48,904 bases of DNA from Desulfuromonadales bacterium (GTDB taxonomy: Bacteria; Desulfobacterota; Desulfuromonadia; Geobacterales; Pseudopelobacteraceae). A model generated the notes under the pieces. It was not told the origin of the DNA, ran no database searches, and worked only from the letters and a program-made list of their open reading frames with translations. Location of the stretch: contig JAENWA010000021.1 of NCBI GenBank assembly GCA_016650295.1, positions 1 through 48,904 of the forward strand. The letters run 5' to 3'. Position numbers and translations under genes: made by a program. Positions 1 to 48,904 of the stretch are shown one piece after another (the stretch's first letter is position 1; every line of letters begins with the position of its first letter).

Positions 1-2
1 GA

Positions 3-296
3 AAGTTTGAACCCGGCGACGGTGCAAAGCTTGGTATGTACATGACGGCTGTTGACCGGTTGCTGTGCCATCCAGATGACAAGCAGACCATTGGACTGTT
101 GCTGGTGAAGGAGAAAAACAGGGTGCTGGTTGAATATGCGCCGGCAGGCACGACAAAACCGATCAGCGTAGCAGAATGGGAAACACAGTTGACCCGTTCA
201 CTGCCGGACGAATTGAAAGGTAGTCTGCCGAGTATTGAAGAAATAGAGGCGGAACTGGCTGGAGAAGCAGGGGAGCAGCCAGAAAACTGTCCATGA
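3..296 (+). CDS. YhcG/DUF1016-type PDDEXK nuclease family protein, 3' end only
   Basis: The reading frame is already open at the left edge (it reads K-F-E-P-G before the first internal Met at 36), so only the C-terminal ~97 residues are present. The stretch around 'MYMTAVDRLL.HPDD', then 'TIGLLL.KEKN', and a closing 'LPDELKGSLPSIEEIEAEL' matches what I know of the C-terminus of the YhcG/DUF1016 family, whose C-terminal domain is a PD-(D/E)xK nuclease fold. These proteins are often accessory genes near restriction or other defence loci. A hairpin with a T-rich tail follows at 460-480. The family call rests on remembered family sequence; the catalytic residues lie outside the window, so activity cannot be judged. 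Confidence 0.75.
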   Translation, partial: KFEPGDGAKLGMYMTAVDRLLCHPDDKQTIGLLLVKEKNRVLVEYAPAGTTKPISVAEWETQLTRSLPDELKGSLPSIEEIEAELAGEAGEQPENCP

Positions 297-459
297 ACCA
301 AAACCGAGAAATCCCAGACCGGCCGTGGTGTTGACAGAATATTTAAAGGTCAACCTCGTTATGGTCGCCCGGCTCCAGATAATGTACGCAGCGATACCAG
401 CGGTGGGCGAGGGGCATATTACACGTTGAAAACGCACGGTTAAACACACAAACAATTAC

Positions 460-480
460 AAAACGCACTTTGTGCGTTTT
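460..480 (+). terminator. Hairpin terminator after the nuclease gene
   Basis: A perfect 9-bp inverted repeat (AAAACGCAC / GTGCGTTTT) with a 3-base TTT loop lies 164 bases after the nuclease stop codon and before the first permease. The A-rich left arm and T-rich right arm make it a plausible bidirectional intrinsic terminator, though its G/C core is short. Confidence 0.5.
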
Positions 481-573
481 ACGCGTATTTTGTCCGGTAT
501 TCGGATGGTGAAATATGACAGCCCAAGTACCACTCGAAATGAGATTCCACTACCTCAAAATCACACCTCTACC

Positions 574-1707
574 ATGAACCTTCGCCGACTGAAAGCCGTT
601 GCCAGAAAGGAATTCCTGCACGTCCTGCGTGACCCGCGCAGCCTGATGATGGGCATCGGCATGCCGATGCTGCTGCTGTTCCTGTTCGGCTATGCCCTGA
701 CCCTGGATGTGGACAAGGTGCCGCTGGCGGTCTGGGACCAGGCCGGGACGGCCCAGAGCCGCGAGTTCATCAGCCGTTTCTCCGGCTCGCGCTATTTCGA
801 CCTCAAGCAGCAGGCCGCCAGCTACCGCGCCATAGAGGAGGCGGTCGACCGGCGCGAGGCGCTGATCGCCCTGGTGATCCCGCCCGACTTCGACCGCCTT
901 CTGGCGCGGGGCGAGGCCGCCCCGGTCCAGACGATACTGGACGGCAGCGACCCGACCACCGCCACCATCGCCCTGGGGTACGCCGAGGCCGCGGCGGCCG
1001 GGTTTTCCCGCGATGTGGCGCTCAAACAGGTTCAGCGACAGGGAAGTGCGCTTCGCTTTCCGGCCCTGGAACTGAAACCGCGCATCTGGTTCAACACCGA
1101 CATGGTCTCGCGCAACTTCCTCTTTCCCGGACTGATCGCGGTGGTGATGATGATCATGGCCGCCATCCTGACCTCGCTCTGCATGGCCCGCGAGTGGGAA
1201 ACCGGCACCATGGAGCAGCTCCTGGCGACACCGGTTTCCGGTCTGGAGCTGATCTTCGGCAAGCTGGCGCCCTATTTCTGTATCGGCGTGCTGGATCTGA
1301 TCCTCTGTATTTCTGTCGGCGAATTCATCTTCGACGTCCCTCTGCGCGGCAGCCTCTGGCTCCTGGCCGGGTTGTCGCTGCTGTTCCTGTTCGGCGCGCT
1401 CTCCTTCGGCATCCTGCTCAGCATCATCACCAAAAACCAGCTCCTGGCCAGCCAGCTCGCTATCGTAACTACGATTCTGCCGGCCTTTCTGCTGTCCGGC
1501 TTCATCTTCCCCATCGAGAACATGCCGCTGCCGATCCGGACCGTCACCCATCTGATCAGTGCGCGCTACTTCGTGTTTATACTGCGGGGGATCTACCTCA
1601 AGGACGTGGGGTTGGCGGTGCTCTGGCCGGAGGTGCTCTTTCTGGCGGTGTTCGGGACAGTCGTGCTGACGGTGGCGGTGATGAAGTTCAAGAAGAAAAT
1701 TCTGTAG
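574..1707 (+). CDS. ABC-2 type transporter permease (first of two)
   Basis: A 377-residue ABC-2 permease of the YbhR/YbhS (multidrug or export) type. Residues ~1-15 are amphipathic with the typical 'RKEFLHVLRDPRSL' entry, followed by a first membrane helix (~22-42), a large extracytoplasmic domain (~45-215), and about five C-terminal helices. 'GTMEQLLATP' and 'LLSGFIFPIENMP' are conserved loops of the family. I start at ATG 574 because homology begins at MNLRR; the frame is open back to GTG 472, but that segment looks non-conserved and no good ribosome binding site precedes any candidate. Partner of the next gene, with which it likely forms a heterodimer. The ATP-binding subunit and membrane-fusion protein normally encoded upstream are absent here. 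Confidence 0.85.
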   Translation: MNLRRLKAVARKEFLHVLRDPRSLMMGIGMPMLLLFLFGYALTLDVDKVPLAVWDQAGTAQSREFISRFSGSRYFDLKQQAASYRAIEEAVDRREALIALVIPPDFDRLLARGEAAPVQTILDGSDPTTATIALGYAEAAAAGFSRDVALKQVQRQGSALRFPALELKPRIWFNTDMVSRNFLFPGLIAVVMMIMAAILTSLCMAREWETGTMEQLLATPVSGLELIFGKLAPYFCIGVLDLILCISVGEFIFDVPLRGSLWLLAGLSLLFLFGALSFGILLSIITKNQLLASQLAIVTTILPAFLLSGFIFPIENMPLPIRTVTHLISARYFVFILRGIYLKDVGLAVLWPEVLFLAVFGTVVLTVAVMKFKKKIL

Positions 1708-1713
1708 CAACGC

Positions 1714-1786
1714 AACCCCTCCCGGCCTCCCCTTATCAGGGAGGAGAAAATACTCCCCCCTGACAAGGGGGGGATTGAGGGGGGTT
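1714..1786. repeat. G/C-rich palindromic repeat element between the permease genes
   Basis: The intergenic sequence starts AACCCCTCC and ends with its near-complement GAGGGGGGTT. Inside it are two facing arms, CCCCTTATCAGGGAGGAG and CTCCCCCCTGACAAGGGG, separated by AAAATA, so the RNA can fold into a strong stem. A related sequence (shared CTCCCG.CCTCCCC..T and AGGGRGGAG blocks) occurs inside uvrB at the right edge of this window. It looks like a dispersed REP/MITE-type repeat rather than a simple terminator, as no T-run follows. Confidence 0.7.
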
Positions 1787-1802
1787 GATTTTGAGGTTTA
1801 GC

Positions 1803-2933
1803 ATGTTCGATCGTTTGAAAGCCATGCTGATCAAGGAGTTCATCCAGGTCTTCCGCGACCCGCGCATGAGGATCGTGCTGTTTGTCATCCCGACCCTGCA
1901 GACGATCATATTCGGTTATGCCGTCAACATGGATGTCAAAAACATCCCCATTGCGATCATGGACCGGGACAACAGCGCCGAAAGCCGTGACCTGACTGCC
2001 ATCATGGGCTCTTCCGGCTATTTCATCCCCACGGCCCGCATCGGCGGTTATGACGAGGCCCGGGCCCTGCTTGACCGCGGGACGGTGCGGGTAGCGCTGG
2101 TGATCGAACACGGCTTCGCCGAAAAGCTGCGGGGCGGCAGGACCGCCGCGGCCCAAGTGCTGCTGGACGGCAGCGACTCCAATACGGCCGGGATCATCGG
2201 CGGCTATCTGGGGCGGCTGGCAATTGCCTATAATACCCGTCTGCAGGCCGATTACGCGGCACGGCATCTGGGTACGCCCACCCGCATCGGCCGGGTCGAA
2301 CTGGTGGCCCGGGCCTGGTTCAACTCCAACCTGGAAAGCCCCCCCTTTTATGTCCCGGCGGTTATCACCAACATCCTCTTCATCATCACCATGCTGCTCT
2401 CTTCACTGGCCATTGTGCGGGAAAAGGAGATCGGCACCATCGAACAGGTCATCGTCACACCGATCCGCAAGGGGGAGTTCATCCTGGGTAAGACACTCCC
2501 CTTCGTGCTGATCGGCTACATCGATGTGGCCCTGATCAGTCTGGTGGGTGCGCTGGTCTTCAACGTACCGGTGCGCGGCAGCCTATGGCTGCTCTTCCTG
2601 GCTACGACCCTGTTCCTGATGAGCTCTCTGGGGCTGGGGCTCTTGATCTCCACGGTCAGTCAGACCCAGCAGCAGGCCATGATGACCGCTTTTTTCATCA
2701 TCTTTCCAGCCATGCTGCTGTCCGGTTTCGCCTTTCCCATCGAGAACATGCCGCTGCCGGTGCAATGGTTAACACTGCTCAACCCGTTGCGCTACTACAT
2801 GGTGATTATCAGGGGCATCTTCCTGAAAGGTGTGGGGATAGGCATCATCTGGCCGCATCTGGCTGCGCTGGGGGGGCTGGGTTTTGTGCTGCTCTCCCTG
2901 GCAATCCGTCGCTTTAAAAAGACCCTCGCCTGA
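1803..2933 (+). CDS. ABC-2 type transporter permease (second of two)
   Basis: A 376-residue paralogue of the preceding permease, with the same architecture: 'KEFIQVFRDPRMR' N-terminus, one helix, a large periplasmic domain with 'DGSDSNTAGI' (compare 'DGSDPTTATI' in its partner), and five C-terminal helices with 'LLSGFAFPIENMPLPV'. I place the start at ATG 1803 (MFDRLKAM); the frame is open from TTG 1785, but that overlaps the palindromic repeat. Together the pair should form the membrane channel of an export ABC transporter. The substrate cannot be inferred. The palindromic repeat in the 95-base gap may uncouple translation from the first permease. Confidence 0.87.
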   Translation: MFDRLKAMLIKEFIQVFRDPRMRIVLFVIPTLQTIIFGYAVNMDVKNIPIAIMDRDNSAESRDLTAIMGSSGYFIPTARIGGYDEARALLDRGTVRVALVIEHGFAEKLRGGRTAAAQVLLDGSDSNTAGIIGGYLGRLAIAYNTRLQADYAARHLGTPTRIGRVELVARAWFNSNLESPPFYVPAVITNILFIITMLLSSLAIVREKEIGTIEQVIVTPIRKGEFILGKTLPFVLIGYIDVALISLVGALVFNVPVRGSLWLLFLATTLFLMSSLGLGLLISTVSQTQQQAMMTAFFIIFPAMLLSGFAFPIENMPLPVQWLTLLNPLRYYMVIIRGIFLKGVGIGIIWPHLAALGGLGFVLLSLAIRRFKKTLA

Positions 2934-3028
2934 CGTCAACTGCAGCTTTTACAAAAATATTACACGTCCCCGCTCCATCCGGCTGATAAGATACGTCTGT
3001 TATAAATTCCTGTTCCAAGAGAGAGGCT

Positions 3029-4102
3029 ATGAATCAATCATTGCGGATTGGCAAGCATGTGGCACGCTACCCGGTTATCCAGGGCGGAATGGGTGTACGC
3101 ATCTCAGCCGGCCGGTTGGCGGGAAATGTGGCCAAATGCGGCGGGATCGGCCTGGTGGCTGCACCCGGAATTTGTCTCAACAGCCAGTTTTATAACGGCA
3201 AAAACTACTTCAAGGCCGATGCCGAAGCCTTCAAGGACGAGGTGCGCAAAGCCTATGAAATAGCTCCGGACGGCATTATCGGCGTCAATGTGATGGTGGC
3301 CCTGTCCGACTACGAGCAACTGGTAAAGGCGGCCATCGAGGGCGGCGCCAAGGTCATCGTATGTGGCGCCGGACTGCCCATGAACCTGCCGGAAATAACC
3401 GCCCATGCCCCTGATGTTGCACTGGTTCCGATCGTATCGTCTCTGCGGGCCGCCCAGCTGATCGCAAAAAAATGGCACAAGTCCTTCCATCGCCTGCCCG
3501 ACGCGGTGGTGGTGGAAGATCCGGATACGGCCGGCGGTCACCTGGGTGAGAAGATTGAGCACATCGGGACCGGAGAATACGATCAGTACGCCACGGTACG
3601 CCAGGTCAAAGAGTTTTTCATCAGCGAGTACGGTGTCCATGTGCCGATTATCGCAGCCGGCGGCATCTGGGGCCGGGAAGAGCTGGAGCATGCCCTGGCC
3701 GAGGGCGCCGATGGTGTTCAGATGGCAACCCGTTTTGTCTGCACCGAGGAGTGTGATGCCGATGACGCCTTCAAGCAGAAGTATATCGACTGCAAACCGG
3801 AGGATATCGGCCTGATCATGAGTCCGGCCGGTCTGCCGGGCCGCGCCATCCTCAGTAATCAGGACAACATCCGCCAGTATGACCTGGACAATGCCACCCC
3901 CTGCCGCCTGGGGTGTTTGAAAAAATGCTCCTACAAGGAATCCGGCGAGCGTTTCTGCATTGTTTCTTCGCTTGACCGCGCCCAGCGCGGCGATGTGGAA
4001 ACCGGCCTGGTCTTCTGCGGCACGAACGCCTGGAAATCAGAAAAGATCACCACCGTACAGGCCATCTTCGACGAACTGTTCGGCGAGCGGACAGAACAAT
4101 AA
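3029..4102 (+). CDS. Nitronate monooxygenase / 2-nitropropane dioxygenase-like flavoprotein
   Basis: A 357-residue TIM-barrel flavoprotein of the NMO/FabK-like family. The N-terminal 'YPVIQGGMGVRIS', the internal 'AGGHLG' (~170) and 'PIIAAGGIWGREEL' followed by 'GADGVQMATRF' are the FMN-binding signatures. The C-terminal segment has a cysteine cluster (CRLGCLKKC), seen in the longer NMO relatives of anaerobes. Start at ATG 3029, with an AGAGAGAGG ribosome binding site 5-6 bases upstream. Stand-alone gene with a terminator directly after it. Physiological substrate unknown; family members oxidise nitronates or reduce enoyl thioesters. Confidence 0.85.
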   Translation: MNQSLRIGKHVARYPVIQGGMGVRISAGRLAGNVAKCGGIGLVAAPGICLNSQFYNGKNYFKADAEAFKDEVRKAYEIAPDGIIGVNVMVALSDYEQLVKAAIEGGAKVIVCGAGLPMNLPEITAHAPDVALVPIVSSLRAAQLIAKKWHKSFHRLPDAVVVEDPDTAGGHLGEKIEHIGTGEYDQYATVRQVKEFFISEYGVHVPIIAAGGIWGREELEHALAEGADGVQMATRFVCTEECDADDAFKQKYIDCKPEDIGLIMSPAGLPGRAILSNQDNIRQYDLDNATPCRLGCLKKCSYKESGERFCIVSSLDRAQRGDVETGLVFCGTNAWKSEKITTVQAIFDELFGERTEQ

Positions 4103-4132
4103 GTCCCTGCTTTATACGTCTCAATAATAAGA

Positions 4133-4164
4133 CCCGACGGGAAATCCCGCGGGCCTTTCGTTTT
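4133..4164 (+). terminator. Intrinsic terminator after the flavoprotein gene
   Basis: CCCG-a-CGGG pairs with CCCGCGGG around an AAAT loop, followed by CCTTTCGTTTT. It sits between convergent genes (flavoprotein on +, mlaD on -). Confidence 0.75.
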
Positions 4165-4184
4165 GCTCCTGATGTCCCAGTCGT

Positions 4185-5267
4185 CTAGAACACCGAGAAC
4201 TTGATGTACTTGCGGGGATGTTCCTTGAAGTCCTTGACCAGAGAATCCACGTCATCAACCATGCGGTTCATGCGCTCATAGAGTTCCTTGTCGTTAACCA
4301 GCAGACCGGCCGTTCCATCGCCCTTTCTGACCTTTTCCGTGACCTCTTCGATAGACTTGAGCGAGTTATCCGCCCGGGTAAGCAGCGACAGCCCCTTGTC
4401 ATAAAACTCCCGGTCATTGATCAGCAATCCCAGGGTTCCATCCTTTGAGGTAATCCTCTTGTTCAACTCTCGCACATCCTCAGCAGCCTGGTTGCTTTTT
4501 TCCGCCAGTGCCACCAGCTTGGCATACAGTGTTTTGTCATAGATCAACTTATTCAACGTACCTTCCGACTCCTGAATATCCTGCAGAGTCTGGTCGGCCC
4601 GTTCAAGGATCCGGACAATTTTTTCGTAAGGTTCGGGACTGCGGACCAGCTTGCCCAAGGTACCGTTGCCCTTGTTTATATTGACGGCCAGCGCGTTCAG
4701 CTCTCCCGTAAGATTGACAATGTTTTGGTACATGGCCGGATCGGTGGTCAGCTTGCCCAGCGTTCCCTTGCCCTGGGTAATGTTGTCGACAATGGTGTTC
4801 AAACGGTCAAAGGCGGTGCCGGCCTTCTGAACCACATCATCCAGCTTGGCAACCGTGATTCCCTGCAGTACAGCAACCGGTTCCTCCGAATACTTTTCCG
4901 ACGGGGTGATGTCCACGTATTTTTCACCCATCAGTCCGCGGGTCTTGATGGTGATTCTCGAATCCGGGCCGATCTTGTGCAATGACTTGTGGTCGGCTTC
5001 CAGCAGGATCTCAACCTTGTTACTATGCTTCGGATCCGAGAAAGCGACCTGGGTTACGACACCCACATCCACGCCCGCCAGCCAGACCGGAGCACCTTCC
5101 TTGAGACCGGCCACATCATCCATCACAATCCGCAACTGGCCCTTGGAAACGAACATCTTGGTCTTCTGCCCCATCAGCAGCACACCGCCCGCAATACCGA
5201 TCAGTCCGATAAATATGAACAACCCGGCCCGTACCTGCGCCCAGCCTATGCGATTACTTCGTTCCAT
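4185..5267 (-). CDS. mlaD: MlaD-type MCE-domain substrate-binding protein
   Basis: A 360-residue protein anchored by one N-terminal helix (~13-32), followed by an MCE domain (~38-120, with 'GLKEGAPVWLAGVDVGVV' and 'GLMGEKYVDI'), then a long helical tail. The tail contains five copies of a 'GTLGKL..D...Y' motif starting near residues 168, 202, 236, 277 and 318. MCE proteins form hexameric rings that carry phospholipid between the inner and outer membranes of Gram-negative cells, powered by MlaF/MlaE. It is the last gene of the operon, 28 bases after mlaF. E. coli MlaD is about half as long; extended repeat-bearing tails resemble the needle-forming MCE proteins. Confidence 0.9.
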   Translation of the reverse strand: MERSNRIGWAQVRAGLFIFIGLIGIAGGVLLMGQKTKMFVSKGQLRIVMDDVAGLKEGAPVWLAGVDVGVVTQVAFSDPKHSNKVEILLEADHKSLHKIGPDSRITIKTRGLMGEKYVDITPSEKYSEEPVAVLQGITVAKLDDVVQKAGTAFDRLNTIVDNITQGKGTLGKLTTDPAMYQNIVNLTGELNALAVNINKGNGTLGKLVRSPEPYEKIVRILERADQTLQDIQESEGTLNKLIYDKTLYAKLVALAEKSNQAAEDVRELNKRITSKDGTLGLLINDREFYDKGLSLLTRADNSLKSIEEVTEKVRKGDGTAGLLVNDKELYERMNRMVDDVDSLVKDFKEHPRKYIKFSVF

Positions 5268-5295
5268 ATGATTCCCGCCTGTTCCTGGTCATGTC

Positions 5296-6048
5296 TTATA
5301 CAAACAGCGACGCAACCGTCGGCTGCAAGAACTGCTGCACTTCCGGTATGGCACTGTTTCGCATCTCCGCTTCCGTTCCTTCGAAGATCATGCGCGCCTG
5401 GTGCAGAAAGGTGAATCGCTGCGAGGTTCTGAAGGCCGTCTCCAGATCATGGGTGACCATCAGGGTGGTCTTGCCCTCGGCCTGCAGGCGCTGCATCAGG
5501 TTGCAGATGTTGTACACCCCGATCGGGTCGAGGCCGGTAGTCGGTTCGTCGAAAAAGATGTACTCGGGATCAGCCGCCAGGGCCCGGGCAATGGCGACCC
5601 GCTTCTTCATGCCGCCCGAGAGTTCGGCCGGGTACAGGTCAAGGGCCGTTTCAACGCCGACGAATCGCAGTTTTTCACGGACAACCTGCTCAATTTCGTC
5701 CTGGGGCAGACGCCCCTCCTCGAACAGACGATAGCCGACATTCTCACCCACGGTCATGGAGTCGAACAACGCCCCCCCCTGGAAGACAATCGCGATACGC
5801 TTGCGCAGTTCCACGAAACGGGATTCCGGCACCCCGGTAATGCAGGTCTCGCCGATGCAGACCCGCCCTGTATCGGGCTGCAACAGGCCCAGCAGCAGCT
5901 TGAGGATGGTCGTCTTGCCGGCGCCGCTGATCCCCAGAATGGTGCGGTTGACGCCGCGCTGAAGCGTGAAGTCGAAATCCTCCAGGATCCGCCGTCCACC
6001 AATGGAGTAGCACAGCTTCTCCATCCTGATTGAATCGGCGGAACTCAT
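5296..6048 (-). CDS. mlaF: MlaF-type ABC transporter ATPase
   Basis: A 250-residue ABC ATPase with all motifs: Walker A 'GISGAGKTT', Q-loop 'VFQGGALFDSMTV', signature 'LSGGMKKRVAIARAL', Walker B 'YIFFDEPTTGLDP' and switch His in 'MVTHDLETA'. The FQ-GALFDS sequence is characteristic of the MlaF/Ttg2A branch. I choose ATG 6048, which overlaps the stop of the EVE gene as ATGA and has GGAGGG about 11 bases upstream; the frame is open to 6087, but that would overlap the EVE gene by 43 bases. Drives lipid movement with MlaE and MlaD. Confidence 0.92.
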   Translation of the reverse strand: MSSADSIRMEKLCYSIGGRRILEDFDFTLQRGVNRTILGISGAGKTTILKLLLGLLQPDTGRVCIGETCITGVPESRFVELRKRIAIVFQGGALFDSMTVGENVGYRLFEEGRLPQDEIEQVVREKLRFVGVETALDLYPAELSGGMKKRVAIARALAADPEYIFFDEPTTGLDPIGVYNICNLMQRLQAEGKTTLMVTHDLETAFRTSQRFTFLHQARMIFEGTEAEMRNSAIPEVQQFLQPTVASLFV

Positions 6049-6515
6049 CGGGATTCGATCCCTCCCAGGGCGAGGATGATCTGCCACTCCTCCGGGGTCA
6101 CCGGCTGGATCGAGAGGCGGCTGCGCTTGACCAGCGGCATATCGGCCAGCAGGGGGTTGTTCTTGATCTGCTCCAGCGTCACCTGCCGCGGAAGAGGCTC
6201 TGCATAGCGTACGTCAACCATGTACCAAATCGGTTCGGATACCGAAGCCCTGGGATCGAAATGCTCGCCGTCCGGGTCGAGGGCCGTGAAGTCCGGATAA
6301 CCTCCCCGTACCACCTCTGCTATACCCACGACAGCCGGTTCAGGGATACTGCTGTGGTAAAACAGGACCCGGTCGCCGCTCCGGATCGTATCGCGCAGGA
6401 AATTACGGGCCTGGAAGTTGCGTACTCCGTCCCAATGTTCGGTCATATCCGGCCTGTTTTTGAGGTCATCGAAAGAAAAACAACCCGGTTCGGTTTTGAA
6501 GAGCCAGCAGTTCAT
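6045..6515 (-). CDS. EVE (PUA-like) domain protein
   Basis: A 156-residue single-domain protein. 'MNCWLFKTEPGCFSFDDL' at the N-terminus, 'WDGVRNFQARNFLRD' and 'GDRVLFYHS' are the classic EVE signature (thymocyte nuclear protein 1 family). EVE domains bind modified bases or RNA nucleotides, and in prokaryotes they are often linked to modified-DNA restriction. Start at ATG 6515, where homology begins; the frame extends to 6647 but only into poorly conserved sequence covering the upstream small gene. Its stop overlaps the mlaF start (ATGA), so the two are translationally coupled despite unrelated roles. Confidence 0.88.
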   Translation of the reverse strand: MNCWLFKTEPGCFSFDDLKNRPDMTEHWDGVRNFQARNFLRDTIRSGDRVLFYHSSIPEPAVVGIAEVVRGGYPDFTALDPDGEHFDPRASVSEPIWYMVDVRYAEPLPRQVTLEQIKNNPLLADMPLVKRSRLSIQPVTPEEWQIILALGGIESR

Positions 6516-6525
6516 AACAGTCTGC

Positions 6526-6732
6526 TCACAACAACATGTTTTTTTCACGCATCGGTAAGAAGGGGCGTCTTGCGTGGTTGATAAATGCGTTATACCCGTC
6601 AAGAAAGGCGATGACCTCATCGGCGCTGGGGAGATGTGTCCGGTCAATCTGACGGAGTTGACGGCAATCCTGGGTTAATGTTTCCGGGTCATTACCCACA
6701 AGAAGTTTATTTTCGCTATTCACGGAAGACAT
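6526..6732 (-). CDS. Small 68-residue partner of the nucleotidyltransferase, unknown function
   Basis: A short open frame of 68 codons that overlaps the 3' end of the nucleotidyltransferase gene by 17 bases and ends 10 bases before the EVE start, so it fills the gap in an operon-like manner. The product is hydrophilic and mostly helical, with 'TLTQDCRQLRQIDRTHLPS' and 'FLDGYNAFINHARRPF'. A GAGGTT ribosome binding site lies ~10 bases upstream. I do not recognise a named domain. Its tight link to the nucleotidyltransferase suggests a two-protein module such as a toxin-antitoxin pair, which is inference only. Confidence 0.7.
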   Translation of the reverse strand: MSSVNSENKLLVGNDPETLTQDCRQLRQIDRTHLPSADEVIAFLDGYNAFINHARRPFLPMREKNMLL

Positions 6733-7270
6733 TATATTTCAACCTCAGTTCCTCAAAAGTCTTCTGTAGTTCAAACAAGGCAAAATACCCTTCAATCCGC
6801 TCCCAGTCCAGCTCAGCACCGAAAATAGCCATCAATGCCTCAATATCGCCCATATCAAGCGCAGTGCGCAATGGATCGTTATTGATCGCTTGAATTTTCA
6901 GTCCGATCAAGTCTTCCGGCAATATGACGGGTATGGTTTGCTCATTGTCAAATACGGTCTTGAGTACAGCCCGTTCCAGCATGGACAGGGATGCGGGACG
7001 GAAGGCGTGCAGGAAATCAAGATTGCCGAATCGCTTATCATCGGAGACAAACTGGGTAACGTTTTCAGATACATGAATGCAGCGATATCCCAATCCTTCG
7101 ACAATCCGCCGCACCTTTTCCATATCGTTGCGATTAACAAGAAAATCCATGTCAACCGTCGCCCGTTGATACCCCCACAGGCTGACGGCAAACCCGCCGA
7201 TCAGGGCATAGCTGACACGCCCCTGTCCCAAGGCTGTGAGCAAATTAGATGTGATCGTTTTGAAATCCAT
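6716..7270 (-). CDS. Nucleotidyltransferase-fold protein (DUF6036/AbiEii-like)
   Basis: A 184-residue protein with a minimal nucleotidyltransferase core: 'YALIGGFAVSLWGYQRATVDMDFLV' contains the hG-G/S motif, followed ~12 residues later by the paired acidic residues (D-x-D) that bind metal, and 'FGNLDFL' can supply the third acidic residue. The C-terminal 'LPEDLIGLKIQAINNDPLRTALDMGDI' resembles the helix seen in AbiEii and related type IV toxin families. Such proteins transfer NMP groups to RNA, protein or antibiotics. It is inserted between mlaE and the EVE-mlaF-mlaD block on the same strand. No activity or target can be read from the sequence. Confidence 0.8.
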   Translation of the reverse strand: MDFKTITSNLLTALGQGRVSYALIGGFAVSLWGYQRATVDMDFLVNRNDMEKVRRIVEGLGYRCIHVSENVTQFVSDDKRFGNLDFLHAFRPASLSMLERAVLKTVFDNEQTIPVILPEDLIGLKIQAINNDPLRTALDMGDIEALMAIFGAELDWERIEGYFALFELQKTFEELRLKYNVFRE

Positions 7271-7332
7271 CTCTACTCCGTCAAAACGATATTACTATAC
7301 CGGTACGTGTCATTGTATATTGAAAGCAGAGC

Positions 7333-8103
7333 TCACCTGAATGCCACAAAGACCTTGGTAATGAAGAAATCCGTCACCAGGATCAACACTGACGACAGCA
7401 CCACCGCCTGCTTGGCGGCATTGCCGACCCCCTCGGCGCCGCCGCGGGTATTCAACCCCACGTAGCAGCCGATCAGGGTGATGATAATACCGAAAAAGAC
7501 CGGTTTGGCCAGACCTTCGATCAGGTCCTGAAACACCATGAACTGGGGCAAGCCCTTGATATACATGGTCGGATTGATGCCGTAACCGGCGGACATGATA
7601 TAGCCGCCCACCAGCGAGATGATATCCGTCACGACCGTCAGAAGCGGCATGGCCAGCAGCATGGCCTTCATGCGCGGCACTACCAGGCGCTGGACGATAT
7701 CGGTCCCCTCCACCCGCATGGCGTCCACCTGCTCGGTCACCACCATCGTGCCAAGTTCCGCCGTAATGGCCGAACCGACCCGACCGGCCACCATCAGCGA
7801 GGCCAGCACCGGTCCCAATTCCTTGATCATGGTGGCGGCCACCATGCCCCCCACATAACTGGTGGCGGCAAAGGGTTTGAGCTGGATCAGCGCCTGCAGC
7901 GCCATGACCATGCCGGTGAACAGGCCGGTCAGGATACAGATGAACAGGGAGGAAAAACCGAGTTTATCAAACTGGATGGCGAATTCACGATAATAGAAGG
8001 GGCGCCGGAACATGCGCAGGAAGCTCCGTCCGGCCAGGTAGAAGAAACCTTGCAGCGAGGCAAAGAAGCTCAGCATTTTTTGGTCAATAATGGATATGTT
8101 CAC
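7333..8103 (-). CDS. mlaE: MlaE-type ABC transporter permease
   Basis: A 256-residue integral membrane protein of the MlaE/DUF140 family. It has an amphipathic N-terminus (~10-45), then about five or six hydrophobic segments, and the conserved 'ELGPVLASLMVAGRVGSAI' and 'AELGTMVVTEQVDAM' stretches that contact MlaF. First gene of the mla block. Partner ATPase and MCE genes follow on the same strand but are separated by three unrelated genes. No MlaC or MlaA gene is in the window. Confidence 0.92.
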   Translation of the reverse strand: MNISIIDQKMLSFFASLQGFFYLAGRSFLRMFRRPFYYREFAIQFDKLGFSSLFICILTGLFTGMVMALQALIQLKPFAATSYVGGMVAATMIKELGPVLASLMVAGRVGSAITAELGTMVVTEQVDAMRVEGTDIVQRLVVPRMKAMLLAMPLLTVVTDIISLVGGYIMSAGYGINPTMYIKGLPQFMVFQDLIEGLAKPVFFGIIITLIGCYVGLNTRGGAEGVGNAAKQAVVLSSVLILVTDFFITKVFVAFR

Positions 8104-8274
8104 TCAGAACCCGGATTCCCTGCAACGAATATACTACCGCGAAGTTTGATGCGTTATGCAATGCGGCACTATATCAGGTAAGCAGGCGATTGTTCAATTG
8201 AAAACAGTTTCCGGGAAGGAAGGGATTCCTCCGTCGTACTGATTTCAACCTGCTCTCCCCAAGCCAATCGGCGC

Positions 8275-9804
8275 TCAGGATGCCGCCAGCACCACGCGCA
8301 CTCCGAAGGCCTTCTCCAGCAGGTCTTTTTTGGCGGTGGCCCCGAAGATCTCCACGGACATGTCTTCGCTCCCCTCCAGACGCACCGTGAAGAGCGTGCC
8401 GCCGAAGGCACAGGAAACGGACTGGACCGTCGAACTCCGACGGCGGTCGAGACCATCGGCCAGGCGCAGGATGCCGCCCAGCCGCTCGACCCGTTCCCGG
8501 TCGGCATCGTTCAGTGCCTGAAAGGTCTCGTGCTTGCGCTTGGGGAGCGATTTGCGGTGGTAGCGGGCGATCTGGGCGATCAGCTCCCGTTCGCGGGGTG
8601 TAAAGCCGAACAGTTCGGCGTGACGGATGAGATGATAGGAATGCTTGTGGTGACTGCTGTAGGCGATAAAATAGCCGACATCATGCAGTATGGCGGCGGC
8701 CTCCAGCATCTTGCGATCGGATTTTTTCAGGTTGAAGGGTGCCGACAGCGCGTCGAAAGCCGACAGGGCCAGTCGCGCCACATGCAGCGCATGCGGCTCG
8801 TCAACATGACAGGATCTGACAAAATCCAGGGCCGATTCCCGCCAGGTGCGCGGTGCCGGTGCAGCCGGGATCAGGCCGTGTTTCTCCATGGCCCTGATGA
8901 TCAGCCCTTCGCGGATGCCGCGTTCGTTAACCAGAAGCTGGTTGGCGCCAAAAAACCGCATCAGCTCTTCGATTACGGCGATCCCGGCCACGATGATGTC
9001 AGCCCGGTCGGCATTCAGACCGGGCACCAGCCGCCGTTCCGGCAGGGTTTTGCGGGTCAGCATGGCCAACAGGTGGACAACCTCGGAACGGAGCACCTCG
9101 TAACCATGGATGGATGCATAGGACCTGCCGAGGGCGCTCATGGCCATGGAGCCGATGGCGGTAGTCGTCCCGCCTGATCCGATCAGGGTATGCAGCTGGG
9201 TCTTGCCCCTGTTGACCAGTTTTTTCAGCTGGCTGCGCACATGGCACTGCAGTTTTTCCAGATCGCCGGCTCGGGCCGGGTCATGCTTGAGAAACTGCTC
9301 CGTCATAACCACTGCACCCAGATCAAGCGAGTAGCACTCTTCTATATGGTTTCCCAGGGCCGTGGTAATCTCCAGGCTTCCGCCGCCCAGATCGAATACG
9401 GCATAGCGTTTGTACTCCATGTCGAAATGGCGCTGGGCGGAGACCATGGCCAACTCGGCCTCCTGCACCCCCGAAATAACCCTGATCTCGTGACCGAATT
9501 CCGCAGAAAGGGAGTCCAGCAACTCCTGACCGTTGCTGGCCCGGCGCATGGCACTGGTGGCAATCGCCTCGACAGCGCCGACCTTCAAGCCGGCAATCAG
9601 CTTTCTGAAGTGGCTGACCGCGGCGTGGGCTCGGTCTGCCGCCTGGGGCGATATGGCCCCGGTCAGGGCAAGTTGTTCTCCCAGCCTGACCGTGCTTTTT
9701 TCATCATCCAGGACCTTGTAGCCACCCTTATGGTCCGCTTCCACGATGATGCAGCGGATTGAATTGGTGCCGATATCCATGGCGGCCAGACGCTTTGTAT
9801 TCAC
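8275..9804 (-). CDS. ppx: Ppx/GppA-family exopolyphosphatase with C-terminal HD domain
   Basis: A 509-residue protein. Residues ~6-300 form the actin-like Ppx/GppA phosphatase fold ('AAMDIGTNSIRCII', 'YAVFDLGGGSLEI', 'LIGSGGTTTAIGSMA'), and the C-terminal third has an HD-type metal site ('AAAILHDVGYFIAYSSHHKH'). It hydrolyses inorganic polyphosphate and/or pppGpp. I use GTG 9804 because AAGGAG lies about 8-12 bases upstream and homology starts there; the frame is open back to 9909, where it would overlap the CHAD gene. Located 13 bases after a CHAD-domain gene, a polyphosphate-binding partner. Confidence 0.92.
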   Translation of the reverse strand: MNTKRLAAMDIGTNSIRCIIVEADHKGGYKVLDDEKSTVRLGEQLALTGAISPQAADRAHAAVSHFRKLIAGLKVGAVEAIATSAMRRASNGQELLDSLSAEFGHEIRVISGVQEAELAMVSAQRHFDMEYKRYAVFDLGGGSLEITTALGNHIEECYSLDLGAVVMTEQFLKHDPARAGDLEKLQCHVRSQLKKLVNRGKTQLHTLIGSGGTTTAIGSMAMSALGRSYASIHGYEVLRSEVVHLLAMLTRKTLPERRLVPGLNADRADIIVAGIAVIEELMRFFGANQLLVNERGIREGLIIRAMEKHGLIPAAPAPRTWRESALDFVRSCHVDEPHALHVARLALSAFDALSAPFNLKKSDRKMLEAAAILHDVGYFIAYSSHHKHSYHLIRHAELFGFTPRERELIAQIARYHRKSLPKRKHETFQALNDADRERVERLGGILRLADGLDRRRSSTVQSVSCAFGGTLFTVRLEGSEDMSVEIFGATAKKDLLEKAFGVRVVLAAS

Positions 9805-9817
9805 TGGTGGTAACTCC

Positions 9818-10660
9818 TTACGGAAGGTAGGTATATTGTGGCGGCTGAGAAGCGGCGGTTTCGATAAATCGCGCCAGATACGTCCCGGTATCCCGCGCCA
9901 GGGCTGCATAAAGAGCTTCCTTCTCGCTATCCGGAATACGCAGCGTATCGCACAGATTACCGAACTCGGCCAGGTCGTTCAGGCTCCCGAGCAAGGTCTG
10001 GTACCCTTTCAGGGTCTCCAGCGCGGCGCTGTAATCCTGTCGGCAGACCTGCCCGAGTGTTTCCAGCAGATAGCGCCATTTTTTGATGGCGATTCGGAGA
10101 GCGTGACGCGTCTCTGCGCTCTCCGGATCGGTTGCCGGCAGCAGCAGATCATAGACCGCCTGATAGCGCTGGATGGATGTCTCCGAAAGGTAGACCGGCA
10201 ATGTTTCATCAGCTGAGGGAATCACGGCCAGTGCTGCCACAGCCTCACGGATCACCCGGTCCATATCCTGGCGGGGAAACGTCTTCAGAACTGCGGCAAC
10301 CGCCTTCATCTCCAGCACCCTGGCCGTACGGAGTTTCCCGGCCAGATCCGGAAGCGACCCCGGCAGTGCAGCGACATAGATCATGGCCTCATCCACATTG
10401 CGCAAGCGTCCCAGTTTGCGGGTAACCCGCCGGAGCTCTTTCGAGACCTTCCTGACGGCCTTGCCGGCAATAAACGGCGCAAACAGGCCTATTGTGGCCC
10501 GCATTCGACGCGAAGCCACCCGCAGGTCATGGATGGAATCGGTGTCACCCCGGCTGAGAACCAGCGCCTGCAAACGGCAGATTTCATTCCATTGGGAAAA
10601 CAGAACGACGCCGGCCTGCTCGCCGATCCCGGACGTATGTGCTGTTATTTTTTTACTCAC
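9818..10660 (-). CDS. CHAD domain-containing protein
   Basis: A 280-residue all-helical protein with the paired CHAD signatures 'IHDLRVASRRMRATI' (~residues 42-56) and 'HALRIAIKKWRYLLE' (~190). Their conserved His and basic residues line a central cavity that binds polyphosphate. It ends 13 bases before ppx, so the two are almost certainly one operon. CHAD proteins localise to or bind polyphosphate granules; here it probably delivers polymer to, or regulates, the exopolyphosphatase (inference). Confidence 0.9.
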   Translation of the reverse strand: MSKKITAHTSGIGEQAGVVLFSQWNEICRLQALVLSRGDTDSIHDLRVASRRMRATIGLFAPFIAGKAVRKVSKELRRVTRKLGRLRNVDEAMIYVAALPGSLPDLAGKLRTARVLEMKAVAAVLKTFPRQDMDRVIREAVAALAVIPSADETLPVYLSETSIQRYQAVYDLLLPATDPESAETRHALRIAIKKWRYLLETLGQVCRQDYSAALETLKGYQTLLGSLNDLAEFGNLCDTLRIPDSEKEALYAALARDTGTYLARFIETAASQPPQYTYLP

Positions 10661-10851
10661 TTTGGCTGAGAGCCTTGTTCAGGATAGAGATACACATAAT
10701 GCTCTGACTCCTCCGCAATAACACGCTACGCGTAAAGTATAAGCCAAGCGGTCGTCATTGCAAGGTTTGTAACGGGCTTTTCAGAATTGTAACATAGGGA
10801 GGGAGTATGGCGGTCGAATCGAGTTGGGCTGGAAGCGTTCCGGAACCGGAC

Positions 10852-11532
10852 TCAGGGGGATTTCAGCAGACCTCTCGAACGCAGCCAGGCGTTGGTTGCC
10901 GGAGCCGATTCAGACGGATTGCGGCAGTAATCCGCAAGGTCGTCCATCGTGTCGATATCCTGGCGGGGATCGAGAAGAGCGTATGACAGACCCCGCGCAG
11001 TACAGACTTCTATCGTCTGACCCATCACGAGAGCAGTGCTCCAGGGAATTCCATCGAATATGATCCGGTTAAAGCGATCCCTGCGTGAGGCCACCAGGCA
11101 GTAGCCCCCATCAAAGGCCGGGGAGAAAACCACGTCATGGTTTTCGACTGCAGCAGCGGCCGAACGCAGCAATTCATCGTCAATACCGGGGATATCGCTT
11201 CCGGCCAGGATGACCTTCCCGGCACCGGCCGAGAACGACCTCTCAAAAGCCGCCGCCATCCGGTCGCCGAGCGAATGGCCCTCCTGCCTGAACACCTCAT
11301 CGGCAGCCAGGACCCACTCATTCGGCAATCCAACCGCATCCTGCCCGTCGTGAAACAGGAACAGTGGCAGGCCGCACGTCTTGATCTGCGCGATTCTGTC
11401 CGCCACCATAGCCCGGTAGAGCTCGCAGGCATCATCATCGCCAATGCCATGTGCCAGGCGTGTCTTGACCTGCCCTGCAATCGGCTGGCGGACAAAGAGT
11501 GCTATGACGGTATCATAACGGATGGGTATCAT
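10852..11532 (-). CDS. TIGR04282/DUF2064-family glycosyltransferase-like protein
   Basis: A 226-residue GT-A fold protein. 'FVRQPIAGQVKTRLA' is the nucleotide-sugar binding entry of the TIGR04282 (DUF2064) family, 'VILAGSDIPGI' holds the DxD-like metal site, and 'FSPAFDGGYCLVASRR' plus a late 'DPRQDIDTMDDL' are further family marks. In other genomes it often lies beside a family-2 glycosyltransferase, which is not present here. Substrate unknown. Gap to the upstream tRNA-Glu terminator is about 40 bases. Confidence 0.82.
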   Translation of the reverse strand: MIPIRYDTVIALFVRQPIAGQVKTRLAHGIGDDDACELYRAMVADRIAQIKTCGLPLFLFHDGQDAVGLPNEWVLAADEVFRQEGHSLGDRMAAAFERSFSAGAGKVILAGSDIPGIDDELLRSAAAAVENHDVVFSPAFDGGYCLVASRRDRFNRIIFDGIPWSTALVMGQTIEVCTARGLSYALLDPRQDIDTMDDLADYCRNPSESAPATNAWLRSRGLLKSP

Positions 11533-11569
11533 TTCTGGGTCAGTCCTGTAACTAACAAGGGCATATAAA

Positions 11570-11602
11570 CAAAAAGCCCTTCTGCATTTATGCAGAAGGG
11601 CT
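11570..11602 (-). terminator. Intrinsic terminator after tRNA-Glu
   Basis: A perfect 12-bp stem (AGCCCTTCTGCA / TGCAGAAGGGCT) with a TTTA loop is followed on the minus strand by five T's. It lies 9 bases after the tRNA-Glu CCA end. Confidence 0.85.
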
Positions 11603-11610
11603 GAATTGTT

Positions 11611-11688
<78 letters not shown>

Positions 11689-11697
11689 GTTTGTTTT

Positions 11698-11755
11698 ACG
11701 TATCACGCCTGGTCCGCTTTCACGGGTCCTGGCCCAAAGCAGGCGCGATAGACGT
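11698..11755 (-). other. Long imperfect hairpin in the tRNA-Glu leader
   Basis: The pre-tRNA leader between the promoter and the mature 5' end can fold almost entirely. ACGT-CT-ATCGCGCCTG pairs with CAGGCGTGATACGT (one mismatch and a two-base bulge), with a possible inner GCTTT/AAAGC helix and GGG/CCC pairs. No T-run follows, so this is not an obvious terminator. Confidence 0.55.
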
Positions 11756-11758
11756 AAA

Positions 11759-11787
11759 TATATACCGGAAGAGACGACGGGAGTCAA
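11759..11787 (-). promoter_or_regulatory. Sigma-70 type promoter for tRNA-Glu
   Basis: On the minus strand, TTGACT (11782-11787) and TATATA (11759-11764) are separated by exactly 17 bases. The predicted start is ~64 bases upstream of the mature tRNA-Glu 5' end. Confidence 0.8.
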
Positions 11788-11870
11788 TATTTTTTTAGCG
11801 CTTATGATTAATTTATTTGTCCATTTCAGCACAATACCGCGAGATTGTTACGCCTGAGTTGCGTAGGTTG

Positions 11871-11918
11871 AATACAATACAGGGCCTACGGAATAATCCG
11901 AAGGCCCTGTATTGTATT
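11871..11918. terminator. 22-bp near-perfect hairpin after tRNA-Lys(CTT)
   Basis: AATACAATACAGGGCC.ACGGA faces its complement around an ATAA loop, with a single mismatch in 22 pairs. It lies 4 bases beyond the tRNA-Lys(CTT) 3' end. Only weak T-rich flanks are present on either strand, so it may act as a terminator or as an RNA-processing signal. Confidence 0.6.
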
Positions 11919-11921
11919 ATT

Positions 11922-11997
11922 TGGTGGGCACAGTTGGGATCGAACCAACGACCTGCCGATTAAGAGTCGGCTGCTCTACCAGCTAAGCTATGTGCCC
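11922..11997 (-). tRNA. tRNA-Lys (anticodon CTT)
   Basis: Cloverleaf on the minus strand: acceptor GGGCACA / TGTGCCC with discriminator A and encoded CCA (11922-11924), anticodon stem GCCGA/TCGGC with loop CTCTTAA (anticodon CTT), and T-arm with GTTCGAT. Lies 57 bases downstream of tRNA-Lys(TTT), separated by a terminator-like hairpin. Confidence 0.96.
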
Positions 11998-12008
11998 GAA
12001 AAACATGG

Positions 12009-12046
12009 AAAAAACAAGGGGTCCGGCTAAAAACCGAAACCCCTTG
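12009..12046 (-). terminator. Intrinsic terminator between the two tRNA-Lys genes
   Basis: On the minus strand, CAAGGGGT pairs with ACCCCTTG, with an inner CGG/CCG, followed by a run of T's (12009-12014). Because no clear promoter separates the two Lys tRNAs, tRNA-Lys(CTT) may depend on read-through. Confidence 0.75.
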
Positions 12047-12053
12047 GAATTAT

Positions 12054-12129
12054 TGGTGAGCCGCGTTGGGGTCGAACCAACGACCACCTGATTAAAAGTC
12101 AGGTGCTCTACCGACTGAGCTAGCGGCTC
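12054..12129 (-). tRNA. tRNA-Lys (anticodon TTT)
   Basis: Cloverleaf on the minus strand: acceptor GAGCCGC / GCGGCTC with discriminator A and encoded CCA (12054-12056), anticodon stem CCTGA/TCAGG with loop CTTTTAA (anticodon TTT), and T-arm GTTCGAC. A strong promoter lies directly upstream. Confidence 0.97.
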
Positions 12130-12140
12130 AAAGAATAGAT

Positions 12141-12169
12141 TTTATACAACAGACCCGATTGCGAGTCAA
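12141..12169 (-). promoter_or_regulatory. Sigma-70 type promoter for tRNA-Lys(TTT)
   Basis: TTGACT (12164-12169) and TATAAA (12141-12146) on the minus strand are 17 bases apart. The predicted start is just upstream of the mature tRNA 5' end at 12129. A second TTGACA lies ~20 bases further upstream. Confidence 0.85.
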
Positions 12170-12395
12170 CAGTTTTTTATCATTTTTGTCAAGCGCCCAC
12201 GGGTGACCTGAACACTTACCGGCGACCGGCCGCTTCGGCACGATATCAACAGAGACAGTTGAAAACCGATGGAACCATGGGAATTTCGGCTTACTTCATA
12301 ATTCTTGCACTCGGTGATATCCTGGGATACCTTGATACTTGGGGGGCCTGTACCGGCCTCTCACAACTTTATATTTTGCCGTTACGGGGTAAAAA

Positions 12396-13535
12396 ATGGA
12401 TCAGGTAGTCCTGCAGCAGTGCAACAGCTATGATTATGACCAGGTGCGGGTTGCAATTCTGCAGTTGCTTGAACCAATCGGCGGGATTGGGGCGTTCGTC
12501 AAACCAGGCGAGCGGGTGCTGCTCAAACCGAACATGCTGTCCGTCAAATCGCCCGATCAGGCCGTGACAACACATCCCGTCATCGTACGTGTTGTTGCCG
12601 AACTGGTCCGCGAGGCGGGTGGGTTGGCCATGATCGGCGACAGCCCAGGTGTTGGGGGCTTTCTGAAGGTTGCCGGCAAGAGCGGCATAGCCAATGCTGC
12701 CACCCAAAGCGGCGCAGAACTGGTTGAATTCAAGGATTCGGTAGAGCTGCCGGGAAGCGGCACATTTCGACGCATCAGCCTGGCCCGGGTTTACTGGGAA
12801 GCTGACAAAATCATTAACCTGCCCAAGCTGAAGACCCATGAGATGATGACCATGACCTGTGCCGTGAAGAACCTGTTCGGAGCAGTTGTCGGCGCGGAAA
12901 AAGCCGGCTGGCACCTCAAGGCCGGCACATCGCAGGGGCAGTTTGCCCGCCTGCTGCTAGAGATCTACCAGCTCAAGAAACCGGTGCTGAATATTGTGGA
13001 TGCAATAGTCGCCATGGAGGGAAACGGTCCGGGCAGTGGTGACCCGCTGCAGGTCGGGGCGCTGCTTGCCGGGAGCAATCCTGTAGCGGTTGATCTGGTC
13101 GCGGGACGACTGGCGGGGATTCCACCGGAGCTGCTGCATGTGGAGCGTGAGGCGCGGCTGTTGGGGCTTGCCGGGACGACATGGGAAGAGATCACAATCA
13201 GTGGCGCATCACTGAAGAGCTTTCCGACAAAACCATTCAGGCTGCCCACGGGACTGACCGTGCAGTTCGGGATGCCCAGGTTTCTGAACAACCTTCTCAA
13301 GCGTCACCTGACATCCTTCCCGGCCGCCGACCGGGAGCGCTGTGTGCTGTGCGGAATCTGCCGGGATGCCTGTCCGCCGGTTGCCATAGAAATAAAAAAC
13401 AGCGCCCTGTCAGTCGATCAAGGGCGCTGCATTCGTTGCTGGTGCTGTCGTGAACTCTGCCCCCACGACGCCATGCTGGTTCGTCGGGGTCGTGTTCTGA
13501 AGATCGTTTCCGCCCTGATCGGCCGCCGGGGTTAA
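12396..13535 (+). CDS. DUF362 domain protein with C-terminal 2x[4Fe-4S] ferredoxin domain
   Basis: A 379-residue protein. Residues ~1-290 match the DUF362 family ('GERVLLKPNMLSVKSPDQAV.THP', 'IINLPKLKTHEMMTMT.AVKNLFG', 'NIVDAIVAMEGNGPGSGDP'). The C-terminus (~310-370) carries two cluster motifs, CVLCGICRDACP and CIRCWCCRELCP, for two [4Fe-4S] centres. DUF362-ferredoxin proteins are frequent in anaerobes and presumably take part in electron transfer, but no reaction is established. Start at ATG 12396 after GGGGTAAAA. The gene ends overlapping the convergent zinc-finger gene by 4 bases. Confidence 0.88.
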   Translation: MDQVVLQQCNSYDYDQVRVAILQLLEPIGGIGAFVKPGERVLLKPNMLSVKSPDQAVTTHPVIVRVVAELVREAGGLAMIGDSPGVGGFLKVAGKSGIANAATQSGAELVEFKDSVELPGSGTFRRISLARVYWEADKIINLPKLKTHEMMTMTCAVKNLFGAVVGAEKAGWHLKAGTSQGQFARLLLEIYQLKKPVLNIVDAIVAMEGNGPGSGDPLQVGALLAGSNPVAVDLVAGRLAGIPPELLHVEREARLLGLAGTTWEEITISGASLKSFPTKPFRLPTGLTVQFGMPRFLNNLLKRHLTSFPAADRERCVLCGICRDACPPVAIEIKNSALSVDQGRCIRCWCCRELCPHDAMLVRRGRVLKIVSALIGRRG

Positions 13536-13972
13536 GCGTCTTCCTCTTCAGAACCCAGCGGTATCTCACGATAGGCCCGTTCTTCCTCGAAGCGTTTCGT
13601 CTGGGCCTGGAGTTTTTCCAGATCCGATTTGCACTTTACGCAATGCCGCGTAAAGGGCATGGCCTTCAGCCTGCCGTGCGGGATTTCCTCCTCGCACTCC
13701 TCGCAGATCCCGTATTCATTTTCTTTGATACGCAACAAGGCCTCGTCAATGGCGTGAACCTTCTCCCGTTCGCGGTCGCCGAGCAAGAGACCCAGTTCCC
13801 GGTCTCGTTCGGAAGAGGCCTGATCATAAATATCACCGCTCGGCTCGCCAATCAGGGTTGTATCGGCCCCGTTTTTGAGCGTTTTGGTTATCTCACGCAG
13901 GGTATCTTCTTTCATCTTCAGAAGAATATCCTGTATTTCCTGCCACTTATGCTTTTTCGGCTTTATCGCCAT
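13532..13972 (-). CDS. DksA/TraR-family C4 zinc-finger protein
   Basis: A 146-residue protein with a predicted N-terminal coiled coil (~5-90, with 'ASSERDRELGLLLGDRERE') and a C4 zinc finger (C-EEC-EEEIPHGRL...RHCVKC, ~94-118). This is the DksA/TraR/YbiI fold that inserts into the RNA polymerase secondary channel and, with ppGpp, tunes rRNA and biosynthetic promoters. The coiled-coil tip of true DksA has DxxDxA; here the equivalent is not clear, so it may be a paralogue. Start at ATG 13972 with GGGAG ~9 bases upstream. Confidence 0.87.
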   Translation of the reverse strand: MAIKPKKHKWQEIQDILLKMKEDTLREITKTLKNGADTTLIGEPSGDIYDQASSERDRELGLLLGDREREKVHAIDEALLRIKENEYGICEECEEEIPHGRLKAMPFTRHCVKCKSDLEKLQAQTKRFEEERAYREIPLGSEEEDA

Positions 13973-14078
13973 GTATGTACTCCCGTGGTGTGTCTGTCAT
14001 AGTATCCAGAAAAAGGGGGGCAAAATATTGCAGAAAACTATCTGATTGTCAAGCCAAAAGCCTTGCAGTCAAACCTGC

Positions 14079-15425
14079 TCAGCCGACTATCTCGCCGATC
14101 AGGTCATAATCTGATGAGTCGGTGATCCGCAGACTGACAATGTCCCCCACATTCGCAGTACCTGCGGTAATGTAGACCTGACCGTCAATATCCGGGGCCT
14201 GGCGGGAGGATCGTCCTTTCAGAAGCAGTTCGGTCTCTTCGCTGAAGCCCTCGACCACCACCTGCTCGATCTGCCCGATCAAGGCGCGGTTGCGGCGGAA
14301 CGAAAGCCGGGCCTGTGCGCGCATCAGCTTGCGATAGCGCTCGCGCTTGACCCGTTCCGAAACCTGTTCCGACATCTCCGCAGCCGGGGTGCCTTCCTCC
14401 TTCGAATAGCAGAAAACCCCCAGCCGGTCGAAGTGAGTCTGCTCCACAAACTGCATCAGGCTGTTGAAATCATCGATCGTTTCACCCGGAAAACCGACGA
14501 TCAGCGAGGTCCGCAGGGTGATGCCGGGAATTTCGCTGCGCAGCCTGGCGATCAGGTCCCGGATCTGCTGTTCGCTGCTGCGGCGCTTCATGGCCTTGAG
14601 GACCGGATCGCTGATATGCTGGATCGGGATATCCAGGTACTTGCAGACCTTGGGTTCATCGCGGATCAACTGGATCAGGCTGTCAGTGATTCCGTCGGGA
14701 TAGGCATACAAGAGACGTATCCACTGCAGCCCCTCAATGGCAGCCAGCCGGCGGATCAGCGCCTCCAGCGTAGCCCCGTCAGCCAGATCACTTCCGTAAC
14801 GGGTGATATCCTGGGAGATGACATTGATTTCCTTTACACCCCGTGAAACCAGTGTTTCGGCCTCGGCCACCAGGGCTTCCAGCGGACGGGATCGATATGC
14901 GCCGCGCAGCTGGGGAATTATGCAATAGGAGCAACAGTTGGAGCAGCCCTCACCGATCTTGAGGTAGGAATACCAGGACGGTGAAGAGTTGAGGCGCGGC
15001 AGGTTCTCGTCGTAAATGTAATCCGGGTCGCCGACGTAGCGCAGCTGGCTCTCCGTGCCGCTCTTCTCGGCCAGTATCTCGGCGATACGTGGGTAATCAC
15101 CGGTGCCGATGAAGATATCCACTTCGGGCAGTTCCTGGGCCAGCTCTTCCTGGTAGCGCTGGGGCAGGCATCCCGAGACAATCAGGGTGTGGCAACGACC
15201 GTCGTGCTTGCGTTCGGCCAGATCGAGGATCGCATCGATACTCTCCTGTTTGGCCTCCTTGATAAAGGAGCAGGTATTGACGATGATGACATCGGCATCC
15301 TTCTCATCGGTGGTGATCTCGTACTCCTGCTTCGAGAGTACACCCAGCATGACCTCGGCATCCACCAGGTTCTTGGGGCAGCCCAGGCTGACCATGCTGA
15401 CCTTCTGTTTTACTTTTTCTTCCAC
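14079..15425 (-). CDS. rimO: Ribosomal protein S12 methylthiotransferase RimO
   Basis: A 448-residue radical-SAM methylthiotransferase. The N-terminal UPF0004 domain has cluster cysteines near 16, 52 and 86 ('[14 protein letters not shown]' is typical of RimO rather than MiaB). The radical-SAM CxxxCxxC is at ~161-168, and a TRAM domain closes the protein. It adds a methylthio group to an Asp of S12. Start is GTG 15425 with GAGGAA ~6 bases upstream. It borders the defence island on its right. Confidence 0.94.
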
Positions 15426-15655
15426 GTGTTCCTCTTCGGGTAATGTTTTTTTGTAGTTGTTGTTTATACGGGAATGTGCCCCTTGATGCCAATCATTTCT
15501 TATCGGTATTCGATTCTATGATGACGCGAACCTTGTTACACAATATGTCACTTTCTGCCAATATACATACACTATGGGAATCCATATTTTACTTTCGGAC
15601 TCAAAAACAAAATATAAAAGTTCATACATGTCGAAGCCAGCTAGAAAAGGCACAA

Positions 15656-16219
15656 CTACTGGGGCGGCTCTTCACCAAACAGTTTTTTATAATCTGCCTT
15701 GAAGGATTTGGGGGTGTCTTTCATGTACACCCAGTACGCGGCAATCGCTCTCACCTTTGCCATATCGATATGATTGCAATCCAGCATTAGCTTAAGAAGT
15801 TCCAGCGTTTTCAGTGTCTTGATGCCATAATCCGTTGCGGCCTGGCGCATTTCAACGTCATCGGTAACAACCGGGATTCTGAGTTGTTCCGCATGGGCAA
15901 GGCCGAGTACATCAACCTTTGAAACGCCGGGATGAACATTTCTGACGTAATCGAGAATAAAGTCGTATGCCCTTTTAATTTCTGTCTTTTCTTCGCTGGT
16001 CAGTATAAGGCGATAGCTTCGATTATTGGAATATTCGGGGGCATTGACCCATGAGAACTGGTTTGTCAAGCGAGAGTTCTTCTCGTATTCGTCCTGCAAT
16101 TCCTTGAGCACATACAGAGTGTAGTTTTTATCACCAAAAGCAGCATTCAGAAGAGGGTGAATACTTTGAGCCAAACGGAAATAGGCATTTGTATCGAGTA
16201 GAATCCTGCTTTCCGACAT
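15656..16219 (-). CDS. PIN-domain protein, probable toxin
   Basis: A 187-residue PIN-fold protein. 'ILLDTNAYFRLA' provides the first catalytic Asp (D9), 'LKEL' a Glu near 40, 'KVDVLGLAHA' an Asp near 103 and 'VVTDD' one near 120, the usual acidic quartet of Mg-dependent RNases. It starts one base inside the stop of the upstream XRE-ImmA gene (TGATG), so expression is coupled. The pair resembles toxin-antitoxin modules in which an XRE/ImmA protein controls a PIN or similar toxin; toxin status is inferred. The 3' flank to rimO is an AT-rich 230-base stretch without genes. Confidence 0.82.
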   Translation of the reverse strand: MSESRILLDTNAYFRLAQSIHPLLNAAFGDKNYTLYVLKELQDEYEKNSRLTNQFSWVNAPEYSNNRSYRLILTSEEKTEIKRAYDFILDYVRNVHPGVSKVDVLGLAHAEQLRIPVVTDDVEMRQAATDYGIKTLKTLELLKLMLDCNHIDMAKVRAIAAYWVYMKDTPKSFKADYKKLFGEEPPQ

Positions 16220-17352
16220 CAGAGCAACTCCTCATATACGTTCCTAGCATCGAGGAGCGGTATATTGAGGAGTGATTGAACAAAACTTTCCGATTTATGC
16301 TGCTTGGTTATGTGGGACTTGAGGATATCGAAAAATGGACTTCCAAAATCTTCCCTAGCGCAGGCTATATAGCGTGATGGTGGTGGAGTTTTAGTACCGA
16401 ACAGACATTCACTGACCGGTTTGAACTCTTTGTTGAAGTTGGTAGTAGCCTGAAAAATTTCGCGTTTGGTTTCCAGATCTATTTTCGGTTTACCATGGTG
16501 CGCGGCATATTTGTTTATCTCGTAATAAACCGAAAGAGGCGACACGACGAGCCGCTCTGCAACCTCCTTGATGTGATTGATTTGCACCCAAGGATTGGTA
16601 AAACTGGTTAATTTGTTGTACGCATGTTCCGCCAGTTCCTGGGGCACCAACAATGCTCCGGCAAAGGCTTCCGCAAAATCCTCACCAGCCTCGCCTGTCA
16701 GCTGCGGGGTATGTACATGACCCAATTCATGGGCCATCCAGAACTTGAAGTCGTGCAATCGACAATCCAGATTAAGATAAATCCAGGTGGTCATCGACTC
16801 GGGCAGATAAATGTGCAGCGCGTTTTCGTGGTTCTCCTTGCTGCCCCAGAGTACCGGGATGATAACGGCATGCAGATTGATGAAAAAGTTGATCAGCTTG
16901 TCGAAGCCGATCTCGTCATTTTCTTGGACGCCGATCTGCGACCTGATTCGTTGCGCCGCTTTCTGCACGTAATCATAATTGTTGACCGGGTTCCGGAGAA
17001 TCGCGGGTTGCGAAAGATCGTCGAAGGGAAGGTATGACACAAGATCGGAAAGAATGCGGCCCATATCCCTGGCCTGTTCGATGTAGTCGTCCGTAATCTT
17101 GTGCGACCCTTTTTTTCGAAAGGCGACGACCGGCTCGTTTACTGTCGTAACCCTGGTCACCAAGTCGGAGAAGTTCAGATCCAGCACTCGCGCCAGCTTG
17201 AGGAGTTTATCAGGGCGAGGGTAAACTTCATTCTGGAACCACTTGGAAACCGACTCGCGAGAGACGCCCAGATCCTTGGCAAGTTTTGACTGAGAGAGGC
17301 CGAGTTCCTCGGTTCGCTGGCTCAACTTTTCAATATTGAGAGAGTTTTTCAT
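16219..17352 (-). CDS. XRE-family HTH regulator with ImmA/IrrE metallopeptidase domain
   Basis: A 377-residue two-domain protein. Residues ~12-65 form an XRE helix-turn-helix ('LGLSQSKLAKDLGVSRESVSKW'); residues ~190-260 carry the ImmA/IrrE zinc peptidase motif HELGH (208-212) with a downstream Glu in 'EDFAEAFAGALLVP'. Such proteins regulate mobile elements or toxins by DNA binding and/or cleaving a regulator. ATG 17352 follows a -10 box by only 6 bases, so the mRNA is predicted to be leaderless. Coupled to the PIN gene by a TGATG overlap. Confidence 0.88.
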   Translation of the reverse strand: MKNSLNIEKLSQRTEELGLSQSKLAKDLGVSRESVSKWFQNEVYPRPDKLLKLARVLDLNFSDLVTRVTTVNEPVVAFRKKGSHKITDDYIEQARDMGRILSDLVSYLPFDDLSQPAILRNPVNNYDYVQKAAQRIRSQIGVQENDEIGFDKLINFFINLHAVIIPVLWGSKENHENALHIYLPESMTTWIYLNLDCRLHDFKFWMAHELGHVHTPQLTGEAGEDFAEAFAGALLVPQELAEHAYNKLTSFTNPWVQINHIKEVAERLVVSPLSVYYEINKYAAHHGKPKIDLETKREIFQATTNFNKEFKPVSECLFGTKTPPPSRYIACAREDFGSPFFDILKSHITKQHKSESFVQSLLNIPLLDARNVYEELL

Positions 17353-17358
17353 GTGTAC

Positions 17359-17386
17359 ACTGTATCAGTTTGTCAACTTTTGTCAA
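17359..17386 (-). promoter_or_regulatory. Promoter of the XRE-ImmA/PIN pair, predicting a leaderless mRNA
   Basis: On the minus strand, TTGACA (17381-17386), a 16-base spacer and TACAGT (17359-17364) precede the ATG at 17352 by 6 bases, placing transcription start at or next to the start codon. The -35 box lies in a 10-base tandem repeat (AAAGTTGACA twice, 17371-17390), and GTGTACAC sits between the -10 and the ATG. Both are candidate binding sites for the XRE protein itself. Confidence 0.65.
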
Positions 17387-17410
17387 CTTTTAACGCATCA
17401 ACTTTACTGC

Positions 17411-18256
17411 TCAAATCCCGAGAACAGCCTGTTCATCAACCAACGGCGACAGATAGCCGGAGAAGCTCAAGAGCAGGAGGCTTGCCAAGGTCATGTCACG
17501 TGCAGCAAGATCGCGGCGGACGCCAGCGGGATTGCCTGCATGACGAATACCTGGGTAGTCAGAACAGAAGTGATAGAGATTCACCAGAGATTCTTTCATC
17601 TTGTCGTGTGGCCAATCAGTAAGTCGCCCTGCCAGTGCACCCAACGTATTACCAGTTGCAGGATTTCCTGCGGTAGCCGATGCCAATCCTTCGGCATAGT
17701 TGCTTACTTTTCCGATGCAAGTCTTGAGATCGGTCGGGTCCTGTGTTCTGGCGTACCGGTCAAATGCCTTTTCGAAATCATTTAGTAGGCCGGAGAGATG
17801 GCCGTTGCCAACATTCAATCGGTGAAGCTCGGTATAAAGGTTGGTGAAGGATCCAGGGAGCAGGAAGCGCAGAGTAAATGGCTCATCCAAGCGATAGCGC
17901 AAATTGTACTTTCGAAGAACGTCGCGGAGAAGGCGCCGGTAGAAGTCTTCATAGCCAGCGATTTCGTAGTCGGCAACAACTTTGTTCGCTTCTTCGAGAA
18001 AATGCACGATGGCCGTTTCGCTGGCAAAGTCGGTCCCTTTGAGGGTAAGAAAGCGGAGCCGCGCCTTATCAGGGTTGTTGCGGGCTTCCTCAAGCTCCAT
18101 ATCCGTTGGACGCGGGGAGAGAAATTCATCAACCGTATCGAAAAGGTCGCTAAACAAGCTCGGCGGTGCTGCTCCATCCTTGGCGGAATAATCGGCAAGC
18201 GGCTCCCACAGCTCAGTTGGGAGATATCCCCAGACACGGCGAAGACTGCCGCTCAT
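17411..18256 (-). CDS. Unknown 281-residue protein of the type I R-M operon
   Basis: A soluble, largely helical 281-residue protein translated from an ATG overlapping the hsdS stop (ATGA), so it is part of the hsd operon. I recognise no named catalytic motif. The C-terminal region 'FCSDYPGIRHAGNPAG.RRDLAARDM', followed by a hydrophobic helix, resembles the C-terminal segments of several abortive-infection-type proteins that accompany hsdS genes, but this is a weak similarity from memory. It could be an accessory defence protein, a regulator of HsdS, or an Abi effector. The N-terminal half (~1-130) looks like an independent helical domain. Confidence 0.8.
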   Translation of the reverse strand: MSGSLRRVWGYLPTELWEPLADYSAKDGAAPPSLFSDLFDTVDEFLSPRPTDMELEEARNNPDKARLRFLTLKGTDFASETAIVHFLEEANKVVADYEIAGYEDFYRRLLRDVLRKYNLRYRLDEPFTLRFLLPGSFTNLYTELHRLNVGNGHLSGLLNDFEKAFDRYARTQDPTDLKTCIGKVSNYAEGLASATAGNPATGNTLGALAGRLTDWPHDKMKESLVNLYHFCSDYPGIRHAGNPAGVRRDLAARDMTLASLLLLSFSGYLSPLVDEQAVLGI

Positions 18257-19410
18257 AGCTCCCCCTGAAATGCACGGTATAAGAGGGCCTGGGACAGATC
18301 GTCCAGCCGCTCTCGACTGGCGGTTTGTGCAGATTGCAGCGTTCTAATACCGGCTACGCGTGTTGCAAAAGCGCGCTGAAACGATATTGGCGGGAGTATA
18401 AGCGGAAGTGCACGAATAAGTGGGCCGCTGAAATTAGGTTGCGCTGCCTGCTTAGATTGCCGCGAAATAATGTCTTGGATCGCTGCGGAACGTAGGAGTT
18501 CTAAAGCAAAGGTCGGATTGAGTTCATCATTAAAACGCATTCGAATAAAATATGCCCCTGCAATGCAAGTAGGTGCATTATCTGGAACAAGGGCAACTTT
18601 TCCTACTGTGGCTCCACTGCGAGCAAAAATCAAGTCTCCTGGTTGTAAGCTACGAGCTGTCAAAGTAGAGACATTTACTTCTAACATCGGCATATTTGCG
18701 AAGTCAAAATTACCCACATTATCCAAGTCGGTAATACGAACAATTCTTGTTCCAGTAACTGAGTAGCTCTCGTTGTAAAACCGAGGCCCATATTCGAGCA
18801 GCGACAGCTCATTTCCGACGGTAGAAGTCGGCCATCCTTTTGTATTCGTAACAGGGTCTCCAAATAGTTCCGTGAATAGCGTTCTCACCAACTGGCTAGC
18901 TCGTTCATCTGCTTGCACTCGAAGACGGCGGACCGCTTCGACTTCATCTAGAATTTGTACGATGCACTGCTGTTCACGAAGCGGCGGAATAGGGATCTCT
19001 ATTCTCTCAAGGTCGCTGAAACGAAGCTGAAATCGGACTGCACCGGCACAATGGTGCTCAATGTTCTGCCTACCAACATCCGATTTCAGAAAATAGTGGA
19101 GAAACTGCGGTAGCAACGTTTTCCGACAACGAACAACAACATACATTGGGCTGACTGCGCCACCTTCAGGAAACTGACATAAAGCTACGGATCCTACGTT
19201 GATACGCGAAGGGTTGTAGGCGAGATCGTTATGACCAACAAGCTTGTAGTTGCTGCAATCCTGACTGAATACCTGTTTGTCAAAGACATCGAGTGAACGA
19301 ACAAAGCCGTTAGAATTTGTCACAGATAGAATTTCTGACGGTGTCGCGCCCTTTCGTACTGAGACCTCAGTTATGTGACTTTTCAGTGGAGTCTTGGGCC
19401 ATTTGTTCAT
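18253..19410 (-). CDS. hsdS: Type I restriction enzyme specificity subunit HsdS
   Basis: A 385-residue HsdS with two target-recognition domains (~1-150 and ~195-330), each followed by a conserved helical spacer ('IPIPPLREQQCIVQILDEVE' and 'ILPPISFQRAFATRVAGI'), and a closing 'LSQALLYRAFQGEL'. The TRDs set the bipartite DNA target; the helices act as the ruler between half-sites. The start overlaps the hsdM stop by 4 bases. The first domain has lower G/C and unusual codons relative to flanking housekeeping genes, as is common for exchangeable TRDs. Confidence 0.93.
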   Translation of the reverse strand: MNKWPKTPLKSHITEVSVRKGATPSEILSVTNSNGFVRSLDVFDKQVFSQDCSNYKLVGHNDLAYNPSRINVGSVALCQFPEGGAVSPMYVVVRCRKTLLPQFLHYFLKSDVGRQNIEHHCAGAVRFQLRFSDLERIEIPIPPLREQQCIVQILDEVEAVRRLRVQADERASQLVRTLFTELFGDPVTNTKGWPTSTVGNELSLLEYGPRFYNESYSVTGTRIVRITDLDNVGNFDFANMPMLEVNVSTLTARSLQPGDLIFARSGATVGKVALVPDNAPTCIAGAYFIRMRFNDELNPTFALELLRSAAIQDIISRQSKQAAQPNFSGPLIRALPLILPPISFQRAFATRVAGIRTLQSAQTASRERLDDLSQALLYRAFQGEL

Positions 19411-20933
19411 CTAGCGGCCAATCCTTCCAACAGAACCTTCGCCCGCTCGACAATTTCAATCTCCATCCGAATCACGTCCGCCAGAATGTCCGTAGGCGCC
19501 TCATGAATCACTGTATCGAGCCGTACGGGCTTGTAACGGCCCGGCATGAGCTGCCAACCGTTCTCACGGATTATTTCTACTGGCACTCGAAAACTGTTGG
19601 GGCCTTCCTCACGACTTGGCCACTTGGCAAGGATGTCGGGAATATCGTTGGCTTCAATAGGTGCTCGTTTATCGTCGAGCGAAAGACCGTCGGTGCTAAG
19701 TTCATAAAACCAGACCGATTCGGTGGGGCGGCCCTTCTGGAAGATGAAGATGGCGGTGCTGACTCCGGAGTAGGGTTTAAAAACACCTGACGGCAGTGCG
19801 ATGACGGCCTGGAGTTCGCAGGTGGTGAGGAGCAGTTCTCTCGCCTTGCGATCGGCTTTACCGGAGCCAAAGAGAACACCATTGGGTACAATGACCCCGG
19901 CCCGACCAGTGCCAGTCAGGTGGTCGAGAAACCACTTGAGAAAGAGTAACTCTGTGTCGCGGGTTTCAAGGCCAATATCGGCGAGGATGCTTTCCTTCTG
20001 TACACGACCGGCAAAAGGAGGATTAGCAAGGATAATGTCATAACGCGGGCCGGGATACTGCCCCCCTTTGGTGGTGGTCAGCGGGTTGTGGTGTTCGATG
20101 TGGGCCTTTTCAAGCTGGTGCAGATAAAGATTGAGGATAGCGATCTTGACCATGTTGGCGTCATTATCGAAGCCAGTGAAGGCGTGGTTCTCCAGAAACT
20201 CCCACTGTTTGGGCTTCAACAAGCTGCCGTCCAGAATGCCACGTGTAAGATCGGCGGGCTTTGTGTGGTTTTGCAGTATGTAGGTATAAGCGGAGATGAG
20301 GAACCCGGCCGTGCCGCAGGCGGGGTCACAGATGCGTAGACCCGGTTGCGGGTCCACCAACGCGACGATCAAGTCGATAATGTGGCGCGGCGTGCGGAAC
20401 TGGCCGTTGGTGCCGGACTGGGAAAGTTTATTGAGCAGGTACTCGTACATATCCCCCTTGAGATCGTGTCCCTCATGGGGAGCAAGGTCCATTTTGTGGA
20501 TTGCTTCTATGACCGCCTTTAAAGTGGGGGGATCATATATCTTCAGGAAAGCACCTTTGAAGAGCATCTTGCCGGTTTCGGAGAGGCCCGGCAGTTCATG
20601 AAACTTTTCGATGGCGCCGCGCACGGCGTCAAAAAGCTGCTGGCCGGTTAGTGTGACAAAGTTGCCCCAGGCAAATTTAGCCCATTTATCAGAGAAAATA
20701 CGCTGGTAACCCTTTTCGATAAGAGCTGCCTGCTCATCACGCTCAGAGAGCATCCGCAGGAACAAAAGGTAGGATAGCTGCTCAATAGAATCCATCGGGT
20801 TATTCACTCCGCCAGCGTACAGGACGTTCATGAGCTGGTCCACCTTCTGGCGAAGGCCGGAGGAGTAGAAGTTTGAGCTGTAGGGCTGGGTCAGTGCGGC
20901 AATGACGCCGTTGTTTGTTTCAAGTGCGGGCAT
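19407..20933 (-). CDS. hsdM: Type I restriction-modification methyltransferase subunit HsdM
   Basis: A 508-residue N6-adenine methyltransferase. It has an N-terminal helical domain (~25-160), the SAM-binding motif DPACGTAGF (~203-211) and catalytic motif NPPF (~304-307). The C-terminal part contacts HsdS. Two copies join one HsdS to methylate host DNA, and with HsdR the complex translocates and cuts unmodified DNA. Six bases separate it from the hsdR stop. Confidence 0.95.
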   Translation of the reverse strand: MPALETNNGVIAALTQPYSSNFYSSGLRQKVDQLMNVLYAGGVNNPMDSIEQLSYLLFLRMLSERDEQAALIEKGYQRIFSDKWAKFAWGNFVTLTGQQLFDAVRGAIEKFHELPGLSETGKMLFKGAFLKIYDPPTLKAVIEAIHKMDLAPHEGHDLKGDMYEYLLNKLSQSGTNGQFRTPRHIIDLIVALVDPQPGLRICDPACGTAGFLISAYTYILQNHTKPADLTRGILDGSLLKPKQWEFLENHAFTGFDNDANMVKIAILNLYLHQLEKAHIEHHNPLTTTKGGQYPGPRYDIILANPPFAGRVQKESILADIGLETRDTELLFLKWFLDHLTGTGRAGVIVPNGVLFGSGKADRKARELLLTTCELQAVIALPSGVFKPYSGVSTAIFIFQKGRPTESVWFYELSTDGLSLDDKRAPIEANDIPDILAKWPSREEGPNSFRVPVEIIRENGWQLMPGRYKPVRLDTVIHEAPTDILADVIRMEIEIVERAKVLLEGLAAR

Positions 20934-20939
20934 GGTGAT

Positions 20940-23336
20940 TTAGGTAGTTCCTTTCATTACTTGATGCGAACATTGTACTAGGGACGACTGGCGAAGTGCT
21001 TCAAAGACCTGGTCTCGTTCCTGAAATCGCGTTAGTGCTGTCAGTCCACCCAGCGTCCGAAACTGGCTCCGTTCAAACAACCGGTTGTAACGTCCGGTCA
21101 GGAAATCTGCAAGGGCCTGAGAGTCTTCACTCACCAGTTCAACCGTGGCGTTTAGCCATTTCTGGTCGCTATAGCGTAGGTTAAAACGGGCGGCGATGGA
21201 GTCAACAGTATCCAGCACTACCTTGTCCTTGGTGGGTAACGATCGCTTACCCAATGCATTGTAGACAAAGGCTGGAGTAGGGGCCGGAACGCCGTAGGAG
21301 ATAATGAGCTTGTCGGGAGAATAGAACATCTCTGGACGGTGATAGAATCGCTCTTGCAAAATCGTTTCAATGGTGTCGTCGTCTTCGGATTCAACAGCTG
21401 CTTGCAGATCGAGGTTCTCCTCGGCAAACTCCTGTAGGTCGCGTTCAAAGGAACCGCGGAAGGTCATCACATCCACTTTTTCGCCATTTGGTCCTACAAT
21501 GCGAACTTCCTGGCTGACGATGCGGTCAGTACCTTCCCAGACAGGAATCTCCCGACGTGTATCGCCCCCCTGTTCGCCGCTGTATGGTGTTTCAGGTTCA
21601 CGGATATCATCCGGCTCATAACGGGCCGGTGCCCCTCTATTCCCAGGCGGCACCTTCAGCGGCGCGGTGTAGTCATAGGTTTCTTCGAAGTATTCGGCAA
21701 CGGCGCAGAAGTCGAGCAGAAAGTAATGCTTCTTCTCATACTCAGTATTACCGATCACAAATGCAAAGCGACGTGTTCCCCGCCCCTTGATCTGTATGTA
21801 CTCCGTAGGTGAGAAGATCGGACGCATGAGGACTACATTCAGCAGGTCGCGACAATTGTAACCGGTGGAAAGCATGTCCACCGATACTGCAATGCGCTCT
21901 TTTCTTTTTCCATCACGAAAATCCTTGGCGTATGAAGAGGCGTCAGGAATGCGTGACGTAATGGTAATGGCAATCTCCGGCTTGATCTCGTTCAGTATTT
22001 TGGTGAGTGCCGTCGCATGGGTCTGATTAACGGCAAAGATGATGGACTTGCCAATTTCTCCCGTGGGATCACGTTGTGCTTCACGTAGAAAAGCCTCACA
22101 CATGACACGATTGCGATGCGGGGTAAATATCTTCCGCTCCAAGTCCTGGATCTTGAAGCTATCCTCCTGCTCGTTAACAACCACAGTCCAACCGGCCTCC
22201 TGGAGCGCCTGAGTGGTAATATCAGAACGACAATCAATAATCTTAGGCAGGCAGAGAAAGGGACCTTCCGGGTCCTGAAAAGCGTCGATAATATCGTAAC
22301 GGAATGTCGGCTGGCCTGGCTCACAACCGAAATAGTGATAGGTATCACGAAGCTGCCGTGCTTCCAGAGCCTTCGGCTCTTCCGCTGCAAGTTGCTCAAT
22401 ATTGACGTTTCTAAGGTAGGCTTTGGGTGTAGCTGTCAAGCCAATGCGTGTGGCCTGGAAGAACTGTACCACTTCGCGTGCGTCACCGTAGATGGAACGG
22501 TGCGCCTCGTCATTGATGACGAGATCAAAGTAAAAAGGCGTAAATTCCTCGCGATAGCGGCGATCCATCATGAGGGACTGGATAGTTGCGATCACTACGG
22601 AAGAACCTAGCAATTCTCCAGTACGGCGTGCCGTTTTATATATTACCGGCTTAAACTCACCGAGGATGACATTGAAATCCTCCATGGTCTGTTTGGCCAA
22701 CTCAATGCGGTCTACAATGAACAGCACCCTTTCGGCATTGCGAGTCAGCAGAAAACGGCGGATCAAGGCTGCGCATAGCAGGGTTTTACCTGTACCTGTG
22801 GCCATTTCAAGCAGAAATTTACGTTTTCCTGAGTTATCAAACTGCCTGGCGATTTCGTCCATCGCTCTTATCTGGTAGCCGCGTAAATCAAGTTCCGGTT
22901 TGAGCAGGTGCAGATAGGCCGGGGTGACCAAATCTGTTTGTAATGGACGGGGTGGCTGAAGGTTTTTTAGACGAATGCGTTCAAGGTCTTCTCGCGAAGG
23001 TAGGCGTTCGACACGGTACGCATCCCGTTGATCAGTACGTTCATAATTCCAGAACCAATGTTCGTGACCGTTTGAGAGAATGACGAATGGTGCGTTCAGA
23101 TTTTCAGCATAGCCTCGTGCCTGTTCCTTAGCATCATAAGGATCAAGGTCCTCCCGCTTTGCTTCTAGTACGCATAACACACGACCGAGGTTATCCTTGA
23201 GGAGATAATCTGCACGACCGTTGGCGTTATGAAATTCGAACTGCATTTGACGCGGATCCAGCAAGTCCCAACCGCTAAATTCAAGTGCCTTATCTATCAG
23301 AATGCGGGAAAAGGCTTCATTTTGGCCAGGAGTCAT
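20940..23336 (-). CDS. hsdR: Type I restriction enzyme endonuclease/translocase subunit HsdR
   Basis: A 798-residue HsdR of the EcoEI-like branch. The N-terminal nuclease has the PD-(D/E)xK residues (D43, 'VLEAKR' E58/K60). The SF2 helicase core follows: ATGTGKT (~179-185), DEAH (~276-279), 'GLTATP', and the later motif VI 'IKGRGTRR'. The C-terminal ~250 residues correspond to the EcoEI_R_C domain. Start at ATG 23336 after AAAGGA. First gene of the hsdRMS operon. All motifs look intact, so the system is probably functional. Confidence 0.95.
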   Translation of the reverse strand: MTPGQNEAFSRILIDKALEFSGWDLLDPRQMQFEFHNANGRADYLLKDNLGRVLCVLEAKREDLDPYDAKEQARGYAENLNAPFVILSNGHEHWFWNYERTDQRDAYRVERLPSREDLERIRLKNLQPPRPLQTDLVTPAYLHLLKPELDLRGYQIRAMDEIARQFDNSGKRKFLLEMATGTGKTLLCAALIRRFLLTRNAERVLFIVDRIELAKQTMEDFNVILGEFKPVIYKTARRTGELLGSSVVIATIQSLMMDRRYREEFTPFYFDLVINDEAHRSIYGDAREVVQFFQATRIGLTATPKAYLRNVNIEQLAAEEPKALEARQLRDTYHYFGCEPGQPTFRYDIIDAFQDPEGPFLCLPKIIDCRSDITTQALQEAGWTVVVNEQEDSFKIQDLERKIFTPHRNRVMCEAFLREAQRDPTGEIGKSIIFAVNQTHATALTKILNEIKPEIAITITSRIPDASSYAKDFRDGKRKERIAVSVDMLSTGYNCRDLLNVVLMRPIFSPTEYIQIKGRGTRRFAFVIGNTEYEKKHYFLLDFCAVAEYFEETYDYTAPLKVPPGNRGAPARYEPDDIREPETPYSGEQGGDTRREIPVWEGTDRIVSQEVRIVGPNGEKVDVMTFRGSFERDLQEFAEENLDLQAAVESEDDDTIETILQERFYHRPEMFYSPDKLIISYGVPAPTPAFVYNALGKRSLPTKDKVVLDTVDSIAARFNLRYSDQKWLNATVELVSEDSQALADFLTGRYNRLFERSQFRTLGGLTALTRFQERDQVFEALRQSSLVQCSHQVMKGTT

Positions 23337-23367
23337 CGGGTATTATCCTTTAATTTAGCCTTATTAC

Positions 23368-23398
23368 AAAAAAGGCCGCCTTGGAGACGACCTCTTTG
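23368..23398 (-). terminator. Terminator between yajQ and the defence island
   Basis: On the minus strand, AAAGAGGTCG pairs with the complementary GGCGGCCTTTTTT (some wobble pairs), ending in a T-run. It separates yajQ from hsdR. Confidence 0.6.
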
Positions 23399-23421
23399 GC
23401 AGAACTCAATAGTCGTCCCAT

Positions 23422-23907
23422 TTATTCCCTGAAATTCGTAAACTGCATCTCAATATCCAGATCCTTGGCCTTGAGGAACTGGATCGCATCCTGCAGATCG
23501 TCACGGTTTTTGCCGGTCACCCGCACCTGTTCGTCCTGAATCTGGGCCTGAACCTTGAGCTTTGATTCCTTGATAACGGCGATTATCTCCTTGCCCTTTT
23601 CCTTGGAGATACCTTGCTGGACCGTGATGACCTGGCGCACAAGACCGCCCGAGGCCGGTTCGACCTTGCCATACTGCAACGCCTTGATGGAGATGTTACG
23701 CTTGAGAAACTTGGATTGCAGCACATCAATGACCGCCTTGAGTTTGTAGTCGTCGTCGGCCAGGATTTTCACGGAATCCTTTTCCTGGGTGATCTGACTC
23801 TTGGAACCCTTGAAATCATAGCGCTGCCCGATCTCCTTGACAGCCTGAGAAACGGCGTTGTCAACCTCCTGCATGTCTACCTTGGATACGATGTCGAATG
23901 ACGGCAT
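23422..23907 (-). CDS. yajQ: YajQ family (DUF520) nucleotide-binding protein
   Basis: A 161-residue protein of usual family length. '[19 protein letters not shown]', '[11 protein letters not shown]' and the C-terminal '[18 protein letters not shown]' are diagnostic. YajQ proteins have two ferredoxin-like domains, bind nucleotides, and in some bacteria bind cyclic di-GMP. It lies at the right flank of the defence island and 3' of a repeat element. The role in this organism is unknown. Confidence 0.95.
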
Positions 23908-23928
23908 ACTTGAAACCTCCAGAAAGAA

Positions 23929-24021
23929 TCAGGTAAAGGCAGAGGTAAAGGAAAAGTGAGCTTCTTCAACTCAACCTTTGCCTCTACCTCTACCTCTTCC
24001 TGTGGCTTTATCTCTACCTGA
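23929..24021. repeat. Intergenic TCAGGT...ACCTGA element, copy 1 (yajQ-lolA)
   Basis: A 93-base element bounded by TCAGGT (23929) and ACCTGA (24016). The left arm holds AGGTAAAGGCAGAGGTAAAGG; the right arm carries the complementary CCTTTGCC, then repeats CTCTACC about every 6 bases. It fills nearly the whole yajQ-lolA gap. Shares ends and arm style with the elements at 29850 and 45750. Confidence 0.7.
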
Positions 24022-24029
24022 TGTTCTAA

Positions 24030-24752
24030 CTATGGTTTTATGACCTCGACCCCTTGCGGCACCTTGAACGTGAACCTGCTGTTGTCGATACCCTTGTTGA
24101 CCCTGACGCGGCTGTAATCGATCCGGGTCTGATTGCCGCCGGCGTCGTGGATGACGGAGGCCAGAATCGGAAAGATATCCCGCACACTGCCGTCCCGCTC
24201 AAAAGCCGCAACAGCTGCGGCAGAAACGGTCAGCTGCAGCTTTGCCAGCACGACTGACGGGCTTTTCGGCACCAGTTCGAGCTGGTAATTACCGTTTTTG
24301 TCCTGAGGGTCCTTGGCAAAGGTTACGTTGAAATCACGGGAGACGTGCCCGAGCCCGGTCAGGTAGGACAGGGCTATGGAGTTGCCTCCCTTGAACATTT
24401 CAGCCACCGGGGAAACCATCACCTGTTTGTTCTCTGCAAGGTAGAACCAGACCTGTTTGCCATTGGAAATGATCTGCTGCTTCGGCTTGGTGTAGTTGAA
24501 GCGGAACATGGCTGTTGCCGAGGCCGGTTTTTTCAGGAGCAATTCACCGCTGCCCTTCTGCTCCCGATTGACGCCGGCGATAACGGACTTCTGGACAAAG
24601 TCGGCCTGGACATCCTGTAGCGAGGAGTATCCCTTTTCCAGGGCCGAAACCACACTCTTCAGGTCGGCCGGTTTTTCAGCACTCAGTACCTCCGAGGATA
24701 CCGGCATCATGATCAGAAGCAGTATCAACAGACGGATCAGTTTTTTCAGCAT
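24030..24752 (-). CDS. lolA: Outer-membrane lipoprotein carrier LolA
   Basis: A 240-residue periplasmic chaperone. It has a signal peptide (~1-25, hydrophobic core 'LIRLLILLLIMMPVSS', likely cleaved before EKPAD), then the LolA fold ('YSSLQDVQADFVQKS', 'GSGELLLKKPA.....FRFNYTKP', 'QQIISNGKQVWFY'). It shuttles lipoproteins released by LolCDE to LolB or the outer membrane. No Lol ATPase is in the window. Confidence 0.92.
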   Translation of the reverse strand: MLKKLIRLLILLLIMMPVSSEVLSAEKPADLKSVVSALEKGYSSLQDVQADFVQKSVIAGVNREQKGSGELLLKKPASATAMFRFNYTKPKQQIISNGKQVWFYLAENKQVMVSPVAEMFKGGNSIALSYLTGLGHVSRDFNVTFAKDPQDKNGNYQLELVPKSPSVVLAKLQLTVSAAAVAAFERDGSVRDIFPILASVIHDAGGNQTRIDYSRVRVNKGIDNSRFTFKVPQGVEVIKP

Positions 24753-24756
24753 ATTG

Positions 24757-24776
24757 ACTCCTTACCAAGGAGTCTG
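24757..24776. repeat. Small inverted repeat near the lolA start
   Basis: GACTCCTT and AAGGAGTC flank ACC, forming a perfect 8-bp hairpin just upstream of the lolA ATG (24752). It contains the likely ribosome binding site (AAGGAG), so folding would hide it. Confidence 0.55.
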
Positions 24777-24920
24777 TCGGACTCAGGAAATCGTAGAAGA
24801 TTTACCCTAAGCCCGATAGGCTCCCATAACAGCAGATTTTGTTGCGTCGGTCACTGTGCCACAAGCACATCGCTATCGCAACCGCTTTTGGCCGCGGCAT
24901 GGAATTGTGAAGTCAAAATA

Positions 24921-26549
24921 TCAGACGAGGGTGCTGGCATCCACAACAAATACGATACGTCCATCGCCGGTAATCGTTCCACCGGTGAGACTTTTCATGC
25001 GGCTCAGCGGAAGACCGAGCGGTTTTACAAAGATCTCTTCCTGGCCCAGAAATCTATCCGTAACCAGTCCTACCATGGAGCCGCTGGCCTCGCTCACGAC
25101 AACCGGCACAATCGCGCCTGCACCCATGGGCATCGCCTGATGAAGCAGGCGGTTGAGGCTTTTGAGGGGGATATGACGCCCATCCAGAGCAAACGCTTTG
25201 TGACCGGCCTCCTCAAAGACATCGCTTCGACTGAGTTCTATGGTGCGGGCAACCGTATTGATCGGGAAGGCCAGTGTCAGCATACCGCATTCCACCAGGA
25301 GCGCATGGATTATGGAAACGGTAATCGGAAGCCGCAGGGTAAAACGGCTGCCCCGCCCGGTTTCCGACTCGATCGCCAGGGAGCCCCCCAGAAAATGGAT
25401 CGCGGTTCTGACCACATCCATACCAACGCCCCGTCCGGAGATGTCGCTGATCTCATCAACCGTCGAGAAACCCGGGCTGCAGACCAGCATCAGCGCCGCC
25501 TGCCGGGATAGATTATATGCCTGAACCGGTGTGAGGAGTCCTTTTTCAACCGCCTTTTGCGTAATCCGCGCCGGATCCATGCCGCGTCCGTCGTCGGCAA
25601 CGGTAATGGCCACATGGTCCTTTTCACGGACAACAGTCATACTAATGACACCGTTATAGCTCTTCCCCGCCGCAACACGGACATCCGGAGTCTCCATGCC
25701 GTGGTCCACGGCATTGCGCAGGATGTGTACCAGTGGTTCGGTAATTTCTTCCAGGATGCCGCGATCGAGTTCGATCTCTTTGCCTTCAATCTGCAATGAG
25801 ACTTCCTTGTCCTGTTTGCGGGCCAGATCGCGCACCAGTCGGGGAAAACGTTCCGCGGCAAAAGAAAATGGCAGCATACGCGCCTGGAACACCTCATCAC
25901 GCAGTTCGCGCAAAAGACCTGAAAGCTGGTGAAGCGGTTCATCCAGCTCCGGGCCGGCAAAGCGGCGGGCGTGATCCGTCAGACGATGACGGGTTGTAAT
26001 AAGTTCCCCGGTGATATTGACCAGGCGATCAAGGGTGTCTGTCTTGATGCGAATGCTTTTGAATGTATCCGTCTGGCGGAACGGATACGGACTCTGGGAT
26101 GATTCGGCTGCAATGGATTCGGAGGGCGTATCGTCAGGTGAAGTCACCGATGGCAGGGCGTCTTTTGCTGCGTCGGGCGTATACGACACCAGTCGCTGTA
26201 TCAGGCCGTCCGCATCAGGCTGTTGTCCTTGTCCGGTTTCAATGGTCGAAACCAGGCTGGAGAGGAGATCACATCCCTCCAGAAGCAGATCGGCCAGTTG
26301 CGGGGAAAAGGGAAACTCGTCGTTTCGCAACCTGCCAAGCAGATCCTCCATCTTGTGGGCCAGATTCGTGATGGTGTCGAACTGCATGGTTGCCGCCATC
26401 CCCTTGAGCGAATGGGCATGGCGAAAAATCTCATTGATGGCAGCCCGGTCTGAGACATTCCCCTCAAGCTGAACGATCAGTTCGTTGAGCGCACTGAGAT
26501 GGTTCCGGGCTTCGGTGATAAACAGGTCCCGGTACACGGACATATCCAT
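24921..26549 (-). CDS. CheA-family chemotaxis-type histidine kinase
   Basis: A 542-residue CheA: N-terminal Hpt domain with phosphorylatable His46 in 'HAHSLKG', a dimerisation helix pair (~170-235), an HATPase with N box 'HILRNAVDHG' and G boxes 'DDGRGMD' and 'GRGVGMDVV', and a C-terminal CheW-like domain ending 'RIVFVVDASTLV'. No P2/CheY-binding domain is evident between Hpt and dimerisation domain, so it is shorter than E. coli CheA (654 aa). It follows the CheY-like gene by 3 bases. No receptor, CheW, CheR or CheB is nearby, so it may act in a non-flagellar pathway. Confidence 0.93.
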   Translation of the reverse strand: MDMSVYRDLFITEARNHLSALNELIVQLEGNVSDRAAINEIFRHAHSLKGMAATMQFDTITNLAHKMEDLLGRLRNDEFPFSPQLADLLLEGCDLLSSLVSTIETGQGQQPDADGLIQRLVSYTPDAAKDALPSVTSPDDTPSESIAAESSQSPYPFRQTDTFKSIRIKTDTLDRLVNITGELITTRHRLTDHARRFAGPELDEPLHQLSGLLRELRDEVFQARMLPFSFAAERFPRLVRDLARKQDKEVSLQIEGKEIELDRGILEEITEPLVHILRNAVDHGMETPDVRVAAGKSYNGVISMTVVREKDHVAITVADDGRGMDPARITQKAVEKGLLTPVQAYNLSRQAALMLVCSPGFSTVDEISDISGRGVGMDVVRTAIHFLGGSLAIESETGRGSRFTLRLPITVSIIHALLVECGMLTLAFPINTVARTIELSRSDVFEEAGHKAFALDGRHIPLKSLNRLLHQAMPMGAGAIVPVVVSEASGSMVGLVTDRFLGQEEIFVKPLGLPLSRMKSLTGGTITGDGRIVFVVDASTLV

Positions 26550-26552
26550 GGG

Positions 26553-26915
26553 CTATGCCTCCAGGCTCTCCAATGCATCAATGACTTTTTCAGGTGTGAA
26601 GGGCTTCTGGATAAAAGCCTTGGCACCATAATCCAAAGCCTTTTTTATGATCGGTTCCTGGCTGATGGAAGAACAGATAACCACTTTGGCCCGCGGACGG
26701 ACCTTGAGGATTGACTTCAATAGGTCAAGCCCGTTGGTGTCCGGCAGGATGATATCAAGGATAACAATATCCGGATCATGATCGTGAAGGGTCCTCATGG
26801 CCTCGATACCGCTGGCCGCCTCGGCGATGACACTGTAGCCCTTGTCCTTCATGATAGCGCGCAGGATGTTACGCATAAAGACTGCATCATCGATAATCAT
26901 GACCGTTGCACTCAT
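26553..26915 (-). CDS. CheY-like single-domain response regulator
   Basis: A 120-residue receiver domain with all functional residues: acidic pair D9/D10, phosphoacceptor D54 in 'IVILDIILPDTNG', Ser near 83 and Lys104 in 'FIQKPF'. It has no output domain. It ends 3 bases before the CheA-type kinase and starts 15 bases after the gatB stop, so it appears co-transcribed with gatCAB and the kinase. It is presumably the phosphorylation target of that kinase. Confidence 0.94.
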   Translation of the reverse strand: MSATVMIIDDAVFMRNILRAIMKDKGYSVIAEAASGIEAMRTLHDHDPDIVILDIILPDTNGLDLLKSILKVRPRAKVVICSSISQEPIIKKALDYGAKAFIQKPFTPEKVIDALESLEA

Positions 26916-26930
26916 AGAAAACCTCCGTTA

Positions 26931-28373
26931 TTACCCCTTGAGTTTGCCTAACAACAGCTCATTTACAACGGCAGGATTGGCCTTGCCCTTGCTGGCCTTC
27001 ATAACCTGTCCCACAAAAAAACCGAACAGTTTGTCCTTGCCGGAGCGATATTCCTGCACCTGCCCGGCTTCCCGCGCCAGAATCTCGTCAATGATCGCCT
27101 CGATGGCCCCGCTGTCGGAAACCTGGACCAAGCCTTGTTCCTGGACGATGGCCGACGGCTGCTTGCCGCTTCGCCACATCTCGTCGAAGACAGTTTTGGC
27201 AATCTTGCCGGAGATGGTCCCGCCTTCGATCAGCTTGAGCAGTTCCACCAGCAGCCGCGGCGTGACCGGGCAGCTGTCGATGGTTGTGCCTGAGTCATTC
27301 AGACTGCGGGTGATTTCACCCATGATCCAGTTGGAGACCGCCTTGGCATTGGCTTGAAGAGCGACGCAGGACTCGAAATAATCAGCCAGTTCCCGGCTGG
27401 CGGTCAGCACATCGGCATCGTAGGCGGACAGGGCCCACTCCGTCATGAAGCGCTGGCGCCTCTGTTCCGGAAGCTCCGGCAGGCCGCTGCGCGTGCGTTC
27501 TATCCAGTCCGCGTCGATCACCAGCGGCACCAGGTCGGGATCCGGAAAATAGCGGTAATCGTGAGCCTCTTCCTTGCCGCGCATGGAACGGGTCTTCCCG
27601 GAGTTGGGATCGAACAGGCGTGTCTCCTGAACCACTGTTCCGCCATCCTCGATCAGGTCGATCTGGCGCTGGATCTCGTACTCGATGGCCAGTTTAACGA
27701 ACTTGAAGGAGTTGACGTTTTTGATCTCTGCCCGCGTCCCTAACTTCTCCGCCCCCACCGGCATGACCGACACGTTGGCGTCGCAACGGAAACTGCCCTC
27801 TTCCATGTTGCCGTCGCAGATGCCAAGCCAGGTTACAATCTGGTGCAGCTGTTTCAAGTAGGCCACCGCCTCGTCCGAGGAGCGCAGGTCCGGTTCGGAA
27901 ACAACCTCCAGGAGCGGTGTGCAGGCCCGGTTCAGGTCAACCCCGGAACCTTCCTCCAGGCCGGACACATCACCATGCACCAGTTTGCCGGCGTCTTCCT
28001 CCATATGGATGCGGGTGATGCCGATACGTTTGGTCTCTTGCCCTTCGACCTGGATGTCCAGCCAGCCGTGCTGGCAGACCGGATCCTCAAACTGGCTGAT
28101 CTGATACCCCTTGGGCAGATCCGGATAGAAATAGTTTTTCCGGGCGAAGATGCTGCGCGGGGTAATGGAACAGTTGGTGGACAGGCCGGCCTTGATGGCG
28201 AACTCGACCACCTTTTTGTTCAATACCGGCAGCGCGCCCGGCAGCCCCAGACAGACCGGACAGGTCTGGGAGTTGGGCTGGGAGCCGAAGGCGGTGGAAC
28301 AACCACAGAATATCTTTGATTCCGTCTTGAGCTGGACGTGGACTTCGAGGCCGATGACCGGTTGGTATTTCAT
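26931..28373 (-). CDS. gatB: Asp-tRNA(Asn)/Glu-tRNA(Gln) amidotransferase subunit B
   Basis: A 480-residue GatB. '[24 protein letters not shown]' opens the protein, with Cys residues of the zinc site (CGCS....CPVCLGLPG), and '[14 protein letters not shown]' lies near 290. A helical YqeY/tail domain closes it. It phosphorylates the tRNA-bound Glu or Asp so ammonia from GatA can amidate it. I choose ATG 28373, overlapping the gatA stop as TGATG; the frame extends to 28400 inside gatA. Confidence 0.96.
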
Positions 28374-29830
28374 CAGATCACCGCCTTTCGTGTGTGCCAC
28401 TCGGTTGCCTGTTCAAAGGCATGGGCTGCACGCAGGATAGTTTCCTCACCAAATGGTTTACCGATCAGCTGCAACCCGATCGGCAGGCCGTCGGCACTGA
28501 ATCCGGCCGGCACCGAAAGGGCGCAGGTACCGGCCAGGTTGACCGGAATCGTAAAAATGTCCGAAAGATACATCTGCAGCGGGTCATTGACCTTTTCACC
28601 GATTTTGAAGGCCGGTGTCGGCGCCACCGGAGTCAGGATCACGTCCACCCCTTCGAAGGCCCGGATGAAGTCCCGCATGATCAGGGTCCGCACCTTCTGG
28701 GCCTTGACGTAGTAGGCGTCATAGTAACCGGAGGAGAGCGCATAGGTGCCGATCATGATGCGGCGCTTGACCTCGACCCCGAAGCCCTGGCTGCGGCTCT
28801 TGACATACATATCCAGCAGATTGGCCGCTTCTTCTGCGCGGTGGCCGAAGCGGACGCCGTCGTAACGGGCCAGATTGGAACTGGCCTCGGCGGTGGCGAT
28901 CAGGTAGTAGGTCGCCACGGCATAATCGGTATGCGGCAGAGAGATATCGACAAACTCCGCCCCCATTCTGCGATAGGTCTCTATGGCCTGACTCATGGCG
29001 GTCTGCACATCCGGGTCAAGGCCTTCAATGAAATACTCTTTGGGCAGGCCGATGCGCAGCCCCTTGACATCACCGGTCAACGCGGCCGCATAATCGGGTA
29101 CCGGTGTATTGACACTGGTGGAGTCTTTGGGGTCGTGGCCGGCCAGTGCCCCCAGCATGATGGCGCAGTCGGTCACGTCGCGCGTCAGTGGACCGACCTG
29201 ATCCAGGGAGGAGGCATAGGCAATCACACCGTAGCGCGATACGCGGCCGTAGGTCGGCTTGAGTCCGACACAGCCGCAGTGCGAGGCCGGCTGGCGGATG
29301 GAGCCGCCCGTATCGGTGCCGAGAGTGGCCGTGGCCTGGCGGGCGGCAACGGCGGAAGCCGATCCGCCCGAGGAACCGCCCGGGATACGGGTCGTATCCC
29401 AAGGATTACGGACCATCCCGAAGGCGCTGGACTCGTTGGACGATCCCATGGCGAACTCGTCCTGGTTGAGCTTGCCCAGGAGCACCACACCCTGTTCCTT
29501 GAGCTTTTCATAGGCGGTTGCGCTGTAGGGGGGCACAAAATTGCTCAAAATGCGTGAGCCGCAGGTTGTGCGGATGCCCTCTGTCAGAAAAATATCCTTG
29601 AGGGCCAGAGGGATACCGGTCAGCAGGTCCATTTCACCGCTCGCGATGCGCTTGTCGGCCGCCTCGGCGTCGGCCATGGCCTGCCCGGGAGTAACCGTGA
29701 TAAACGAGCCGATCTGCGGTTCCACTGATTCTATACGTGCCAGCATGGCCCCGGTCGCCTCAACCGAGGAGACCTCTTTTGATTTCAGCTTGCTGTGCAA
29801 CTCTCGTATGGAGAGGTCAAAAAGTTCCAT
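28373..29830 (-). CDS. gatA: Asp-tRNA(Asn)/Glu-tRNA(Gln) amidotransferase subunit A
   Basis: A 485-residue amidase-signature enzyme. Catalytic Lys near 78 ('ALKDIFL'), cis-Ser near 153-154 in '[10 protein letters not shown]' and nucleophile Ser near 177 in '[12 protein letters not shown]' are all present. It frees ammonia from glutamine for GatB. Start at ATG 29830, with a TGATG overlap to gatB at its end. The 85-base gap to gatC is filled by a repeat element. Confidence 0.97.
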
Positions 29831-29849
29831 TATGTGAATCTCCGGTTCA

Positions 29850-29913
29850 CAGGTTCAAGGCAAGGTAACAATTAAGAATATCCTCTCAACCTTTACCTAC
29901 TACCTCAACCTGA
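29850..29913. repeat. Intergenic TCAGGT...ACCTGA-type element, copy 2 (gatC-gatA)
   Basis: A 64-base version of the element at 23929, bounded by ACAGGT and ACCTGA. Left arm: AGGTTCAAGGCAAGGTAAC. Right arm: CTCAACCTTTACCTACTACC and CAACCTGA. It splits an otherwise tight operon. Confidence 0.6.
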
Positions 29914-29915
29914 TT

Positions 29916-30203
29916 TTATTCTATGACTTTGGGTACCCGGTAAAAACTCTCCACCCGATCCGGCGCATTGGCCAGGGCCTTCTCTATGCCGATGGACGGA
30001 CTGACAGCATCCTCGCGAAAGGCATTCTCCATCGGTACGGCGTGGGAGGTCGGCAGGATCCCCTCCGTATTCAGCTCCTTGAGTTTTTCAACATATCCGA
30101 GAATAGCCCCCATCTGTCCGGCAAAGAGGTTTTTTTCCTCATCACTCAACTCCAGTCGGGCCAGTCGGGCTACATGTTCCACATCTGCAACACTGATAGT
30201 CAT
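29916..30203 (-). CDS. gatC: Asp-tRNA(Asn)/Glu-tRNA(Gln) amidotransferase subunit C
   Basis: A 95-residue GatC, the small linker subunit that wraps GatA and GatB. 'VEHVARLARLELSDEEK', 'LGYVEKLKELNTEGILPTS' and the terminal 'SFYRVPKVIE' are family hallmarks. First gene of the gatCAB order, divergent from rplM. A TATAAT sequence at 30218-30223 (minus) sits 15 bases upstream of the ATG; it has no good -35, so it is a weak promoter candidate. Confidence 0.95.
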   Translation of the reverse strand: MTISVADVEHVARLARLELSDEEKNLFAGQMGAILGYVEKLKELNTEGILPTSHAVPMENAFREDAVSPSIGIEKALANAPDRVESFYRVPKVIE

Positions 30204-30311
30204 GGCGGCAAACTCCGATTATACGGTACTTTGATGCAGGTAGCTTTGTACCATGAAACGGGGCGCTTGACAACCTGTTCACCCTGCCGCAACGGAGAAA
30301 TGTTTTTTTTC

Positions 30312-30340
30312 TTGACATGTCGCTGCACATTGAGTAATTT
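30312..30340 (+). promoter_or_regulatory. Sigma-70 type promoter for rplM-rpsI
   Basis: TTGACA (30312-30317), a 17-base spacer and TAATTT (30335-30340). Predicted start ~56 bases upstream of the rplM ATG. Confidence 0.75.
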
Positions 30341-30363
30341 ACACCTCTTCAATAAAAACCATG

Positions 30364-30390
30364 ACCTGACACTGTGCAGGTTATGCAGTG
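30364..30390 (+). promoter_or_regulatory. Possible H-type pseudoknot in the rplM leader
   Basis: ACCTG (30364-30368) pairs with CAGGT (30377-30381) and CACTG (30370-30374) pairs with CAGTG (30386-30390). The two 5-bp stems interleave, with single-strand segments of 1, 2 and 4 bases, sterically possible for a compact pseudoknot. It ends 3-4 bases before the GAGGAAG ribosome binding site. L13 is known to autoregulate its own mRNA in other bacteria, so an autoregulatory leader is plausible. Confidence 0.45.
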
Positions 30391-30402
30391 CGTGAGGAAG
30401 CT

Positions 30403-30831
30403 ATGAAAACAGAAGTTGCAAAACTCGAAAATGTAAAGCGTGACTGGTATGTAGTCGATGCACAGGATGCGGTTCTCGGAAGACTTTCCACTCAGATTGC
30501 CGGTGTTCTGCGCGGCAAAAACAAGGCCATCTACACCCCCAGTGTTGACACCGGTGACTTCGTCATCGTTATAAACGCCGAGAAGATCGCCCTGACAGGT
30601 CGCAAACTGGCTGACAAGATCTACTACAACCACTCCGGTTTTACGGGCGGCCTCAAGGAAACCAGTGCCGGCGAACTTCTGCAGAAGAAGCCTGCCGACC
30701 TTATCAAGAGGGCCGTAAAAGGCATGCTCCCCAAAAACAAGCTTGCGCGGCACATGCTCAAGAAACTTAAAATCTACGCGGGCGCCAGCCACCCGCACGA
30801 AGCTCAGCAACCCAAGAATCTGATACTTTAA
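30403..30831 (+). CDS. rplM: 50S ribosomal protein L13
   Basis: A 142-residue L13, the same length as in E. coli. '[19 protein letters not shown]', '[16 protein letters not shown]', and '[14 protein letters not shown]' are typical. Start at ATG 30403 with GAGGAAG just upstream; the frame extends to GTG 30388, which overlaps that ribosome binding site. Early-assembling protein of the large subunit, followed by rpsI after 21 bases in the near-universal rplM-rpsI operon. Confidence 0.98.
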
Positions 30832-30852
30832 TTCTCCGAGGAGAGGCACGAT

Positions 30853-31245
30853 ATGGCAGCAGTTAGCTTTTACGGAACAGGCAAGCGCAAGACATCAATA
30901 GCCAGGGTATGGCTCAAACCGGGTGCCGGCGCATTTACCGTCAACAACAAGACCCTGGATGATTATTTTGGTCGCGAGACTTCCAAGATGGTCGCACGCC
31001 AGTCGCTGGAGCTTACCGAGAACATCGGCAAGTTTGATATCTTCGTAACCGTCAAGGGCGGCGGCGATTCAGGTCAGGCCGGAGCTATCCGTCACGGCAT
31101 CACCAAGGCCCTGCTGGCAAACGACCCCGAACTTCGCGGCAATCTCAAGAAAGCCGGCTTCATTACCCGCGATTCACGCGTTAAAGAACGTAAGAAATAC
31201 GGCCGCAAGGCAGCCCGCGCCCGCTTCCAGTTCTCCAAGCGCTAA
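30853..31245 (+). CDS. rpsI: 30S ribosomal protein S9
   Basis: A 130-residue S9 with the basic C-terminus '[16 protein letters not shown]' whose final Arg contacts P-site tRNA. '[18 protein letters not shown]' starts the protein. GGAGAGG ribosome binding site upstream. Terminator 27 bases after the stop. Confidence 0.98.
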
Positions 31246-31271
31246 ATCGCTACTGTACTCATATTTGCTAC

Positions 31272-31303
31272 AAGGGGAAATCCGCATGGATTTCCCCTTT
31301 TTG
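31272..31303 (+). terminator. Terminator of the rplM-rpsI operon
   Basis: AAGGGGAAATCC pairs perfectly with GGATTTCCCCTT around GCAT, followed by TTTTG. Confidence 0.9.
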
Positions 31304-31365
31304 CGTCTCGTGGTATTTCAACCACCATCAGTGAATACAGGAGTCAATACGGCCGGTTAAACTGA

Positions 31366-31394
31366 TTGACAGCCATGCAGGCCTGCACTACAGT
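31366..31394 (+). promoter_or_regulatory. argC promoter with a palindrome in its spacer
   Basis: TTGACA (31366-31371), a 17-base spacer and TACAGT (31389-31394). The perfect 12-base palindrome TGCAGGCCTGCA (31376-31387) lies wholly in the spacer and could be an operator. It does not resemble the ARG box of ArgR. Confidence 0.65.
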
Positions 31395-31433
31395 GAGTTC
31401 ATTGATGGATTTATGTAAAGCGGAGGAAAATCA

Positions 31434-32474
31434 ATGCTGAATGTCGCCATTGTTGGAGCAAGCGGCTACACCGGTCTGGAGCTGATCAGACTCCTGTACT
31501 GTCATCCGGAGGTGGCGGTGACCTGCCTGACTTCCGAACAGAGCGCCGGTCGAAAGATCTCCGACATCTTCCCGACCCTCCGGGGACGCTGTGACCTGAC
31601 ACTGGAGAACCTGGAACCGGTCCGGGTCGCCGAAAAGGCGGACCTGATCTTCACCGCCCTGCCGCACAAGGCCGCCATGGAGGTGGTGCCCACCTTTCTG
31701 AAACTGGGCAAGCACGTTATCGATCTCTCGGCCGACTACCGCTTGAGAGACCCTGATGTGTACGGCGCCTGGTACGAACCGCATCTCAACCCCGCCAATC
31801 TCAAGAAGGCGGTTTACGGCTTAGCCGAGATTCGACGTTCCAAGATCAGAGGCGCCAGGCTGGTTGCCAACCCCGGTTGTTATCCGACCAGCATCATCCT
31901 CGCTCTTGCGCCGCTCCTTAAAAAGGGGCTGATCCATAGCGGGGATATCATCGCAGATTCGGCCTCCGGCGTAACCGGCGCCGGGCGGGCCGCCAAGGTT
32001 GACAGTCTCTACTGCGAAGTGAATGAGGGCTTCAGGGCTTACGGAGCAGGCGGCACGCACCGGCACATTCCGGAGATCGAACAGGAGTTGTCGCTATTGG
32101 CGGGGGAATCGCTGCTGATAACCTTTACCCCGCATCTGGTGCCGATGGATCGCGGCATTCTCTCCACGGTCTATACCCGACCACGCCAAGCAACTACCAC
32201 AGAGCAACTGGTCAAGCTCTACCAGGATTTTTACAAGGGTGAGCCTTTCGTGCGGGTACTGCCCCAGGGCAGTCTGCCATCCACGGCCTTCGTGCGCGGA
32301 TCAAATTTCTGTGATCTGGCGCCGCTGGTGGACTCGCGTACCGGGAGGATCATTATCGTGTCTGCCATCGACAATCTGGTAAAGGGCGCATCAGGACAGG
32401 CGGTGCAGAATATGAACATTGTCTGCGGATTTCCGGAGACCATGGGGTTGGAAGGACTGGCCCTTTTTCCATAG
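31434..32474 (+). CDS. argC: N-acetyl-gamma-glutamyl-phosphate reductase
   Basis: A 346-residue ArgC. '[18 protein letters not shown]' is the NADP-binding loop, '[10 protein letters not shown]' carries the catalytic Cys (~150), and '[12 protein letters not shown]' the active-site His. It performs the third step of arginine/ornithine synthesis, reducing acetylglutamyl phosphate to the semialdehyde. GGAGG ribosome binding site 7 bases upstream of ATG 31434. Transcribed alone, with no other arg genes near. Confidence 0.96.
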
Positions 32475-32492
32475 TTCTTACAGAGTGCTCAC

Positions 32493-32532
32493 AAAAAAAA
32501 AGGGTGCCACTGTTGTGTGGCGCCCCTTTTTT
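32493..32532. terminator. Bidirectional terminator between argC and purA
   Basis: A-run, GGGTGCCAC / GTGGCGCCC stem, then T-run: serves both argC (+) and purA (-), which converge here. Confidence 0.85.
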
Positions 32533-32558
32533 GATCAATTTCTGTATCCCGTCGGCTG

Positions 32559-35163
<2,605 letters not shown>

Positions 35164-35167
<4 letters not shown>

Positions 35168-36672
35168 TCCACCTTCTTGATTGCCAGTGATGATGCACCG
35201 CGAGTCGTTATACCGGGGCGCTGAACGGTCTGCAGAATAATCAGTTCATTATGCGCTTCATCGTATTGGTAGTCCGGCATGTAGTTCTGGGTGTCCCTGG
35301 TACGCCACTTTTCAGACAGACTGGAACCATCCCACGTAAAGCAGTACACAGCCCCCTTCTTGTAGGATCGGGCGTTGCCCAGCACCCAGAAACCGTCATT
35401 CTTCCCGACCAATATCTCGCCCTTGGATGAAACCTGGATGCGCTGATTCATAAACACCCAGCGTTTGTCTCCGGTCACCCGCACATTTGCGTCATCGTCC
35501 TTCTGGAAATACAGTTCGGACCCGCCAAACTTGTCATTGCTGCGCCACATTTCTTTCATTTCCTGGCTGTAGACAACCAGGTAACCGTCAGGATTGATGA
35601 CTATCGTGTGAGTTGTCCCATCTCTGTCACGAAATTGGTTAAAACCGTAAATGTTTCCAAATCTGGGCATTTTGATCGGATTCTTGAGGTTGATGGCGGA
35701 GCCGTTACGAACCGCTTCGGACACAGTGCTGAAGAAATCCTCTTCACGCCCCATGGCCTGGGCATACAGTTTTTTGGGGCCGCCGGCCAGACTGAAACTG
35801 CGGAAAAAATACGGCAGGTTCTGTACCGCCAACACAAGTTTATCGCCTTTGACCTGCCAAACCTGCGAGGAGAGCTCTTCGGAACGCAGGATGGTGAGAT
35901 AGATGTCAAGGCTGCCGTCTCCGTTTTCCATGGTATCCAGGGACAGGATCTTTTCCGAATTGCCCAGTTCAATCTCGGCCACCAGCTTCATGTCGGCTGA
36001 CTGCCGGTAGTAACTCAGGCGGCGATTTTCGGCCAGGAATATTTCGCGACTTCCGTCCAACAAGGTTTTGCCAACAGCCAGCAGGTTAGCCGCGCCGGTC
36101 AAACGCTTGCTCAGCCAGCCTCCAGCAGCGCCCTGCTCAAAATCGTGCGGTTTGATAAATTCAGCGGCAGGGGTTTTGTTCACTTGCTGCTCGTTTTTTA
36201 TAAAATCGGATTTGACCGGCGTAAGTGTTTTAGCAGCAGGGATCGGCATTACAGCCGTGCCGGCCTCCGGCAAGGCACCGCTGTAGATCCTGGCCAAATC
36301 GGCCGAAAGCTTGTCAGCCAGTTTGCCAACAGCCGGGATCAACTCGTCCTGGCTCTCTCCCTGAACAAAGGCGCGGGTCAGGGTCTTGCCGGCTGCAGTT
36401 TTAGCCAAGGCATCCACACTGAAGATCTTGCCGATAGTTACATAGGTCCCACTGACAAGTACATCAGCCTCACCGGCACTGCTGACAGCAATCGTCTTAT
36501 CACCGGTCAGGCGTGATGCAAGCAGCATCTGCAGTGTCGCCTTCATTTCGTCCCTGTTCTGTACACCGAGGGCGTTCATATCCGTTACAAACACCCGTAT
36601 CTGGACGGCAGAGGCAGGCACGACAGACAACGGGATCAAAAGTGCGGCCAGCAATATCAACAGCTTTTTCAT
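35164..36672 (-). CDS. Secreted protein with N-terminal CsgG/TolB-like region and C-terminal propeller-like repeats
   Basis: A 502-residue protein with a signal peptide (~1-22, ending in SAVQ or PASA). Residues ~23-110 have an alternating strand/helix pattern ('[12 protein letters not shown]', '[14 protein letters not shown]') like CsgG/TolB N-terminal domains. From ~170 it is rich in strand repeats with FG-GAP-like pieces ('[14 protein letters not shown]', '[18 protein letters not shown]'), suggesting a beta-propeller. ATGA overlap with hisZ and a GGAGG ribosome binding site upstream. Function unknown; a periplasmic scaffold or sensor is possible. Confidence 0.8.
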
Positions 36673-36731
36673 GGGGCCTCCACAACAGAATTAAAAAGCA
36701 GTGGATTATTGCACAAACTCACCCACAGGTC

Positions 36732-36760
36732 AAAAAAAAAGGGCGGGATTGCTCCCGCCC
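36732..36760 (-). terminator. Intrinsic terminator of the porin gene
   Basis: On the minus strand, GGGCGGGA pairs with TCCCGCCC around a short loop, followed by nine T's. It lies 26 bases after the porin stop. Confidence 0.88.
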
Positions 36761-36785
36761 CTACGGACATCAGATGGAACTTGGA

Positions 36786-38354
36786 TTAGAAGTTGAAGAT
36801 CAGGCTGGTACGGATGGTGTAGGGGTTCTCCGGATCCTTTGCAGCAGTAGCAGTGCCGAAAGTAGAAGACCCGTTGTAGTAACCGCCCAGGATTACATAA
36901 GCTGCCTGCAGGCTGGCTGTCAGGTTGTCGTACATCTTGTAACCGGCCTCGACGTTAACTTCAGTACCCATGTAGTTGCTGGCGTTCTGTCTGCCAGTAG
37001 CTCTGTCAACCGGCTTCAGGCCGTTGGTCCTGGCAACCCAGGCGGCGCCCACGTTGGTATTGGCGTAGAACTTGGGAGTGATTTTGGCATCAAAGCCCAT
37101 AGTAGCCAGCCAGAGACCCTGCATATTGAGCGGGTTGGTGCCGTTTCCGGTGTTGTAGACAATGGCAACATCGGTGGTGCCGGTGCCGGCAGCGGCGTTG
37201 CGGTTGAGCAGCATCATGCCGGACTCATTGTAGGTGCTGGTGCCGGCCGTGGAAGACCATGCCTGATTCTGGGACTGGCTTGTGCCTACCCAACCGGTCA
37301 GGTGATTTCTGTCAGTGTTGCCGTTGCCGGAGGTGTAGAGCCCGGCGGCTTTCAGAGTACCGGGGCCAATCGCAACCTTGGCGGCTGCGTTGAAGGCCAG
37401 AGCATTCAGGTAGGCGGTTGTGTCAGGTGCGTTGCGAGTCCCAGCGGCGTTGTTAATATTCCTGAGCAGACCACCCTGATAGGCGGCAAAGCCGCTCAGG
37501 GCCACAGGGCCGATTTTGGCGTCGGCGGTCAGACCAACGGTATGCAGCATCATGGCGCTGGTGTTTATGCCGGTAACGGGGCCATTGCTCAAGCCATTCA
37601 GGCCGCGACCATCAGCATACAGGTAGTAGACGGCGCCGAAATTCAAGTCCTTGGTCGCGGCAATCTTGGCTTCCACGAGGCCGATGTCCAGGTTATCCAT
37701 GCCGCGGGGACGGGCTGTACCGAAGAAGGACTGGTCATAGCCGCGGAAATAACCGGTGTTGAAGGTGGCGGGGCCGACCTTGGCGATGGTCAGGATACCG
37801 GCCACATCAGCGTCGAGGAAGATGCCTTTGAGCTGATCCTTGATCGGCTGAATACCGGCTTTTACCTGAATCGGTGTGGAAGGGATCTTGAAATCCAGGT
37901 ACACCCACTTGGTTTCCAGGTTGACAGTGTCGGACTCCAGGGCGCCACCCTCATTGCGACCTGTTGCGCCAGTTGCAACAGCGCCACCAGCTACGAAAGT
38001 GCCACCAGAAGTTGTCAGTCCCTGAGCGCGATCACCGAAGACCGAGTCGATCTCGAAACCGGTCACCAGTTTCAGATCGTCGCTGGCCTTGGCCGTATAA
38101 AAAATGCGGGTGCGCGACTCGAAGTAATTGTTCATTTTCAGATCGTCGGTGGTGCTGCCGGTTGGTGCGCCAATAAGACCAGTTGTTGCACTGGGGACCA
38201 ATGGGTTGCCGCCGCCGCCGTTCTCATAGTTGGACAGGAAGTAGCGAAGCCTGGACGTACCGTGGAACTCGTTCTCGAATGCCATTGCCGGTACGGAGAT
38301 AGCGGCCAGGGCACCTGCTGCTGCTGCGATTGCTACTGTTCTTTTCAAACTCAT
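36786..38354 (-). CDS. Outer-membrane porin
   Basis: A 522-residue beta-barrel protein. Signal peptide ~1-25 ends AMA before FENEFHG; the mature part alternates hydrophobic and polar residues with Gly/Asn-rich loops; and the last residues 'IRTSLIFNF' end in Phe, as needed for Bam recognition. It resembles large Geobacter porins of unknown selectivity. Start at ATG 38354 with GAAGGAGG upstream (the frame extends 5 codons further). It has a long 5' leader and strong terminator. Possible roles include general or anion-selective diffusion; a porin-cytochrome function is not supported as no cytochrome genes are adjacent. Confidence 0.88.
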   Translation of the reverse strand: MSLKRTVAIAAAAGALAAISVPAMAFENEFHGTSRLRYFLSNYENGGGGNPLVPSATTGLIGAPTGSTTDDLKMNNYFESRTRIFYTAKASDDLKLVTGFEIDSVFGDRAQGLTTSGGTFVAGGAVATGATGRNEGGALESDTVNLETKWVYLDFKIPSTPIQVKAGIQPIKDQLKGIFLDADVAGILTIAKVGPATFNTGYFRGYDQSFFGTARPRGMDNLDIGLVEAKIAATKDLNFGAVYYLYADGRGLNGLSNGPVTGINTSAMMLHTVGLTADAKIGPVALSGFAAYQGGLLRNINNAAGTRNAPDTTAYLNALAFNAAAKVAIGPGTLKAAGLYTSGNGNTDRNHLTGWVGTSQSQNQAWSSTAGTSTYNESGMMLLNRNAAAGTGTTDVAIVYNTGNGTNPLNMQGLWLATMGFDAKITPKFYANTNVGAAWVARTNGLKPVDRATGRQNASNYMGTEVNVEAGYKMYDNLTASLQAAYVILGGYYNGSSTFGTATAAKDPENPYTIRTSLIFNF

Positions 38355-38804
38355 GTGTGCCTCCTTCAATTTTTATTAAATGCCTGATGCTGTTGCGAAC
38401 AACCGATTCATGTACTAGATCCTGCTGATTACGGCTCACCACCTTTCCTGTCAATTTAACTTCAAAATCTGATGCCAGCAGGCATCGTATCCACAATACA
38501 CAAGTACCCCTGAACAGCCTCAACAACCAAGCCACCCAGAGGTAATTACCTGCAACTACACTTTTCTTGTTTATTCCTGAAACGTTTCACAGTGTTTTCG
38601 CTCCCGGTTACCTGTGTCCGATACGCTCGAACACGTAAAATTTCAATCGGTTAGCTACTTAGAGGGGATCGTTTGTTTCAGCTATTTTCTATAATGTTGT
38701 TTTGAAATATACAATTATCGGCCGATTGTCAAGCAAAAAAAACGTATGCCTCATGTAAGAGCCTGAAACTGTTATTATAAAGCAAATCACATCAAGTAAA
38801 TCCC
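38355..38804. other. 450-base gene-free region upstream of the porin
   Basis: No convincing gene. It contains the porin promoter region and long leader. TTGACA (minus, 38727-38732) and TATATT (38706-38711) are 15 bases apart, shorter than ideal, and overlap the palindrome ATCGGCCGAT (38717-38726). The perfect palindrome TGAAACGTTTCA (38578-38589) lies between that promoter and the ATG and resembles LacI-family operators. The region is more A/T-rich than the flanking genes. Confidence 0.5.
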
Positions 38805-39209
38805 TTAATGACCGCACTGGCAGAGTTCCGTCAAGACCCCCAGGCTGCTCTTGGGATGCACAAAAGCAATTCGTGTACCGTGAGCACCGCTGCGCGGCTG
38901 TTCATCAATCATCCGGGCTCCTTCAGTCATCATTTTAGCGATGGCCGCTTCAATATCTTCAACCTCATAGGCCAGATGATGGATACCGGGACCGTTTTTC
39001 TCCATGAACTTTGCCACCGGACTGTCATTGGACGTCGGCTCTAATAGCTCAATCATTGATTCGCCGATTTGCAACATGGCAACCCGAACTTTCTGTTCTG
39101 CAACCTCTTCAATGCCGGCAAAAGCCATACCCAGGTTGTCGCGATAGAACGGGAGCGCATTATCCAGTGATTTTACGGCTATGCCGATGTGGTTGATTTT
39201 TGTAAGCAT
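38805..39209 (-). CDS. mce: Methylmalonyl-CoA epimerase
   Basis: A 134-residue vicinal-oxygen-chelate protein. 'INHIGIAVKSLDNALPFYRD' with metal-binding His, 'GPGIHHLAYEVEDIEAA' with the second His, and 'STIELLEP'-like 'SMIELLEP' with a metal Glu match Mce. It interconverts (2S)- and (2R)-methylmalonyl-CoA, linking carboxylase and mutase. It follows the mutase gene by 66 bases that contain a perfect palindrome. Confidence 0.94.
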   Translation of the reverse strand: MLTKINHIGIAVKSLDNALPFYRDNLGMAFAGIEEVAEQKVRVAMLQIGESMIELLEPTSNDSPVAKFMEKNGPGIHHLAYEVEDIEAAIAKMMTEGARMIDEQPRSGAHGTRIAFVHPKSSLGVLTELCQCGH

Positions 39210-39230
39210 GTAACACCCTCCAAACCAGGC

Positions 39231-39263
39231 AGACCTCGGAGGTTTTAAAAACCTCCGAGGTCT
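39231..39263. repeat. Perfect 16-bp inverted repeat between mutase and epimerase genes
   Basis: AGACCTCGGAGGTTTT and its exact complement AAAACCTCCGAGGTCT are joined by a single A, making a 33-base palindrome. It is likely a dispersed repeat or an RNA hairpin; T-rich flanks allow weak termination. Confidence 0.85.
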
Positions 39264-39275
39264 TTAAAATGTTTA

Positions 39276-40928
39276 TTACAAAACAACCGTCTCGGTATGT
39301 TTCCCGAACACGCCGCGGAATACATCGGCGATCTCTCCCAGGGTGGCATAGGCCTTGACCGCTGTCAGGATATGCGGCATGAGATTGTCCGTACCTTTGG
39401 CAGCCGTCTCCAGTGTCGCCAGCGCCGCTTTCACCGCCTCGACATCCCGCCCGGCCTTCATCTCGCCCAGGGACTTCTTCTGGGAGATCTCCACCTCTTC
39501 CTTGACCTTGAGCAGACCGGTTGGTGGCGGTTCCTTGACGGTAAACTTGTTGACGCCGACGATGATCAGTTCGTCCTTCTCGATCGACTTCTGGTAGGCG
39601 TAGGCCGAGTCCTGGATCTCTTTCTGCTGGAAACCACGCGAGATGGCTTCGACAGCACCACCCAACGAGTCAATCTTTTCGATGTACTCCATGGCGGCCT
39701 TTTCGATCTGGTCGGTCAGCGACTCCACCAGAAAGGAACCGGCCAGCGGATCGATGGAATCAGCCGCGCCCGATTCGTAGGCGATGACTTGCTGAGTGCG
39801 CAGGGCGATGCGGACCGAATCCTCAGTGGGAAGCGCCAGGGCCTCGTCGCGGGAGTTGGTATGCAGAGACTGGGTGCCACCCAGCACAGCGGCCAGGGCC
39901 TGCATGGTGACGCGCATGATGTTGTTGTCCGGCTGCTGGGCGGTCAGGGTGCAGCCGGCGGTCTGGGTGTGAAAGCGCAGCATCTGGGACTTGGGGTCCT
40001 TGGCGCCGAAACGTTCCTTCATGATCTTGCCCCAGATGCGGCGGGCGGCGCGGAACTTAGCCACCTCTTCGAACAGGTTGTTGTGGGCGTTGAAGAAGAA
40101 CGCCAGACGGGGAGCAAAATCATCTATCTCCAGGCCGGCCTTGATGGCGGCATCCACGTAGGCGATGCCGTCAGCCAGGGTGAAGGCCACTTCCTGCACG
40201 GCCGAGGAGCCGGCCTCGCGGATATGGTACCCGGAGATGGAGATGGTGTTCCACTTGGGTACCTGGTCCTTGCAGTAGGCAAAGATGTCAGTGATGATGC
40301 GCATGGACTCCTTGGGAGGGTAGATGTAGGTGCCGCGGGCCATGTATTCCTTAAGGATATCGTTCTGGATAGTGCCGGAGACCTTGTCGGCGGAAACGCC
40401 CTGTTTTTCAGCCACGGCGATATACATACACAACAGGATGGCGGCGGTGGAGTTGATAGTCATGGAGGTAGAGACCGTGTCCAGCGGAATGCCGTCGAAG
40501 AGAATCTCCATGTCGGCCAGCGAGTCGATAGCCACGCCAACCTTACCGACTTCACCCTGGCTCATGGCGGCATCTGAATCATAGCCCATCTGGGTCGGCA
40601 GGTCAAAGGCCACCGAGAGACCGGTTTGGCCGGCCGAGAGCAGGTATTTGTAGCGCTCATTGGATTCCTTGGCCGTACCGAAACCGGCATACTGGCGCAT
40701 GGTCCAAAAGCGTCCGCGATACATGGTCGGCTGCACACCACGGGTATAGGGGTATTCTCCGGGAAAACCGAGCTGTTTTTCATAACCGGGGTAGTCAAAA
40801 CCGGGTGTAAAGCAGCGTTCCAGCTCTATGTTGGAGGTCGTCAGAAACTTTTCCATCCGCTCGGGTGACCTGGCAATATTCTTGGTAACAGCGGCCTTCC
40901 ACTTCTCTTTACGTTCCTGAATGCTCAT
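39276..40928 (-). CDS. Methylmalonyl-CoA mutase, catalytic subunit without B12 domain
   Basis: A 550-residue acyl-CoA mutase barrel. '[25 protein letters not shown]', '[17 protein letters not shown]' and '[15 protein letters not shown]' are typical of the MCM alpha/N-terminal type. It ends before any cobalamin-binding DxHxxG motif, so it must partner with a separate B12-binding subunit, as in archaea and some bacteria. It rearranges (R)-methylmalonyl-CoA to succinyl-CoA by adenosyl radical chemistry. It is followed by mce. The isobutyryl-CoA mutase alternative cannot be fully excluded, but mce context favours methylmalonyl-CoA. Confidence 0.93.
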
Positions 40929-40954
40929 ATGTGGACCCTTTCAAAAATTGTATT

Positions 40955-40992
40955 AAAAAAACCAGGGGAGAAGCAACACTCCCCGCCCTGGT
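40955..40992 (-). terminator. Hairpin with T-run between the carboxylase and mutase genes
   Basis: On the minus strand, CCAGGGCGGGGAG can pair with CTCCCC..TGG, followed by seven T's. This may make the mutase-epimerase pair a separate or attenuated transcription unit. Confidence 0.7.
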
Positions 40993-41023
40993 CTTCACAA
41001 CATGATTACATTCTTCTCTGCAC

Positions 41024-43933
41024 CTATAACGTATTGTGCAGCACGGCCTTCAGATACCCGCTCGTCCGCTCGCGTTTTTCACTTTCAATCGCCTTTGAAT
41101 CAACTTCGACGAATTTTTCATCCGGAGTGATCTTGAAGAGCGGCTGCCCCTTCTGGACGATGGTGCCATCGCCCCCTTCCATGATGATCTTGTCAATGGT
41201 GCCTGAGAACGGCGCCCGGATGGTGTTGAACATCTTCATGACTTCGATGATGTAGAGCGGCTGGCCAATTTCGAAATGCATACCCTCGTGTACGAACATC
41301 GGCAGTCCCGGCGCTTCCTGGCCGTAGTACATGCCGCCGCAGACCGCTACGATTTCGTCTGCCTTGGTAGCAGGCGGCGGAACCAGGATCTTTTTCATCC
41401 TGGCCTGCAGATCCAGGTCGGTCAGGTAATCGGGGATTACCACCTCCAGGTCATCCAGAACCTTCATATCCCAAAACTTGGTATTCTCGCCGATCAGGAA
41501 CAACATGCCCAGCAGCTCAAGTCCGGCCTCATAGCCATAGTGGGCGGATCGGATCTGCTCCCAGGTTTCAGGGTCAATGCCGGCCTGAGGCTTTTCCTTC
41601 TTGACCAGTTCGTTAAGCTTGAAATACTCATCCCGCTCCAGCCCGAGTTTTTCCCGCAGGGTCCGGTAGAAGTGCAGCGACTGCTGCAGCAGTTCATTGT
41701 CATGGTCCCAGATGATTTCGGCCGCCGGTTTGTGCGGGCGGTAATTCATATGCAGATATTCGTATGTTTCATTGAGCACGCCCAGAGGATTCCTCAGCCA
41801 GAGAACCTTGCCCTTGTCGATACGGAAATTTTTCGTGTTCATGCTCAACCAGCCCGAGAGCAGGTGCGGGTCATCCAGGAGTCGCTCCATGGGGCGGGTA
41901 ATCAGGGTGCCCTTGCGATCAAGCAGGGCCGACATGTTCTTCAGTTCCTTGGCGCAGACGTCCGGCTGATCGGCAAACTGCTCAGCCACATGCTTGGCAT
42001 AATGCTTTTTCATCTGAAAAAAGGCATACACCACATCCAGCTTGTTGGCTTCCTCCTTGAGGGTACCCACCAGTGCCAGGTAGGGGACTACAAAGCGGGT
42101 GGTCGGCTTGGCCATGACATTCCTGCCCAGAAACCAGTTAACCAGACCGTAATGGAATTGTAGGTTGGTTGCCAATGCGCTGCCGCGCAGCGTTGTACTG
42201 CACAGCACTTCGGAGAGACGTTCGTAACTGGCCAGACGATCCGTGCCCTTGGTGAGCAGCAGGGCGATGTTGGAGTCATAGGCGCCCGCCACCTTGTATT
42301 TCATGAACATGCCGGTGTCCGGGTTGGTCATGCAGATGCCCTGATCATCACGGACCTCGCCTTTGATCGGTTTCGACCAGTAACGGATCATACCGCCGGC
42401 GTGCGGCGACAAAGAAGCATCGGTTGCGTTCAGACGGGCTTCCACCGAAGCGTTGAAGCGGACAACCCGCTCCGGTTTGGGCAGGCGCTCCTTGTGACGC
42501 GCCAGCAGGGCCATGGCCTCAACCAGGGATTCAACGATGAAGAAATCATTCTTGTCCTTGGGGTTGGTAAACTTGAGGCTGTAGCAGAGCTCTGTGACGC
42601 GATGTTCAACCTGGATACGGGTGTTGACCTCCATGAAGAAGTGACGATCCCGGTCAACGATGCATTCGAAGGTCGAGGCGGAATCCAGACCCACGGCCTG
42701 ACCAAAGCGGGCCGATTGCTCTTCCATGCTCGCCAGTACCTTCAGATCAGATTCAAGTGCCTTGACCTCCGCCTTGCGGCCGGCAGCCTTGGCCTTCTCA
42801 ATGGCAGCCATCAGCCCTTCCTGGGTAACGGATACCTCCAGGAGTTTCTGCTCGTGCATCTGCAGGGAGCAGTCGCGACCGCCCAGGGAAACGCACCATT
42901 CGCCGTTGCCCAAAAGCTGGATCTCATTGTGACGGGTCTGCTCAATATTTAACTCGATCAGGACATTTTTATTCTCGCCGACACCGGTGGCCTTGACCTC
43001 GTTCAGAACCTCGCGCACCATGGCAGGAGCCTCGGCAGCCGCTTTGGCAATCGCTTTCTCATCGGCCTTTTTCAGGGCCAGCAAAGAGGCGCCGACAATA
43101 CGCTGCCCCTTGCCTCCGCCGCCGCCGATGGCCTTGATGCGGAAACGGCTTTGAGGAAATTTCCTGAAAAGTTCCGTTACTTCCGTCTGCACCTGGGCAC
43201 ACAGTTCCTCGATGGAAAACAGGTCGATGCCCTTGCTGTATGAGGTCATCAGGATATGGTCGGCCAGCACCTCGTCAGCAATCTTCTTGTCCGCCAGAAC
43301 CTTTTTGTCGCAAGCCAGACCTTCGGCTTCGACCAGCTTGAGCAGCTTTTCGCGGGTGGGGTATTTTTTGAGCAGTGTCAGGGCGGTTACGTTGTTGATA
43401 CCGGGGGTAACACTGACATTCACCTGCAGGGCGGTACGCTTGGCCTCGTCCTTTTTGCCGGCCTTGGCCTGGGTGGCGGCACACGGCCCGATAAACTTGA
43501 GGCCGGCCTTTTCGATAGCAGCCACAAACTCTTCATCCTCAGCCATGAAGCCGTAACCGGCGAAGATGGCGTCGTAATCGTTATCCAGGGCCATCCGGAT
43601 GATCTGGTTGATACGCTCGACACGCTCTTCCTTGCTGGCGCCGCTGTAATCAGGCACCCGATGGACACGTTTCGAATCGGTCAGTTGACGCAATTCCGGC
43701 GCCAGGGCATTCGGATAGATGATCGAGTCCTTCTCGGAAAGCAGGATGCCGTAGTGGGAAATTCCCATCTCTTCATAGACGTCCATGGCCTCCTTACGGA
43801 TCGGCCCGCGACAGACGATCAGCGGCTTGAGATCTTCACAGGAAAAGGAGCGCACCCACTCGGATGAGGACTTGCTCAATTTGCGGGTCCGGTGGATCAG
43901 GGGGTTATGCTTGTAGAAATCGGTCTGTGGCAT
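41024..43933 (-). CDS. Biotin carboxylase fused to biotin carboxyl carrier domain (969 residues)
   Basis: The N-terminal BC half has 'IFAGYGFMAEDEEFV', 'IKAIGGGGGKGQRIV' (ATP loop), 'SLGGRDCSLQMHEQKL' and 'FMEVNTRIQVEHRVTEL', all diagnostic of biotin carboxylase. A stretch of about 80 residues (~190-265) is inserted before the glycine-rich loop, longer than in AccC. A unique ~290-residue region (~575-865) follows. Then comes a biotinyl domain with EVMKM, whose Lys carries biotin. It feeds the carboxyltransferase encoded 33 bases upstream. It is an acyl-CoA (propionyl- or acetyl-CoA) carboxylase or transcarboxylase component; the exact acceptor is not determinable here. Confidence 0.92.
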   Translation of the reverse strand: MPQTDFYKHNPLIHRTRKLSKSSSEWVRSFSCEDLKPLIVCRGPIRKEAMDVYEEMGISHYGILLSEKDSIIYPNALAPELRQLTDSKRVHRVPDYSGASKEERVERINQIIRMALDNDYDAIFAGYGFMAEDEEFVAAIEKAGLKFIGPCAATQAKAGKKDEAKRTALQVNVSVTPGINNVTALTLLKKYPTREKLLKLVEAEGLACDKKVLADKKIADEVLADHILMTSYSKGIDLFSIEELCAQVQTEVTELFRKFPQSRFRIKAIGGGGGKGQRIVGASLLALKKADEKAIAKAAAEAPAMVREVLNEVKATGVGENKNVLIELNIEQTRHNEIQLLGNGEWCVSLGGRDCSLQMHEQKLLEVSVTQEGLMAAIEKAKAAGRKAEVKALESDLKVLASMEEQSARFGQAVGLDSASTFECIVDRDRHFFMEVNTRIQVEHRVTELCYSLKFTNPKDKNDFFIVESLVEAMALLARHKERLPKPERVVRFNASVEARLNATDASLSPHAGGMIRYWSKPIKGEVRDDQGICMTNPDTGMFMKYKVAGAYDSNIALLLTKGTDRLASYERLSEVLCSTTLRGSALATNLQFHYGLVNWFLGRNVMAKPTTRFVVPYLALVGTLKEEANKLDVVYAFFQMKKHYAKHVAEQFADQPDVCAKELKNMSALLDRKGTLITRPMERLLDDPHLLSGWLSMNTKNFRIDKGKVLWLRNPLGVLNETYEYLHMNYRPHKPAAEIIWDHDNELLQQSLHFYRTLREKLGLERDEYFKLNELVKKEKPQAGIDPETWEQIRSAHYGYEAGLELLGMLFLIGENTKFWDMKVLDDLEVVIPDYLTDLDLQARMKKILVPPPATKADEIVAVCGGMYYGQEAPGLPMFVHEGMHFEIGQPLYIIEVMKMFNTIRAPFSGTIDKIIMEGGDGTIVQKGQPLFKITPDEKFVEVDSKAIESEKRERTSGYLKAVLHNTL

Positions 43934-43966
43934 GGTCTCTTTATCTCCAATCTGGAATGAATGAAA

Positions 43967-45691
43967 TTAATGGAACTCGCGCTGAACGGCCTGCATCGGT
44001 CCGGGCTTGTAGTGACGCAGGAAGAAGTTCATGTTCTCTCCCAGCACCTTGCGCAGGTCGGTGGGCATTACCAGGGAAGAGATGGAGCCCAGGGCCAGAC
44101 CCTCTTTCGGGTTCATCAGCTCTTTTTCATAGCGCATGTTCAAGGCGGCGTCCTCGATCTTCAACCAGTCGGCGGCATCCTTTTCGGCATCCATCTTGGC
44201 CTCACCGGGCGACATACCGGCAGCGACGCGTTCCTGTATACCATGCTTGATTTTCTCGATGACCGCGGCACGCATCTTGCGAACCTCGTCCTTGTAGACG
44301 AACTCCTTGCCGGCCGGGCCCATAACCGCCAGGCGGGTGGTGGGGAGCGCCAGCACCAGGTCGGCGCCGGTCGGATAGTTGTTGTATGAGGCATAGGCCC
44401 CGCCGTAGGCGTTGCGGATGATCAGCAGGATGCGCGGCGTCCTGATGTCAACGATGGAATCCAACATGGCGCGACCGGCCTGAACGATGCCGCGGCCTTC
44501 CTGCTCACGTCCCGGCAGGAAGCCGGTGGTGTCTTCCATAAAGATCATCGGGATATTGTAGATATTACAGAATCGGTTGAAACGGGCAATCTTGTAGGCG
44601 GAATCCACCGAAATCTGACCGGAGGCGACCGCACTGTTATTGGCAACAAAACCGACCACATTGCCCCCCAGGCGACCCAGGGCGGTAACGGCCTCGCGGG
44701 CCCTGTCACGCTGCAGTTCGAAGTAGTCACCATGGTCGCAGATCTGCTGGATCATGATCGAGACATCAAAGGGGGTGTTAAAGCCGGTCGGAGAATTGAA
44801 GGACTTCTTCAAGAGGGTGTTGATCTCCCAGGTTTTACGGTCCAGCGGATCGCTGGTCTCACGGTAACGGGCCATGACACTGTTGTTGTCGGGGAGATAG
44901 GAGAGCAGCTGCAGTGCGGTGCGAAGGGCATCGACCTCGTCCTCGACCGTCATATCGGCAACTCCGGACAGGCCGTGGACCTTGGGCCCGCCCAGATCTT
45001 CAGGCGTTACATCCTCGCCCAGAACCGACTTGACAACACCCGGCCCGGTCAGACCGAAAAAGGTGTCCTGGGGCTGGATCAGGAAGCTGCCCTGGCGGGG
45101 AAGATAGCTGCCGCCGCCGGCATTGAATCCGAACATGCACATGATCGAGGGGACAACACCACTGATCTTGCGCAGCGCCGTAAAAGCCTCGGCATAGCCG
45201 TCCAGACCGCCTACGCCGGCCGGTACAAAGGCGCCGGCGGAGTCATTCATGCCGATCAGCGGAATGCCCTTCTCACCGGCCATCTGGAACAAGAGGGCCA
45301 GCTTGCGGCCGTTGGTGGCATCGATGGAACCGGCCCGCACCGTGAAATCATGGCCGTAGAGCGCCACATCACGCCCATTAACATTGAGGATGCCGGTCAC
45401 CAGGGAAGCGCCGTCCAGGTTTTTGCCCCAGTTCTGGAACAGGATATTGGGTTCGTTTTCCGTCAGTACGCGAATTCGTTCCCAGACCGTCATGCGCTTT
45501 TTAAAGTGCTGCTTTTCAATCTGGGCAATACTGACCGACTTGATCGGGCGCTGGATCAGGTCGTGACCTTCCTTCATCGCCTCTTCGTAGCCGCCTTTTT
45601 TGCCGGGAATTTCACCGGGAATGGTAAATTCAACGGTTTCGGTGGGTGCAAACGGGTTTTTCAGTGAGGGTTTAATCGCTTTTAGGGACAT
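43967..45691 (-). CDS. Acyl-CoA carboxylase/transcarboxylase carboxyltransferase subunit
   Basis: A 574-residue crotonase-fold carboxyltransferase with two halves. '[21 protein letters not shown]' and '[17 protein letters not shown]' mark the first, '[16 protein letters not shown]' and '[18 protein letters not shown]' the second (oxyanion-hole loops). PccB-like. Start at ATG 45691 (MSLKAIKP) with GAGGAAGG ~9 bases upstream; the frame is open to 45736. The second-half partner is the biotin carboxylase/BCCP gene. Transfers CO2 between biotin and acyl-CoA, in propionate metabolism with mutase and epimerase. Confidence 0.92.
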
Positions 45692-45749
45692 CTCAACCAT
45701 CCTTCCTCTGCATGATATGGAACTCAATTGACTCAAACGATAGTAACTG

Positions 45750-45933
45750 CTCAGGTATTAAGGATGAAGGCTGAAGACTGAAGGTAAATATTTATTCTCC
45801 TGACAAAGTTGGAACCGCATAAAGAAAAATTCCCCAGGTTTTCCTGACAGTCTTCAGTCTTCAGTCTTCAGTCTTCAGCCTTCAACCTTCAACCTTCAAC
45901 CTTCAACCTTCAACCTTCAACCTTCAACCTGAG
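45750..45933. repeat. Intergenic CTCAGGT...ACCTGAG element with 11 tandem heptamers, copy 3
   Basis: A 184-base element ending in CTCAGGT and ACCTGAG. From 45852 to 45928 it has 11 back-to-back heptamers: three CTTCAGT, one CTTCAGC and seven CTTCAAC. The left arm GAAGGCTGAAGACTGAAGG is the complement of part of this array, so a long hairpin can form. It lies between the regulator and the carboxyltransferase gene. Confidence 0.85.
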
Positions 45934-45954
45934 TAACTACATTGATGCAAAATA

Positions 45955-46518
45955 TTACCGGGTAACGACCGCCAGCACCTTGACCTCGTCACCATCTTTC
46001 GAGAGCAGGCGGTGTTTGAGGGCAGAGTCAAAATAGACACAATCTCCTTCATACAGGGCAATTCGCCGGTCATCAAGCAGCAGCTCGGCCGTCCCCTTCA
46101 TGACAAACAGGAACTCCTCGCCGTCGTGGCTGTAGGTATTCTCCTCCTGGGCCTTTTCGGTTATGGACAGGAGAAAGGGCTCCATCTTCTTGTTCTGCTT
46201 GTGAAATGAGAGCGATTCGTAGGAGTAGCCCTGGCTGGTGCCGGCGCGGGAGATCACCCGCGGAATGGTCTTGCGTTCATGGGCGCGCACGATTTCGTAG
46301 CGGCATTCCTCTTCGTCATCGGCAAAGAAGAGACCAATTTTGACGTCAAAGAACTTTGCAATCCGGGAAAGAGTGGCTATGGGGGGGGAAACGTTATTAT
46401 TTTCAATCTGTGAGATCAGCGCGGGTGAGAAACCGGTTTCCCTGGCCACGGACTGAAGAGTCAGCTTTTTTGCAAGTCGGAGTTTCTTGATTTTCGCCCC
46501 GATATTGTAGTCACTCAT
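45955..46518 (-). CDS. XRE-family regulator with C-terminal cupin domain
   Basis: A 187-residue regulator: XRE helix-turn-helix (~8-62, 'SVARETGFSPALISQIENN') plus a cupin domain (~105-185, 'SHDGEEFLFVMKGTAELLL' and 'LYEGDCVYFDSALKHRL'), which binds a small ligand. Placed directly upstream of the carboxylase genes, it is the likely controller of acyl-CoA/propionate metabolism. GGAG ribosome binding site 6 bases before ATG 46518. TTGTATACAA overlaps its own -10 region, consistent with autoregulation (inference). Confidence 0.92.
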   Translation of the reverse strand: MSDYNIGAKIKKLRLAKKLTLQSVARETGFSPALISQIENNNVSPPIATLSRIAKFFDVKIGLFFADDEEECRYEIVRAHERKTIPRVISRAGTSQGYSYESLSFHKQNKKMEPFLLSITEKAQEENTYSHDGEEFLFVMKGTAELLLDDRRIALYEGDCVYFDSALKHRLLSKDGDEVKVLAVVTR

Positions 46519-46559
46519 CCATTACTCCTGCCAAGAATAAAACCAGTTTTTATGCGGGG

Positions 46560-46588
46560 TTTGTATACAATTTGGCGTACATTGTCAA
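46560..46588 (-). promoter_or_regulatory. Promoter and candidate operator of the XRE-cupin gene
   Basis: TTGACA (46583-46588), 17-base spacer and TACAAA (46560-46565) on the minus strand. The perfect palindrome TTGTATACAA (46561-46570) covers the -10 and could be the regulator's own site. Confidence 0.6.
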
Positions 46589-46645
46589 TAAAAATAATTT
46601 AGCACGAATAAAGAAAACCAGCGGAATTCACAATAATCACCTGTT

Positions 46646-46668
46646 TGAAAACCCCGTTCAGGGGATTT
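46646..46668 (-). terminator. Possible terminator after the GlcF-like gene
   Basis: On the minus strand, AAATCCCC faces GGGGTTTT around TGAAC, followed by C and AAAC. Short stem, modest T-run. Confidence 0.45.
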
Positions 46669-46702
46669 CTGCGGATACAAAATAAGGGCTGGGCGGGCCG
46701 GT

Positions 46703-47989
46703 TCATTTTACGAGTTTCAACCGGCGTGCCAGCAATTGCAGGGTATGCAGCACCTCGACCTTCGAACCATGCTGTTTGAGACCATCGGAAAGCTGCATCA
46801 TGCAGCCCGGACAACCGGTGGCAACAGCCTGCGCCCCGGTAGCGATAATCGCCCGGCTCTTGGCCTCGTTTATCGTCATGGATGAACCGTAGTGATAGAC
46901 GTTAAAGGTACCACCCAGACCGCAGCAGCGATCAGCCCCTTCCATCTCGGCCAGCTCGACACCCGGGGTTCCTTGCAACAGTTCCCGCGGTTGTTTTGTC
47001 AGGCCGCGCGTGCGCAGGTGGCAAGGGTCGTGATAGGTGATGCGGATCGATTCTCCGGCCCCGGTTTCTTCCGGATTCAGTCCCAGCTTGTGCAGCAGTT
47101 GCGACGCATCCACCGTCTTGGCAGCCAGGGCCTCCAGACGGGCCTTCAGCTCCGGATTGCGCTTGCCGACCACCAGCGGATAGAGCCGGTGCAGCGCCCC
47201 GCCGCAGGTGGCACAAGCGCTCATGACGTAGTCGGCCTCGTAGCGCTCCATCTCCGCCAGGTTCTTCTCGGCCAATTCACGCACCGTGTTGATATCGCCG
47301 CCGGACATGCCCGGCAGACCGCAGCATTGCTGGCCCTTGGGGATGATCACCGTGCAGCCCAGGTGACGGAACAGGGCCAGAGCCGCTTCACCGACCTCGG
47401 TGTAGACGAAGTTGGTCATGCAGCCGACGAAAAAGACGATCCGTGGCTTGCCGGGCTCACCCGGAATCACCTCGGGATGCCGATCCATGAACGGTTTTTT
47501 GGCAATAACCGGGATGTGGCGGCTTCCACCCACAAAGGGCATCGGGAAGCGCAGCCGCAGGCCGGAGGTTTCGGGAACCTTCTTGAAGAACAGCGGCCCT
47601 AGCAATGATGCCGTCTTGGCGCCCATTTTCATAATCGAGCGGTTCTTGATCACCTGGCCGACTGCCGCATGGAAGGTGGTCAGACCCCGTTTTTTCGCCA
47701 GGGACTCACGGGCGGCAATCACGATTTCGTCGGTAGGGACATCATTGGGGCACTTCTCCACGCAGCTGCCGCACAGCAGGCATTTCGACATGGCCAGATA
47801 GGTCTGGTCATCCAGCTCGATATCGTCTTTCAGAATATGCTGCGCCAGGGCAATCTTGCCGCGGGCCACGGCCGGCTCGCGCCCAAAGGCGGTAAAGGCC
47901 GGACAGTTGGCGCGGCAGGCGCCGCACTTGACACATTTTTTCAATTGATCTTCAACCCGCTTGAGCGGGTCCATGGTAGTATCTGACAT
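46703..47989 (-). CDS. GlcF/LutA-like Fe-S oxidoreductase with two CCG domains
   Basis: A 428-residue protein. N-terminal ferredoxin part has CVKCGACRANCP and CLLCGSCVEKCP (two [4Fe-4S]); the C-terminal part has two CCG domains ('FVGCMTNFVYTE....GQQCCGLPG' and 'HDPCHL.....ADRCCGLGGTFN') that bind a further cluster. This is the architecture of glycolate/lactate oxidase Fe-S subunits. Start at ATG 47989 with AAGGGG upstream. The FAD subunit is not in the window, so substrate and partner are unknown. Confidence 0.88.
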   Translation of the reverse strand: MSDTTMDPLKRVEDQLKKCVKCGACRANCPAFTAFGREPAVARGKIALAQHILKDDIELDDQTYLAMSKCLLCGSCVEKCPNDVPTDEIVIAARESLAKKRGLTTFHAAVGQVIKNRSIMKMGAKTASLLGPLFFKKVPETSGLRLRFPMPFVGGSRHIPVIAKKPFMDRHPEVIPGEPGKPRIVFFVGCMTNFVYTEVGEAALALFRHLGCTVIIPKGQQCCGLPGMSGGDINTVRELAEKNLAEMERYEADYVMSACATCGGALHRLYPLVVGKRNPELKARLEALAAKTVDASQLLHKLGLNPEETGAGESIRITYHDPCHLRTRGLTKQPRELLQGTPGVELAEMEGADRCCGLGGTFNVYHYGSSMTINEAKSRAIIATGAQAVATGCPGCMMQLSDGLKQHGSKVEVLHTLQLLARRLKLVK

Positions 47990-48095
47990 CAAATCCCCTT
48001 CGTGGTTCAGAACATGCGGTTTTCAGTTCCGCTTGTAAAAGAGTAAACAAACAGCAGGTATTTCTCAATCTAAATCTGCTCCCCCGTTATCTGCC

Positions 48096-48904
48096 TCAGC
48101 GCAAGGCCAGCTCCATCTCTTCCAGTTTCCTGACCCGGTCGCGCAGCCGGGCGGCTGTCTCGAAATCCAGGGCCTTGGCCGCAGTCAGCATCTCCTTGCG
48201 CAGCTTTTTGACCAGCTTCGGAATCTCTTTGGGGGCGATATATTCCTCGGCAGATTCGGCAACCATTCCCGGCAGGCTGTAATAGTCCTTTTCCTCGATG
48301 GAATCCAGGATGGTGCGCATGCTCTTTTTGACCGTTTCGGGCGTTATACCGTGTTCCTCGTTATAGGCCAGCTGCCGTGTGCGGCGACGACCGGTTTCGT
48401 CGATGCAGGCCTGCATGGAGCGGGTCACCTGGTCGGCATACATCAGTACCCGGCCGTTGATATTGCGGGCGGCACGGCCGCAGGTCTGGATCAGGGAGCG
48501 GGCCGAGCGCAGGAAGCCCTCCTTGTCGGCATCCAGTATCACCACCAGCGAGACCTCCGGCAGATCCAGCCCTTCGCGCAGCAGGTTGATCCCCACCAGC
48601 ACGTCGAACTCTCCCATGCGCAGGTCCCGCAGGATCTGCATGCGCTCGATGGTAACGATGTCGGAGTGCAGGTATTTCACCCGTACCCCCAGTTCTCGGT
48701 AGTAATTGGTCAACTCCTCGGCCATGCGCTTGGTCAGGGTGGTCACCAGCACCCGCTCGCCCTTGGCCACGGTCAGGCGGACCTCGTGCAGCAGGTCGTC
48801 CACCTGGCCGACGGATGCACCCCCATCCCCCTCCCGACCTCCCCCTTGAAGGGGGAGGAGTCTATTTGGTGTCTTTATGATCTTAATTCCCTCCCCTTCA
48901 AGTA
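48096..48904 (-). CDS. uvrB: Excinuclease ABC subunit B, C-terminal part, with in-frame repeat insertion
   Basis: The 3' ~270 codons of uvrB, running off the right edge. Helicase motifs of domain 3 are intact: '[17 protein letters not shown]', '[19 protein letters not shown]', '[19 protein letters not shown]', and '[12 protein letters not shown]'. The last residues (~200-235 of the fragment) form the UVR domain that binds UvrC. Just before the conserved GQVDDLL the frame passes, without a stop, through a palindromic repeat coding for ~30 Gly/Pro/Arg-rich residues (48823-48904) not found in usual UvrB proteins. UvrB is the damage-verifying helicase of nucleotide excision repair. Confidence 0.93.
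48823..48904. repeat. G/C-rich palindromic repeat inside uvrB, cut by the window edge
   Basis: Plus-strand CCCATCCCCCTCCC, then CCTCCCCCTTGAAGGGGGAGGAG (a self-complementary core), and after an A/T-rich loop CCCTCCCCTTCAAG. Related to the repeat at 1714-1786. Read as minus-strand codons it stays open. Confidence 0.75.

Follow-up and report, generated by a model that had tools for sequence, protein, structure and literature searches.

An in-frame palindromic repeat in the UvrB linker of a Desulfuromonadales bacterium, at a site occupied by several kinds of repeat in its family

The uvrB locus at the end of the contig

The window analyzed here is a complete contig (C21) of 48,904 bp, one of the 123 contigs in a draft genome (G000). 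Its minus strand encodes the C-terminal part of UvrB at one end, and a palindromic repeat lies in frame directly ahead of the conserved GQVDDLL motif. A second repeat is found between two genes elsewhere in the window. The features are listed by position.

48096 to 48902, minus strand: C-terminal part of uvrB, an open frame of 268 codons that reaches the contig end, with GQVDDLL at the start of the last 237 codons
Within 48096 to 48902, minus strand: uvrB domains found by Pfam, namely C-terminal helicase (PF00271), UvrB (PF12344), and UVR motif (PF02151)
48789 to 48809, minus strand: conserved GQVDDLL directly after the insert, from the sequence and the open frame; start of a helix in the Oryzomonas japonica model
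48821 to 48904, minus strand: palindromic element in frame, broken by the contig end, with 83% identity to element positions 26–107
48838 to 48858, no strand assigned: inner hairpin CCTCCCCCTTCAAGGGGGAGG in the right arm of the element, matching its own opposite strand at 95%
48889 to 48902, minus strand: remnant of the other arm, ended by the contig end, 14 bp identical to element positions 26–39
1714 to 1790, plus strand: intergenic two-hairpin repeat between two genes, with a layout like the uvrB element and a sequence that is almost entirely different

The first-pass annotation described a uvrB frame that runs from the window edge through the palindrome into GQVDDLL without a stop, and this description was correct; the minus-strand frame is open from 48902 to the stop at 48096. 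The locus matches positions 426–657 of the UvrB model TIGR00631. The contig ends inside the palindromic repeat, and therefore the N-terminal half of this uvrB cannot be read at the locus. A search of the rest of the assembly with the UvrB model returned no convincing match to that half. The 12 other matches in the genome are weak, and the best of them (E 5.7e-17) lies in a 1216-aa frame that is presumably Mfd. The simplest reason for the lost half would be an assembly break at the repeat, with the short piece beyond it dropped.

The element itself was identified by comparison with a genome of another genus, G123. Window positions 48821–48902 correspond to positions 26–107 of a complete 108-bp element (L104:1560–1667), called element B below, and the right arm in the window contains 41 bp identical to it. 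The 19-bp core of CCTCCCCCTTCAAGGGGGAGG was searched for in the window allowing up to three mismatches, and the two matches are both strands of a single site; shuffled sequences gave a mean of 0.03 matches, and one shuffle in 100 gave two. An Rfam search of 47000–48904 gave a single match that is far below its gathering score.

The window's locus could be an assembly chimera in which uvrB was fused with a copy of the repeat, or the gene could be genuinely truncated in this strain. The end of C21 within the repeat and the failure to find the N-terminal half in the assembly would fit either case. In G123, however, the complete form of the same insert occupies the same place in a uvrB that is unbroken over 717 codons, and the window's own frame stays open across the repeat. 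Draft genomes also commonly have repeats close to contig ends, as in five G117 contigs that have a copy no more than 160 bp from the end. We regard a chimera or a broken gene as very unlikely.

The other repeat in the window, at 1714–1786, had been taken as a relative of the uvrB repeat. The resemblance holds for the architecture, which is two hairpins in both cases, and fails for the sequence. Only a 17-bp match is shared by 1714–1790 and the uvrB repeat (E 0.044), which rules out the intergenic repeat as a copy of the same family.

The UvrB linker in relatives

The order was searched, over 141 genomes, with a 150-aa query taken from the UvrB of a congener that has no long insert. Families f3 and f4 gave 59 matching genomes, all of which cover the query in 441 nt, three codons under the query length; two further genomes of these families had no match. 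The window's family (f1) gave two matches to the query in 23 of its 72 matching genomes, mostly on either side of the linker (among the matches listed), with the exception of G127, where one match spans the whole query. In the rest of the class, beyond the order, matches were obtained in 117 genomes; two of these (G144, G207) had two matches each, and the best match was weak or partial in three (G160, G240, G261).

Linkers read from the relatives place the inserts between VRPVTA and GQVDDLL. The linker length in f1 ranges from 16 to 75 aa among 66 parsed uvrB genes. The commonest state is a 22-aa linker (24/66), the ordinary 16-aa linker is found in 6/66, and linkers of at least 26 aa are found in 25/66. 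These 66 genes come from 76 genomes, of which four had no match, five (G093, G136, G005, G112, G127) were left out, and the window's own gene (G000) is cut; the linker of G127, read separately, is 30 aa. Long linkers are present in seven of the eight parsed f1 genera. The protein on either side has a nearly fixed length, with 400 aa before the linker in 60/60 measured sequences and 220–222 aa after it in 57/57. The f1 family takes in Oryzomonas, which NCBI places in Geobacteraceae, and the linker of G008 is identical to that of Oryzomonas japonica. Family f2 has linkers of 27–34 aa in all four fetched genomes (L041, L043, L044, L045). The L044 linker contains a strong palindrome (fold z −6.0).

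A sample from many phyla consisted of 80 best-match loci, 71 of which were parsed and nine were not. One constant linker spacing is shared by 68 of the 71, in a sample that is biased against inserts because the loci were best matches. The linkers of the other three are identical to those of f1 members G008, G009, and G016. The first-pass annotation had recognized that its reading would fail if relatives carried the same residues as ancestral sequence. The relatives carry a different insert or none.

The insert site lies just before residue 429 in one solved UvrB structure. The O. japonica UvrB was modeled by AlphaFold2 from 25 aligned sequences, and the model is good with a mean pLDDT of 82.6. 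The pLDDT of its insert falls below 50 at residues 435–447, between a strand at 425–429 and a helix at 450–463 that is the first helix of the C-terminal helicase domain. The O. japonica insert is thus predicted to be disordered. The predicted tryptic peptide across this linker is IEIRPATATPPQSPPK. The first-pass annotation had proposed that a repeat of this lineage can be translated as part of UvrB, in a loop between the helicase domains where extra residues are tolerated, and this proposal is supported. The same element is in frame in the complete uvrB of G123. Other kinds of repeat occupy the site in many relatives, and f3, f4, and the sample from other phyla are without an insert. The insert at the site is predicted to be disordered, in a prediction made for the O. 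japonica protein and not for the window's.

Palindromic inserts, dispersed copies, and other host genes

Grouped by eye, the inserts in the UvrB linker make up about eight kinds, with eroded inserts set apart from these. The kind NPPLLKGD...PPFEKGGSGGI is found in five genomes and is eroded in one of them. Other kinds are SPHPSPLPNGEG...LRERVAEGRVRG and PNPPPLGEG...LSPGGGELERG. Different kinds in genera g1, g4, and g7 have the left border AGRQIP or AGKQIP in common (GGAARGCAAATCCCC or similar). A second type of border consists of ACGGC followed directly by TACCCC or TCCCC.

The folding of 30 inserts (26 of f1 and four of f2) was compared with dinucleotide shuffles, using segments of the same length from the same genes as controls. 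The fold z was below −3 in 14/30 inserts versus 0/117 control segments, and the medians were −2.8 and +0.16, respectively. The 16 inserts that do not reach this value include some that are short or eroded, and the truncated insert in the window has a z of −0.5. Near-complete copies are 87–132 bp long and consist of two inverted arms of ~40 bp, each with its own hairpin, around a variable spacer. The arms are found in both relative orientations. These copies have terminal inverted repeats as in a MITE, with ends ACCCCATCCCC / GGGGATGGGGT, and the short palindromic arms, inverted pairs, and many dispersed copies expected of a REP or REPIN. REPs of the GTAG and CGTC super-families have such a tag at one end of each palindrome; by eye, several copies end in ATCTACCCC / GGGGTAGAT and others do not, and no clear tag sequence emerged. 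The open frames in 18 near-complete copies showed no general excess over dinucleotide shuffles, which gives no hint of selection for coding ability, and the idea that open frames in the element are selected was dropped.

Copies are dispersed through the family. Element B has matches in 41 of the 76 f1 genomes, 22 of these matches being in the window's genome, and a second kind, element A, has matches in 57/76. We examined 64 copies of element B, made up of the best match of 24 genomes and 40 more chosen among the matches listed, and because these 40 were chosen down the list the sample leans to intact copies. Of the 64, 25 (12/24 and 13/40) lie in frame in a gene whose protein has family support. 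This count includes the query's own locus (L259) and four loci with family support on one side only (L272, L277, L280, L323). It leaves out L294, L310, and L261, which have a spanning frame and no family support on the needed side, as well as antisense and overlapping frames. Most of the other copies examined in the window's genome lie outside any long conserved frame. For element A, 30 loci were scanned for spanning frames without a family check, and four of them are uvrB.

The first-pass annotation had asked for a search for the repeat inside other coding sequences, and in-frame copies were found in UvrA, PolA, PabB, and ThiL, among others. The host proteins of element B are UvrB, UvrA (two sites), PolA, ThiL, CobB, MsbA-like exporters, MmeI-type enzymes, and fatty-acid synthase-like proteins. 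Comparison by eye places copies from two genomes at the same site of UvrA (G002 and G091), PolA (G098 and G123), ThiL (G112 and G123), and an exporter (G098 and G112). Palindrome-like peptides occur in one variable loop of UvrA at L268, L292, L340, L344, L351, and L358, and in a loop of the PolA exonuclease domain at L266, L315, L360, L362, L371, and L375. Among the parsed loci, other f1 members have unrelated sequences in these UvrA and PolA variable loops. Element A lies in frame at apparently the same place of one protein in two genera (L407, L416); we take this protein to be HypF-like. The MmeI-type enzyme at L307 contains at least two in-frame palindromes, and a DUF559 domain separates its parts.

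The PabB of the window's genome, which is part of a PabB-PabC fusion, contains 52 extra residues in frame that include two palindromes (G000:C63:44038–44655; L213:1539–2156). The insert is absent from all 11 relatives with both halves among the matches listed; in the other genomes the second half was below the cut-off or outside the listed matches. PabB as a second recurrent site is not supported by this comparison. The absence of the insert from the 11 readable relatives indicates that new insertion does seem to happen.

The inserts could be adaptive. They would then tune nucleotide-excision repair, for example through mutator states, and UvrB, UvrA, and PolA would all be affected for this reason. 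The repeat-like peptides that several family members have in the UvrA variable loop and in the PolA exonuclease loop agree with this idea, and passages of an earlier study propose such an effect for REPs in uvrA, uvrB, polA, and recBCD (PMC3733652). It is opposed by the many unrelated hosts, which include ThiL, CobB, PabB, MsbA-like exporters, fatty-acid synthase-like proteins, and MmeI-type enzymes. The insert sequences also vary freely, and one is predicted to be disordered. We consider an adaptive role very improbable. A broader speculation, which we rate as improbable, is that in this family palindromic mobile elements use the variable loops of the nucleotide-excision-repair proteins UvrB, UvrA, and PolA as permanent landing sites and are exchanged over evolutionary time, with repair genes being preferred hosts and not merely tolerant ones. 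If true, this would be a convergence with Rickettsia and other REP-bearing bacteria, and the preference could arise from targeting during repair or from a benefit to the cell or the element.

Probable turnover at the linker and relation to known repeats

A tree of 75 UvrB sequences with the linker removed requires at least 20 changes of insert presence and at least 23 changes of kind, in a quick tree with 31 of its 72 inner branches weak and with repeat kinds set by eye. Subtracting the element leaves 19.3–22.7 aa in the 11 of 27 long linkers that have clear element ends, a value near the common 22 aa. Two genomes, G094 and G121, keep only GGGGGGGATTTCCGT in the linker, which is the right end of element A. 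These remnants are apparent deletion scars of element A, and their sequence suggests that inserts can be deleted from the UvrB linker.

The same variety could descend from a single ancestral palindrome in the UvrB linker. The first repeat would have served as a landing platform, and gene conversion or recombination with genomic copies would have produced the different kinds. The left border common to different kinds in g1, g4, and g7 is consistent with this history, as are the apparent scars of element A and the predominance in the family of the 22-aa linker, which is possibly a remnant. However, arm sequence, length, and borders are not the same from kind to kind, and a second border type exists. 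Lineages with the 16-aa linker persist within the family, and the PabB insert points to new insertion. We hold descent from one palindrome to be possible and rather doubtful. For the recurrence in UvrB we rank new insertions first, exchange with copies at an occupied site second, and benefit third.

The explanation that we favor, with considerable confidence, is that a REPIN- or MITE-like palindromic repeat was inserted in frame into the uvrB linker, and that this linker has been invaded recurrently in the family. Repeats of several kinds are dispersed in the genomes of the family and would be moved by a trans-acting enzyme, probably a transposase. Insertions into coding DNA would persist if the element has a length that preserves the reading frame and lands in a disordered loop. 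In many members of the family the UvrB linker is already longer than the ordinary 16 residues, at about 22. It would be the one UvrB site that accepts elements, and elements there would have come and gone many times, by gain, erosion, deletion, and replacement. The window's repeat, if translated, would add ~36 residues to the linker that joins the C-terminal helicase domain of UvrB to the N-terminal part, and the additions are probably neutral for UvrB function.

Work on Rickettsia palindromic elements is reportedly that of Ogata, Claverie, and colleagues. These elements are ~105–150 bp long, dispersed, and of several families, and a large share lies in frame in conserved genes, according to two reviews (PMC2229807, PMC10969869). 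The first-pass annotation had likened the window's repeat to them. The likeness is one of description, and it is apt as a way of working; the window's repeat is likewise a palindromic repeat in frame within a protein-coding gene. It differs in its hosts, which are relatives of Oryzomonas, in its GC-rich double hairpins, and in one gene site being struck repeatedly by different kinds. Passages of Di Nocera et al. 2013 (PMC3733652) describe REPs within uvrA, uvrB, polA, recB, and other genes of various bacteria, different REPs at about the same recB site in two Xanthomonas species, and a uvrB of R. conorii interrupted at two sites. The same passages consider that flexible linkers or loops may be neutral sites and that the repeats may have a mutator effect. 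As here, those repeats are short inverted palindromes, often paired, many of them inside repair genes; they belong to the GTAG and CGTC super-families, and Geobacter and Pelobacter are not mentioned in the paper's main text. The main text of a 2025 REP survey (PMC12306157) does not mention Geobacter, coding sequence, or uvrB. The best-ranked titles of the open-licence literature included no report of repeats in Geobacterales uvrB, and one may exist elsewhere.

In-frame palindromic repeats are thus already known from Rickettsia and some other bacteria. What appears to be new is the recurrent occupation of one UvrB site by several kinds across a bacterial family. In tens of genomes from one family, a single site in a conserved repair protein can be seen filled, empty, replaced, or apparently scarred. 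Having these states within one family makes several open questions directly testable, namely the way the repeats move, a possible preference for repair genes, the rate at which inserts disappear, and a possible role of mobile DNA as a source of protein linkers. A caution for annotation is that such repeats can be break points of draft contigs and may split gene calls.

In REPINs, which are associated with RAYT transposases, a variable spacer separates two palindromic arms in inverted orientation. The repeats described here resemble them in their arms and spacer and in the occurrence of both relative orientations, and differ in that no associated RAYT was found in the window's genome. A comparison of flanks and lengths across insert sites established no target-site duplication. 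The Y1-transposase model (PF01797) has nine matches in the window's genome. The short flanks of these nine loci contain none of five arm motifs, and no RAYT gene flanked by the element was found among them. The best Y1-transposase match (G000:C123:8456–8785) is interrupted by several stop codons.
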